NCBI RefSeq assembly: GCF_900104045.1
Contig: NZ_FNIN01000015.1
Coordinates: 1-42,444 of the forward strand
Reading direction: 5' to 3'
DNA length: 42,444 bases
Source: Desulfonauticus submarinus
GTDB taxonomy: Bacteria; Desulfobacterota; Desulfovibrionia; Desulfovibrionales; Desulfonatronovibrionaceae
Position numbers and translations under genes: made by a program
Part shown: piece after piece, positions 1-42,444 of the stretch
Layout of the letters: each line of letters opens with the position of its first letter
Position numbering within the stretch: position 1 is the first letter of the stretch
The notes under the pieces: generated by a model
Seen by the model: only the letters and a program-made list of their open reading frames with translations
What the model was told of the DNA's origin: nothing
Database searches by the model: none

Positions 1-2
1 AA

Positions 3-95
3 AAGGAACTCTTAGCCCAAGGTTATAACAACATCTTCAAACTCGCCATTGTCTCTGATGGAAAAGAAGTCTGGGTTAAGGAAGATGAAAAGTAA
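3..95 (+). CDS. 3' end of an upstream gene (C-terminal 30 residues)
   Basis: An open frame enters from the left edge and stops at TAA 93-95. The visible tail reads KELLAQGYNNIFKLAIVSDG, then KEVWVKEDEK. Mixed hydrophobic and charged residues suggest a soluble domain end, but too little is present to name a family. It converges on the exported protein gene that ends at 110, with 14 bases between the two stops. The call rests on the absence of stops in this frame and plausible protein composition. Confidence 0.5.
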   Translation, partial: KELLAQGYNNIFKLAIVSDGKEVWVKEDEK

Positions 96-109
96 TGACT
101 AAATTTCAC

Positions 110-1177
110 TTAGCTCAAATTAAATAGTTCTAGCTCTTCTCCTTGTGATTTTGAGACTACTTTATAAACGCACTCCAGATCTCTCATCTGCGTTTCTGGT
201 TCTGGAGAGACGATCTGCACTCTCTTTACGCTTTTACTAAACCGCACTATCTCACTTTCGGACTCGAGTTTTCCGTTTCCATCCAAATCGCACTTTCCAT
301 CGATTGGGATTACATTTAGTTCGATATTCCAGTTTCCACAGTAGGTATAATTTCCGCTTTCGCAAAGATTTTTCGCATCGGCTAAAATTCTTTCTATTTC
401 TGCCTTATCAAACTGCACTGTAACAGGATTTTGTTTTAGAAGAATGTAGGGAATTCTTCCATCTGCAGTTTTAAATTGGTTAAAAATTTCTTCTCCGAGA
501 GTTTGCGAGGTCGTCTCTCCATTTGGAGAATTAAAACTCTCATTGTTATAAACATAAGTTCCGTCTGAGTTTGTTGGTTTTAAGAAATAGGAATGCTTAT
601 CATTTGAAATTTCAAGATAAGAAAACGCTTTCATATAATAATTTTTCTTTAAAAGATGATCCACCACCTCTATGTTTTTTACGTCTGTTCCATCAAGCTT
701 TTTAATTGAATTCAAAGAAGAAGAGATGCTGTAAGAATAACCACCCAAATCAGTTATGCCAATCGCTCTACAAGTGCCGTCTATCTGTGCGTATCTCGTA
801 CCTGCTGAGACAGGTATGTTCTTGTTTCTGTATTTGCCGAAGGTAAAAGGTTTATTATAAGTTCCTTCATACTCATAATTTATTCGAAAATATCTTAAAA
901 CATAATCCTTATTATAAGGAGACAAAAATAGTCTTCCATATTTATTTTGAGTAGAAGTAAAAGTTAAAGTCCACTCTCCATTTGTAGAATCTCCTTCAGT
1001 GTATTTAGTATTATAAAGAGTATCAAAATTTGAATTACTCTTCCATATTTCTGCCCTAAAATCTTTTCCTGTTGTCTCTTTAAAAATATATGTTGCTGTA
1101 TATGTAGTGGCATAGGTAAAAGAAAAACAGAAAAATAGTGCAAATATGTAAATTAAAAACAATTGTTTTCTATCCAT
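110..1177 (-). CDS. Exported protein with an EF-hand/dockerin-like calcium loop, unknown function
   Basis: 355 residues. The N terminus is a typical Sec signal: MDRKQ, a hydrophobic stretch to about residue 22, and a likely cleavage after a TYA site. The mature part is rich in Tyr, Asn, Thr and Ser, as in many secreted beta-rich proteins. Near residues 295-310 it carries DLDGNGKLESE, which fits a dockerin/EF-hand calcium loop (D-x-D-x-N-G-x-L with a following E). Several Cys residues sit near this loop and could form disulfides. I do not recognise the family. No clear Shine-Dalgarno precedes the ATG at 1177, so the start is chosen on the signal peptide. The next gene upstream on the same strand is also exported and also has an EF-hand loop, suggesting a related surface or periplasmic role. 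Confidence 0.7.
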   Translation of the reverse strand: MDRKQLFLIYIFALFFCFSFTYATTYTATYIFKETTGKDFRAEIWKSNSNFDTLYNTKYTEGDSTNGEWTLTFTSTQNKYGRLFLSPYNKDYVLRYFRINYEYEGTYNKPFTFGKYRNKNIPVSAGTRYAQIDGTCRAIGITDLGGYSYSISSSLNSIKKLDGTDVKNIEVVDHLLKKNYYMKAFSYLEISNDKHSYFLKPTNSDGTYVYNNESFNSPNGETTSQTLGEEIFNQFKTADGRIPYILLKQNPVTVQFDKAEIERILADAKNLCESGNYTYCGNWNIELNVIPIDGKCDLDGNGKLESESEIVRFSKSVKRVQIVSPEPETQMRDLECVYKVVSKSQGEELELFNLS

Positions 1178-1209
1178 ACGGAAGAACTAAAAAGAAATAT
1201 ATTTAATAT

Positions 1210-1229
1210 TTTTTATCAACTGATAAAAA
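1210..1229. repeat. AT-rich perfect palindrome between the two EF-hand genes
   Basis: TTTTTATCA at 1210-1218 and TGATAAAAA at 1221-1229 form a perfect 9-bp inverted repeat with a 2-base centre. It lies 3' of the gene ending at 1243 and 5' of the gene starting at 1177. It could be an operator for the latter. A terminator is less likely because the stem is AT-rich and no T tract follows on the minus strand. Confidence 0.35.
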
Positions 1230-1242
1230 GTAAATAAAAAAT

Positions 1243-1866
1243 TCATTCCTCTGTAACACCGTCTCCATGTTTTGGAGTCCAACCTCCAGTACTTTTATTT
1301 ACACTATCATTCAAACCGTTTTCTAATCCGTTACCACTGTTTCTCATATCCTTTATTGCTTTTATTACATCTGCTAAATTCATGTTCATACTACTTGTTA
1401 AACCAACCCTTCCTTCTTCAAATGCTTTTACTATTTCACTTGGGGTTAAATAACCGTCTTTGTTAAGATCTGCTTTGTACATCCTTTGAAAGTTTGGATG
1501 CAAATATCCTGTCTTTGCGTTCTCATCTGCGTGAGTAAAGTATTTTAATACCTCTCTAACTGTTCCATGTGTATTATCTATTGCTTGATATAAACTACAA
1601 GCAAACCCTCCATTCTTATCTAAAATATTTCCAGACTTTAAACTAATTTTCCATTCATCAGAAGCCTGAGCCTCTTTAACATTCCCAAATAAACTTGAGC
1701 ATAATATTGTTGCTACACTACAACCAATTGCTACTGCTTTTGTAAAGTAATTATTATTTTTATTTTCCATACTTAGTATAAAGAGCCCGTTATTTATAAA
1801 GGTTTCGGTTTTACGAGTAAGGGGTAACACTACTACTCCTAATCTGAATACTTCCTTCTTGCTCAT
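1243..1866 (-). CDS. Exported EF-hand protein, unknown function
   Basis: 207 residues from the ATG at 1866, which is preceded by a strong Shine-Dalgarno (AAGGAGGGA read on the minus strand, about 1870-1878). A second in-frame ATG at 1770 opens a more conventional signal peptide (MENKNN, hydrophobic segment, cleavage near EAQA) but has no obvious Shine-Dalgarno, so the true start is uncertain. The mature protein contains ADLNKDGYLTPSEIV, a canonical EF-hand loop (D-x-N-x-D-G-x-L, E at the last position). The C terminus is Gly/Asn-rich. Only one loop is obvious, so calcium binding is an inference. The family is not recognised. The gene lies just upstream of a second exported EF-hand-like protein and is preceded by an unusual promoter with a poly-T spacer. 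Confidence 0.65.
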   Translation of the reverse strand: MSKKEVFRLGVVVLPLTRKTETFINNGLFILSMENKNNNYFTKAVAIGCSVATILCSSLFGNVKEAQASDEWKISLKSGNILDKNGGFACSLYQAIDNTHGTVREVLKYFTHADENAKTGYLHPNFQRMYKADLNKDGYLTPSEIVKAFEEGRVGLTSSMNMNLADVIKAIKDMRNSGNGLENGLNDSVNKSTGGWTPKHGDGVTEE

Positions 1867-1900
1867 ATCTCCCTCCTTGATTAGATTTGGATTAAATTGT

Positions 1901-1931
1901 TCTATAGTAAAAAAAAAAAACACTTCGTCAA
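1901..1931 (-). promoter_or_regulatory. Promoter with a T12 tract in its spacer
   Basis: On the minus strand, -35 TTGACG (1926-1931) and -10 TATAGA (1901-1906) flank a 19-base spacer that includes 12 consecutive T (A on the plus strand, 1909-1920). The predicted transcript starts near 1894 and reaches the Shine-Dalgarno and ATG at 1866. The spacer is longer than the usual 17, and its length could change by slippage in the T tract. Confidence 0.6.
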
Positions 1932-2164
1932 TTAAAATCTTTTCATTTTCGTCTTATTTTTTCCTTAGCTAAGAAGTTAACAGTTCCTATTAAAACTATA
2001 GGAGGTAATTTGAGAAATTTATATAAACAAAAATTTTGAATAATTGACTTTAAAAATCAAAAACAGAACTTATTGCGAAAATCTATAATCTCTATATAGT
2101 ATTGACTTTAGAAAACAGAGTGGATAGGGATAGGAAGATTTAAATCCTTAAAAAGGAGAAGAAA

Positions 2165-3295
2165 ATGCGTAAATTTCTCTTATATCTTTTCTTAAACATT
2201 ATTTTATTAATACCTGTTCAAACAAGGGCAAACGATGTTGTTTATACTCCAAAAGCAGATAACTTCATCTTTCTTGTAGATCATTCTGGCTCTATGGCCA
2301 TGCACTTAACTGAGGAAACACTAAAAATACATAAAGCAAAAGAAGTGCTTACTAAAATCAATGAACTTTTACCTCCGTTAAAAGTTCAAATGGGCCTATA
2401 CACCATTACTCCTTTTGAAGAGTATCTCTCAATTGCCCCTTACGACAAAACTAAATTTAAAGATAATATAGACGATATTTCTGAAAGATTTTCCGTATTT
2501 GGTAGATTAACGCCTTTAGGCAATGATTTAAAAAAGATAGAACCTATATTAAGTAAATTAAAAGGTAAAACAAAAGTTATTGTTATTACTGATGGTGGGC
2601 AAAATAAAGGATTATCTCCAATTGATTCCTTAAAAGAAATTTATGAAAAATATCCAAATGTATGTTTTTATTTTATTGGAGTAGGTAGCAATCCCAAACA
2701 AACCAAGCTCTTAACAAAATTAACAGAACTAAAAGAATGTAGCTTTTTTATAGAAGCAAAGGATTTATCCTCACAACAAGAAGTAACTTCTTATTTAGAA
2801 AAAGTTTTTTATGGAGAGAAAACAACAGAGATAACTAAAAAAGCAACCAAATCTAAACCTATTCCTATTCAAAAGCCTATAGTAAAACCCAAACCAAAAG
2901 TTGTAAAACCAAAGCCTTCAATTAAACCTAAAACGGTGGCTCCTATAGTTAAAGTAGAGCAATCAATTCTACTTCGTTCTATTAATTTTGACTTTAATTC
3001 CGCTAAAATCAAAAAAGAAGCTCTTCCCATATTAAAAGAAGTAGCCGTTATCCTAAAACAATACCCTAACAAAAAAATCATTATTGCAGGTCATACCTGT
3101 AGCCTTGGTCCAGCTAAATATAACTTAAAACTTTCTAAAAAACGAGCTCAAAGTGTAGCAAAATTCTTAATCGCTCAAGGGATTAAAAAAACACGCATTA
3201 AAACCATTGGTTATGGTGAAAGTAAGCCTAAATTTTCTAATGCAACTAAAAAGGGAAGAAGTTTAAACAGACGGGTTGAGATAACTCTCAAATAG
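2165..3295 (+). CDS. Exported VWA-domain protein with C-terminal OmpA-like peptidoglycan-binding domain
   Basis: 376 residues. An N-terminal signal segment (MRKFLLYLFL to about residue 23) is followed by a von Willebrand A domain, about 30-215. The MIDAS metal site is visible as DHSGSM with a later LTPLGND and ITDGG. A Lys/Pro-rich linker (about 225-275) is typical of a spacer through the periplasm. The last 110 residues are an OmpA/MotB-like domain: INFDFNSAKI, GHTCSLG, then NLKLSKKRAQ and a final NRRVEI. The expected job is a periplasmic or outer-membrane-associated protein that binds peptidoglycan and displays a metal-dependent VWA interaction module. AAAGGAG lies just before the ATG. A small exported protein follows 9 bases later, so the two form an operon. 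The domain assignment is firm; the partner is unknown. Confidence 0.85.
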   Translation: MRKFLLYLFLNIILLIPVQTRANDVVYTPKADNFIFLVDHSGSMAMHLTEETLKIHKAKEVLTKINELLPPLKVQMGLYTITPFEEYLSIAPYDKTKFKDNIDDISERFSVFGRLTPLGNDLKKIEPILSKLKGKTKVIVITDGGQNKGLSPIDSLKEIYEKYPNVCFYFIGVGSNPKQTKLLTKLTELKECSFFIEAKDLSSQQEVTSYLEKVFYGEKTTEITKKATKSKPIPIQKPIVKPKPKVVKPKPSIKPKTVAPIVKVEQSILLRSINFDFNSAKIKKEALPILKEVAVILKQYPNKKIIIAGHTCSLGPAKYNLKLSKKRAQSVAKFLIAQGIKKTRIKTIGYGESKPKFSNATKKGRSLNRRVEITLK

Positions 3296-3304
3296 GAGAA
3301 AGAA

Positions 3305-3721
3305 GTGAAAAGTGTTGGCAGGCTTATATTTGGAGCATACATCCTATTATTTTTTAGCCTGCCAGCACTTGCTTTTAATCCCAATACAGACCAAGACTTA
3401 ATCATCTGGAAAAAGCTTGCTCTTTTTATTGCCTCATGGATAGAACAAGTTGAAACAAACTTTCAATACACTTCTAACAACCCCCAAATTATTCAAAATG
3501 GGCAAATATATATTTTACAATTTTCTAAAATAAATCCTGAAAGTATTGTGTTTAGATTAAAAAAAACACCTGACTCTTATTTAGGAATTTTAGAATACGA
3601 CGAGGTCATCTATCAAGCTACTTCAACAGATCTCAATCAATTAAAAAATACTACCTGTTATCCTGTAAAAATAAGACGGCTTACAGAAATTTTTCACTAC
3701 ACAAATCAAGGCTGGCAATAA
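3305..3721 (+). CDS. Small exported protein, unknown function
   Basis: 138 residues with a clear signal peptide (MKSVGRLIF, hydrophobic core, cleavage near ALA/FN at about 23). The start is preceded by AGGAGAAAGA, nine bases after the stop of the VWA-OmpA gene, so the two are probably co-translated. The mature protein is about 115 residues with one Cys and a mixed beta-type composition. No known motif was recognised. Its context suggests a periplasmic partner or substrate of the VWA-OmpA protein, but that is inference only. Confidence 0.7.
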   Translation: MKSVGRLIFGAYILLFFSLPALAFNPNTDQDLIIWKKLALFIASWIEQVETNFQYTSNNPQIIQNGQIYILQFSKINPESIVFRLKKTPDSYLGILEYDEVIYQATSTDLNQLKNTTCYPVKIRRLTEIFHYTNQGWQ

Positions 3722-3790
3722 TTTCATTATTGACCTTAGCCCTTATCAGCTTTAAACACTCCTATATTAGTTTTAGCCAAGGGAGGAATT

Positions 3791-5008
3791 ATGAGCAAAG
3801 TAGTTATAATCGGTGCAGGAGGAGTAGGTAATGTAGTTACTCAAAAATGCGCTAGCCATCCTGAAGTATTTGAAGAAATTCTCCTTGCTAGCAGAACGTT
3901 AACAAAGTGTGAAAAAATAGCCAAACAGGTAAAAGAAAATTATAATAAAGATATTCATATCCAACAAATAGACGCAGAAAATGTTCCTGCTTTAGTATCC
4001 CTTCTAAAAGATTTTAAGCCTACTATAGTTATAAATGTAGCCTTACCTTATCAAGATCTTTGTATTATGGATGCCTGCTTAGAGGCTGGTGTTCATTATT
4101 TAGATACTGCAAACTATGAGCCAAAAGATAACCCTAAATTTGAATATAAATATCAATGGGCTTATCAAGAAAAATATGCTCAGGCTGGCCTAATGGCTAT
4201 TTTAGGATGTGGATTTGATCCTGGAGTTACTAACGCTTTTTGTGCTTATGCTCAAAAACATCTATTTGATGAAATTACCCAGATTGATATTTTAGACTGC
4301 AATGCAGGTGATCATGGGCATCCATTTGCTACAAATTTTAATCCTGAAATAAATATTAGAGAAATTACACAAACAGTTCGCCATTGGCAAAATGGGAAAT
4401 GGGTGGAAACTCCACCTGTGATAGAAGAAAACTGCATACACTTTACATTTAATTATCCTGAGGTAGGTCCAAGAGAAAGTTATCTTCTCTATCATGAAGA
4501 AATGGAGTCCTTAGTCAAACATATAAAAGGTCTTAAAAAAATCAGATTTTGGATGACATTTTCTGACACATATCTTACCCATCTTAGGGTTTTAAAAAAC
4601 GTAGGACTTACAAGAATAGATGAAGTGGAATTTGAAGGATGTAAAATAGTACCTTTAAAATTCTTAAAAGCCCTTTTGCCAGATCCTGCTAGTCTTGGAA
4701 CAAATTATAAAGGAAAAACTGTAATTGGCTGTATTTTTCAAGGATTTAAGGATGGCCAAAAAATAAAAAAATATATTTACAACATTTGCGACCACGCTAA
4801 AGCATATCAAGAAGTAAAAGCCCAGGCTGTATCCTATACCACAGGGGTACCTGCTATGGCTGGTGCAATGATGGTTTTAAAAGAGATTTGGAAAGGCAAA
4901 GGTGTTTTTAATATAGAAGAACTTGATCCTGATCCCTTTTTGAAAACTATTGCAGAAAATGGACTCCCATGGGAAGTACAGGACTTTTCTGGTTCTTTGC
5001 CAGAATAA
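3791..5008 (+). CDS. Carboxynorspermidine/carboxyspermidine dehydrogenase (saccharopine dehydrogenase family)
   Basis: 405 residues. The N-terminal Rossmann fold has VIIGAGGVGNVV (about 5-16) for NAD(P)H. NVALPYQD, DTANYEPK and GCGFDPGVTNAF are characteristic of the saccharopine dehydrogenase-like family that makes carboxynorspermidine. The reaction is reductive condensation of a diamine (diaminopropane or putrescine) with aspartate semialdehyde, in the cytosol. The next gene is a carboxynorspermidine decarboxylase, which supports this specificity over lysine metabolism. GGGAGGAATT lies directly before the ATG. Length matches the family. Whether the diamine is putrescine or diaminopropane cannot be read from the sequence. 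Confidence 0.88.
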   Translation: MSKVVIIGAGGVGNVVTQKCASHPEVFEEILLASRTLTKCEKIAKQVKENYNKDIHIQQIDAENVPALVSLLKDFKPTIVINVALPYQDLCIMDACLEAGVHYLDTANYEPKDNPKFEYKYQWAYQEKYAQAGLMAILGCGFDPGVTNAFCAYAQKHLFDEITQIDILDCNAGDHGHPFATNFNPEINIREITQTVRHWQNGKWVETPPVIEENCIHFTFNYPEVGPRESYLLYHEEMESLVKHIKGLKKIRFWMTFSDTYLTHLRVLKNVGLTRIDEVEFEGCKIVPLKFLKALLPDPASLGTNYKGKTVIGCIFQGFKDGQKIKKYIYNICDHAKAYQEVKAQAVSYTTGVPAMAGAMMVLKEIWKGKGVFNIEELDPDPFLKTIAENGLPWEVQDFSGSLPE

Positions 5009-5039
5009 GCTTAATGCCATAGACTAAGTATAATATTTG

Positions 5040-6230
5040 ATGTTAGACCTTGCTAAACACTCTCTCTTAAATGTGGAAAAAAACTTTCCAAGCAAACTTA
5101 TACAAAAAGTGCAAACACCTTGCTATCTTATTAGCGAGCCAATAATTGAAGACAATTGTAAAATCTTAAAACAAATTCAAGATCAAACAGGGGCCAAGAT
5201 TCTCTTGGCCCTTAAAGCCTTTTTACTGCCATCTACTTTTCCAATAATTCGTAAATATCTCTGTGGTATATGTGCCAGTGGTCTGTTTGAAGCCAAAGTA
5301 GGGTCTAATTTTTTTAAAAAAGAAGTCCATACCTTTTCTCCAGCTTATAAAAAAGAAGAAATTGAAGAAATTGCATCTTGTTCTACTACCCTTATCTTTA
5401 ACTCTATCTATCAACTTTATAATTTTTTACCAGTTGTAAAGAAAATAAATCCTAAAATACAAATAGGCCTGCGCATAAACCCACTTTATTCAGAAATAAA
5501 AACAAAACTCTATGATCCTTGCCAACCAGGATCTAGATTTGGAATTTTACCTCATCAGCTAAATACTGATACACTTCAAAAAATAGATGGATTTCATTTT
5601 CATGCTTTATGTGAACAAGATAGCCCTACCCTAAAAAATGTTCTTCGCTCTGTAGAACATCACTTTGGAAATTATTTGTATAAACTTAAATGGATAAATT
5701 TAGGTGGAGGACATCATATTACCAGACAAGGATATAATAAAGATCTTTTAATGGAAATTATATTTAACCTACAGAAAAAATACGATCTTACTGTTTATTT
5801 AGAACCAGGAGAAGCTGTAGTCTTAAATGCTGGAGTATTAGTTACTAAGGTTTTAGATATTGTAGAAAATGATATAAAAATTGCTATTTTAGACACATCA
5901 GCAGAAAATCACATGCCAGATGTTCTGGCTATGCCCTATAGGCCTCAAATTGTAGGTGCAGCAGAACCTAATCACTATCCTTATACTTATAGACTTGGAG
6001 GTATAACCTGTTTAGCAGGAGACATTATTGGCGATTACTCTTTTAAATTACCTCTTCAAAGAGAACAAAAGTTAGTTTTTACAGATATGGCATTATACTC
6101 TTTTGTGAAAAATACCACCTTTAATGGCATTAACCTCCCCAGCATCATTACTTTTAATAATCAACAACAAATCACCTTTTCTCGTCACTTCACATATCAA
6201 GATTTTATTCAAAAATATTCTTCTATGTAG
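5040..6230 (+). CDS. nspC: Carboxynorspermidine decarboxylase
   Basis: 396 residues. A PLP-dependent fold-type III (alanine racemase-like) decarboxylase that removes the carboxylate from carboxynorspermidine or carboxyspermidine, the last step of this polyamine route. LLALKAF (about 52-58) carries the expected PLP lysine; GFHFHALCEQ and WINLGGGHH give the phosphate-binding and active-site strands; YLEPGEAVVL and DTSAENHMPD contribute C-terminal-domain residues. I chose the ATG at 5040; a TTG three bases upstream is also in frame. The gene is 31 bases after the dehydrogenase and probably in the same operon. Its 3' end overlaps the convergent asparaginase gene by eight bases. Confidence 0.9.
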   Translation: MLDLAKHSLLNVEKNFPSKLIQKVQTPCYLISEPIIEDNCKILKQIQDQTGAKILLALKAFLLPSTFPIIRKYLCGICASGLFEAKVGSNFFKKEVHTFSPAYKKEEIEEIASCSTTLIFNSIYQLYNFLPVVKKINPKIQIGLRINPLYSEIKTKLYDPCQPGSRFGILPHQLNTDTLQKIDGFHFHALCEQDSPTLKNVLRSVEHHFGNYLYKLKWINLGGGHHITRQGYNKDLLMEIIFNLQKKYDLTVYLEPGEAVVLNAGVLVTKVLDIVENDIKIAILDTSAENHMPDVLAMPYRPQIVGAAEPNHYPYTYRLGGITCLAGDIIGDYSFKLPLQREQKLVFTDMALYSFVKNTTFNGINLPSIITFNNQQQITFSRHFTYQDFIQKYSSM

Positions 6231-7242
6231 AAATTTCTCCACACCAATTTTTTATTATTTCTTTTTTAAAATCTTCACAACTAAAACCTAATTGAAATAA
6301 GCACATCATCTTTGCTACCAAAGCCTCTCTAGTCATATCTTTTCCATTAATCACACCTGCATCTATTAAAGCTCTTCCACTTGCATATTCTTCTGCCATA
6401 ACTCTACCCTTTAAACATTGCGTTCTATTTACAAAAACAATTCCTTTATCAACCCCTGCTTTTATAGCTTCTAAAAACATCTTATCTTGACCAGGACCAT
6501 TTCCTGTTCCAAAACTTTCTAAAATAATTCCCTTTATTTCCGCCTCACACAAGGAATAAATTACATCAGGGCTTATACCAGGAAACAAGGGAACTATTGC
6601 CAATTTTTCTGACTTTAATTGATCTAATAGCAGTTTAAAATATTGAGATTCTTTCCTATTTAAAACCTGTTCATTTAAAACAATTTCTACTCCAACTTTT
6701 GCTAAAAGGGGAAAATTAGGGGAATCAAAGGCATCAAAAGACTGAGCATCAACCTTTGTAGCTCTACACCCTCTTAATAATTTATTGCCAAAACAAATAC
6801 AAACTTCATAAATAGGATAGCACGTAGATAACACCAAAGAAGAAATAAGATTTTCTCGAGCATCATTTCTTGTCTCCACAAGGGGTACTTGAGAGCCTGT
6901 TAAGATTACAGGCTTATCTAAACCATGTAACAAAAAACTAAGGGCAGAAGCAGTATACGCTAGAGTATCTGTGCCATGAAGAATAACAAATCCGTCAAAT
7001 TCTTTATAATGGGCAAAAATGTCCTTAGCGATTTTAATCCAATTTTCTGGTTTAATATCTGAAGAATCTAACAAGGGATTATATTCTAAAATTTCAATCT
7101 TAGGGAGATGAGGATCTTTAAGTTCTGGAATTTTTTTTTCTAAAAGTTTTTGAAAAAAGCCTTCCTTGGGTGCATAACCATTTTCTTTTTTACACATTCC
7201 AATAGTTCCTCCAGTATATATAATCAAAACTTTCTTTTTCAA
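6223..7242 (-). CDS. ansA: L-asparaginase, type I (cytosolic)
   Basis: 339 residues. It hydrolyses asparagine to aspartate and ammonia. The first catalytic Thr is in YTGGTIGM at the N terminus; the second conserved block is HGTDTLAYTA; NDARENL follows. No signal peptide is seen, which suits the cytosolic type. The start is a TTG at 7242 behind a strong Shine-Dalgarno (AAGGAGGG, about 7247-7254). The frame continues upstream to an ATG at 7389, but that extension has no ribosome site, runs into the divergent hisD start and precedes the conserved TGGTIG start of the fold, so I reject it. The 3' end overlaps nspC by eight bases, in a convergent arrangement. Confidence 0.88.
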   Translation of the reverse strand: MKKKVLIIYTGGTIGMCKKENGYAPKEGFFQKLLEKKIPELKDPHLPKIEILEYNPLLDSSDIKPENWIKIAKDIFAHYKEFDGFVILHGTDTLAYTASALSFLLHGLDKPVILTGSQVPLVETRNDARENLISSLVLSTCYPIYEVCICFGNKLLRGCRATKVDAQSFDAFDSPNFPLLAKVGVEIVLNEQVLNRKESQYFKLLLDQLKSEKLAIVPLFPGISPDVIYSLCEAEIKGIILESFGTGNGPGQDKMFLEAIKAGVDKGIVFVNRTQCLKGRVMAEEYASGRALIDAGVINGKDMTREALVAKMMCLFQLGFSCEDFKKEIIKNWCGEIST

Positions 7243-7356
7243 CTTTACCCTCCTTGAAGAATTAGTTCTGCTTATTTGTATAATTATAAATACTTGACGA
7301 AGCTTATCGTCTAAAGATACCCTTTGACAATAGCTTTTTAAAGCAAAGGAGCCTCT

Positions 7357-8667
7357 ATGAATATCAACAAATTTATCTACCGAAATCAAGGAGACTGGGG
7401 CAATATTAAAACATGGCTTTCTAAAAGAAATAAACCTAATTTAGAAATAGAAGAACAAGTTTGGGAAATTATTAACCAAGTAAAGGAAAAAGGCGATACA
7501 GCCTTAATAAAATATACACAAAAATTTGATTGCCCAAATTTTAACTCAAAACTTTTATCTGTAAAAGAAGAAGAAATACAACAAGCAATATCTCAAATTG
7601 ATAAACAAGACTTAAATATTATAAAAGAAGCCAGAGATAACATTTTTAAATTCCACGAACATCAAAAAGAAAAATCATGGTTTACGCCCAATTCTGACGG
7701 AACAATTTTAGGCCAATTAGTAAACCCTGTTCCCAAAGCAGGGTTATATATCCCAGGTGGCCAAGGAGGAGAGACTCCTCTTATTTCTTCACTTTTAATG
7801 AATGCCATTCCAGCTATTATTGCTGGAGTAAGAGAAATCATTCTAGTTTCTCCCCCTAGAAAAGATGGCACTTTAAATCCATATCTTCTAGCTACTGCGC
7901 ACTTATTAGGATTAAAAAAAATATTTAAAATAGGCTCTGCATGGGCAATTGCTGCTCTTGCCCTTGGAACAGAAACGATCCCTCAAGTAGATATTATAGT
8001 TGGACCAGGAAATATATTTGTGACTATGGCTAAAAAACTTCTTCAGGGACAAGTTGGCATTGATATGATTGCAGGCCCTAGTGAAATTACAATTCTTGCT
8101 TCTAAACAAGCTGATCCCAAATTCATTGCCAGCGATTTACTCTCTCAAGCAGAACATGATTCTATGGCAGCAAGTATTTTAATTTCTCCATCTTCGATTC
8201 TTCTTCAGACTGTAGAAGACGAATTAAAAAGACAACTATCCTCTCTACCTAGAAAAAAAATCGCTACAGAATCTCTTACTAACTGGGGAGCTTTAATAGA
8301 AGTCCCTGATTTGGGAGTAGGAATAGAATTAGTAAATCTTATTGCGCCAGAGCATTTTGAGCTCCTAGCAGACAATCCCTGGCAGTTTATAGGAAAAATA
8401 AAGAATGCAGGAGCTGTCTTTATAGGGGAATATACTCCCGAGCCCATAGGAGATTATTTTGCAGGACCAAATCATGTTTTACCTACCATGTCTACTGCTA
8501 GATTTGCCCAAGCACTCAGTGTAGAAACATTTTACAAAAAAACCAGCCTTCTATATACTCCTTTTAGTTATATTAAAAAACATGGTGATAAAATCGCCAA
8601 ACTAGCTAGACTAGAAGGCCTAGAGGCACATGCTAAAAGCATAGAAATACGCTTAAAAGAAGATTAA
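7357..8667 (+). CDS. hisD: Histidinol dehydrogenase
   Basis: 436 residues. It oxidises L-histidinol to histidine in two NAD-dependent steps with a zinc ion, the last steps of histidine synthesis. VPKAGLYIPGGQ, VDIIVGPGNIFV and AGPSEI give the NAD-binding and core motifs; LLSQAEHD, APEHFELL and GPNHVLPT supply the catalytic Glu/His and zinc ligands. Length is normal for the family. AAAGGAG precedes the ATG at 7357. The 114-base gap to ansA must hold divergent promoters; TTGACG at 7294-7299 is a possible -35, but no good -10 follows. purC starts 16 bases after the stop, so the two are likely cotranscribed. No other his genes are nearby. Confidence 0.95.
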   Translation: MNINKFIYRNQGDWGNIKTWLSKRNKPNLEIEEQVWEIINQVKEKGDTALIKYTQKFDCPNFNSKLLSVKEEEIQQAISQIDKQDLNIIKEARDNIFKFHEHQKEKSWFTPNSDGTILGQLVNPVPKAGLYIPGGQGGETPLISSLLMNAIPAIIAGVREIILVSPPRKDGTLNPYLLATAHLLGLKKIFKIGSAWAIAALALGTETIPQVDIIVGPGNIFVTMAKKLLQGQVGIDMIAGPSEITILASKQADPKFIASDLLSQAEHDSMAASILISPSSILLQTVEDELKRQLSSLPRKKIATESLTNWGALIEVPDLGVGIELVNLIAPEHFELLADNPWQFIGKIKNAGAVFIGEYTPEPIGDYFAGPNHVLPTMSTARFAQALSVETFYKKTSLLYTPFSYIKKHGDKIAKLARLEGLEAHAKSIEIRLKED

Positions 8668-8683
8668 AGAAGGAGCTAAACAT

Positions 8684-9574
8684 ATGAAAGTAGTAAAAAA
8701 CACATCCATACAAGAATATCCACTATTTTCAAAAGGAAAAGTGCGAGACATTTATGAATTAAATGATGACCAACTCCTTATTATTACTACTGATCGAATG
8801 AGTGCTTTTGATGTGATCTTACCAGATCCTATTCCTTTTAAAGGAGTTGTATTAAATCAACTTACTATCTTTTGGATGAATAAATTTTCTTCAATAGTAG
8901 AAAACCACCTTATAGAAACAGAAGTAAAAAAATTTCCCGCACCTCTTCAAAAATATGCTGAAGAATTAGAAGGAAGAAGCGTAATTGTTCGTAAAGCAAA
9001 ACCTCTTCCCATAGAATGCATTGTGCGTGGCTATATTACTGGTTCAGGCTGGAAAGATTATATAAAAACAGGAAAAGTTTGTGGTCATGTTTTACCTAAA
9101 GATCTAAAAAAATCAGAAAAATTACCCAACCCAATCTTTACTCCTTCCACTAAGGCGGAATTAGGAGAACATGATGAAAACATTACTTTATCCCAAGCCA
9201 AAGCCAAAATCGGCGAGGTTCTCTTAAATACCATTGAAGAGATATCTTTAACATTATATTCTAAAGCTCAAGAATATGCATGGGATAGGGGTATTATAAT
9301 AGCAGATACAAAATTTGAATTTGGGATAAAAGACAAAAAAATATATCTCATAGATGAAGTATTAACTCCAGATTCCTCTCGATTTTGGCCTAAAGAAACT
9401 TATACTCCTGGTAAAGATCAACCAAGTTTTGATAAACAATACTTACGTGACTGGCTAACAAACTCAGGATGGGACAAAACACCACCTGGACCAAAACTTC
9501 CTCCAGAGGTTATCGAACAAACTCAAAAAAAATATCTTCAAGCCTATGAATTTTTAACAGGAAAAACTCTATAA
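8684..9574 (+). CDS. purC: Phosphoribosylaminoimidazole-succinocarboxamide (SAICAR) synthase
   Basis: 296 residues. It joins CAIR and aspartate with ATP in purine synthesis. The N-terminal FSKGKVRDIYEL is the ATP loop; TTDRMSAFDVILPDPIP, ECIVRGYITGSGWKDY and IADTKFEFGI are family hallmarks, and DEVLTPDSSRFWP is a strong signature of the long (about 290-300 residue) form. AAGGAG is spaced well from the ATG. It follows hisD by 16 bases and probably shares its transcript. A 100-base AT-rich gap separates it from fabI. Confidence 0.96.
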   Translation: MKVVKNTSIQEYPLFSKGKVRDIYELNDDQLLIITTDRMSAFDVILPDPIPFKGVVLNQLTIFWMNKFSSIVENHLIETEVKKFPAPLQKYAEELEGRSVIVRKAKPLPIECIVRGYITGSGWKDYIKTGKVCGHVLPKDLKKSEKLPNPIFTPSTKAELGEHDENITLSQAKAKIGEVLLNTIEEISLTLYSKAQEYAWDRGIIIADTKFEFGIKDKKIYLIDEVLTPDSSRFWPKETYTPGKDQPSFDKQYLRDWLTNSGWDKTPPGPKLPPEVIEQTQKKYLQAYEFLTGKTL

Positions 9575-9674
9575 AACCAATAATCAAACGTTTATTTTAG
9601 AAATCTTTAAATTAACTAAAAACGTAAATAAACCTAAAAAATAGCTAAGAAAAGCGCTTAAAAAGGAGAAGACT

Positions 9675-10439
9675 ATGCTTTTAAAAGACAAAAAGGCTTT
9701 AATCTTTGGTGTAGCAAATAACAAATCAATTGCTTATGGGATTGCCAAAGCCTTTAAAGAACAGGGGGCATCTTTAGCTTTTAACTACCTTGGAGAGGCG
9801 TTAAAAAAGCGAGTTCAACCTCTAAGTAAAGAACTTGGAGGAGATTTTATATTCGACTGCGATGTAAGCAATGACGAACAAATTGAACAGGCCAAACAAT
9901 TAGTGGAAGAAAAATGGGGAAAAGTAGATATTTTAATTCACTCTGTAGCCTTTGCCAAAAGAGAAGACTTAAAAGGTCGTTTTATTGAAACCTCAAGGGA
10001 AGGATTTCATATAGCCTTAGATATCTCTGCTTATTCTTTGGTCAGACTTTGTCAGGCATTTGAACCACTCTTTACAGAACAAGCATCTATAATTACTTTA
10101 AGTTATTATGGAGCTCAAAAAGTAGTTAGAAACTATAATGTAATGGGAGTTGCTAAGGCTGCACTTGAGGCAAGTGTACGCTATTTGGCCTTAGATTTAG
10201 GAGAAAACAATATCAGGATAAATGCTATTAGTGCAGGACCAATTAAAACATTGGCGGCAAGTGGAATCTCTGGATTTAAAACCATATTTAAGACAATAGA
10301 AGAAAAAGCACCTTTAAAAAGAAATGTAACCCAAGAAGATGTAGCAAAAACTGCTCTTTATCTTGCTTCAGATTTATCATCAGGAGTAACAGGAGAAGTA
10401 ATTTTTGTAGATTCTGGTTATAACATTTTGGGAATCTAA
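9675..10439 (+). CDS. fabI: Enoyl-ACP reductase (NADH), FabI type
   Basis: 254 residues, a short-chain dehydrogenase that reduces trans-2-enoyl-ACP in fatty acid elongation. GVANNKSIAYGIAK is the FabI-type nucleotide loop. The FabI-specific catalytic arrangement is visible: LSYYGAQKVVRNYNVMGVAKAAL holds the paired Tyr residues and the Lys. INAISAGPIKTLAASGI is the substrate-loop region. AAAAAGGAG precedes the ATG. A tiny membrane ORF starts two bases after the stop, so its translation is probably coupled to this gene. Confidence 0.95.
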   Translation: MLLKDKKALIFGVANNKSIAYGIAKAFKEQGASLAFNYLGEALKKRVQPLSKELGGDFIFDCDVSNDEQIEQAKQLVEEKWGKVDILIHSVAFAKREDLKGRFIETSREGFHIALDISAYSLVRLCQAFEPLFTEQASIITLSYYGAQKVVRNYNVMGVAKAALEASVRYLALDLGENNIRINAISAGPIKTLAASGISGFKTIFKTIEEKAPLKRNVTQEDVAKTALYLASDLSSGVTGEVIFVDSGYNILGI

Positions 10440-10441
10440 TA

Positions 10442-10537
10442 ATGAATTTTAATGATTATCTTATCCTTATTGGTATTATAGTTGTATGGTTTATTTTAAT
10501 AAAAATTATATTTCCTAAATTAGGACTACCAACGTGA
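10442..10537 (+). CDS. 31-residue single-pass membrane peptide; candidate selenoprotein if the TGA is read as Sec
   Basis: ATG 10442 opens two bases after the fabI stop and the frame reaches TGA at 10535-10537. The product is one hydrophobic helix (LILIGIIVVWFILIKIIF, about 7-24) ending PKLGLPT. Three observations make the TGA suspicious. A hairpin with a 6-bp stem and a loop having G at its second position begins 13 bases after it. The frame stays open after TGA for 25 more codons (GSKNVC..., with Cys six residues after the TGA) to TAG at 10613-10615. That TAG overlaps the start of the next gene, which has no Shine-Dalgarno of its own. Either a 31-residue peptide or a 57-residue selenoprotein is possible. 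Coding status is supported by coupling to fabI and by composition, not by a recognised family. Confidence 0.55.
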   Translation: MNFNDYLILIGIIVVWFILIKIIFPKLGLPT

Positions 10538-10549
10538 GGAAGTAAAAAC

Positions 10550-10567
10550 GTCTGTAGTTTAACAGAC
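10550..10567 (+). promoter_or_regulatory. SECIS-like hairpin 3' of an in-frame TGA
   Basis: GTCTGT (10550-10555) pairs perfectly with ACAGAC (10562-10567) around the loop AGTTTA. Eighteen bases lie between the TGA (10535-10537) and the loop, and G is the second loop base. Both fit the known bacterial SECIS rules (loop 16-37 bases after UGA, G in the first two loop positions). It is not a plus-strand terminator, because an A-rich stretch rather than a T tract follows. The short stem makes chance formation possible. Confidence 0.4.
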
Positions 10568-10605
10568 AAAAATAAAAACAATAAATCAAACAATAAAAAC
10601 AAACC

Positions 10606-11559
10606 ATGCAAATAGTTGTTCTTGATGGATATACTTTAAATCCAGGAGATTTGGATTGGAAACCTTTAAAATCCTTGGGTGAAGTAAAAATATACGATAG
10701 AACACCCCAAGAAAAAATTATCAAACGAGCTAAAGATGCTCAAATTATTTTTACTAATAAAACTGTTTTAAATGAAAAAGTTTTATCTCAACTTCCAGAA
10801 GTAAAATATATTGGAGTATTAGCTACGGGATATAATGTAGTTGACATATCATATTGTAAAAAACACAAAATTATAGTTACAAATGTCCCAGGATATGGGC
10901 CAAAAACAGTAGCTCAAATGGTTTTTGCCCATATCCTAGAATTTACAAACCATGTTTATGAACATCATTTAAGTGTTTTAAATGGTGAATGGTCCCAAAA
11001 AACAGACTTTTGCTACTGGAAATATCCTCTCATAGAATTATCTAATAAGACTCTTGGAATTATCGGATATGGACAAATAGGAAAAGAAGTGGCTTTATTA
11101 GGGCATGCCTTTGGGATGAATATTTTAGTAAACACGCGGACTGTTCCTAAAACCGCCCCTAATTATGTTAAATTTGTCAGTCTTAAAAAACTGGCCAACG
11201 AAAGTGATTTTATCTCTCTTAATTGTCCTTTGACTCCAACTACTCATCATTTAATAAATAAAAATTTTTTCCAGCAAATGAAACAGAGCGCTTTTATTAT
11301 AAACTGTGGCAGAGGACAATTAATAAACGAAAAAGATTTAAAATATGCTTTAGAAACAAAACAAATTGCAGGGGCTGGCATAGATGTTTTGAGTCAAGAA
11401 CCACCTCCTAAAAATCATCCTTTATTTAAATGTCCTAATATTCATTTTACTCCTCACATTGCCTGGGCAACTAAAGAAGCTCGTCAACGACTTTTAAATA
11501 TTGCTATAGAAAACTTAGCAGCTTTTTTACAAGGTAAACCCCAAAATATTGTTAATTAA
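10606..11559 (+). CDS. D-2-hydroxyacid dehydrogenase (glycerate dehydrogenase/HprA-like)
   Basis: 317 residues of the D-isomer-specific 2-hydroxyacid dehydrogenase family. LGIIGYGQIGKEVA (about 146-159) is the NAD loop. ATGYNVVDI lies in the substrate-binding domain; NCGRGQLINE carries the catalytic Arg region and TPHIAWAT the catalytic His. The overall pattern is closest to glycerate dehydrogenase/hydroxypyruvate reductase, but the substrate is not certain. The ATG lies in an A-rich leader with no Shine-Dalgarno and overlaps the TAG of the read-through frame from the preceding small ORF (ATGCAAATAG), suggesting translational coupling. The tRNA-Ser promoter lies in its last codons. Confidence 0.88.
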   Translation: MQIVVLDGYTLNPGDLDWKPLKSLGEVKIYDRTPQEKIIKRAKDAQIIFTNKTVLNEKVLSQLPEVKYIGVLATGYNVVDISYCKKHKIIVTNVPGYGPKTVAQMVFAHILEFTNHVYEHHLSVLNGEWSQKTDFCYWKYPLIELSNKTLGIIGYGQIGKEVALLGHAFGMNILVNTRTVPKTAPNYVKFVSLKKLANESDFISLNCPLTPTTHHLINKNFFQQMKQSAFIINCGRGQLINEKDLKYALETKQIAGAGIDVLSQEPPPKNHPLFKCPNIHFTPHIAWATKEARQRLLNIAIENLAAFLQGKPQNIVN

Positions 11560-11578
11560 AAATGCTATATTGTATAAT
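11549..11578 (+). promoter_or_regulatory. Promoter for tRNA-Ser and SRP RNA
   Basis: TTGTTA at 11549-11554 and a perfect TATAAT at 11573-11578 are 18 bases apart. The -35 lies in the last codons of the dehydrogenase gene. Transcription would start about 45 bases before the tRNA. Confidence 0.55.
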
Positions 11579-11632
11579 AAGAAACTCTTGCTTTTTATTT
11601 TCTTTTTAGTTAGAAGTCTCTCTCTTTGAGGT

Positions 11633-11726
<94 letters not shown>

Positions 11727-11741
11727 GATGACAAAAACATA

Positions 11742-11829
11742 GGGGAGCCAGGCGGCACAGGCGCTGCAAACCCCGTCAGGCCCGAGAGGGAGCAGCGGTA
11801 GCAGTTGTCTGTGGGTGCCTGGTTTCCCT
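11742..11829 (+). ncRNA. ffs: 4.5S signal recognition particle RNA (small bacterial SRP RNA)
   Basis: The conserved domain IV is visible: CCGTCAGG, a GAGA-containing apical loop, then GGGAGCAGCGG, the Ffh-binding site. The ends GGGGAGCCAGGC and GCCTGGTTTCCCT pair to close the long hairpin. It begins about 15 bases after the tRNA-Ser CCA and ends just before a strong terminator, so it is likely cotranscribed with and processed from the tRNA precursor. Ends are estimated from pairing. Confidence 0.93.
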
Positions 11830-11832
11830 AAA

Positions 11833-11865
11833 AGAAGCGCCCACCAAGATGGGCGCTTCTTTTAT
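11833..11865 (+). terminator. Rho-independent terminator after SRP RNA
   Basis: AGAAGCGCCCA (11833-11843) pairs perfectly with TGGGCGCTTCT (11850-11860) around a 6-base loop. TTTATTTT follows. Confidence 0.93.
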
Positions 11866-11910
11866 TTTAGTAAGTTAGCTTACAAAAAATAAATACACCA
11901 ATTTACTAAT

Positions 11911-11940
11911 AAAAAAGCCTCTCATATGAGAGGCTTTTTT
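11911..11940. terminator. Bidirectional terminator
   Basis: A perfect 30-base palindrome: AAAAAAGCCTCTCAT at 11911-11925 and its complement at 11926-11940. A and T runs at both ends allow function in both directions. It lies 26 bases beyond the haoA stop on the minus strand. Confidence 0.9.
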
Positions 11941-11966
11941 ATTCCTTTAATTTTTCTACAGTGAAA

Positions 11967-13358
11967 CTATTTTTTTCTACCAAAAATTTGATAAGGTCTT
12001 GTAGTATTTCCTCCTGTTCCTGGAAAGTTATCATATTTTTCAGCTTTCTTGCCAGTCTTTAAAAGATGATTCGCTTCAGCCATAAATCTATTAAAACGAT
12101 GTTTACACTCATAAAATCCATGCCACCATGCATAATCAGGGGCCATCATAGCTGCACCCATTCTTGCTCTTCTACCCTCATGATGCCATAATTCATAAAA
12201 CTCTACTTCTAGTCTCTCATCAAAAAATCTCGACTTATCAAGTAAACCTTTTTCATAAAGTTTAGTCAACATTGCCTTCGCAGGTTTAAAGTAATTTTCA
12301 TTATACTCTTTTACCACTTGGTCTAATTTAATATAGTGATCATCAACCCATGTTTGACCATGACACTGTTTACAAATTTCTTTCATTTTATTTCTTTCTA
12401 CTTTCCAATTAGTTTTAGCTGGGAATGGTTTAAATTCAGAAGGACGAATAGTAAGTGGGGCTTGAGTTTCCCAAGAAAGACGTTCAGTCACATCGTGAGT
12501 AGTCATCACTGTTCCTGCCCCAGACATATGACAAGAAGCACAAGTTGGTCCCCTGAAATCTACTCCAGGCGTCCAAGTACCAGGCGCTGCGTCAAAATTA
12601 TACTCATGTTTAAATGCATCATAGATATCTCCATGTTTTGATTCTTTAAAAATCTCAATTTGAGGGTGATCTGGACCTAGATGACATTGTCCGCAAGCTT
12701 CTGGCTTTCTAGCATCCATGACAGAAAATCTATGCCTTGTATGACAACTAGTACAGCTTCCTAAACTGCCATCTAAGTTAAGTCGTCCAACTCCAACATT
12801 TGGCCAAGTTTTAGGATCAAATTTACCATTTTTATCCACTTTTAATACCGTACCATGACAATAAAAACAACCTGCAGTGCGTTCCCAATCTGTATTCATC
12901 CCTTGGTTTAACCAAGGATCAAGTTTCCAAATAATTTCTAAAGTATTTGCATGCTTACTGCGAGAATATTGTTTTACTTCATCAGGGTGACATCTAGAGC
13001 AGTCCTTAGGAGTTACTACAGCAGAGATAGGAACTCTATAATCCGAAGTTCCCCACTTACTATCAGAGCGCTGATATTGTTTAAAATGAGTTTTGCTCAC
13101 ATCTAAGTCATGCTCCTCTGCCTGATGACAATCAATACAAGAAATATTTGCATGTGCATGCCTAGAATTTGCCCAGTCCACAAACAAACCAGGAGTTTCT
13201 ACTTTATGGCACTCAATACAAGCTTGTCCTTGTTTTGACATTCCCCTTTCGACCCGAAATTCTTTAGTCTTGGGATTGTTTTTTGCATATCCAGATATAG
13301 CAATAAATAGCCCTACCACACCCACCAAACATACAATCCATCTAAATTTTGCCCTCAT
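11967..13358 (-). CDS. haoA: Octahaem cytochrome c of the hydroxylamine oxidoreductase (HAO) family
   Basis: 463 residues with an N-terminal signal/anchor (about 5-24) and eight CxxCH motifs at about residues 47, 74, 120, 164, 202, 222, 273 and 329. The fourth, CFYCHG, sits where the HAO family has its catalytic haem. The C-terminal helical region includes PDYAWWHGFYE (about 408-417). Expected location is the periplasm. In non-ammonia oxidisers such proteins, paired with a NapC/NrfH-type partner, are thought to reduce nitrite or hydroxylamine rather than oxidise it. Direction depends on the tyrosine that cross-links the active haem in true HAO, which I cannot assign without an alignment. A strong AGGAGGGGG precedes the start. 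haoC lies 20 bases upstream in the same operon. Confidence 0.88.
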   Translation of the reverse strand: MRAKFRWIVCLVGVVGLFIAISGYAKNNPKTKEFRVERGMSKQGQACIECHKVETPGLFVDWANSRHAHANISCIDCHQAEEHDLDVSKTHFKQYQRSDSKWGTSDYRVPISAVVTPKDCSRCHPDEVKQYSRSKHANTLEIIWKLDPWLNQGMNTDWERTAGCFYCHGTVLKVDKNGKFDPKTWPNVGVGRLNLDGSLGSCTSCHTRHRFSVMDARKPEACGQCHLGPDHPQIEIFKESKHGDIYDAFKHEYNFDAAPGTWTPGVDFRGPTCASCHMSGAGTVMTTHDVTERLSWETQAPLTIRPSEFKPFPAKTNWKVERNKMKEICKQCHGQTWVDDHYIKLDQVVKEYNENYFKPAKAMLTKLYEKGLLDKSRFFDERLEVEFYELWHHEGRRARMGAAMMAPDYAWWHGFYECKHRFNRFMAEANHLLKTGKKAEKYDNFPGTGGNTTRPYQIFGRKK

Positions 13359-13378
13359 ACCCCCTCCTAATATATTTT

Positions 13379-13915
13379 TTACATTTTATTTAGTACAAAA
13401 AAACTTCTCTGTTTATGAACCAAATTTTGATGACAATCTACACACCGCTTTTCATATCCTTTTCTAGGATATAACACAGACCTATGAGCCAACATAGCTC
13501 CCCTATTATTACTTAAATACAGCAAATTACGATGGCACTTCTGGCATTGTTCATTTTTCATAGTTGCATATACTTTTTTACGATTTTCTTCATGATTATA
13601 TTCTTTGATAGGATCGTCATAGCTCAAATGTATAATAATATCTTTTAAGCCATGATAAGTTTTTGCAAAGAAAAAACTCCACGTATCATGGGGTGCTGGT
13701 AAATGGCAATCCATGCAATCAGCAACAACTCCTTTAGAATTAAAGGCGTGGGCTGAACTTTTCCATGTATCATATGCCCATTCTATTTCATGACAAGAAG
13801 AGCAAAACTTTGGAGTTGAAGTTCTTACCATTGTATAATAAGTCATACTAAAGAGAGGAAAACCTATACCAACTATGAGAAAAAATAATAAAATTATTTT
13901 TAACAAAATTCTCAT
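13379..13915 (-). CDS. haoC: NapC/NrfH-family membrane tetrahaem cytochrome c, quinol-oxidising partner of HaoA
   Basis: 178 residues. One N-terminal transmembrane helix (about 5-27) anchors four CxxCH haem motifs: CSSCH, CMDCH, CQKCH and CVDCH. This layout is the NapC/NrfH family, which takes electrons from menaquinol and passes them to a periplasmic reductase. The gene directly upstream of an octahaem HAO-family protein matches the haoC-haoA pairing described in Epsilonproteobacteria. GGAGGG precedes the ATG at 13915, and a good promoter lies 29-56 bases upstream. The exact physiological acceptor is inferred. Confidence 0.88.
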   Translation of the reverse strand: MRILLKIILLFFLIVGIGFPLFSMTYYTMVRTSTPKFCSSCHEIEWAYDTWKSSAHAFNSKGVVADCMDCHLPAPHDTWSFFFAKTYHGLKDIIIHLSYDDPIKEYNHEENRKKVYATMKNEQCQKCHRNLLYLSNNRGAMLAHRSVLYPRKGYEKRCVDCHQNLVHKQRSFFVLNKM

Positions 13916-13943
13916 GTTCCCTCCTCTAAAATTTGAAAAATAG

Positions 13944-13971
13944 TTTATACAGGAAACAAAAATTTTGGCAA
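13944..13971 (-). promoter_or_regulatory. Promoter of haoC-haoA
   Basis: On the minus strand, -35 TTGCCA (13966-13971) and -10 TATAAA (13944-13949) are separated by 16 bases, each one mismatch from consensus. The start site would be near 13937, about 20 bases before the haoC ATG. No clear operator half-sites were seen around it. Confidence 0.6.
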
Positions 13972-14001
13972 GTTTTTTTTAAAAAAATATAAATAATTAA
14001 A

Positions 14002-14811
14002 TTAGAAATTAATTGAAGAAAATATACTCTGAGAGAGCCAGCTAGGCTTATCTATAACCTTAAAACCAGGCATAGAAAATACAGTATGATGTAAAAATAA
14101 TGAAGAAGTGGTATCTTGGGAAGAAAGATAAAGATTGTCTCCTACTATAGGATATCCTACAGAAGCCAAATGTGCTCTAATTTGGTGGCGTTTACCTTTT
14201 AAAATTTTAACCTTGACCACAGTTGTATCTTGTTCTTGAAAAATCGGTTCCACCCATGTAAATCTCAAACTAGACCTTTCTTCCTGCTTTATTACTTTAA
14301 CCTTTTTTCTTTTTTTTACATCTAGTTGCCACTTAATTAGTAAGGAATGAGTTAAAACTCCCCAAACTTTTGCCAAATAAATTTTTACTGTCTTGCCTTG
14401 AGATTGATAATACGAATATTCTTCTTTTGCTTGAGAATTAAAAGCTATAATTAAAATTCCCGAGGTCAAAAAATCCAATCTATTTAAAAGCTGTGCATTT
14501 TTGTTAGGGAAAATAAAAGATAAATTTTCCTCTATATTCTGCTTATCTTTACCTTTAGCAGAATGAATCTTTTCTGGCTTACTTATGGCGGCAAAATTTC
14601 TTTCTTCTTTTATAATCCTTATTAAGGGTAAGGTAAAAAATTTATAGTCCTCAGATAAAAATCTTATATCATCACTTTCTTGAACAAAAAAACTTCCCTG
14701 TCTAACATTCTTTCCATTAACTAAAACTCTTCCCTGACGTATAGCCTCTTTAGCTTGTCTTCGACTTATTTTAAACTGCTTTGCTACAGCAATATCTAAA
14801 CGCTTGTACAT
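14002..14811 (-). CDS. RluA-family 23S rRNA pseudouridine synthase
   Basis: 269 residues. An N-terminal S4 RNA-binding domain (about 1-50: RLDIAVAKQF, SRRQAKEAI, RVLVNGK) precedes the RluA catalytic domain. LLNRLDFLTSGI holds the catalytic Asp in the RLD motif; GKRHQIRAHLASVGYPIVGDNLY is the family's C-terminal signature region. It isomerises uridines in RNA, most likely 23S rRNA, but the target site is unknown. The start codon follows, after only three bases, the T run of a terminator hairpin belonging to the upstream gene, and there is no normal Shine-Dalgarno. How it is transcribed and translated is therefore unclear. Confidence 0.88.
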   Translation of the reverse strand: MYKRLDIAVAKQFKISRRQAKEAIRQGRVLVNGKNVRQGSFFVQESDDIRFLSEDYKFFTLPLIRIIKEERNFAAISKPEKIHSAKGKDKQNIEENLSFIFPNKNAQLLNRLDFLTSGILIIAFNSQAKEEYSYYQSQGKTVKIYLAKVWGVLTHSLLIKWQLDVKKRKKVKVIKQEERSSLRFTWVEPIFQEQDTTVVKVKILKGKRHQIRAHLASVGYPIVGDNLYLSSQDTTSSLFLHHTVFSMPGFKVIDKPSWLSQSIFSSINF

Positions 14812-14814
14812 AAC

Positions 14815-14837
14815 AAAAAAGCCCCTTTTGGGGCTTT
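14815..14837 (-). terminator. Terminator hairpin overlapping a stop codon and abutting the next start
   Basis: On the minus strand AAAGCCCC (14837-14830) pairs with GGGGCTTT (14825-14818) around AAAA, followed by a run of six T (14820-14815). It includes the stop of the CDP-alcohol phosphatidyltransferase gene and ends three bases before the RluA-family ATG. Confidence 0.8.
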
Positions 14838-15447
14838 ATTTAATTTTAACATTTACCTCTATCAGTCTCTGCACAACAGTAATAAAACACAGCAACATAA
14901 ACAAAGTTAAACCAACCCACATAAGCCCATCTTTCATGCCAAATATTAAAATCAGAAATAGCCAGATTATCAAATAAACTGTTCTAGTAGCTCTATCCAT
15001 AATACCAGATTCACAACTAATACCTAAGGATTCTGCTTTAGCTTTAATATAACTGATTAAAAAGCACAACAATAAAACAAACAATATCACGTTCCCAGCG
15101 ACAAATACCCATTTTCCTTGTTTTAAGAATAAAATAAAAATCCCCATTAAATAAAAGGCATCGCTAATTCTATCCAACACAGAGTCCCAAAAAGCACCCT
15201 GAATCGAAACCCTCTTAGTAATTCTTGCATACTGTCCATCTATACTATCTGAAAATCCAGAAAGCAAAATAAGTAAAAGTCCCCAAAAAATATGAAGCCA
15301 AAACCCTAAAGGAACTAACAGGGCAAAAACAAATCCTGCAAAACTAATTTGCGCAGGAGAAATATTTTTATTTTTCAAAATCGGGAAAAAATTTTTTTCC
15401 AAAAAATCATAATAACGTAAAGTTATAGAATAAGTTTTCCAATTCAT
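14836..15447 (-). CDS. CDP-alcohol phosphatidyltransferase family membrane enzyme
   Basis: 203 residues. The family signature D-x2-D-G-x2-A-R-x8-G-x3-D-x3-D is complete: DSIDGQYAR, then QGAFWDSVLDR. These residues bind the CDP-activated lipid and metal. About five or six hydrophobic helices place it in the inner membrane. The substrate alcohol (glycerol phosphate, inositol phosphate or other) cannot be told. The ATG at 15447 is chosen because AAGGAGG (about 15458-15464) precedes it; an upstream in-frame ATG at 15504 lies within the preceding gene and would add 19 non-membrane residues. It lies 25 bases after the nitronate monooxygenase-like gene and is probably cotranscribed. Confidence 0.85.
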   Translation of the reverse strand: MNWKTYSITLRYYDFLEKNFFPILKNKNISPAQISFAGFVFALLVPLGFWLHIFWGLLLILLSGFSDSIDGQYARITKRVSIQGAFWDSVLDRISDAFYLMGIFILFLKQGKWVFVAGNVILFVLLLCFLISYIKAKAESLGISCESGIMDRATRTVYLIIWLFLILIFGMKDGLMWVGLTLFMLLCFITVVQRLIEVNVKIK

Positions 15448-15472
15448 AACTTTTAACTCCTCCTTTTCAAGT

Positions 15473-16546
15473 TCAAACCTTTTGCAAGTCAATAACAAGT
15501 TCATCCATTAATTGTTGGACTGTAATAATTTTATCTATTCTATAAGCATTAGCTCCAGCAAAAGCAAATCCTTTTTCTAGTCTACCTTTTTGTGCATTAA
15601 TAAGAGCTAAAGAAATGCAATACGGGGCAGTATTAGGATCACAAGTTTTTATACAATGATAAGGACAAGAAAACGGTGTCTTTTCTCCTCTTTCTACAGC
15701 TTCCAAAAAACTATTTTTAATAGCCCTTCCTGGGAGGCCAACAGGACTTTTAATAAATACAATATCTTCTTTTTTAGCTCTAATAAATTCTTGTTTAAAT
15801 CTAATATGAGCATCGCACTCTTCTGTTGCCACAAAACGAGTACCCATTTGAACTCCTTTGGCACCCTGTCTCAACATCATGGCAATATCTTCTCCTGTAT
15901 ACACTCCTCCTGCTACAATTACAGGAATCTCTTGACCAGCCTCTGCCTCAAAAGGCTCTAAAACTTTTTTTGTTTCTTTAAGTAAATCCACTATTGCAGG
16001 TTCTTTCTGTAACTCATCTAAAGAAAAACCCAAATGCCCACCTGCCTTTGGCCCTTCTAAAACAAAGCCATCTGGGACATAGCCAAGTCTTTTCCATTTT
16101 TTACAAATAATAGATGCTGCTCTTGGAGACGAAATAATAGGCACTAAAGCTGTTTTACTTTTGGGGAATTCTTGTTTTAATTTAGGTAGAGTTAAAGGAA
16201 GCCCTGCTCCTGAAAATATTATATCTACCTCAGCTTCTAAGGCCCCTCTAACCATCTGCTCAAAATCAGTAAGAGCTACCATAATATTTGCCCCGATTAC
16301 ACCCTCAGGAGCCATTTCTTTTGCTCTTGTTATTTCCTGCTTTAACATTGCCAAATTTGCTTGATGTTTAATTTTAGCATAATCAGAACGCAAAAAACCA
16401 ATTCCAGCTGCAGCAACAACTCCAATTCCTCCACACCTTGCCACAGCAGAGGCCAAACCTGAAAGAGAAACTCCTACACCCATGCCACCTTGAATAATTG
16501 GCAACTCTACCTGGTGTTCCCCTATCTTTAAGGGCGACACTTTCAT
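15473..16546 (-). CDS. Nitronate monooxygenase/FabK-like FMN protein (2-nitropropane dioxygenase family)
   Basis: 357 residues, a TIM-barrel flavoprotein. PIIQGGMGVGVS at the N terminus, the EGPKAGGHLGFS region (about 170-183) with the His used by nitronate monooxygenases, IPVIVAGGVYTGEDI and KGVQMGTRFVATEE (FMN phosphate site) are visible. A Cys-containing stretch (CPYHCIKTC, about 296-304) is common in the anaerobe-type subgroup. FabK enoyl-ACP reductases share this fold, but fabI is present in this window, so a nitronate or other flavin oxidoreductase role is more likely. The substrate is unknown. It heads a likely operon with the CDP-alcohol phosphatidyltransferase. Confidence 0.82.
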   Translation of the reverse strand: MKVSPLKIGEHQVELPIIQGGMGVGVSLSGLASAVARCGGIGVVAAAGIGFLRSDYAKIKHQANLAMLKQEITRAKEMAPEGVIGANIMVALTDFEQMVRGALEAEVDIIFSGAGLPLTLPKLKQEFPKSKTALVPIISSPRAASIICKKWKRLGYVPDGFVLEGPKAGGHLGFSLDELQKEPAIVDLLKETKKVLEPFEAEAGQEIPVIVAGGVYTGEDIAMMLRQGAKGVQMGTRFVATEECDAHIRFKQEFIRAKKEDIVFIKSPVGLPGRAIKNSFLEAVERGEKTPFSCPYHCIKTCDPNTAPYCISLALINAQKGRLEKGFAFAGANAYRIDKIITVQQLMDELVIDLQKV

Positions 16547-16598
16547 ATTAAACTCCTGTTTTTATTTTTTTTAGTGCTTACTTATAACTTATAAGTAT

Positions 16599-17990
16599 CT
16601 ATCTTAGCAAGAGCCAAGAAGCAAGACCAAGGAAAGTAAAAAATCCTCCACTATCTGTCAAAGTAGTGAGAAAAATAGTAGATGCCTGAGCAGGGTCTCT
16701 ACCTAAAGCCTTTAGAATAAGAGGAATAGAAGCTCCTGCAACTGCTCCTAAAATCATATCCAAAAGTAAAGCCAAACCCATTACCAGAGCTAAGTGAAAG
16801 TTATGAGTCCAAAAATACACGCCTGAATAGACACAAAGAGCGACTACACAGCCATTTACAAGAGCGATTTTGGCTTCTCTTAATACTGCACTCCAAAACT
16901 TTCTCGGATCAAAAGGCTCCAAAGCCAGTTGTCTTATCATAACAGCTAAAGATTGTTGGCCAGTATTACCGGCCTGATTAGCCACAATAGGCATAAGTAC
17001 TGCCAAAATTGCCATCTGAGCAATAGAACCTTCAAACAAATGGACAACATAAGCAGAAATAGCAGAGTTAAAAACATTAATAATAAGCCATGGCAATCTC
17101 TTTTTTACAGAATACACCCATGGAGTACTGAGGGTTTCATCTGAACCTGCACCCACCATGGTTTGCATATCTTCACTGGCTTCTTCTTGAATAATATCAA
17201 TAACATCATCAGCTGTAACAATACCTAAAAGCCGCATATCATAATCAACAACAGGAATAGCAAGCAAATCATAACGACCTAAAAGCCTTGCTACCTCCTC
17301 TTTATCTTGATCATAGGTGACAAAAATAAGATGCTGTTGTTGTTCTTGAAGCAAATCTTTTAAAGTTCTTGCAGGAAGGCTCAAAAGCAAATCTCTTAAA
17401 GACAAAACCCCTATTAAATGCCTAAATTCATCTACAATATAAGCATAGTAAGGGATTTCAATCTCTCCAGCATTGCTTCTTATAAGCTGAATTGCTTGAT
17501 CAACGGTCAAATTTCGATCCAGCACTAAAATTTCGGTGTTCATTACACCGCCTGCAGTATCTGGATCGAATTTTAAAAGATCTTTAATTCTTACTGCATC
17601 TTCTTTTTCCAATTTTTTTAAAATTTTTGCTCTAACATCTGGATCTAATTCACTTAAAATATCAGTGGCATCATCAGGAGACATCTCTTCAAGTAGATCA
17701 GCAGCTAATGCAGGAGGCAAAGTGGACATTAAAGCAATTCTCTCATGTCTCTCCATTTCTGCAATGGATTCTGCGCTTATCTCTATAGGCTGGCTTAAAA
17801 TAAACTCTTTTTGCTTTTCTAAAGGAAGATCCTCTAGTTTATCAGCAGCATCAGCAGGATGAAGATTATCTATGCTTGCCTTAGGCCAGTTAACTTCTTG
17901 ATAATTTACTTCACTTTCCTGCTTTTTTTCGCGCTTATTACCCTTAGCAACACTGTACGATTTAATTGTATTTTTTTGCTTTTTTGACAT
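16599..17990 (-). CDS. mgtE: Magnesium transporter MgtE
   Basis: 463 residues. Order: a charged N-terminal extension, the MgtE N domain (about 40-150, repeated LPLEKQ, MSPDDATDIL and LDPDVRAKI superhelical motifs), a CBS pair (about 150-285) that senses cytosolic magnesium, and five transmembrane helices (about 300-463). PIVANQAGNTGQQSL and FLTTLTDSGGFFTFLG are the pore and C-terminal signatures. It admits Mg2+ down its gradient and is gated by the CBS/N domains. The start at 17990 is preceded by a weak GAGG. It is transcribed alone and divergently from nadC. Confidence 0.94.
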   Translation of the reverse strand: MSKKQKNTIKSYSVAKGNKREKKQESEVNYQEVNWPKASIDNLHPADAADKLEDLPLEKQKEFILSQPIEISAESIAEMERHERIALMSTLPPALAADLLEEMSPDDATDILSELDPDVRAKILKKLEKEDAVRIKDLLKFDPDTAGGVMNTEILVLDRNLTVDQAIQLIRSNAGEIEIPYYAYIVDEFRHLIGVLSLRDLLLSLPARTLKDLLQEQQQHLIFVTYDQDKEEVARLLGRYDLLAIPVVDYDMRLLGIVTADDVIDIIQEEASEDMQTMVGAGSDETLSTPWVYSVKKRLPWLIINVFNSAISAYVVHLFEGSIAQMAILAVLMPIVANQAGNTGQQSLAVMIRQLALEPFDPRKFWSAVLREAKIALVNGCVVALCVYSGVYFWTHNFHLALVMGLALLLDMILGAVAGASIPLILKALGRDPAQASTIFLTTLTDSGGFFTFLGLASWLLLR

Positions 17991-18187
17991 GGCCTCGCCC
18001 TAACCAAAAAAACTTTTTAGGTCAAAGAATATATTTCAATTAACCCAATAAATATTTTAATAATATCCTATTTAACTAAAATATCTTAACAACCAATAAA
18101 AAAACACAAGCTCAATTAAACCCACTTATTTTGTTGAAAAACAAAGGTCAAAATTATGCCTCCCTTGGCAATCTCCTCTATTTAGGG

Positions 18188-18216
18188 TTGACGCTCACAT
18201 AGAGATAACATACCTT
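18188..18216 (+). promoter_or_regulatory. Possible nadC promoter giving a leaderless or near-leaderless mRNA
   Basis: TTGACG (18188-18193), a 17-base spacer, then TACCTT (18211-18216), a weak -10. A start 7-9 bases later would fall at or next to the ATG at 18225. No Shine-Dalgarno lies before that ATG, which is consistent with a leaderless message. Confidence 0.3.
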
Positions 18217-18224
18217 TCTTTCTC

Positions 18225-19091
18225 ATGTCTGAAATAGAATTTTTCCCAGAAAAATATTATAAAACACATCTCCTTACCCTTATCAAGCTTGCTCTTGCTG
18301 AAGATGGACAAGATTTAACATCAAACTATCTTTTTTCTAATTCTAAATTGGGTGTAGCACATATTATTTCCAAACAAACCGGCATTATTGCAGGCCTACC
18401 TTTACTCCAATTTATTCTAAAACAAAACCAATCCGATCTTAAATTAACCTTTTTAGTAAAAGAAGGACAAAAAATATTTCCTAAAACCAAAATAGTTAAA
18501 ATAAGTGGACCAGTAAAAGAAATTCTAGCCTATGAACGAATATTTTTAAATTTTTTATCCCATCTGTCTGGGATAGCAACTCTTACTTCACATTATGTAG
18601 AAAAAGTCTCTCCTTATAATGTAATATTATTAGATACAAGAAAAACTCTTCCAGGACATAGAGTATTAGAAAAATATGCTGTCAGAGTTGGAGGAGGACA
18701 AAACCATCGTTTGAATTTAGAAGAAATGCTTATGCTAAAAGATAACCATCTTATAGCTTACCCAAGTATTAAACAAGCTGTTCAAAAATTACGAACACAG
18801 ATTACCCATTGTCCTCCTATAGAGGTAGAATGTTCTACTCTCAGTCAAGTAAAAGAAGCAGTGGAGTCAAAAGTAAATAGAATTATGTTGGACAATATGT
18901 CTCCTGATCTTGCTCAAAAAGCTCTTCAATTAATCCCATCCCATATTGAAACAGAAATTAGTGGCAATATAACTCTACAAAATATTGAAGCGTATGCTTA
19001 TTTAAGACCTAATTATATTTCTGTAGGTCAAATCACTCACTCTGCAACTAGTTTAGATTTGAGTTTAAAAATAGGAGATCTAAATGAATAA
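18225..19091 (+). CDS. nadC: Nicotinate-nucleotide pyrophosphorylase (quinolinate phosphoribosyltransferase)
   Basis: 288 residues. It converts quinolinate and PRPP to nicotinate mononucleotide. Visible: LAEDGQDLTSNYLF at the N terminus, NFLSHLSGIATLT, LDTRKTLPGHRVLEKYAV (substrate-binding Arg/Lys), GGGQNHR, MLKDNH, EVECSTL, MLDNMSP and the C-terminal SVGQITHSATSLDLSL. Length is normal. The ATG is preceded by a pyrimidine stretch rather than a Shine-Dalgarno. First gene of nadC-nadA-nadB; the stop overlaps the nadA start by eight bases. Confidence 0.95.
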   Translation: MSEIEFFPEKYYKTHLLTLIKLALAEDGQDLTSNYLFSNSKLGVAHIISKQTGIIAGLPLLQFILKQNQSDLKLTFLVKEGQKIFPKTKIVKISGPVKEILAYERIFLNFLSHLSGIATLTSHYVEKVSPYNVILLDTRKTLPGHRVLEKYAVRVGGGQNHRLNLEEMLMLKDNHLIAYPSIKQAVQKLRTQITHCPPIEVECSTLSQVKEAVESKVNRIMLDNMSPDLAQKALQLIPSHIETEISGNITLQNIEAYAYLRPNYISVGQITHSATSLDLSLKIGDLNE

Positions 19092-20091
19092 TTATATACT
19101 TAGCCTAAAAGAAAAATATCAAAATAATTTAACAATTTTAGCTCACCACTACCAAAAACAAGAAATAGTAGATTTAGCAGATAAAGTAGGAGATTCTTTA
19201 GAATTAGCTCAAAAAATTCCTGAATTAAAAACAAAGTACCTTATATTTGCAGGCGTTCACTTTATGGCTGAAACAGCAGTTATTCTTGCTCAAAAACATC
19301 AAAAGGTATTTCTTCCTGTGCCTAATGCTAGCTGTGTAATGGCTAATACAGCCCCATATAAAAAAGTAAAAAAAATCCTAGAATTATTAAATGAAGAAAA
19401 AAAAGTCATTCCTTTAGCCTATGTAAATTCCTCTGCCAGCATAAAAGCACTATGTGGAGAATATGGAGGCAGTGTTTGTACTTCAGCAAATGCCGAAAAA
19501 ATGCTCTTATGGGCACTTGAACAAGCAGATGGGGTCTTATTCTTACCAGATAAACATCTAGGTCTAAATACTGCCCAAAAAATTAACCTACCTCCATCTA
19601 AAATAACTATTTTAAATATAAAAAATAAATATTCCATGCAACTAGATAAAAATAAAACTTTATTCTTATGGCCTGGAGTATGTGCGGTACACTTTAAGTA
19701 CAAAGTAAAACATATCGAAAAAGCTAGGAAATCACATCCAGATGCCAAAGTTATTGTCCATCCCGAATGTTCTCCACAAGTTGTGGAACAAAGCGATATG
19801 GCTGGATCTACTTCTATGTTGATAAAATACGTAAATAGTTTGCCTAAAAAATCTAAAGTATATATTGGTACAGAAGAAAACTTGGTCCAAAGATTGGCTA
19901 GAAAATACAAAGGCCAAAAAGAGATTTTCTCTCTTTTTCCTTCTTTTTGTTCCAACATGAATAAAGTCAATCTCAAAACTTTAGAATATCTTTTAAAAAA
20001 TTTAAAAAATCTAGCCCCTGTTAAAGTAGATGAACATATAGCAAAATTATCATTTAAAGCGCTATCCACAATGCTTAAAGTGTGTCAATAA
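19084..20091 (+). CDS. nadA: Quinolinate synthase A (4Fe-4S)
   Basis: 335 residues. It condenses iminoaspartate with dihydroxyacetone phosphate to quinolinate. AHHYQKQEIVDLADKVGDSL and GVHFMAETA are the N-terminal signatures. Three cysteines for the oxygen-labile 4Fe-4S cluster are visible, in PNASCVMA, in WPGVCAVH (the region where the second ligand lies in related enzymes) and in HPECSPQVVEQSD. It overlaps nadC by eight bases at its start and nadB by one base at its end (TAATG), so the three are translationally coupled. Confidence 0.95.
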   Translation: MNNYILSLKEKYQNNLTILAHHYQKQEIVDLADKVGDSLELAQKIPELKTKYLIFAGVHFMAETAVILAQKHQKVFLPVPNASCVMANTAPYKKVKKILELLNEEKKVIPLAYVNSSASIKALCGEYGGSVCTSANAEKMLLWALEQADGVLFLPDKHLGLNTAQKINLPPSKITILNIKNKYSMQLDKNKTLFLWPGVCAVHFKYKVKHIEKARKSHPDAKVIVHPECSPQVVEQSDMAGSTSMLIKYVNSLPKKSKVYIGTEENLVQRLARKYKGQKEIFSLFPSFCSNMNKVNLKTLEYLLKNLKNLAPVKVDEHIAKLSFKALSTMLKVCQ

Positions 20092-21662
20092 TGGAAGAAA
20101 AATTAATAACAGACATACTTATAATAGGCTCAGGTCTAGCAGGGCTGACCACCGCTCTTTCCTTAGCCCAAACAAACTGCTCTATAACAATTCTAACAGA
20201 TAGCAAAGAACTCACAGAAAATAACTCTTCCTTAGCTCAAGGAGGAATTGTTTATAAAAGTGCTAAAGATTCTCCTAAACTATTAGCAAAAGATATTCTC
20301 TATGCAGGGTGCCAACAGAATTATCTTAAAGCGGTAAAAATTTTAGCTACTCAGGGTCCAGAAATTGTCAAAAAAATTCTAATCGACAAATTAAAAGTAG
20401 ATTTTGCTAAACAAAAAAACACTTTTAGCTTAACTAAAGAAGGAGGACACTCCATCCCTAGGATCTTGTTTTGTAAAGATTTTACAGGCAAAGCCATAAT
20501 GGACAATCTAATAAAAGAAATAAAAAAATATTCTAATATATCTATACTCACTAACCACCAAGCAATAGACCTCATTACAAGCCATCACCATAGTACTAAA
20601 TTAGAATTTAGATATCATTTAAAGAACCAATGCTTAGGCGCATACGTACTTCAAAAAAATAGTGGTCAAGTTAAAACCATATTATCCCACTATACTGTTC
20701 TAGCCACTGGAGGTCTTGGGCAAATTTATTTACATTCAACTAATACTTTAAATAGTATTGGATCAGGTTTATCTATGGCCTATAGAGCAGGATGTAGAAT
20801 ATTAAATGCAGAATATATTCAGTTTCATCCCACTTCTCTCTTCCACCTTGGAGAAAGAAAATTTCTTATTTCCGAAGCTGTAAGAGGAGAAGGAGCTTTT
20901 CTGGTCAACCAGAAACTCGAACCTTTTATGAATAAATACCATCACCAAAAAGATCTAGCGCCAAGAGATATTGTAGCAAGAGCAATTGTAGAAGAGATGA
21001 TCTCATCTAAATCTGAACACGTATTCTTAAATATTGAAAAGGTTAAAAACTTCTCTCAAAGATTCCCTACAATCTATAAAACCTGTAAAAAAATGAATAT
21101 CCCTATTGAAAAAACACGTCTCATTCCAGTAGTACCTGCAGCCCATTACTTTTGCGGAGGAATCTTAGTAGACCAAAATGGGCAAACAACCCTTCCTAGA
21201 TTATTTGCAGGAGGGGAATGTAGTTGTACTGGTGTACACGGAGCTAACCGCTTGGCAAGTACTTCTCTTTTAGAAGCCTTGGTATGGGGATATAGAATCG
21301 GACAAAAAATAAAAAAAGACTTTAATCGCTCTAAAAAAATAAAATCTAATCTTTTAAACTCAATCCCATCATGGCAATATCCTAAAAACCCTGAATTTCC
21401 AGATCCTGCTTTAATTAATCAAGATTGGGCTAACATAAAACATACTATGTGGAACTATGTAGGCATCATTAGAACAAAAGCAAGACTTAAGAGAGCATTT
21501 GAAGATTTAAGAATTTTAAATAAAAGAATACACGATTTCTATAGTCAAACAGTTTTAAATTCAGACTTGATCAAACTTTACCATGCATGTCAAAGTGCAT
21601 ATATTGTCACCACTTCTGCTCTAAAAAATAAAAAAAGCATTGGATGTCATTATGTAACCTAA
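20091..21662 (+). CDS. nadB: L-aspartate oxidase
   Basis: 523 residues. An FAD flavoprotein that oxidises aspartate to iminoaspartate, handed to NadA; under anaerobic conditions fumarate is the likely acceptor. DILIIGSGLAGLTTAL is the FAD dinucleotide loop; SLAQGGIV, GGHSIPRIL, ATGGLGQIY and EYIQFHPTSL follow; RGEGAFLV and APRDIVARAI hold catalytic residues; AAHYFCGGI and GECSCTGVHGANRLASTSLLE are the C-terminal FAD site. I chose the ATG at 20091, which shares a base with the nadA stop; a GTG nine bases upstream is also in frame. The 3' end overlaps the convergent nuclease gene by three bases. Confidence 0.95.
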   Translation: MEEKLITDILIIGSGLAGLTTALSLAQTNCSITILTDSKELTENNSSLAQGGIVYKSAKDSPKLLAKDILYAGCQQNYLKAVKILATQGPEIVKKILIDKLKVDFAKQKNTFSLTKEGGHSIPRILFCKDFTGKAIMDNLIKEIKKYSNISILTNHQAIDLITSHHHSTKLEFRYHLKNQCLGAYVLQKNSGQVKTILSHYTVLATGGLGQIYLHSTNTLNSIGSGLSMAYRAGCRILNAEYIQFHPTSLFHLGERKFLISEAVRGEGAFLVNQKLEPFMNKYHHQKDLAPRDIVARAIVEEMISSKSEHVFLNIEKVKNFSQRFPTIYKTCKKMNIPIEKTRLIPVVPAAHYFCGGILVDQNGQTTLPRLFAGGECSCTGVHGANRLASTSLLEALVWGYRIGQKIKKDFNRSKKIKSNLLNSIPSWQYPKNPEFPDPALINQDWANIKHTMWNYVGIIRTKARLKRAFEDLRILNKRIHDFYSQTVLNSDLIKLYHACQSAYIVTTSALKNKKSIGCHYVT

Positions 21663-22177
21663 ACTTTATCAATCCTGCCATCTTTAATATAAGCAAGATA
21701 TCCAATTATATTATTATAACCTATTCCAGATAAAAGAGAAATATACTTTCTCACTTGAGACTCATATTTTGGTTTATAAATTTCATCAAATTTTAATTTA
21801 AAATCAAAGACAACTACTTGTTCCTTACTAAATAATATCCTATCAATTCTATAAATTTTACCTTGCCTATCTATTAATTCAACTTCATTTAAATGAAGAT
21901 CAAATTTTAAAAACTGCTTTATTAAGGGTAAAGTTAAAAAATTATAAACAAAAAAAGTTAGCGTGTCCTCTAACCATGAAATGTTTTTATCCTCCAAATA
22001 AAGAAGATAATCTGTCATCTCATAAATTGCCACAGCTTGCTTTACTGCTATTTCTATATCTTTTTTAACAGATTTAAAATTAGACAAGAAGTAAAATACC
22101 AAATGATATAATTCACCCCACATTTTTTCTTTTGAATCTATACTATCTTCTTGTTCTTCTAAAAAATAATCAAGCAT
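21659..22177 (-). CDS. PD-(D/E)XK nuclease domain protein, separated C-terminal part of a RecB/AddA-like enzyme
   Basis: 172 residues. RIDRI (Asp about 112) followed by VVVFDFKL (Asp about 125, Lys about 127) and a later QVRKYISLL fits the RecB-type PD-(D/E)XK nuclease core (D, then D-x-K, then Q-x3-Y). This domain normally forms the last about 200 residues of AddA/RecB-like helicase-nucleases. Here it is a separate frame whose ATG overlaps the helicase stop (ATGCTTGA). It could be an independently translated subunit, a product of frameshifting, or the result of an old frameshift mutation. The upstream Shine-Dalgarno is weak. The 3' end overlaps nadB by four bases. Confidence 0.72.
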   Translation of the reverse strand: MLDYFLEEQEDSIDSKEKMWGELYHLVFYFLSNFKSVKKDIEIAVKQAVAIYEMTDYLLYLEDKNISWLEDTLTFFVYNFLTLPLIKQFLKFDLHLNEVELIDRQGKIYRIDRILFSKEQVVVFDFKLKFDEIYKPKYESQVRKYISLLSGIGYNNIIGYLAYIKDGRIDKV

Positions 22178-24617
22178 TATTACAACCTATTGTTTCTTCT
22201 ATTATTTTTAAAAGAAAAGGGATATTTTTTTTCCGTTTATCACTATCTTCCACCCAATAATACAATTCTCTTTTAGCCCTTGTAAAGGCTACGTAAAGTA
22301 AATTTAAAGTTTCTAGTATATGTTTTTCTTTCTCCTGCTCTAACTTTGACGCAATATTTGCTGAATAAGGTTTTTTAACTCTTACAATACTGCCATCTTC
22401 TAAAACTAAAATATTTAGCCTAGGAATATTCCAATCTAAAAATGGTAAGAAAACTATATCAAATTCTAATCCCTTAGCTGCGTGAATAGTCATTACTCGA
22501 ACAGCATCTATATGCTCAGAACATCCTAGTTTTTGTTTCTCTTTTATGATCTGCCACTCTTTTAAAAACATACAAATATTCAAAACTTTTGTTTTTGGTA
22601 AAGAAATAATTAGCTCTAAAAACCTATTCAAAAAAGCCAAATGATCTGGGAATTTTGTTTTTAAACTATACTCTTTAACAATCTCTAGAATCAACTCATA
22701 TACAGATAAAAAAGCACTTTTTTGAACACAATATTTCAAGAAAGCTACCTCTTCTAAATCCTGTTTTTTTAACCAGTCCCACAATAAACCTTTCTCAAGC
22801 TCTCTATAATTTTTTAGAATAAATTCATTTTCCAACGGACAAATAGGAGTTAAACAAAAAGATAAAACCTTCTCATCATCCATAGGATCATCTACAAAGC
22901 GTAAAAAATTTATTAACCCCTTAATTACAAAAGAAGCTTCCAAAACTAAATTATTTTCAGAAATAACAGGAATATTTGCTGCCAATAAAAGAGATGATAT
23001 CTCTTTTGCCTGTTCGTTTGAACGCACTAAAATAGCAATATCACTTAACTCGTTATTCTCTAAAATATTATTTAATAATCTTAAAAAATCTTGTTCCCAG
23101 TCTTCTTGCTTAAAAAACCTCTTTACCTTTCCTTTAAGATTTTTATTTTTTTCACATACAGATTGTTCTAAAGAAGAAAAATAATCTTTCAATTTACTTT
23201 GAAATCGATTATTTTCTAATTTAAAGATACTAGCTATCTCATTTGTGGCCGAAGAAAAAAAAGAAAATACTTTATTATTGAAATCAATAATATATGGTGA
23301 AGAACGCCAATTATATTTTAAAGTGTCTTCATGAAAATCTGCATTTGGTAACTCTCTATGACAATTTAAAAATAACTCTGGATCAGCATCTCTCCACATA
23401 TAAATAGATTGTTTTTGATCTCCTACTAAAAAGACACTTCCTCCTTCTGCCAAACTATTCTGAATAAAAAACTTTAAAATATTCCACTGAATATTACTAG
23501 TATCTTGAAATTCATCAATTAAAAAATGTTTCCATCTCTCTCCTAAAAATGCAAAAATTGTTGGAATATCTAGTTCTTTTATCTTTTGTTCTAATAAATA
23601 CATCCAATCATTTGGTAAAACTATTCCTTCTTCTCTGGAATAATCTGCCAAAAAATCTTTCAAAATAGAACAAATTTGGATATATGGTTTTACTTTTAAA
23701 TCTGCTTTTAAGTAAAAATATGTATCTAATTCTTTTTTAAATCTAAAAAAATATTTATCTATTTTAGAAAAATCTAAAACATCTTTATTTTTATTTGCAC
23801 GACACATTTCTTTTATACTTTCTTTATTTAAAAAAGATGATTTATCACTATTAAAATATCCAATAGGATCTAAAAAAGCCTTCCGCCAAGAATATTTGAA
23901 TTCTAGTCCAACTTCATCAACCCAATTAAGTATTTTATTACCAAGTTCTTTTATTCTTTTTTCTTGATATTTTAAACTATCAACATCAAAATTTAAATTA
24001 ATGTCTTTTTTAATTTTATATAGCTCAAAAAATACTTCTCTAAGGCGTGATTTTAATTTGTTTTCTATATTAAATCCATGCACTTGTTCTATCTCTAAAA
24101 AAACATCAACTAAAGAAGACACCACTTGTTGAATATTATCATCTTGCAACGAAATACGCCACAACCTATCTATTAGTTGATTTAAAACAAATTCTTCATT
24201 AAATTCAGGCTTTAAAGTAGGAGGAAATCCTAGTTCCAAAGAAAGCAAGCGAAAAAGATTAAATAAAAAACTATCAAGAGTTTTTACTTGAAAGCAAAAA
24301 TAACGATCTAAAATTAGATCCAACCATTTTTTAGCTTGAGAAGGAATAAGGCCTGTGACCTTAACTAGAGCTTTCCCTTTATCATTCTCCAAAACAATAT
24401 CTTTTAGTCCTTGCAAAATCCTATGTTTCATCTCAAAAGTAGCTTGGTTAGTGAAAGTAAGAGCAACAATAGATTTTAAGGAATCCAAAGAAACGCGTTT
24501 CTGCTTTGACAGAAGCCATAAATAAGCAATCATTAATTGATAGGTTTTTCCTGCTCCAGCAGAAGCTCTCAACTTTAAGACAAACGGAAAATTCAATTCT
24601 TCAAATATATTATCCAT
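22170..24617 (-). CDS. UvrD/RecB-type (AddA-like) superfamily 1 DNA helicase
   Basis: 815 residues. Motif I is ASAGAGKT (about 18-25); LTFTNQATFEMK is motif Ia; LIDEFQDTSNIQW is motif II; VGDQKQSIYMWRDAD is motif III; YNWRSSP is motif IV; MTIHAAKGLEFDIVFLP is motif V; LLYVAFTRAKRELYYW is motif VI. All ATPase motifs look intact. The AddA/RecB-like GAGKT start and the adjacent nuclease indicate double-strand-end processing for recombination. The C-terminal nuclease domain is missing from this frame and present in the next gene, overlapping by eight bases. No AddB-like partner lies upstream; instead a membrane protein ends 15 bases before the start. Confidence 0.85.
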   Translation of the reverse strand: MDNIFEELNFPFVLKLRASAGAGKTYQLMIAYLWLLSKQKRVSLDSLKSIVALTFTNQATFEMKHRILQGLKDIVLENDKGKALVKVTGLIPSQAKKWLDLILDRYFCFQVKTLDSFLFNLFRLLSLELGFPPTLKPEFNEEFVLNQLIDRLWRISLQDDNIQQVVSSLVDVFLEIEQVHGFNIENKLKSRLREVFFELYKIKKDINLNFDVDSLKYQEKRIKELGNKILNWVDEVGLEFKYSWRKAFLDPIGYFNSDKSSFLNKESIKEMCRANKNKDVLDFSKIDKYFFRFKKELDTYFYLKADLKVKPYIQICSILKDFLADYSREEGIVLPNDWMYLLEQKIKELDIPTIFAFLGERWKHFLIDEFQDTSNIQWNILKFFIQNSLAEGGSVFLVGDQKQSIYMWRDADPELFLNCHRELPNADFHEDTLKYNWRSSPYIIDFNNKVFSFFSSATNEIASIFKLENNRFQSKLKDYFSSLEQSVCEKNKNLKGKVKRFFKQEDWEQDFLRLLNNILENNELSDIAILVRSNEQAKEISSLLLAANIPVISENNLVLEASFVIKGLINFLRFVDDPMDDEKVLSFCLTPICPLENEFILKNYRELEKGLLWDWLKKQDLEEVAFLKYCVQKSAFLSVYELILEIVKEYSLKTKFPDHLAFLNRFLELIISLPKTKVLNICMFLKEWQIIKEKQKLGCSEHIDAVRVMTIHAAKGLEFDIVFLPFLDWNIPRLNILVLEDGSIVRVKKPYSANIASKLEQEKEKHILETLNLLYVAFTRAKRELYYWVEDSDKRKKNIPFLLKIIEETIGCNNA

Positions 24618-24632
24618 TTTTTCTCTAAAAAA

Positions 24633-25109
24633 TTAATCTTCTGCAATACCATAAGAAATCAAAAATAAAAACGCAAAACATATTCCATCTAAAAAAATAA
24701 AAAACAACCACCAAGGACCTTTAAGACCTCCTTCAACTACTTGAGCACTATATCGAGACACACCAATAAAAGGCTCCTGTTTATACCCATCTAATATGCT
24801 TAAAAGCCAGTTTCCAATTGTAGCATCAGGTCCAGATCTAAAAAAACCACTTATATAGACACTTACTATACAATATATACCTACAGCCAAAGCCAAAAAT
24901 TTTAACCTCTGTCCGAAATTTATCAGATTAATCTCACTCACTTTAGATACCTTACCGCTAATCCACCCCTCTATACTTCCTGCTATCATTCCTCCTATAC
25001 CAGGAAAAAAACAAAACAATCCTCTTATAAGGCCAAAAATCATACTTAACAAAAAAATGACCATCAACTCCAATATCCAAAATCTCTTTAACCATTGAAA
25101 TAAATTCAT
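24633..25109 (-). CDS. Polytopic inner-membrane protein, unknown function
   Basis: 158 residues with about four hydrophobic segments: two in the N-terminal half with a Gly-rich stretch (GIGGMIAGSIEGWISG), one near 70-88 and one at 134-152. A central periplasmic or cytosolic loop is hydrophilic. I do not recognise a family. The Gly-rich repeats between helices resemble small channel- or glycine-zipper-like membrane proteins, but this is only a resemblance. GGAG lies just before the ATG. It is first in a likely operon with the helicase and nuclease genes. Confidence 0.65.
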   Translation of the reverse strand: MNLFQWLKRFWILELMVIFLLSMIFGLIRGLFCFFPGIGGMIAGSIEGWISGKVSKVSEINLINFGQRLKFLALAVGIYCIVSVYISGFFRSGPDATIGNWLLSILDGYKQEPFIGVSRYSAQVVEGGLKGPWWLFFIFLDGICFAFLFLISYGIAED

Positions 25110-25374
25110 CCAAACTCCTTATTAACTTCTAACAATTCTTAAAAATAAACCAAGCTATAGCCTCTACTTATTTTTTCTGCCAAAATTCTTTCTAAAAAAC
25201 AACTAGTTTCAGGAATTATATATCACCTATTTTTCTATAATATCTCTCTTAATTTAGGACAAACTTGCTTATCATTGTCTCGCCAATATTAGTTATTCTC
25301 CATAACCCAATACTCATCTCAAAATAAAACTACCTTCAACTTTTTACCTTATAAAAACTATTTTTATTTTATTC
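25110..25374. other. AT-rich divergent intergenic region
   Basis: 265 bases between the membrane protein gene and the lrp promoter (318 to the lrp start). No gene-like frame, tRNA or strong hairpin was seen. TATAAT-like runs occur on both strands (for example near 25225-25245), so the minus-strand operon promoter probably lies here, but no convincing -35 partner could be fixed. Confidence 0.4.
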
Positions 25375-25403
25375 TTGACTTTCAGCATTTTTTTGAATTA
25401 ACT
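25375..25403 (+). promoter_or_regulatory. Promoter of lrp-putA
   Basis: TTGACT (25375-25380), a 17-base spacer, then TTAACT (25398-25403); an 18-base spacing to TAACTA is equally possible. Transcription would begin about 20 bases before the lrp ATG at 25428. Confidence 0.5.
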
Positions 25404-25427
25404 ACAGAAAAAAAGAGGGTTTCTAGA

Positions 25428-25928
25428 ATGATAGACGAAATAGACAAAAAAATACTGAATTTACTCCAAAAAAATGGTAAGATTTCTAATGCTGAGATTG
25501 CTAGGCAGCTTAACATGGCTCCATCTGGGATCTTAGAAAGAATTAGAAAGCTTGAAAAAAATGGAATTATAGAAAAATATGAAGTACGATTAAATCCAAA
25601 AAAATTAGGCTTAGTTTTAACTGTATTCATTTTAGTTAAGACAGAAGATTCTGTTGGCTCAACAACTATAGGTTATCAATTGGCGCAAATAGAAGAAGTA
25701 CAAGAAGTTTATTATATTGCTGGAGAATTTAATTATTTAATTAAGGCAAGAGTAGCTCATACAGATTCTCTTACTAATCTTTTAAAAAAATTCGGTCAAA
25801 TTGAAGGAGTAAAAGACACTAGGACCACATTAGTTTTACAAGAAATCTTAGAAACTCTCAGAGTTGATCTTTCTCAAGTAAAAGAGAAAAAAAATAAACG
25901 AAAACGGAACAATAATAAGGAGGATTAG
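25428..25928 (+). CDS. Lrp/AsnC-family transcriptional regulator, probably controlling putA
   Basis: 166 residues. An N-terminal winged HTH (about 1-60: DEIDKKILNLLQ, NAEIARQLNM, ILERIRKLEKNGII) precedes the ligand-binding RAM/AsnC domain (about 65-145: YYIAGEFNYLIK). A basic Lys/Asn-rich tail of about 15 residues is unusual. GAGGG lies 8 bases before the ATG. The putA start is one base beyond the stop, so the regulator and enzyme are translationally linked. Proline-responsive autoregulation of the pair is a reasonable inference, since Lrp-type PutR proteins control putA elsewhere. Confidence 0.88.
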   Translation: MIDEIDKKILNLLQKNGKISNAEIARQLNMAPSGILERIRKLEKNGIIEKYEVRLNPKKLGLVLTVFILVKTEDSVGSTTIGYQLAQIEEVQEVYYIAGEFNYLIKARVAHTDSLTNLLKKFGQIEGVKDTRTTLVLQEILETLRVDLSQVKEKKNKRKRNNNKED

Positions 25929-25929
25929 G

Positions 25930-28900
25930 ATGGACAAAGCAAATTTAAATGCAAAAATCAAAGAACGAGGTAAAGAATTTTTTACCAGTATCCGAGGAGA
26001 GGCGCCCTCTGTCTTTAATAAAAGTTGGTGGACTGGCAAAGTTATGGATTGGGCAATGCAAAATGAAAATTTTAAAGTCCAGTTGTTTAGATTTGTAGAT
26101 GTACTCCCCTATTTAGATACTACCGAATCCTTAACTAGACATATTGAAGAATATTTTACAGGAGACGAACATGATCTACCAGCTGTTTTAAAATGGGGAG
26201 CTAAGGGAGCTGCAGGTTTTGGCAAGGGATTAGCTGGGAAACTTTTGGCCAAAACAATTAGATCCAATTTAGAGTCAATGGCTAAACAATTTATTATTGG
26301 TGAAAACACTAAACAAGCTATCAAAACTTTGAATAAACTCAGAAAAGATAATTTTGCTTTTACTGTAGATATTTTAGGTGAAGCTACTGTAAGTGAAGAA
26401 GAAGGGTTTCAGTATCAGCAAAGCTATCTTGATCTTCTAGATGCTTTGGCCAAAGAAGCAAAAAAATGGAAGGGTCTATTTACAGGTGATGACCTAGACT
26501 GGGGATATGCTCCCAAAATAAATGCCTCTATAAAGCCGTCTGCCTTATATTCTCAAGCCAAACCTGTTGACTTTGAAAATACTGTTGAAACCATTGCGGA
26601 ACGTCTAAAACCTATAATTAGAAAAATTAAGGAATTAAATGGTCATTTATGTATAGATATGGAACAATATGCCTTTAAAGATATTACCTTAGAAGTTTAT
26701 CGTCGATTAAAAATGGATCCAGAGTTTCGGGATTTTAATGAATTGGCAATTGTATTGCAGGCTTATCTAAAAGATACAGATAGAGACTTGGATGAACTTC
26801 TTTCCTGGGCAAGAGCAGAAAAAATAAATATTGCCATCCGTCTCGTAAAAGGTGCCTATTGGGATTATGAAACAGTAATAGCTAAACAAAAAGGGCAAGA
26901 AATCCCTGTTTATACTATAAAAGCTGAGAGTGATGCAGCATTTGAACGTCAAGCTCAAAAAATCTTAGAAAACCACGATATATGTTATTTTGCGTGTGGT
27001 TCTCACAACATTCGGACTATTTCTGCTGTTTTAGAAACAGCCTTGGAATTAGGAGTTCCTGAAAACAGATATGAATTCCAAGTACTTTATGGAATGGCAG
27101 AACCTGTTCGCAAAGGCCTTTTGAATGTAGCTAAAAGAGTAAGATTATATGCTCCTTATGGAGATCTTATTCCAGGAATGGCTTATCTTGTAAGAAGGCT
27201 ATTAGAAAACACTGCTAATGAATCCTTCTTACGCCAGAGTTTTGCAGAAGGAGCAGAACTTGATCGACTCTTAGAAGATCCTGTAATCTTAGCAGAAGAA
27301 GAAAAACAAAAACGCAAACAAAAACTCAAAAAAGCACAAGAAGGGAAAATCCCTCCATTTGAGAATCATCCCTTTGTAGATTTTACTAAAAAATTCGAAC
27401 GAGATGCCTTTCCTCGGGCAATTAAAGAAGTAAGAGAACAGTTGGGAAAAACTTATCCTCTTATTATAAATGGGGAGGAGGTTTTAACTGAAGATAAGCT
27501 TACTTCTGTAAATCCAGCCAACCCAGATGAGGTAATAGGCCATATCTGTCAAGCCTCTGTCAAAGAGATTGACCAAGCGATTAGCGCGGCTAGAGATGCT
27601 TTTCCTGCGTGGAGAGATCTGAGCCCTGAGGAACGAGCCAAATATTTATTTAAAGCAGCTGATTATGCGCGTAAAAATATTTATCATCTTTCTGCATGGC
27701 AAATTTTGGAAGTAGGGAAACAATGGGATCAAGCCCATGCAGATGTATCTGAAGCTATTGACTTTCTAGAATATTATGCAAGAGAAATGATCAGACTTGG
27801 CAATCCCAGAAAAATGGGACGTGCTCCCGGAGAATTAAACCATCTTTTTTATCAACCCAAAGGCATTGCTGCAGTAATTGCTCCTTGGAACTTCCCTCTA
27901 GCTATCTCTTGTGGAATGACATCTGCAGCGCTTGTAGCTGGCAACTGTGTGTTGTACAAGCCAGCAGGAACTTCAGCAGTGGTAGGATACACCTTAGCCA
28001 AAATATATGAAGCTGCTGGTATCCCCAAAGGCGTATTTAATTATGTACCTGGTAGAGGTAGTGTAATAGGTGATTACTTAGTTGAACACCCAGACATAAG
28101 TCTAATTGCTTTTACAGGTTCAATGGAGGTAGGCTTAAGAATTATAGAAAAAGCCGCAAAAGTACAAACAGGACAGGAACAAGTTAAAAAAGTCATAGCA
28201 GAAATGGGAGGTAAAAACGCTATCATCATAGATGATGATGCAGATTTAGATGAAGCTATAATCCATATCATTTATTCTGCCTTTGGGTTTCAAGGCCAAA
28301 AATGTTCTGCCTGCTCTAGAGTAATTGTATTGGAAAGCATCTATGATCGCTTTGTAAAACGTTTAGTAGCAGCAGCCAAATCCATCGCTATTGGGCCTGC
28401 AGAAGATCCTCATTATTATATGGGCCCAGTTATTGACGCAAATGCTCAAAAGAAAATATCAGAATATGTAGAACTGGCTAAAAAAGAAGGAAACATTCTT
28501 CTTATAAGAGACGATATCCCTGAAAAAGGATATTACGTTCCTCTAACTATTGTAGAAAATATTACCCCAGAACATAGACTAGCTCAGGAAGAAATATTTG
28601 GGCCTGTGCTCGCTATTATGAAAGTAAAAAATCTAGATCAAGCAATAGAATGGGCAAATTCCACTAGATTTGCTCTTACAGGTGGAATATTCTCCAGAAG
28701 CCCACGACATTTAGAGAGAGCACGAAAAGAATTTAGGGTTGGAAATCTCTACCTTAACCGAGGCATTACAGGTGCTTTAGTAGAAAGACAGCCTTTTGGA
28801 GGATTTAAAATGTCTGGAGTTGGTTCTAAGGCAGGGGGCCCAGATTACCTTCTCCAATTTATGGATCCTAGATGCGTAACAGAAAATACCATGAGAAGAG

Positions 28901-28941
28901 GTTTTGCTCCTATTGAAGAAGACGATGATTGGATAGAATAA
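25930..28941 (+). CDS. putA: Bifunctional proline dehydrogenase/L-glutamate gamma-semialdehyde dehydrogenase
   Basis: 1003 residues. The first half is the FAD proline dehydrogenase barrel (about 85-460): DILGEATVSEEE, SIKPSALYSQ, IDMEQYAFKD, VKGAYWDYE, and the C-terminal helix RRLLENTANESF that contacts proline and FAD. The second half is an aldehyde dehydrogenase (about 510-990): PWNFPLAI, GSMEVGLRI, IAEMGGKNA with the catalytic Glu, and GQKCSACSR with the nucleophilic Cys. The enzyme oxidises proline to glutamate and feeds electrons to the quinone pool. There is no N-terminal ribbon-helix-helix DNA-binding domain, so the adjacent Lrp protein probably provides regulation. AAGGAGG lies in the end of lrp. 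Confidence 0.95.
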   Translation: MDKANLNAKIKERGKEFFTSIRGEAPSVFNKSWWTGKVMDWAMQNENFKVQLFRFVDVLPYLDTTESLTRHIEEYFTGDEHDLPAVLKWGAKGAAGFGKGLAGKLLAKTIRSNLESMAKQFIIGENTKQAIKTLNKLRKDNFAFTVDILGEATVSEEEGFQYQQSYLDLLDALAKEAKKWKGLFTGDDLDWGYAPKINASIKPSALYSQAKPVDFENTVETIAERLKPIIRKIKELNGHLCIDMEQYAFKDITLEVYRRLKMDPEFRDFNELAIVLQAYLKDTDRDLDELLSWARAEKINIAIRLVKGAYWDYETVIAKQKGQEIPVYTIKAESDAAFERQAQKILENHDICYFACGSHNIRTISAVLETALELGVPENRYEFQVLYGMAEPVRKGLLNVAKRVRLYAPYGDLIPGMAYLVRRLLENTANESFLRQSFAEGAELDRLLEDPVILAEEEKQKRKQKLKKAQEGKIPPFENHPFVDFTKKFERDAFPRAIKEVREQLGKTYPLIINGEEVLTEDKLTSVNPANPDEVIGHICQASVKEIDQAISAARDAFPAWRDLSPEERAKYLFKAADYARKNIYHLSAWQILEVGKQWDQAHADVSEAIDFLEYYAREMIRLGNPRKMGRAPGELNHLFYQPKGIAAVIAPWNFPLAISCGMTSAALVAGNCVLYKPAGTSAVVGYTLAKIYEAAGIPKGVFNYVPGRGSVIGDYLVEHPDISLIAFTGSMEVGLRIIEKAAKVQTGQEQVKKVIAEMGGKNAIIIDDDADLDEAIIHIIYSAFGFQGQKCSACSRVIVLESIYDRFVKRLVAAAKSIAIGPAEDPHYYMGPVIDANAQKKISEYVELAKKEGNILLIRDDIPEKGYYVPLTIVENITPEHRLAQEEIFGPVLAIMKVKNLDQAIEWANSTRFALTGGIFSRSPRHLERARKEFRVGNLYLNRGITGALVERQPFGGFKMSGVGSKAGGPDYLLQFMDPRCVTENTMRRGFAPIEEDDDWIE

Positions 28942-28972
28942 TTAAATTATTTTTTATCTTCACCTCCCCTTT

Positions 28973-29006
28973 AAGCCCCAAGTACTAATTAGTGCTTGGG
29001 GCTTTT
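28973..29006 (+). terminator. Rho-independent terminator after putA
   Basis: AAGCCCCAAGTACT and AGTGCTTGGGGCTTTT form a 13-14 bp stem (one G-T pair) around AATT, ending in TTTT. It also separates putA from the convergent exported-protein gene. Confidence 0.9.
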
Positions 29007-29018
29007 ATCACAAAAATT

Positions 29019-29537
29019 TTATTTTGAGACATAAAAATCTACATCTTTATATGTAGATGTACCTTTTAATTTATCATATAAAATAGCCCTAAACTTATAA
29101 TGTCCTTCAGGAACACCGCCTAAGTTCAAACTATTTTGGAAAAAAATATCAAATATAGGAGATTTGCTAACAATATGTGATTCTACCATATTAGTTTTTT
29201 TAAAAACAACATTACCTTTTTCATCTAAAATATTTATGTCCTCTGTTATCCAAGTTTCATACATTCCATCACGTGAAGAAATAAAAAAATTTTTTGGTTC
29301 TATATAAATCAATAGAGTATCGCCCTTCCTTAAACTAGTAGATTCTGTAGGAACATACATCCCAAAATTAAATATTTTCTTACAAGGCAACATCTTTTCT
29401 ATTCCAAACGGGGCTTTATTTTGAAGCTCAATGATTTTTTGTTTTAAACGTTTTATTTCTTTATCGTAATCTTGAGCAAAACTTAAACTACTTCCTAAAA
29501 ATAGAGATACGACTAAAAATAAAAAAACTCTTTTCAT
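29019..29537 (-). CDS. Exported protein, unknown function
   Basis: 172 residues. Clear signal peptide (MKRVFLFLVVSLFLGSSLSF, cleavage near SFA/QD). A short charged helix follows (about 22-42: KEIKRLKQKIIELQNK), possibly a small coiled coil. The rest (about 45-172) alternates in a beta-rich pattern (KGDTLLIYIEP, YETWITED, EGHYKFRAILYDK). It looks like an Ig-like periplasmic domain, but I do not recognise the family. AAGGAGAGTAAAG precedes the ATG. Monocistronic, convergent with putA. Confidence 0.7.
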   Translation of the reverse strand: MKRVFLFLVVSLFLGSSLSFAQDYDKEIKRLKQKIIELQNKAPFGIEKMLPCKKIFNFGMYVPTESTSLRKGDTLLIYIEPKNFFISSRDGMYETWITEDINILDEKGNVVFKKTNMVESHIVSKSPIFDIFFQNSLNLGGVPEGHYKFRAILYDKLKGTSTYKDVDFYVSK

Positions 29538-29975
29538 CTTTACTCTCCTTTTAAGTAAGTTTTCTTATATTTTCTATCCTCTTGCCCAAAATACATAAAA
29601 ACTCGTGCGCAAATATACTCTAACCAAATTATAAAAGACAAATCAAATCTGCCAGAAAAATGAAAAGTAAATTTCTAGGTAACATAGGCAAACAACACTC
29701 TCAATAAAAATAATTAAGATTCTCCTATCCAAACCAATGGAACATTATAACTTAACTCCTCACTTTCCTAAAACTCTTTATAGAGTACTATGCTATATTT
29801 AATTTCCATTTTTTTTATTTTATTTTTTTAAAAAAAGGAACAAATTAGGAACAATTAATTTAACCTTTTTTTCTCTAACTTATAATAATTATTTAACTTT
29901 AGTAAAATTAGCTTTAATAAAAAAATAGTGTTGATTTAATGAAAAGCTATCAATCCATATTTTTTTAATATGCTA
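29538..29975. other. Long AT-rich intergenic region upstream of mucR
   Basis: About 440 bases before the mucR promoter. Only short, unsupported frames (about 20 codons) occur on either strand. The stretch near 29808-29838 has long T and A runs (a possible curved-DNA or H-NS-like binding site). No tRNA, SRP-like or riboswitch-like fold was recognised. Its length suggests it contains regulatory sites for the MucR gene. Confidence 0.4.
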
Positions 29976-30003
29976 TTGACAAAGCAATATAAATATCTAG
30001 AAT
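29976..30003 (+). promoter_or_regulatory. Promoter of mucR
   Basis: A perfect -35 TTGACA (29976-29981), 16-base spacer, -10 TAGAAT (29998-30003; one mismatch). The mRNA leader would be about 40 bases, ending in AAGGAGGGA before the ATG at 30052. Confidence 0.7.
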
Positions 30004-30051
30004 ACTTTACTTAGCACATTCATCTATCATATAATAATAAGGAGGGAAAGA

Positions 30052-30441
30052 ATGGAAGAATATGTAAAACAAGCTTTAGAAATTGTGAAAGCCCAAGCTT
30101 CTGTTAGAACCATGACAGAAGAAGAAATCACTTCTATGGTTCAAAGAGTGGCTGAAGGTATCAAAAAAGTAAGTGAAGGAACAGACACAGAGGTAGAGCA
30201 AAAACCTGCTGTAGAACCTAAAAAAGCAATTAGAGAAAAAAGTATCATTTGCTTAGAATGCGGTAAGAGCTTTAAAGTTTTAACAAAAAAACATTTAGCA
30301 TCTCATGGATTAACTCCTCAAGAATACAAAGAAAAATGGGGATATAAAAAGAACGTTTCTTTAGTATGTAAAAGCTTAGCTAGAGAAAGACGTAAAAAAA
30401 TGGAATCTATGAAATTGTGGGAAAAAAGAAAAAAGAATTAG
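30052..30441 (+). CDS. MucR/Ros-family zinc-finger transcriptional regulator
   Basis: 129 residues. The MucR/Ros prokaryotic C2H2-type finger is at about 66-90: ICLECGKSFKVLTKKHLASH, with the Cys pair and His pair, followed by GLTPQEYKEKWGY, a family hallmark. The N-terminal 40 residues form a helical oligomerisation region (MVQRVAEGIKKV), and the C-terminal tail is very basic. Such proteins bind AT-rich promoters and often repress themselves. A strong promoter and Shine-Dalgarno precede it and a perfect palindromic terminator follows. Target genes are unknown. Confidence 0.92.
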   Translation: MEEYVKQALEIVKAQASVRTMTEEEITSMVQRVAEGIKKVSEGTDTEVEQKPAVEPKKAIREKSIICLECGKSFKVLTKKHLASHGLTPQEYKEKWGYKKNVSLVCKSLARERRKKMESMKLWEKRKKN

Positions 30442-30460
30442 TTTTAATTGATATTAAAAT

Positions 30461-30500
30461 AATAAAGGGACTCTTTAAAGAGTCCCTTTATTATTTTTTC
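30461..30500 (+). terminator. Palindromic terminator between mucR and topA
   Basis: A perfect 32-base palindrome (30461-30492; AATAAAGGGACTCTTT and its complement), followed by ATTTTTTC. The T-rich run on the plus strand terminates mucR; the symmetry means it could act in either direction. Confidence 0.9.
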
Positions 30501-30529
30501 TTGCCAAGACTCTATCCTATGGATATATC
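30501..30529 (+). promoter_or_regulatory. topA promoter positioned for a nearly leaderless mRNA
   Basis: TTGCCA (30501-30506), 17-base spacer, TATATC (30524-30529). A start 7 bases beyond the -10 would fall about 4-5 bases before the ATG at 30541. No Shine-Dalgarno is present, and the terminator of mucR lies just upstream, so topA needs its own promoter in this 50-base gap. Confidence 0.5.
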
Positions 30530-30540
30530 CCCAAATCATT

Positions 30541-32775
30541 ATGGCAACACATTTAATTATTGTAGAATCCCCAGCAAAAGTAAAAACCATTAAAAAATTC
30601 CTTGGCAAAGGTTATAAAATTGAAGCATCCTTAGGACATATCAGAGATTTACCTACCAAAGAATTAGGAGTGACAGAAGGTGAAGAATTTTTACCTACCT
30701 ATGTCATTATCCCTGGCAAAGAAAAGGTCGTTAATAAGCTCCAAAAAATAGCAGCTAAAGTGGGAAATATTTATTTAGCCCCTGATCCAGATAGAGAAGG
30801 TGAAGCTATTGCCTGGCATATTGCTGAAGTTATTAAACAAAAAAACTCTAACTTTTTACGTATCCAATTTAATGAAATAACCAAAAGAGCTGTTTTAGAA
30901 GCTTTAAATAACCCTAGATCATTAGATGAAAAATTATTCAATTCTCAACAAGCAAGACGCATTTTAGATCGTTTAGTAGGATATAAAATTTCACCTTTAC
31001 TTTGGAAAAAAGTCCAACGAGGTCTTTCTGCTGGTAGAGTTCAATCTGTGGCTTTACGTTTATTAGTAGAAAGAGAAAAAGAACGTTATAGTTTTCAACC
31101 ACAAGAATATTGGGTATTTAAGGCTTTACTAAAAAAAAGTGAATATGAATTACAAGCAGACCTCGTCAAAATAAGTAATAAAAAGGCTAAAATAACCAAT
31201 GAAAAACAAGCATCTGAATTAAAAGATTATTTAGCAAAGCAGCAGTTTATATTACATAAAATAGAACAAAAACAACAAAAAAGAAACCCTAAACCACCTT
31301 TTATTACATCTACGCTTCAACAAGAGGCAAATATCCGATTTAACTTTTCTGCGTCTCGAACAATGAGCATTGCTCAACGTCTATACGAAGGAGTGGACCT
31401 AGGAGAAAAGGGAACCATTGCACTTATAACCTATATGCGTACAGACTCTGTGCGCATTGCTCCAGAAGCTCAAAAATTGGCTAGAGAATGGATAAAAAAG
31501 ACCTTAGGCTCTAAGTATTGTCCTCCTAAGGCAAAAAAATATAAAACCAAATCTACTGCCCAAGATGCTCATGAAGCTATTCGACCTGTAGACCCAACTC
31601 TAACTCCTGAAGAAATACGAGCTTATCTCCCTGCAGATCAATTTAAACTCTATAAACTAATTTGGGAAAGATTCATTGCTTCACAAATGACATCAGCTAC
31701 AATTTTAGCTACAATTTTTCATATCCAAGCAGGTAAAACATTATGGCAAACAAAAGGTGAGCAGATCGCATTTCCTGGTTTTTTAAAAATTTATTCTCCT
31801 GGTAAAATTAAAGAAAACCTTTTACCTAATCTTACAGAAGGTACAAACTTTAACTTAGAAAAATTGGATATAAAACAAAAATTTACCCAACCCCCGGCTA
31901 GGTACAGTGAAGCAACTCTAGTAAAAAAAATGGAAGAACTAGGAATAGGGCGTCCTTCTACTTATGCTACGATTATATCTACTCTTCTTGCTAGAAAATA
32001 TGCATTATTAGAAGAAAAACAGCTTATTCCCACAGAACTTGGAATGTCTGTATGCGATCTTCTTATACAACATTTTCCTAAACTATTAGATGTCAATTTT
32101 ACAGCAAAAATGGAAGAAGAACTGGATAAAATCGCTATAGGAGAAAAGGACTGGCAAGAAGTATTAAGGGAATTTGCCAAAGAATTTTATCCAACGTTAG
32201 AAGCAGCTCAAAAAGAAATGCGCTCCTTAAAAAATGGAGAACAAACTGAAATTAAATGCAGTAAATGTGGGAATCCTATGCTAGTCAAGTTTGGGAAAAA
32301 TGGCCCATTTCTAGCCTGTTCTAATTATCCTAAATGTAAAAACACTTCTAATTTTAAACGCACTGAAAATGGAGAAATCGTTCTAATAAAACCAGAAGAA
32401 CAACCTCCTAAAATTGTAGGTAAATGTCCAAAATGTGGTAACCCTGTAGTAGAAAAAAAAGCAAGAACAGGGGCTAGATTTTTAGCCTGTTCTAATTATC
32501 CTAAATGTAACTATACTGCCAGTTATTCCACTAAAGTACCTTGTCCAGAACAAGGTTGTGATGGAGAGTTAGTAGAAAGAAGTACTAAAAAAGGAAAAAT
32601 CTTTTATGCTTGTTCTAATTATCCTAAATGTAAGTTTGCTGTTTGGAACTATCCTGTAGCCCAAAAATGCCCTAAATGTGGATTCTCCATCTTGGTAAAA
32701 AAGGAAAGTAAAGCTAGAGGAGAATATCTGGCCTGTCCTGTAAAAGGATGTAGATATTGGGAAAAAATTGAATAA
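30541..32775 (+). CDS. topA: DNA topoisomerase I (type IA)
   Basis: 744 residues. The Toprim domain begins HLIIVESPAKVKTIKKFLG; PDPDREGEAIAWH holds the metal-binding acids; QQARRILDRLVGYKISPLLW and LSAGRVQSVALRLL follow; the active-site Tyr is in LITYMRTDSVRI; GIGRPSTYATI is the last core motif. Four C-terminal zinc-ribbon units follow (about 577-740), three ending in the same CSNYPKC. It relaxes negative supercoils. The ATG has no Shine-Dalgarno. The DNA encoding the zinc ribbons contains a 23-base exact repeat at 32317, 32488 and 32611. Confidence 0.96.
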   Translation: MATHLIIVESPAKVKTIKKFLGKGYKIEASLGHIRDLPTKELGVTEGEEFLPTYVIIPGKEKVVNKLQKIAAKVGNIYLAPDPDREGEAIAWHIAEVIKQKNSNFLRIQFNEITKRAVLEALNNPRSLDEKLFNSQQARRILDRLVGYKISPLLWKKVQRGLSAGRVQSVALRLLVEREKERYSFQPQEYWVFKALLKKSEYELQADLVKISNKKAKITNEKQASELKDYLAKQQFILHKIEQKQQKRNPKPPFITSTLQQEANIRFNFSASRTMSIAQRLYEGVDLGEKGTIALITYMRTDSVRIAPEAQKLAREWIKKTLGSKYCPPKAKKYKTKSTAQDAHEAIRPVDPTLTPEEIRAYLPADQFKLYKLIWERFIASQMTSATILATIFHIQAGKTLWQTKGEQIAFPGFLKIYSPGKIKENLLPNLTEGTNFNLEKLDIKQKFTQPPARYSEATLVKKMEELGIGRPSTYATIISTLLARKYALLEEKQLIPTELGMSVCDLLIQHFPKLLDVNFTAKMEEELDKIAIGEKDWQEVLREFAKEFYPTLEAAQKEMRSLKNGEQTEIKCSKCGNPMLVKFGKNGPFLACSNYPKCKNTSNFKRTENGEIVLIKPEEQPPKIVGKCPKCGNPVVEKKARTGARFLACSNYPKCNYTASYSTKVPCPEQGCDGELVERSTKKGKIFYACSNYPKCKFAVWNYPVAQKCPKCGFSILVKKESKARGEYLACPVKGCRYWEKIE
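32317..32633 (+). repeat. Three exact 23-base repeats in the topA zinc-ribbon region
   Basis: The codons for the CSNYPKC motifs are identical over 23 bases at 32317-32339, 32488-32510 and 32611-32633 (TGTTCTAATTATCC...TGTAA). The first two also share five bases before. Identity at synonymous sites exceeds what the protein repeat requires. Confidence 0.85.
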
Positions 32776-32789
32776 AATCATTTAGCATA

Positions 32790-33623
32790 ATGCTATTAAA
32801 AGAATATGAACGATTAGTCTATTCCCCAAAAAAAGCTGCAAACTTTATTGCTAAACTTTGTTGGCCCAATTACCAACGTTTTTGTCCAAGTTGCAAAAGC
32901 AGAAAATTTAAAAAACTTTCTTCTCAAAAAAGAAAGTGCCTACGTTGTAATACCATTTTTACAGATTTTACTGCTCGTTATTTTAATATAGTCAGAATTA
33001 AGCCAGATGACTGGTTAAGAATAGTAAAGCTTTTTGAGATGGAAACAAGGCCTGATGAAATAGCTCATCAACTGGGCCTGAGTTATAATACTATACGAAA
33101 AGCCCTAACTTCTATTAGACTAGCTATCTTAGCCAATTCTTTAGATGGATCTTCTCTTATCAAGCATTTTAATCTATATTCCTTTCCCTCTAAAAAGAAA
33201 GCTAGAATTCAAAATCCACCAGTATTTGGCTTAATAGAACAAGAAAAACACGTATTCATAGATTTTTTGCCAGACTTAGATTTAGAAAGTTTTGTTCACC
33301 TAAAATTAAATTTTAAACTTCCAAGTAAAAAAATTGGTCAAATAATCTATACTGCACCTGTAAGACAATATTTAAGCTTATTAGTTTATGATCATAAAAT
33401 TACAACTACATATAATTTAAAGCATCAAGGGCGATATATTGCCTTAGATGGTAATAAAAATTTCTGGCCTTTTGCTAAAAGACGTTTACATAGTTTCAGA
33501 ACGACCAGTGAACTAAACTTTCTTCTTTACTTCAAGGAATTAGAGTTTAGATATAATTACAAACAAAAAGACTTCTTTCTCAGACTACTAAAATACCTAG
33601 CATCCTTTATAGAGAAACAATAA
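32790..33623 (+). CDS. Transposase-derived zinc-ribbon/HTH protein (IS1595-like) lacking the DDE residues
   Basis: 277 residues. A zinc ribbon with Cys at about 32, 35, 50 and 53 (FCPSC, CLRC) and a helix-turn-helix (about 85-108: RPDEIAHQLGLSYNTIRKAL) match the N terminus of IS1595/ISXO2-type transposases. The C terminus retains the family outline: IIYTAPVRQY where active enzymes have YTD, GNKNFWPFAKRRL where they have IENFW, and KELEFRYNY. The first acid (usually a D-E-T/S block) is not seen, the second D is A (about 189), and the ENFW Glu is K (about 223). So it is probably catalytically dead and domesticated, perhaps DNA-binding. No terminal inverted repeats were found. It follows topA by 14 bases, same strand, likely cotranscribed. 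Confidence 0.7.
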   Translation: MLLKEYERLVYSPKKAANFIAKLCWPNYQRFCPSCKSRKFKKLSSQKRKCLRCNTIFTDFTARYFNIVRIKPDDWLRIVKLFEMETRPDEIAHQLGLSYNTIRKALTSIRLAILANSLDGSSLIKHFNLYSFPSKKKARIQNPPVFGLIEQEKHVFIDFLPDLDLESFVHLKLNFKLPSKKIGQIIYTAPVRQYLSLLVYDHKITTTYNLKHQGRYIALDGNKNFWPFAKRRLHSFRTTSELNFLLYFKELEFRYNYKQKDFFLRLLKYLASFIEKQ

Positions 33624-33685
33624 AAATACCATTATTTTCCTTTTTATTTTAAAAGTCAGTCTCCCTATCTATAAGTAAAAAAATT

Positions 33686-36124
33686 TTATTGTTGAGCAGA
33701 AGATCTAAATTCTGCTTTCAACAGCTTTTGAGTCAAAGAAATATGATTATGTTGTCCACAAAAAATAGAATCTTTATTTACGCCTAACAAGGCTTCTGGC
33801 AAAACTTCATCCATATGTTTAACTTTTATAAGTTTAAGGCCTTTTAAAATTTCTTCTGGCACTTCATCTAAATCCCTTACATTATCTAAAGGAATAATAA
33901 CCTTTTCAATTGCGGAGCGCTTAGCAGCCAACAATTTTTCTCTTAATCCTCCAATCGGAAGTACTCTTCCCCTTAAAGTAATCTCTCCTGTCATAGCAAG
34001 ATCATTTCGGACAGGAATATTAAGCAATGCAGAAACCAAACTAGTGGCTAAAGTTATTCCTGCAGATGGACCATCCTTTGGAGTTGCTCCTTCTGGCACA
34101 TGAATATGCACATCTATTTCTTTATAAAAATCTGGTTTTAAACCAAACACCTCTGAACGAGATCGGACATAACTAAATGCGGCCTTGGCACTTTCTTGCA
34201 TCACCTCTCCAAGCTTGCCAGTAATCTCTAATTTTCCAGTACCAGGCATAATAGTAACTTCAACCAACAATATCTCCCCTCCCATTTCTGTCCAAGCCAA
34301 ACCATTTGTTACACCAACTAAAGGCTCTTCTTCTTTTTCACTATGGCGTACTTTAGGTACTCCAAGATAAGAAGATAAATTAACTTTAGTAATCTGAACT
34401 TGCTCTATTTTATCTTCTACAATTTTTTTAGCAACCTTTCTACAAATAGAAGCAATTTCCCTTTCCAAGTTTCTAACCCCAGCTTCTCTTGTATATTCTC
34501 TAATAACTTTTTCTATAGCTCCATCAGAAAATTTTATTTGTTTTTTATCTAGTCCATGCATCTTCAACTGTTTTGGCAATAAAAAATATTTTGCTATCTT
34601 TTTCTTTTCTGTCTCAAGATAACCAGGCAGTTTTATTATTTCCATTCTATCTTGCAAAGGAAGAGGAATAGTATGAAGGCTGTTAGCAGTAGTTATAAAA
34701 AAAACATTAGATAAATCATAATCTAAATCCAAATAATGGTCATTAAAGGCGTAATTTTGTTCTGGATCTAGCACCTCAAGCAAAGCAGCAGAAGGATCTC
34801 CTCTAAAATCTGTACTCATTTTATCAACTTCATCCAAACAAAAAACAGGATTATTATATTTTACTTTTTTTAAACTTTGAATGATCTTACCTGGTAAGGC
34901 CCCTACATAAGTACGCCTATGACCTCTAATCTCTGCCTCATCTCTAACTCCCCCTAAAGAAAGACGCACGAACTCCCTTTTCATGGCCCTTGCAACAGAT
35001 TTAGCTAAAGAAGTTTTTCCCACTCCAGGAGGACCTACTAAACACAAAATAGGTCCTCTAATTTTATCCACTAAATTTTGCACTGCTAAATACTCTAAAA
35101 TTCTTTCTTTTGGTTTCTCTAATCCATAATGATCATTATCTAAAATTTTAGCGGCTTCTTTTAAATCTATATTTATTTCTTTAATCTCATTCCAAGGTAA
35201 AGACAAAATCCAATCTATATAATTATAGCTAACGGTATATTCAGCTGAATTTGTAGGCGTAATACGTAATTTCTTAATCTCTTCAAAAGCTCTTTCTTTT
35301 GCCTCTTCTGGCATATTTTTTTCTTTTACTCTTGTCTCTAGTTTATCCAGCTCTGCCTTGGGATCAACATCTCTTCCCATCTCTTTATGGATAGCCTTTA
35401 GCTGCTCAGAAAGATAATACTCTCTCTGATTTTGCTCCATTTGTTTTTTAACTCGTTCTTTTATTTTTTGCTCCAAAGCTATAATCTCTATTTCCCCCAT
35501 TAAATACCCATAAACCTTTTCTAAACGTACTAAAGGATCAGCTATTTCTAAAACTTGTTGTTTTTCTTGGAATTTAACATTACTTAAATGGGGTAATATT
35601 CCATCAGCCAAAAAAGAAGGGTCCTTTATATTAGCTAATGTTAACAAAGATTCCTTAGCCATTTTTGGATTTAACTTAGAAAACTCTTCCAAAGCTTCTT
35701 GCACTAATCGAATAAAAGTCTCAGCTTTTTTTTCATCATAATCACTATCTGGAAAACTAAATACTCTAGATTTATAAAATTCTTCTTTTGAAAAACTTTG
35801 TTTATCTATTTTAGCTCTATAAATACCTTCAAAAAGAACCTTACGAGTTCCATCTGGCAATTTAAACATTTGCAGCACTCTGGCTACACATCCAACCTCA
35901 TAAATATCATCTAAACTTGGCTCTTCAACCTCTGGATTTTTTTGAGTCACCAAAAAAATTCTTTTATCAAAATCGTTCAAAGCAGCTTCTATCGCTTTAA
36001 CTGACTGCTTACGTCCCACAAAAAGTGGTATTATCGCTTTAGGAAACATTACCACTTCTCTAAGGGACATCACAGGCAATATCTCTTCATCTGGAGCAAA
36101 ATACAAAAGGCTATCCTTATTCAT
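33686..36124 (-). CDS. lon: ATP-dependent Lon protease
   Basis: 812 residues. Order: LAN substrate domain (about 15-210, [21 protein letters not shown]), coiled helical region, AAA+ ATPase with [13 protein letters not shown] (Walker A), CLDEVDKM (Walker B) and [10 protein letters not shown] (sensor), then the serine-lysine protease domain with [11 protein letters not shown] (catalytic Ser) and [10 protein letters not shown] (catalytic Lys). Cytosolic hexamer that degrades misfolded and regulatory proteins. Starts 30 bases after clpX and probably shares its transcript. A short C-terminal extension (about 25 residues past the protease core) is noted. Confidence 0.96.
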
Positions 36125-36154
36125 AAGCCTTATACCTCTCTATCGTTTTTTTAT

Positions 36155-37408
36155 TTAAGCACTTTTACTTTCTTGGTCATATATTACAATTGGTTCTAAA
36201 TTATTCTCTACTACAGCTTTATTAACTAAGCATTCTTTTACTCTTTGCATAGAGGGTAACTTATACATAATATCTAACATAATACTTTCCATTACACTAC
36301 GAAGTCCTCTAGCACCAGTTTTATTAGCATGAGCTCTTTTAGCTATTGCCTTAAGCGCATTCCTTGTAAATCTTAATTTTACATTATCTAATTCAAACAA
36401 CTTCTGATATTGTTTAGTAAGAGAGTTACGAGGCTCTATTAAGATTCTAACTAAATCCTCTTCTGTAAGCTCTCTTAAAGCTGTTATCACTGGTATCCTA
36501 CCTATAAATTCTGGGATTAAACCAAAATGAATTAAGTCTTCTGGAACTACTTGAGATAAAAGCTCATTGGCGTCATATTCTTTTCGTACAATCTTTGCGC
36601 CAAACCCCAAAGCACTGCCAGCAATTCTCTGTTGAACAATTTTTTCCAATCCAATAAAAGCTCCTCCCATAATAAACAGAATATTAGAAGTATCTATTTT
36701 TAAAAATTCTTGCTGAGGATGTTTACGACCACCCTTGGGGGGGATATTAGCAACAGTTCCTTCTATAATTTTTAAAAGTGCTTGTTGCACCCCTTCTCCA
36801 GAAACATCTCTGGTAATAGAAGGATTATCTCCTTTACGTCCTATTTTATCTATCTCATCTATATAAATAATTCCTTTTGAAGCAGCTTCAAGATCATAAT
36901 CAGCATTTTGAACTAATTGAACTAAAATATTTTCTACATCTTCTCCAACATATCCAGCCTCAGTAAGAGTAGTAGCATCTGCTATAGCAAATGGCACTCT
37001 TAATATTTTAGCTAATGTTTTGGCCAATAAAGTTTTGCCAGAGCCTGTTGGCCCAATTAACAAAATATTGGATTTATCTAGTTCTACATCATCTTTAGTT
37101 ACTTTAAAATCTTTATAATAAATTCTTTTATAATGGTTATACACAGCTACTGACAATACTTTTTTTGCCTGCTCCTGTCCTATAACATAGGCATCTAAAG
37201 CTTTTTTTATTTCTGCTGGTGGAAGTAATTCTTCTTGTGCTACCTGAGTAGGTTCTTCTTCTTGGGAAATAATTTCCTCACACAATGCTACACACTCATT
37301 ACAAATATAAACATTTGGTCCTGCAATCAATCTATCCACTTCATCTTGATTCTTTCCACAAAAAGAACACTTTATATCTTTTAAATAAGTGGAAGGTTTC
37401 TTACCCAT
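36155..37408 (-). CDS. clpX: ATP-dependent Clp protease ATP-binding subunit ClpX
   Basis: 417 residues. An N-terminal zinc-binding domain (CSFCGKNQ, then CNECVALC) recognises substrates and adaptors. The AAA+ module has [15 protein letters not shown] (Walker A), [10 protein letters not shown] (Walker B) and [10 protein letters not shown] (sensor 2). IGF-type ClpP-contact loop reads SALGFGAKI here; GF is kept. Hexameric unfoldase that feeds ClpP. AAGGAG precedes the ATG. It lies 12 bases after clpP and 30 bases before lon. Confidence 0.97.
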
Positions 37409-37420
37409 AAAAAATTCTCC

Positions 37421-38017
37421 TTATTTTATATCTTCTCGTGACGTTAAAACTTTATCTATAATCCCATAGGATAAAGCTTCTTTAGCTCCCATAAAATAAT
37501 CTCTTTCAGTGTCTTTTTCTACCTTTTTAATATCTTTACCCGTATGTTTAGACAAAATTTCATTTAAAATACTCTTTAAGCGGATAATCTCTTTAGCTTG
37601 GATATCAATATCAGTAGCTTGTCCTTGAAATCCCCCCATAGGTTGGTGAATAAGTATTCTACTATGAGGCAAAGCATAACGCATCCCTTTTTCTCCAGCA
37701 GCTAAAAGCAATGCAGCCATACTAGCTGCTTGTCCGATACAAACAGTGGCCACAGGTGCAGAAATATATTGCATAGTATCATAAATAGCCAAGCCAGCGG
37801 TAACAGAACCTCCTGGGGAATTAATATAAAAGTTAATTTCTTTTTCAGGATTATCAGATTCTAAAAACAATAACTCTGCACAAATAAGATTAGCGACATG
37901 ATCATCAATAGGTGTTCCTAATAAAATAATTCTGTCGCGTAATAATCTAGAAAAAATATCATAAGCTCTCTCGCCTCTTCCAGTGGTTTCTATAACCATC
38001 GGAATGGAATAAGACAT
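37421..38017 (-). CDS. clpP: ATP-dependent Clp protease proteolytic subunit ClpP
   Basis: 198 residues. Catalytic Ser about 99 ([10 protein letters not shown]), His about 124 (ILIHQPMGG) and a later Asp (ERDYFM) complete the triad. [11 protein letters not shown] and [18 protein letters not shown] are family blocks. Tetradecameric protease that works with ClpX from the next gene. AAAGGAGAAAG precedes the start. A terminator between tig and clpP suggests that clpP-clpX-lon can be transcribed separately from tig. Confidence 0.97.
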
Positions 38018-38120
38018 AACTTTCTCCTTTTAACTAATTTAATATTTAGTAAGATAAACTTTTTTTAAATCCCTGACTAGAGTTTTTTGAAAGAAAATAT
38101 AAGGGGAAGGAGATAAAACT

Positions 38121-38144
38121 AGGGCCGCTTTAAAAAGCGGCCCT
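38121..38144 (-). terminator. Terminator/attenuator between tig and clpP
   Basis: A GC-rich hairpin: AGGGCCGCTTT (38121-38131) and AAAGCGGCCCT (38134-38144) with a 2-base centre. On the minus strand AGTTTTATC follows, a weak T tract, so partial read-through into clpP is plausible. It lies 8 bases beyond the tig stop. Confidence 0.7.
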
Positions 38145-38152
38145 AATCTTCT

Positions 38153-39499
38153 TTATTTATTTTCTTTATCTTTATCTGTAGAAGATTCATCTGCCTCCTG
38201 CTCCTTATCTTGAGGAGGTACTTTCTTTACCTTAGCTTCAGAATAAATTAACTCCATGGCCTTATCTGCCAAAATTTTATCCTTTAAAGCAACTAACAAA
38301 TTATTTTTTTCATAAAACTCTTTAATCGCTTCAAAAGACTGTCCACTATAGGTAGCTATTTTTTGTAATTCTGCATCAACTTCACTATAATCAACCTTTA
38401 ACCCCTCTTGTTGAGCCACAGCTAAAAGAAAAATCTCTGACTTTGTAATTTCTTCAGCTTCTTCTCTAAACTCTTTTTTCAAATCCTCTATAGTCTTACC
38501 TGTGGATTCAAGATTTTTACCTTGTCTCTCCAATTTATCTATATATTCTTTGATCTTTTGCTCAAGATGAAATTCAACCAAGGAAGGAGGTAAGTCAAAT
38601 TCTACTTTGCTTTTTAAGTCATCTAAAAGCTTTTTCTGAGCTACGCTTTTACTTAATTCTTTACGCGTAGCCTCATAGGATTTAAAAATCGAATCCCGTA
38701 ACTCTTTAAGATTCTTAAAATTACCCACCTTACGAGCAAAACCATCATCTAAAGCAGGCAATTTTTTCTCTTTTACTGCGTGCAAAGTCACTTCCATCTT
38801 AATAGTTTTGCCTGCCAAATCTTTATTAATAAAATCATCTGGTAATTTTACATCTCCAGACCCACTCTCTCCTGCTTTCAAACCATAAATAATTTTCTCA
38901 AAATCTTCTAATGCCTGCCCTTCTCCTAAAACTAACTGAAAATTACTCGCAGCAATTCCTTCTATAGGCTCTTCTCCATCAAATGCCTTAAAATCTATCA
39001 CTACTGCATCCCCAGGCTGAGGATTTCTATTTTCCTCTACCACTACAAACTCTGCCATTCTATTTCTAAGCCTTTCAATTACTGCTTCAACTTCTTCTTC
39101 CTTAACTACCACCTCTTCTTCTTCAACTTCCAACCCTCTATATTCTGGCAATTCAAATTCAGGAGCCACTTCAAAGCTAAAGGAATAAGAATACTCTTCT
39201 CCTTTTTTTAATTCACTAGCATCTACATCTATTCGTGAAATAGGGGTAATTTTTAATTCATTTAAAATTTCATTTATATGTAAATTAATTAAATCAGTCT
39301 GAGCTTCGTTATAAATTTGTTTCCTAAAACGATTCTCAATAACTGAAGCAGGAACTTTACCTTTTCTAAAACCTTTCAAATCTACATCTCTTCTATAAAG
39401 AGCAATTGTCGCAGAAAGAGCAGCTTCTACTTCTTCCTTAGGTACTTGAACATTAATTTTGCGTTTAACAGGGGATACCTGTTCCACTTGATATTCCAT
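38153..39499 (-). CDS. tig: Trigger factor (ribosome-associated chaperone, peptidyl-prolyl isomerase)
   Basis: 448 residues. N-terminal ribosome-binding domain (about 1-115; the family signature GFRKGKVP at about 40-47), FKBP-type isomerase domain (about 150-235; GDAVVIDFKAFDG and LVLGEGQALEDFE), and a long helical C-terminal chaperone domain (about 255-420). The last 25 residues are charged (QDKEQEADESSTDKDKENK). AAGGAGG precedes the ATG. A tRNA-Leu gene lies immediately upstream on the same strand, so they may share a primary transcript. Confidence 0.95.
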   Translation of the reverse strand: MEYQVEQVSPVKRKINVQVPKEEVEAALSATIALYRRDVDLKGFRKGKVPASVIENRFRKQIYNEAQTDLINLHINEILNELKITPISRIDVDASELKKGEEYSYSFSFEVAPEFELPEYRGLEVEEEEVVVKEEEVEAVIERLRNRMAEFVVVEENRNPQPGDAVVIDFKAFDGEEPIEGIAASNFQLVLGEGQALEDFEKIIYGLKAGESGSGDVKLPDDFINKDLAGKTIKMEVTLHAVKEKKLPALDDGFARKVGNFKNLKELRDSIFKSYEATRKELSKSVAQKKLLDDLKSKVEFDLPPSLVEFHLEQKIKEYIDKLERQGKNLESTGKTIEDLKKEFREEAEEITKSEIFLLAVAQQEGLKVDYSEVDAELQKIATYSGQSFEAIKEFYEKNNLLVALKDKILADKAMELIYSEAKVKKVPPQDKEQEADESSTDKDKENK

Positions 39500-39524
39500 A
39501 ATAAAAATAACCTCCTTAAAATAA

Positions 39525-39608
39525 TGGTGCGAGAGGGGGGACTCGAACCCCCACGGACAAGCCGCTGGATCCTAAGTCCAGTGCGTCTACCAATTCCGCC
39601 ACTCTCGC
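39525..39608 (-). tRNA. tRNA-Leu (anticodon TAG)
   Basis: On the minus strand the acceptor GCGAGAG pairs with CTCTCGC, followed by A and an encoded CCA (39525-39527). The anticodon arm CTGGA-CTTAGGA-TCCAG gives TAG; the variable arm CGGCTTGTCCGT is long (class II). GGTTCGAGTCC is the T loop region. It reads CUN codons. The tig Shine-Dalgarno lies about 12 bases after the CCA. Confidence 0.97.
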
Positions 39609-39624
39609 AAAAAGGAAAAATAAG

Positions 39625-39653
39625 ATTTAATCTTCTTACCTAGGTCTTGTCAA
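39625..39653 (-). promoter_or_regulatory. Promoter of tRNA-Leu (and possibly tig)
   Basis: On the minus strand, a perfect -35 TTGACA (39648-39653), 17-base spacer, -10 TTAAAT (39625-39630). Transcription would start about 10 bases before the mature tRNA. Confidence 0.65.
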
Positions 39654-39794
39654 CCAAATGTTAAATGTTATTCTTTTTCCTAAAATTAAAAATATTAAAT
39701 CATTTTTAACTAAACCTAAAAAAATTTTATCCAATTAAAAATGAATTTTTCAACCTAAGAACAAAAAATAGTGTTGTCCTAAATAATTAACATT

Positions 39795-40178
39795 TTACAT
39801 ATTCTTAGGAAAATATTCCACGTTATTTATATTTTTAAAATCTGAATCTTGAGTCCATATAGTAGCATTATATTCTTCTGCCGTTGCGATAATAATACTA
39901 TCAGCCATTGGTATTTGATATTTTAGGCTTATTTTCGCCGCAGCAATTGCTATAGAGGGTGTTAAATCCACAATCTTTCCTTTTCCCATAGCCACAATTG
40001 CCTGTAGAGCTTTAGTTTCACTTGCTTCCCGACATACTACCTTAAAAACCTCATATATTGTTATGGTTGGAACAATAAGTGAATTAAAATTACTTAAAGG
40101 TTCATAAAAATGTTTTGCATTTGGTTCATCGGCAAAATAAGCTAACCAACCTGAAGAATCCACAATGTTGTTATTCAT
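39795..40178 (-). CDS. vapC: PIN-domain ribonuclease toxin, VapC type
   Basis: 127 residues, the standard PIN length. Acidic active-site residues are in place: D7 (NIVDSSGWLAYF), a Glu near 43 (TIYEVFKV), and D near 92 and 111 (MADSIIIATA and TQDSDF). Such enzymes cut tRNA or 23S rRNA when free of antitoxin. The ATG overlaps the antitoxin stop by four bases (ATGA), the usual toxin-antitoxin layout. The target RNA cannot be read from sequence. Confidence 0.88.
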   Translation of the reverse strand: MNNNIVDSSGWLAYFADEPNAKHFYEPLSNFNSLIVPTITIYEVFKVVCREASETKALQAIVAMGKGKIVDLTPSIAIAAAKISLKYQIPMADSIIIATAEEYNATIWTQDSDFKNINNVEYFPKNM

Positions 40179-40381
40179 ACCCTATCTTCCTCACGCTTAA
40201 ATTCAGTATTTATTCCTTTAAGAAATCCGCGAAGCTCTTTTATATCTCGCTCAGGAATAAGTTCAATCCTGCCTTCATATTCCACAATATACATTTTTTG
40301 GCCAGGATGAAGACGCAGAGATTCTCTAATTGTTTTTGGTATAACAATTTGATATTTAGGAGACACTGTTATAATTTGCAT
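40175..40381 (-). CDS. vapB: AbrB/SpoVT-type antitoxin, VapB-like
   Basis: 68 residues from the ATG at 40381, preceded by GGAG at proper spacing. SPKYQIVIPKTIRESLRLHPGQ is the swapped-hairpin AbrB DNA-binding domain; the C-terminal tail (about 48-68, charged) should wrap the toxin. The frame extends 20 codons upstream to 40441, but that region holds the promoter -35, so it is not translated. It likely represses its own promoter, aided by the toxin. Confidence 0.87.
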   Translation of the reverse strand: MQIITVSPKYQIVIPKTIRESLRLHPGQKMYIVEYEGRIELIPERDIKELRGFLKGINTEFKREEDRV

Positions 40382-40412
40382 ACTAAATCTCCATCGATAG
40401 ATATTTTGTAAA

Positions 40413-40441
40413 ACTTTAGTTCGAACGATAAAAATTGTCAA
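40413..40441 (-). promoter_or_regulatory. Promoter of vapBC
   Basis: Minus strand -35 TTGACA (40436-40441), 17-base spacer, -10 TAAAGT (40413-40418). The TATCGTTCGAAC sequence inside the spacer includes the palindrome GTTCGAAC, a possible antitoxin operator. Confidence 0.65.
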
Positions 40442-40745
40442 ATTAATTTAATATTTTAAAGGCGAGCTATATAAATTTTAAGTAATTACTTAACACAATC
40501 CATCTCTTTTTTCTTATTTTGACAATTTAGATAAAACAGCTATGGAATAAATTTAGGAATTACCTTAAAATATAATCTCAAACCAAATTTTCAATAAAAA
40601 AGAAATTGTAAAAATAAAACTTATAATTTAAGAGCAAAAAAAATATCTAAAAAACTATACTAAGAAAACAACTTAATAGTTTCTAAATATAATAAATTAT
40701 GGATATAAAATTTTTCATAAACCAATTATTTACTTTAGTAAAAAA
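40442..40745. other. AT-rich intergenic region before the diguanylate cyclase gene
   Basis: About 300 bases with very low GC. A TATAAT at 40688-40693 could serve the downstream gene, but no matching -35 was found. No gene-sized frame, tRNA or hairpin stood out. Confidence 0.4.
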
Positions 40746-42341
40746 ATGAAAAACAATAGAACATTAAAAAAAGAACTATTTAAATATAGCATATTATATG
40801 CTATATTCATGATAATGATATTTTCAATATCATTTTCTATTATTTTTTATTACTCTCGCATAGAAAACATAAATACTATTTTGAAATACAAAAACCTATC
40901 CCTAAAATATTTTATAGAAGGTGAATTTATAAAAATCTATAATTCTGTTAAATTTTTAAGTAAAAATAAAAAGGTTAGGAATTTATTAACCTTAGATGAA
41001 AGTGCTAAAAAAGATGTTTTGAGATTATACAAAACATTATCTGAAATAGATAAAAGCATTAATTATATCTATTCAGGATATAAAAATAAATCACTAGTTA
41101 TAAATAACTATATACCACCTATTAATTTCGATCCTACTACTCGTCCATGGTACCAAGCTGCGATTAAGTCTAATCCTAAAATATCTGATGGAGTCTTATA
41201 TCAAGAAATGAAAAGTAAAGAATGGTTAATTTCTGTAAGTAAAGTCTTGGTAGATGATCAAAATAAAATTTCTGGAGTCATAGCTGTAGACTATTCTCTT
41301 GACCGAATTTTACATATACTAAACGCAAAGGACAAGAATTTAAATACATTGTTCAGCTATATTATTAAACTTGATGGAAGTTTTATAGCTTATAAAAACA
41401 AAAATTTTTTTGGTAAAAAAATTTTTGATATTTTTCATATATCAATTGATTTTAATAAAAATAAGTCAGGTACATTTACGTATACTTATAATAATTCAAA
41501 AAAACTTGCCTATTTTAACCGTATAGATGCAGTAGGATGGGTTGTAATCACTACTGTTAATATGAGCGAAATTACTAGTCCAATAATAAACAAAATATTA
41601 GTCATTATTATTAGTATAAGCTTTATATCTATATTATTAGGATGGCTATATAGTAGATCATTAAGTAAAAAAATTGTATTGCCATTATTAAATCTAAAAA
41701 AAGACGTTGAAATGGTTGTAAAAGGACATAATTTATCCAATAAAATTCCTAAATATCCTAAAAATGAAATAGGGGCAATTGCGTCATATATAGAACAGCT
41801 TACAAGGAGTGAATTATATAATAAAAATAAAGCATTACAAAAAGCCAATAACCAACTTGCAATGATGTCAATAACTGACCAGTTAACTAAGCTATTCAAT
41901 CGACGGAAAATAATTGAGGAATTGGAAAATGAAAAAAATAGATTTACTAGATATGGTAAGGTATTCTCTATTATTATGTTTGATATAGACTGGTTCAAAC
42001 AAATAAATGACTCTTATGGTCATCAAGCAGGAGATGCTGTTTTACAAGATATTGCTAACATTACTAAAAAAATTTTTCGCATTACCGACACCATTAGTAG
42101 ATGGGGTGGAGAAGAATTTATGATTTTATGCCCTGAGACATCTATGGAAGAGGCTCAAGTAATTGCAACTAGGCTCAAAACAGCAGTTGCAAGCCATAAA
42201 TTTAAAATAAATAAAAAAATAACAATAAGTATTGGCATTGCAGAATACAATTCTAATAAAAGCATAGAAGAACTCTTAAAAGAGGTTGATGATAAATTAT
42301 ACGTTGCTAAAAGAAGAGGGCGAGATGTAATAGTTTATTAA
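40746..42341 (+). CDS. Membrane diguanylate cyclase with dCache sensor, HAMP and GGDEF domains
   Basis: 531 residues. Helix 1 at about 13-35 and helix 2 at about 281-303 bracket a periplasmic dCache-type sensor that contains DPTTRPWYQAA (about 129-139). HAMP follows (about 303-360), then a short coiled coil and the GGDEF domain (about 376-531): LFNRRKI, MFDIDWFKQIND and active-site GGEEF (454-458). The inhibitory RxxD site (R445-D448) is five residues before GGEEF, so product feedback is likely. It makes c-di-GMP in response to an external small molecule, not identified. The ATG lies in an A-rich stretch with no Shine-Dalgarno. Convergent with the 5S rRNA. Confidence 0.92.
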   Translation: MKNNRTLKKELFKYSILYAIFMIMIFSISFSIIFYYSRIENINTILKYKNLSLKYFIEGEFIKIYNSVKFLSKNKKVRNLLTLDESAKKDVLRLYKTLSEIDKSINYIYSGYKNKSLVINNYIPPINFDPTTRPWYQAAIKSNPKISDGVLYQEMKSKEWLISVSKVLVDDQNKISGVIAVDYSLDRILHILNAKDKNLNTLFSYIIKLDGSFIAYKNKNFFGKKIFDIFHISIDFNKNKSGTFTYTYNNSKKLAYFNRIDAVGWVVITTVNMSEITSPIINKILVIIISISFISILLGWLYSRSLSKKIVLPLLNLKKDVEMVVKGHNLSNKIPKYPKNEIGAIASYIEQLTRSELYNKNKALQKANNQLAMMSITDQLTKLFNRRKIIEELENEKNRFTRYGKVFSIIMFDIDWFKQINDSYGHQAGDAVLQDIANITKKIFRITDTISRWGGEEFMILCPETSMEEAQVIATRLKTAVASHKFKINKKITISIGIAEYNSNKSIEELLKEVDDKLYVAKRRGRDVIVY

Positions 42342-42390
42342 TTTTAATCAGAGTTAGGATTGATTTATGTGGGATATAGAAGAGAAGACC

Positions 42391-42444
42391 GTTCTGGGAT
42401 CGACCTACTTTCCCACCCTTTAAATAGGGCAGTATCATTGGCGC
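42391..42444 (-). rRNA. rrf: 5S rRNA, 3' part (gene continues past the window edge)
   Basis: Read on the minus strand: GCGCCAATGATACTGCCC, then GGGTGGGAAAGTAGGTCG, then ATCCCAGAAC. These match the conserved 3' half of bacterial 5S rRNA. The 3' end is estimated at 42391. The 16S-23S genes should lie just to the right. Confidence 0.9.

Follow-up and report, generated by a model that had tools for sequence, protein, structure and literature searches.

A predicted single-pass membrane micro-selenoprotein downstream of fabI and its uncatalogued family in the Desulfobacterota

Between an enoyl-ACP reductase-like gene (fabI) and a D-2-hydroxyacid dehydrogenase gene of Desulfonauticus submarinus, a short frame that encodes a hydrophobic peptide runs into a TGA codon and stays open beyond it, which raises the question of whether this UGA is an ordinary stop or a codon for selenocysteine (Sec). 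The window, that is, the whole stretch of DNA analysed, comprises 42,444 nucleotides, and the features around the UGA are collected in Table 1. A first-pass annotation had read positions 10442–10615 as a candidate selenoprotein gene, and the comparative analysis described below supports this reading; neither a genome devoid of the Sec machinery nor a set of homologues ending at this position was encountered. Judged from sequence comparison, the locus almost certainly encodes a selenoprotein, one of a family of single-pass membrane micro-selenoproteins that has apparently escaped cataloguing and that occurs in the Desulfobacterota (Thermodesulfobacteriota), a large phylum of anaerobes.

Table 1. 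Features surrounding the UGA codon, in window positions
Feature	Position	Strand	Basis or remark
fabI (enoyl-ACP reductase-like)	9675..10439	+	ORF; directly upstream of the selenoprotein gene
Selenoprotein gene (predicted)	10442..10615	+	57 residues
Membrane helix (predicted), residues 3-26	10448..10519	+	AlphaFold2; hydrophobic in all family members
UGA codon read as Sec (predicted), residue 32	10535..10537	+	TGA aligned in 99 motif-matching members; TGC (Cys) in G213
Cys codon C38, probable redox partner of Sec	10553..10555	+	Alignment conservation
SECIS hairpin (predicted)	10550..10567	+	6-bp stem, loop AGUUUA, 18 nt after UGA
D-2-hydroxyacid dehydrogenase gene	10606..11559	+	ORF; orthologous neighbour matches PF02826/PF00389

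Frame, hairpin and selenocysteine machinery

The stop codon of fabI (TAA, 10437–10439) is followed two bases later by the ATG of the selenoprotein gene, from which 31 codons lead to the TGA and 25 further open codons to a TAG at 10613–10615; the intact 57-codon frame described earlier was recovered base for base. With the TGA translated as U, the product is MNFNDYLILIGIIVVWFILIKIIFPKLGLPTUGSKNVCSLTDKNKNNKSNNKNKPCK. A single helix was predicted by AlphaFold2, with a mean pLDDT of 86–93 over residues 1–20, and the tail was predicted to be unstructured. The host genome (2.10 Mb, 98.6% complete) was searched for selA, selB, selC and selD, as had been suggested, and all four were found: selA (E 8.5e-187), full-length selB (E 4.1e-120), selD (E 1.8e-98) and tRNA-Sec (selC; 85 bits, anticodon UCA, tca in the DNA). 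The selenophosphate synthase encoded by the host selD is a selenoprotein too: the gene contains an in-frame TGA, and the hairpin after that UGA is similar to that of the window, having a short stem and G as the second of five apical bases.

The hairpin in the window is formed by GUCUGU (10550–10555) and ACAGAC (10562–10567), which enclose the loop AGUUUA (10556–10561). According to the bacterial SECIS model (PMC13188914, Fig. 2), the apical loop comprises 3–9 nt and the upper stem 4–16 bp, G occupies one of the first two loop positions, the distance from the UGA to the loop is 16–37 nt, and the minimum free energy is ≤ −7.5 kcal/mol. The hairpin conforms to all of these rules in its loop (6 nt), its stem (6 bp), its G at loop position 2 and its spacing of 18 nt, which bears out the description given in the first-pass annotation, and its fold energy, calculated over the first 60 nt from the UGA, is −7.6 kcal/mol and therefore borderline with respect to the rule. 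Among 300 versions of the window tail with synonymous codons, eight reached an equally strong stem. Read in isolation, the locus could also be taken for a 31-residue membrane peptide with an ordinary UGA stop, followed by an open frame and a hairpin that arose by chance or are terminator-like. Gene finders would call it so, the window tail is rich in Asn and Lys and of low complexity, and the stem has just 6 bp; the homologues, described next, speak against this reading.

Conservation at and beyond the UGA across the family

Among the 61 relatives searched, the protein was found in many, and in nearly all cases the gene had a single in-frame TGA, which lay at the aligned position. A 24-member profile gave matches in 125 of the 297 genomes of the order and in 168 of the 395 genomes of the phylum, and a 42-member profile gave matches in 175 of these 395 genomes and in 117 of 246 genera of the phylum; by the latter profile, the family is carried by 149 of 328 good-quality genomes. 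The window gene was matched by the family profile in its own genome with E 3.0e-18 and one in-frame TGA, and an in-frame TGA was present in every one of the approximately 155 matches listed from the 42-member profile search. A motif scan of the collected loci, in which at least nine residues after Sec were the selection rule for accepted members, yielded 99 members, a few of them near-duplicates. Weak profile matches without TGA (e.g., L108, L109, L110 and L207) were judged on inspection to be other sequences and were left out. A family member (L061) is also carried by genome G058. The range beyond the Desulfobacterota was probed by one narrow peptide pattern, LN[RK][WF]VFPK, which in a contig scan retrieved 12 loci, the informative titles of which were nearly all of the Desulfobacterota type (Thermodesulfobacteriota, Deltaproteobacteria, Desulfobacterales and Desulfuromonas). 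The family had no match among the phages or plasmids searched.

The members are 44–66 residues long (median 51) and share an architecture in which an N-terminal membrane helix is followed by P[K/R]xG(I/V)x(T/G)-Sec, a Cys and a basic tail. In the family alignments, the constant features are a Trp in the helix, the Pro and Gly before Sec, Sec itself and the Cys, which corresponds to C38 of the window protein and is invariant in the 24-member alignment and at least 90% conserved in the 42-member alignment. With regard to the tail, the original observation of a frame that stays open past the TGA holds, and the conserved part proved to be the tail Cys rather than the Asn/Lys-rich end. The first Cys after Sec is separated from it by 4–7 residues in 75 of 88 members, lies much further on in seven others and is missing in six; the Sec–Cys pair is thus not universal in the family. 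Several variants of this architecture were also observed. Some Desulfovibrionaceae-type members have a glycine run before Sec in place of PKxG, and in five divergent members (L105, L106, L107, L098 and L100) the partner Cys is located at the extreme C-terminus (GGCGGK, KKTCK, TKCR), 16–24 residues after Sec. Genome G021 contains two tandem family-like genes (L191), each with an in-frame TGA, and the product of the second (DNILFLL...FGMRGUMPRPPDVWETP...) possesses no Cys after Sec; the same form occurs in G083 (L206).

The proposed alignment of homologous small frames gave a consistent answer: TGA is kept, conservation beyond it is strong, and TAA or TAG does not occur at the Sec position in any accepted member. 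In 32 closely related pairs, which overlap so that the counts are not independent, differences in the tail at codon positions 1, 2 and 3 numbered 72, 38 and 168, compared with 304, 305 and 314 beyond the stop codon. This pattern indicates that protein-level selection acts on the tail past the UGA and ends at the stop codon. The search for a Cys homologue was also successful, since in G213 the Sec codon is replaced with TGC (...PKLGIKNCGSLPGSCKW...), the only clear Cys case. The hairpin of this gene has decayed and the pairing seen in the Sec members is lost, whereas the congeneric G217 keeps TGA together with the intact hairpin GCUGC-AGUUG-GCAGC.

Hairpins were found in 88 of 91 distinct family members, with G within the first two loop positions in 84 of the 88 and the loop located 14–25 nt after the UGA (median 21); in 67 of the 68 hairpins that could be registered, the second of the five apical bases is G. 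The stem sequences vary among lineages with the pairing kept through compensatory changes. Because the hairpins used for this covariation were chosen for pairing, comparison with synonymous-codon shuffles is the fair test, and the loop G and the shuffles are the unbiased signals. With 300 shuffles per gene, SECIS-like hairpins were present in 75 of 89 distinct members, compared with 13.6 expected (Wilcoxon p 4e-15). The presence of TGA rather than TAA or TAG in all accepted members, the near-invariant Cys past the UGA, the synonymous bias of the tail that ceases at the downstream stop, the Sec-to-Cys exchange in G213 and the excess of SECIS-like hairpins all argue against an ordinary stop, which is therefore regarded as highly improbable.

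The conserved tail demands read-through as such, and this demand could also be satisfied by leaky decoding or suppression that places an ordinary amino acid at the UGA. The hairpins, which match the bacterial SECIS rules, are at odds with such decoding, as is the distribution of the gene, which tracks selB: 167 of the 353 genomes with a selB over the cut-off carry it, compared with 8 of the 42 in which none reached this threshold (Fisher p 0.0005), the eight being mostly incomplete or fragmented assemblies, with G335 98% complete. Furthermore, the sole non-TGA variant found encodes Cys, the usual replacement for Sec, and not Trp or Arg, and UGA serves as the terminal stop in 29 of 88 members and hence has not been globally reassigned. 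Insertion of an ordinary amino acid is accordingly considered an exceedingly improbable explanation, and decoding of the UGA as Sec is the reading adopted in what follows.

Possible functions and gene neighbourhood

In the proposed mechanism, ribosomes would first translate the membrane helix and then meet the UGA, where the hairpin 18 nt downstream would recruit SelB with Sec-tRNA(UCA) and Sec would be inserted; translation would then run through the conserved Cys into the basic tail. This insertion mechanism is an ordinary one; the novelty lies in the family, in its near-exclusive use of Sec and in its breadth. Across the family, the mean charge is −0.7 over the first six residues and +3.0 in the C-terminal part. 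A slightly acidic N-terminus together with a strongly basic tail would, by the positive-inside rule, place the N-terminus outside and the C-terminus inside, and therefore Sec at the cytoplasmic surface of the membrane. There, Sec and the Cys 4–7 residues further on could form a reversible selenenylsulfide, a step suggested by the conservation of the two residues, and could thereby act as a membrane-tethered redox couple whose targets for reduction may be disulfides, persulfides or peroxides, located at the membrane or within a membrane complex that is its partner. The topology, the Sec–Cys bond and the redox role are put forward tentatively, at a little under even chances.

The main alternative to the redox couple is that the selenoprotein belongs to a larger membrane complex as a small subunit with a structural or metal-binding role, in which Sec and Cys would be ligands. 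Many one-helix bacterial micro-proteins are subunits of respiratory complexes, which counts towards this possibility, and the conserved Trp, Asn/Lys, Pro and Gly residues of the helix and interface suggest protein–protein packing; in addition, NrfD-type or cytochrome c7 genes are adjacent in a few genomes. On the other hand, no gene of a complex is a conserved neighbour, and the presence of the family does not strictly follow dsrA. A subunit role is therefore considered rather unlikely, albeit a serious competitor.

Indeed, no neighbour gene conserved throughout the phylum was detected among the family loci examined. The upstream fabI/purC/hisD arrangement was rejected as a general operon partnership, since it occurs only in Desulfovibrionales-type relatives, in which the upstream neighbours orthologous to fabI match PF13561; elsewhere the neighbours include gltX, an EngB-like GTPase gene, CcdA/TlpA, MerR and NrfD-type genes, and others. 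A gene for a DsbD_TM/CcdA-type membrane thiol carrier is located nearby in six genomes of several families (L119, L126, L133, L135, L163 and L170), four of which also have a TlpA-like thioredoxin there, and this proximity is not significant when the many families inspected are allowed for. A mild link with dsrA was observed, the gene being present in 30 of 40 carriers and 18 of 40 non-carriers (p 0.01, with related genomes that are not independent). A strict tie to sulfate reduction was rejected because 10 of the 40 carriers are without dsrA over the cut-off. In the window, a small SRP RNA (RF00169) was additionally noted at 11739–11835 (+), just 3′ of a tRNA at 11633–11723.

The start codon of the dehydrogenase gene lies inside the tail of the selenoprotein gene, with an overlap of 10 nt, and no Shine-Dalgarno sequence is visible before this start in the window. 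The overlap is also found in G002 and likely in G001 (L137 and L138), and is absent in more distant relatives. Ribosomes that read through the UGA would reach the dehydrogenase start, and translation of the dehydrogenase could therefore depend on selenium; such a delivery of ribosomes, proposed from the gene arrangement, would be confined to the genus. If regulation were the main role of the gene in this genus, Sec-dependent read-through would couple dehydrogenase translation to the selenium supply, for which the position of the start within the tail, the lack of a visible Shine-Dalgarno sequence in the window and the sharing of the overlap with G002 and probably G001 can be adduced. Overlapping genes are common in operons, however, and the rest of the family conserves the protein sequence without any overlap, so that a mainly regulatory role is judged improbable. 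It could nevertheless coexist with the main explanation, namely a membrane selenoprotein with a possible Sec/Cys redox function.

Relation to known selenoproteins

Scanning of 42 diverse members against NCBIfam release 20.0 and Pfam gave one stray weak match each and left the window protein unmatched, and a PDB search returned nothing below E 0.3. Likewise, no recognisable entry for the family was found in the open-access literature or among the 119 prokaryotic selenoprotein families and subfamilies catalogued in May 2026 (PMC13188914, Table 1), those with NCBIfam or Pfam identifiers being covered by the two scans. The catalogued families resemble the present one in possessing an in-frame UGA, an adjacent bacterial SECIS element and a thiol/selenol motif, but none is recognisable as a single-pass membrane protein of about 50 residues with Cys at +5 to +8 from Sec. 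The majority of the characterised catalogued selenoproteins adopt the thioredoxin-like fold (PMC13188914). In thioredoxin-fold selenoproteins, UxxC or CxxU is embedded in the fold, whereas here a single helix is present and at least four residues separate Sec from the next Cys. The FeoB-associated Cys-rich membrane protein (PF12669) similarly consists of one helix and a short tail with Cys; in contrast to the family, its tail is a Cys-rich CxC tail and it lacks Sec. PF12669 had no match among the accepted selenoprotein members scanned, and one PF12669-type protein (L108) is among the weak matches of the family profile.

The family readily escapes notice, since gene finders terminate the frame at the UGA. 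The deep-Sep paper (2025) noted that every selenoprotein known to date seems to possess Cys homologues and that its homology filter can discard those lacking them; the test set of that paper, which included Desulfomicrobium orale DSM 12838 (2,783,374 bases), gave six known and no new selenoproteins for that genome (PMC12013277). Proteins that, like this family, are short, membrane-bound and nearly without Cys forms would be lost by homology filters and gene finders alike. Taken together, the family is very probably a major selenoprotein family of the Desulfobacterota, carried by about half of the genera sampled, nearly always with Sec, and overlooked owing to its length of about 50 residues, its truncation by gene finders and its few Cys homologues. 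In kind, it may correspond in bacteria to SELENOK/SELENOS, as an adaptor that is tethered to the membrane and works through a Sec/Cys redox pair on the cytoplasmic side. With it, the known bacterial selenoproteins gain one of their more widespread representatives, in carriers that are central to the cycling of sulfur, metals and mercury, and its discovery suggests that further micro-selenoproteins remain hidden. Moreover, it poses a tractable question, namely, what role one Sec at the membrane surface plays that Cys apparently cannot fill.

The eukaryotic SELENOK and SELENOS have one N-terminal membrane helix and an unstructured basic cytoplasmic tail that carries Sec, an arrangement that the family is predicted to resemble. 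For SELENOS, a selenylsulfide bond has been described and a role as a reductase is considered probable (PMC10650576), and a redox function of the present family may be envisaged by analogy. In SELENOK and SELENOS, however, Sec is the second or third residue from the C-terminus, whereas in the window protein it lies close behind the helix, with a further 25 residues between it and the end of the chain. The family furthermore differs in being bacterial, in its length of only 44–66 residues and in lacking a long Gly-rich domain, and its relation to SELENOK and SELENOS is thus one of analogy and not of membership.
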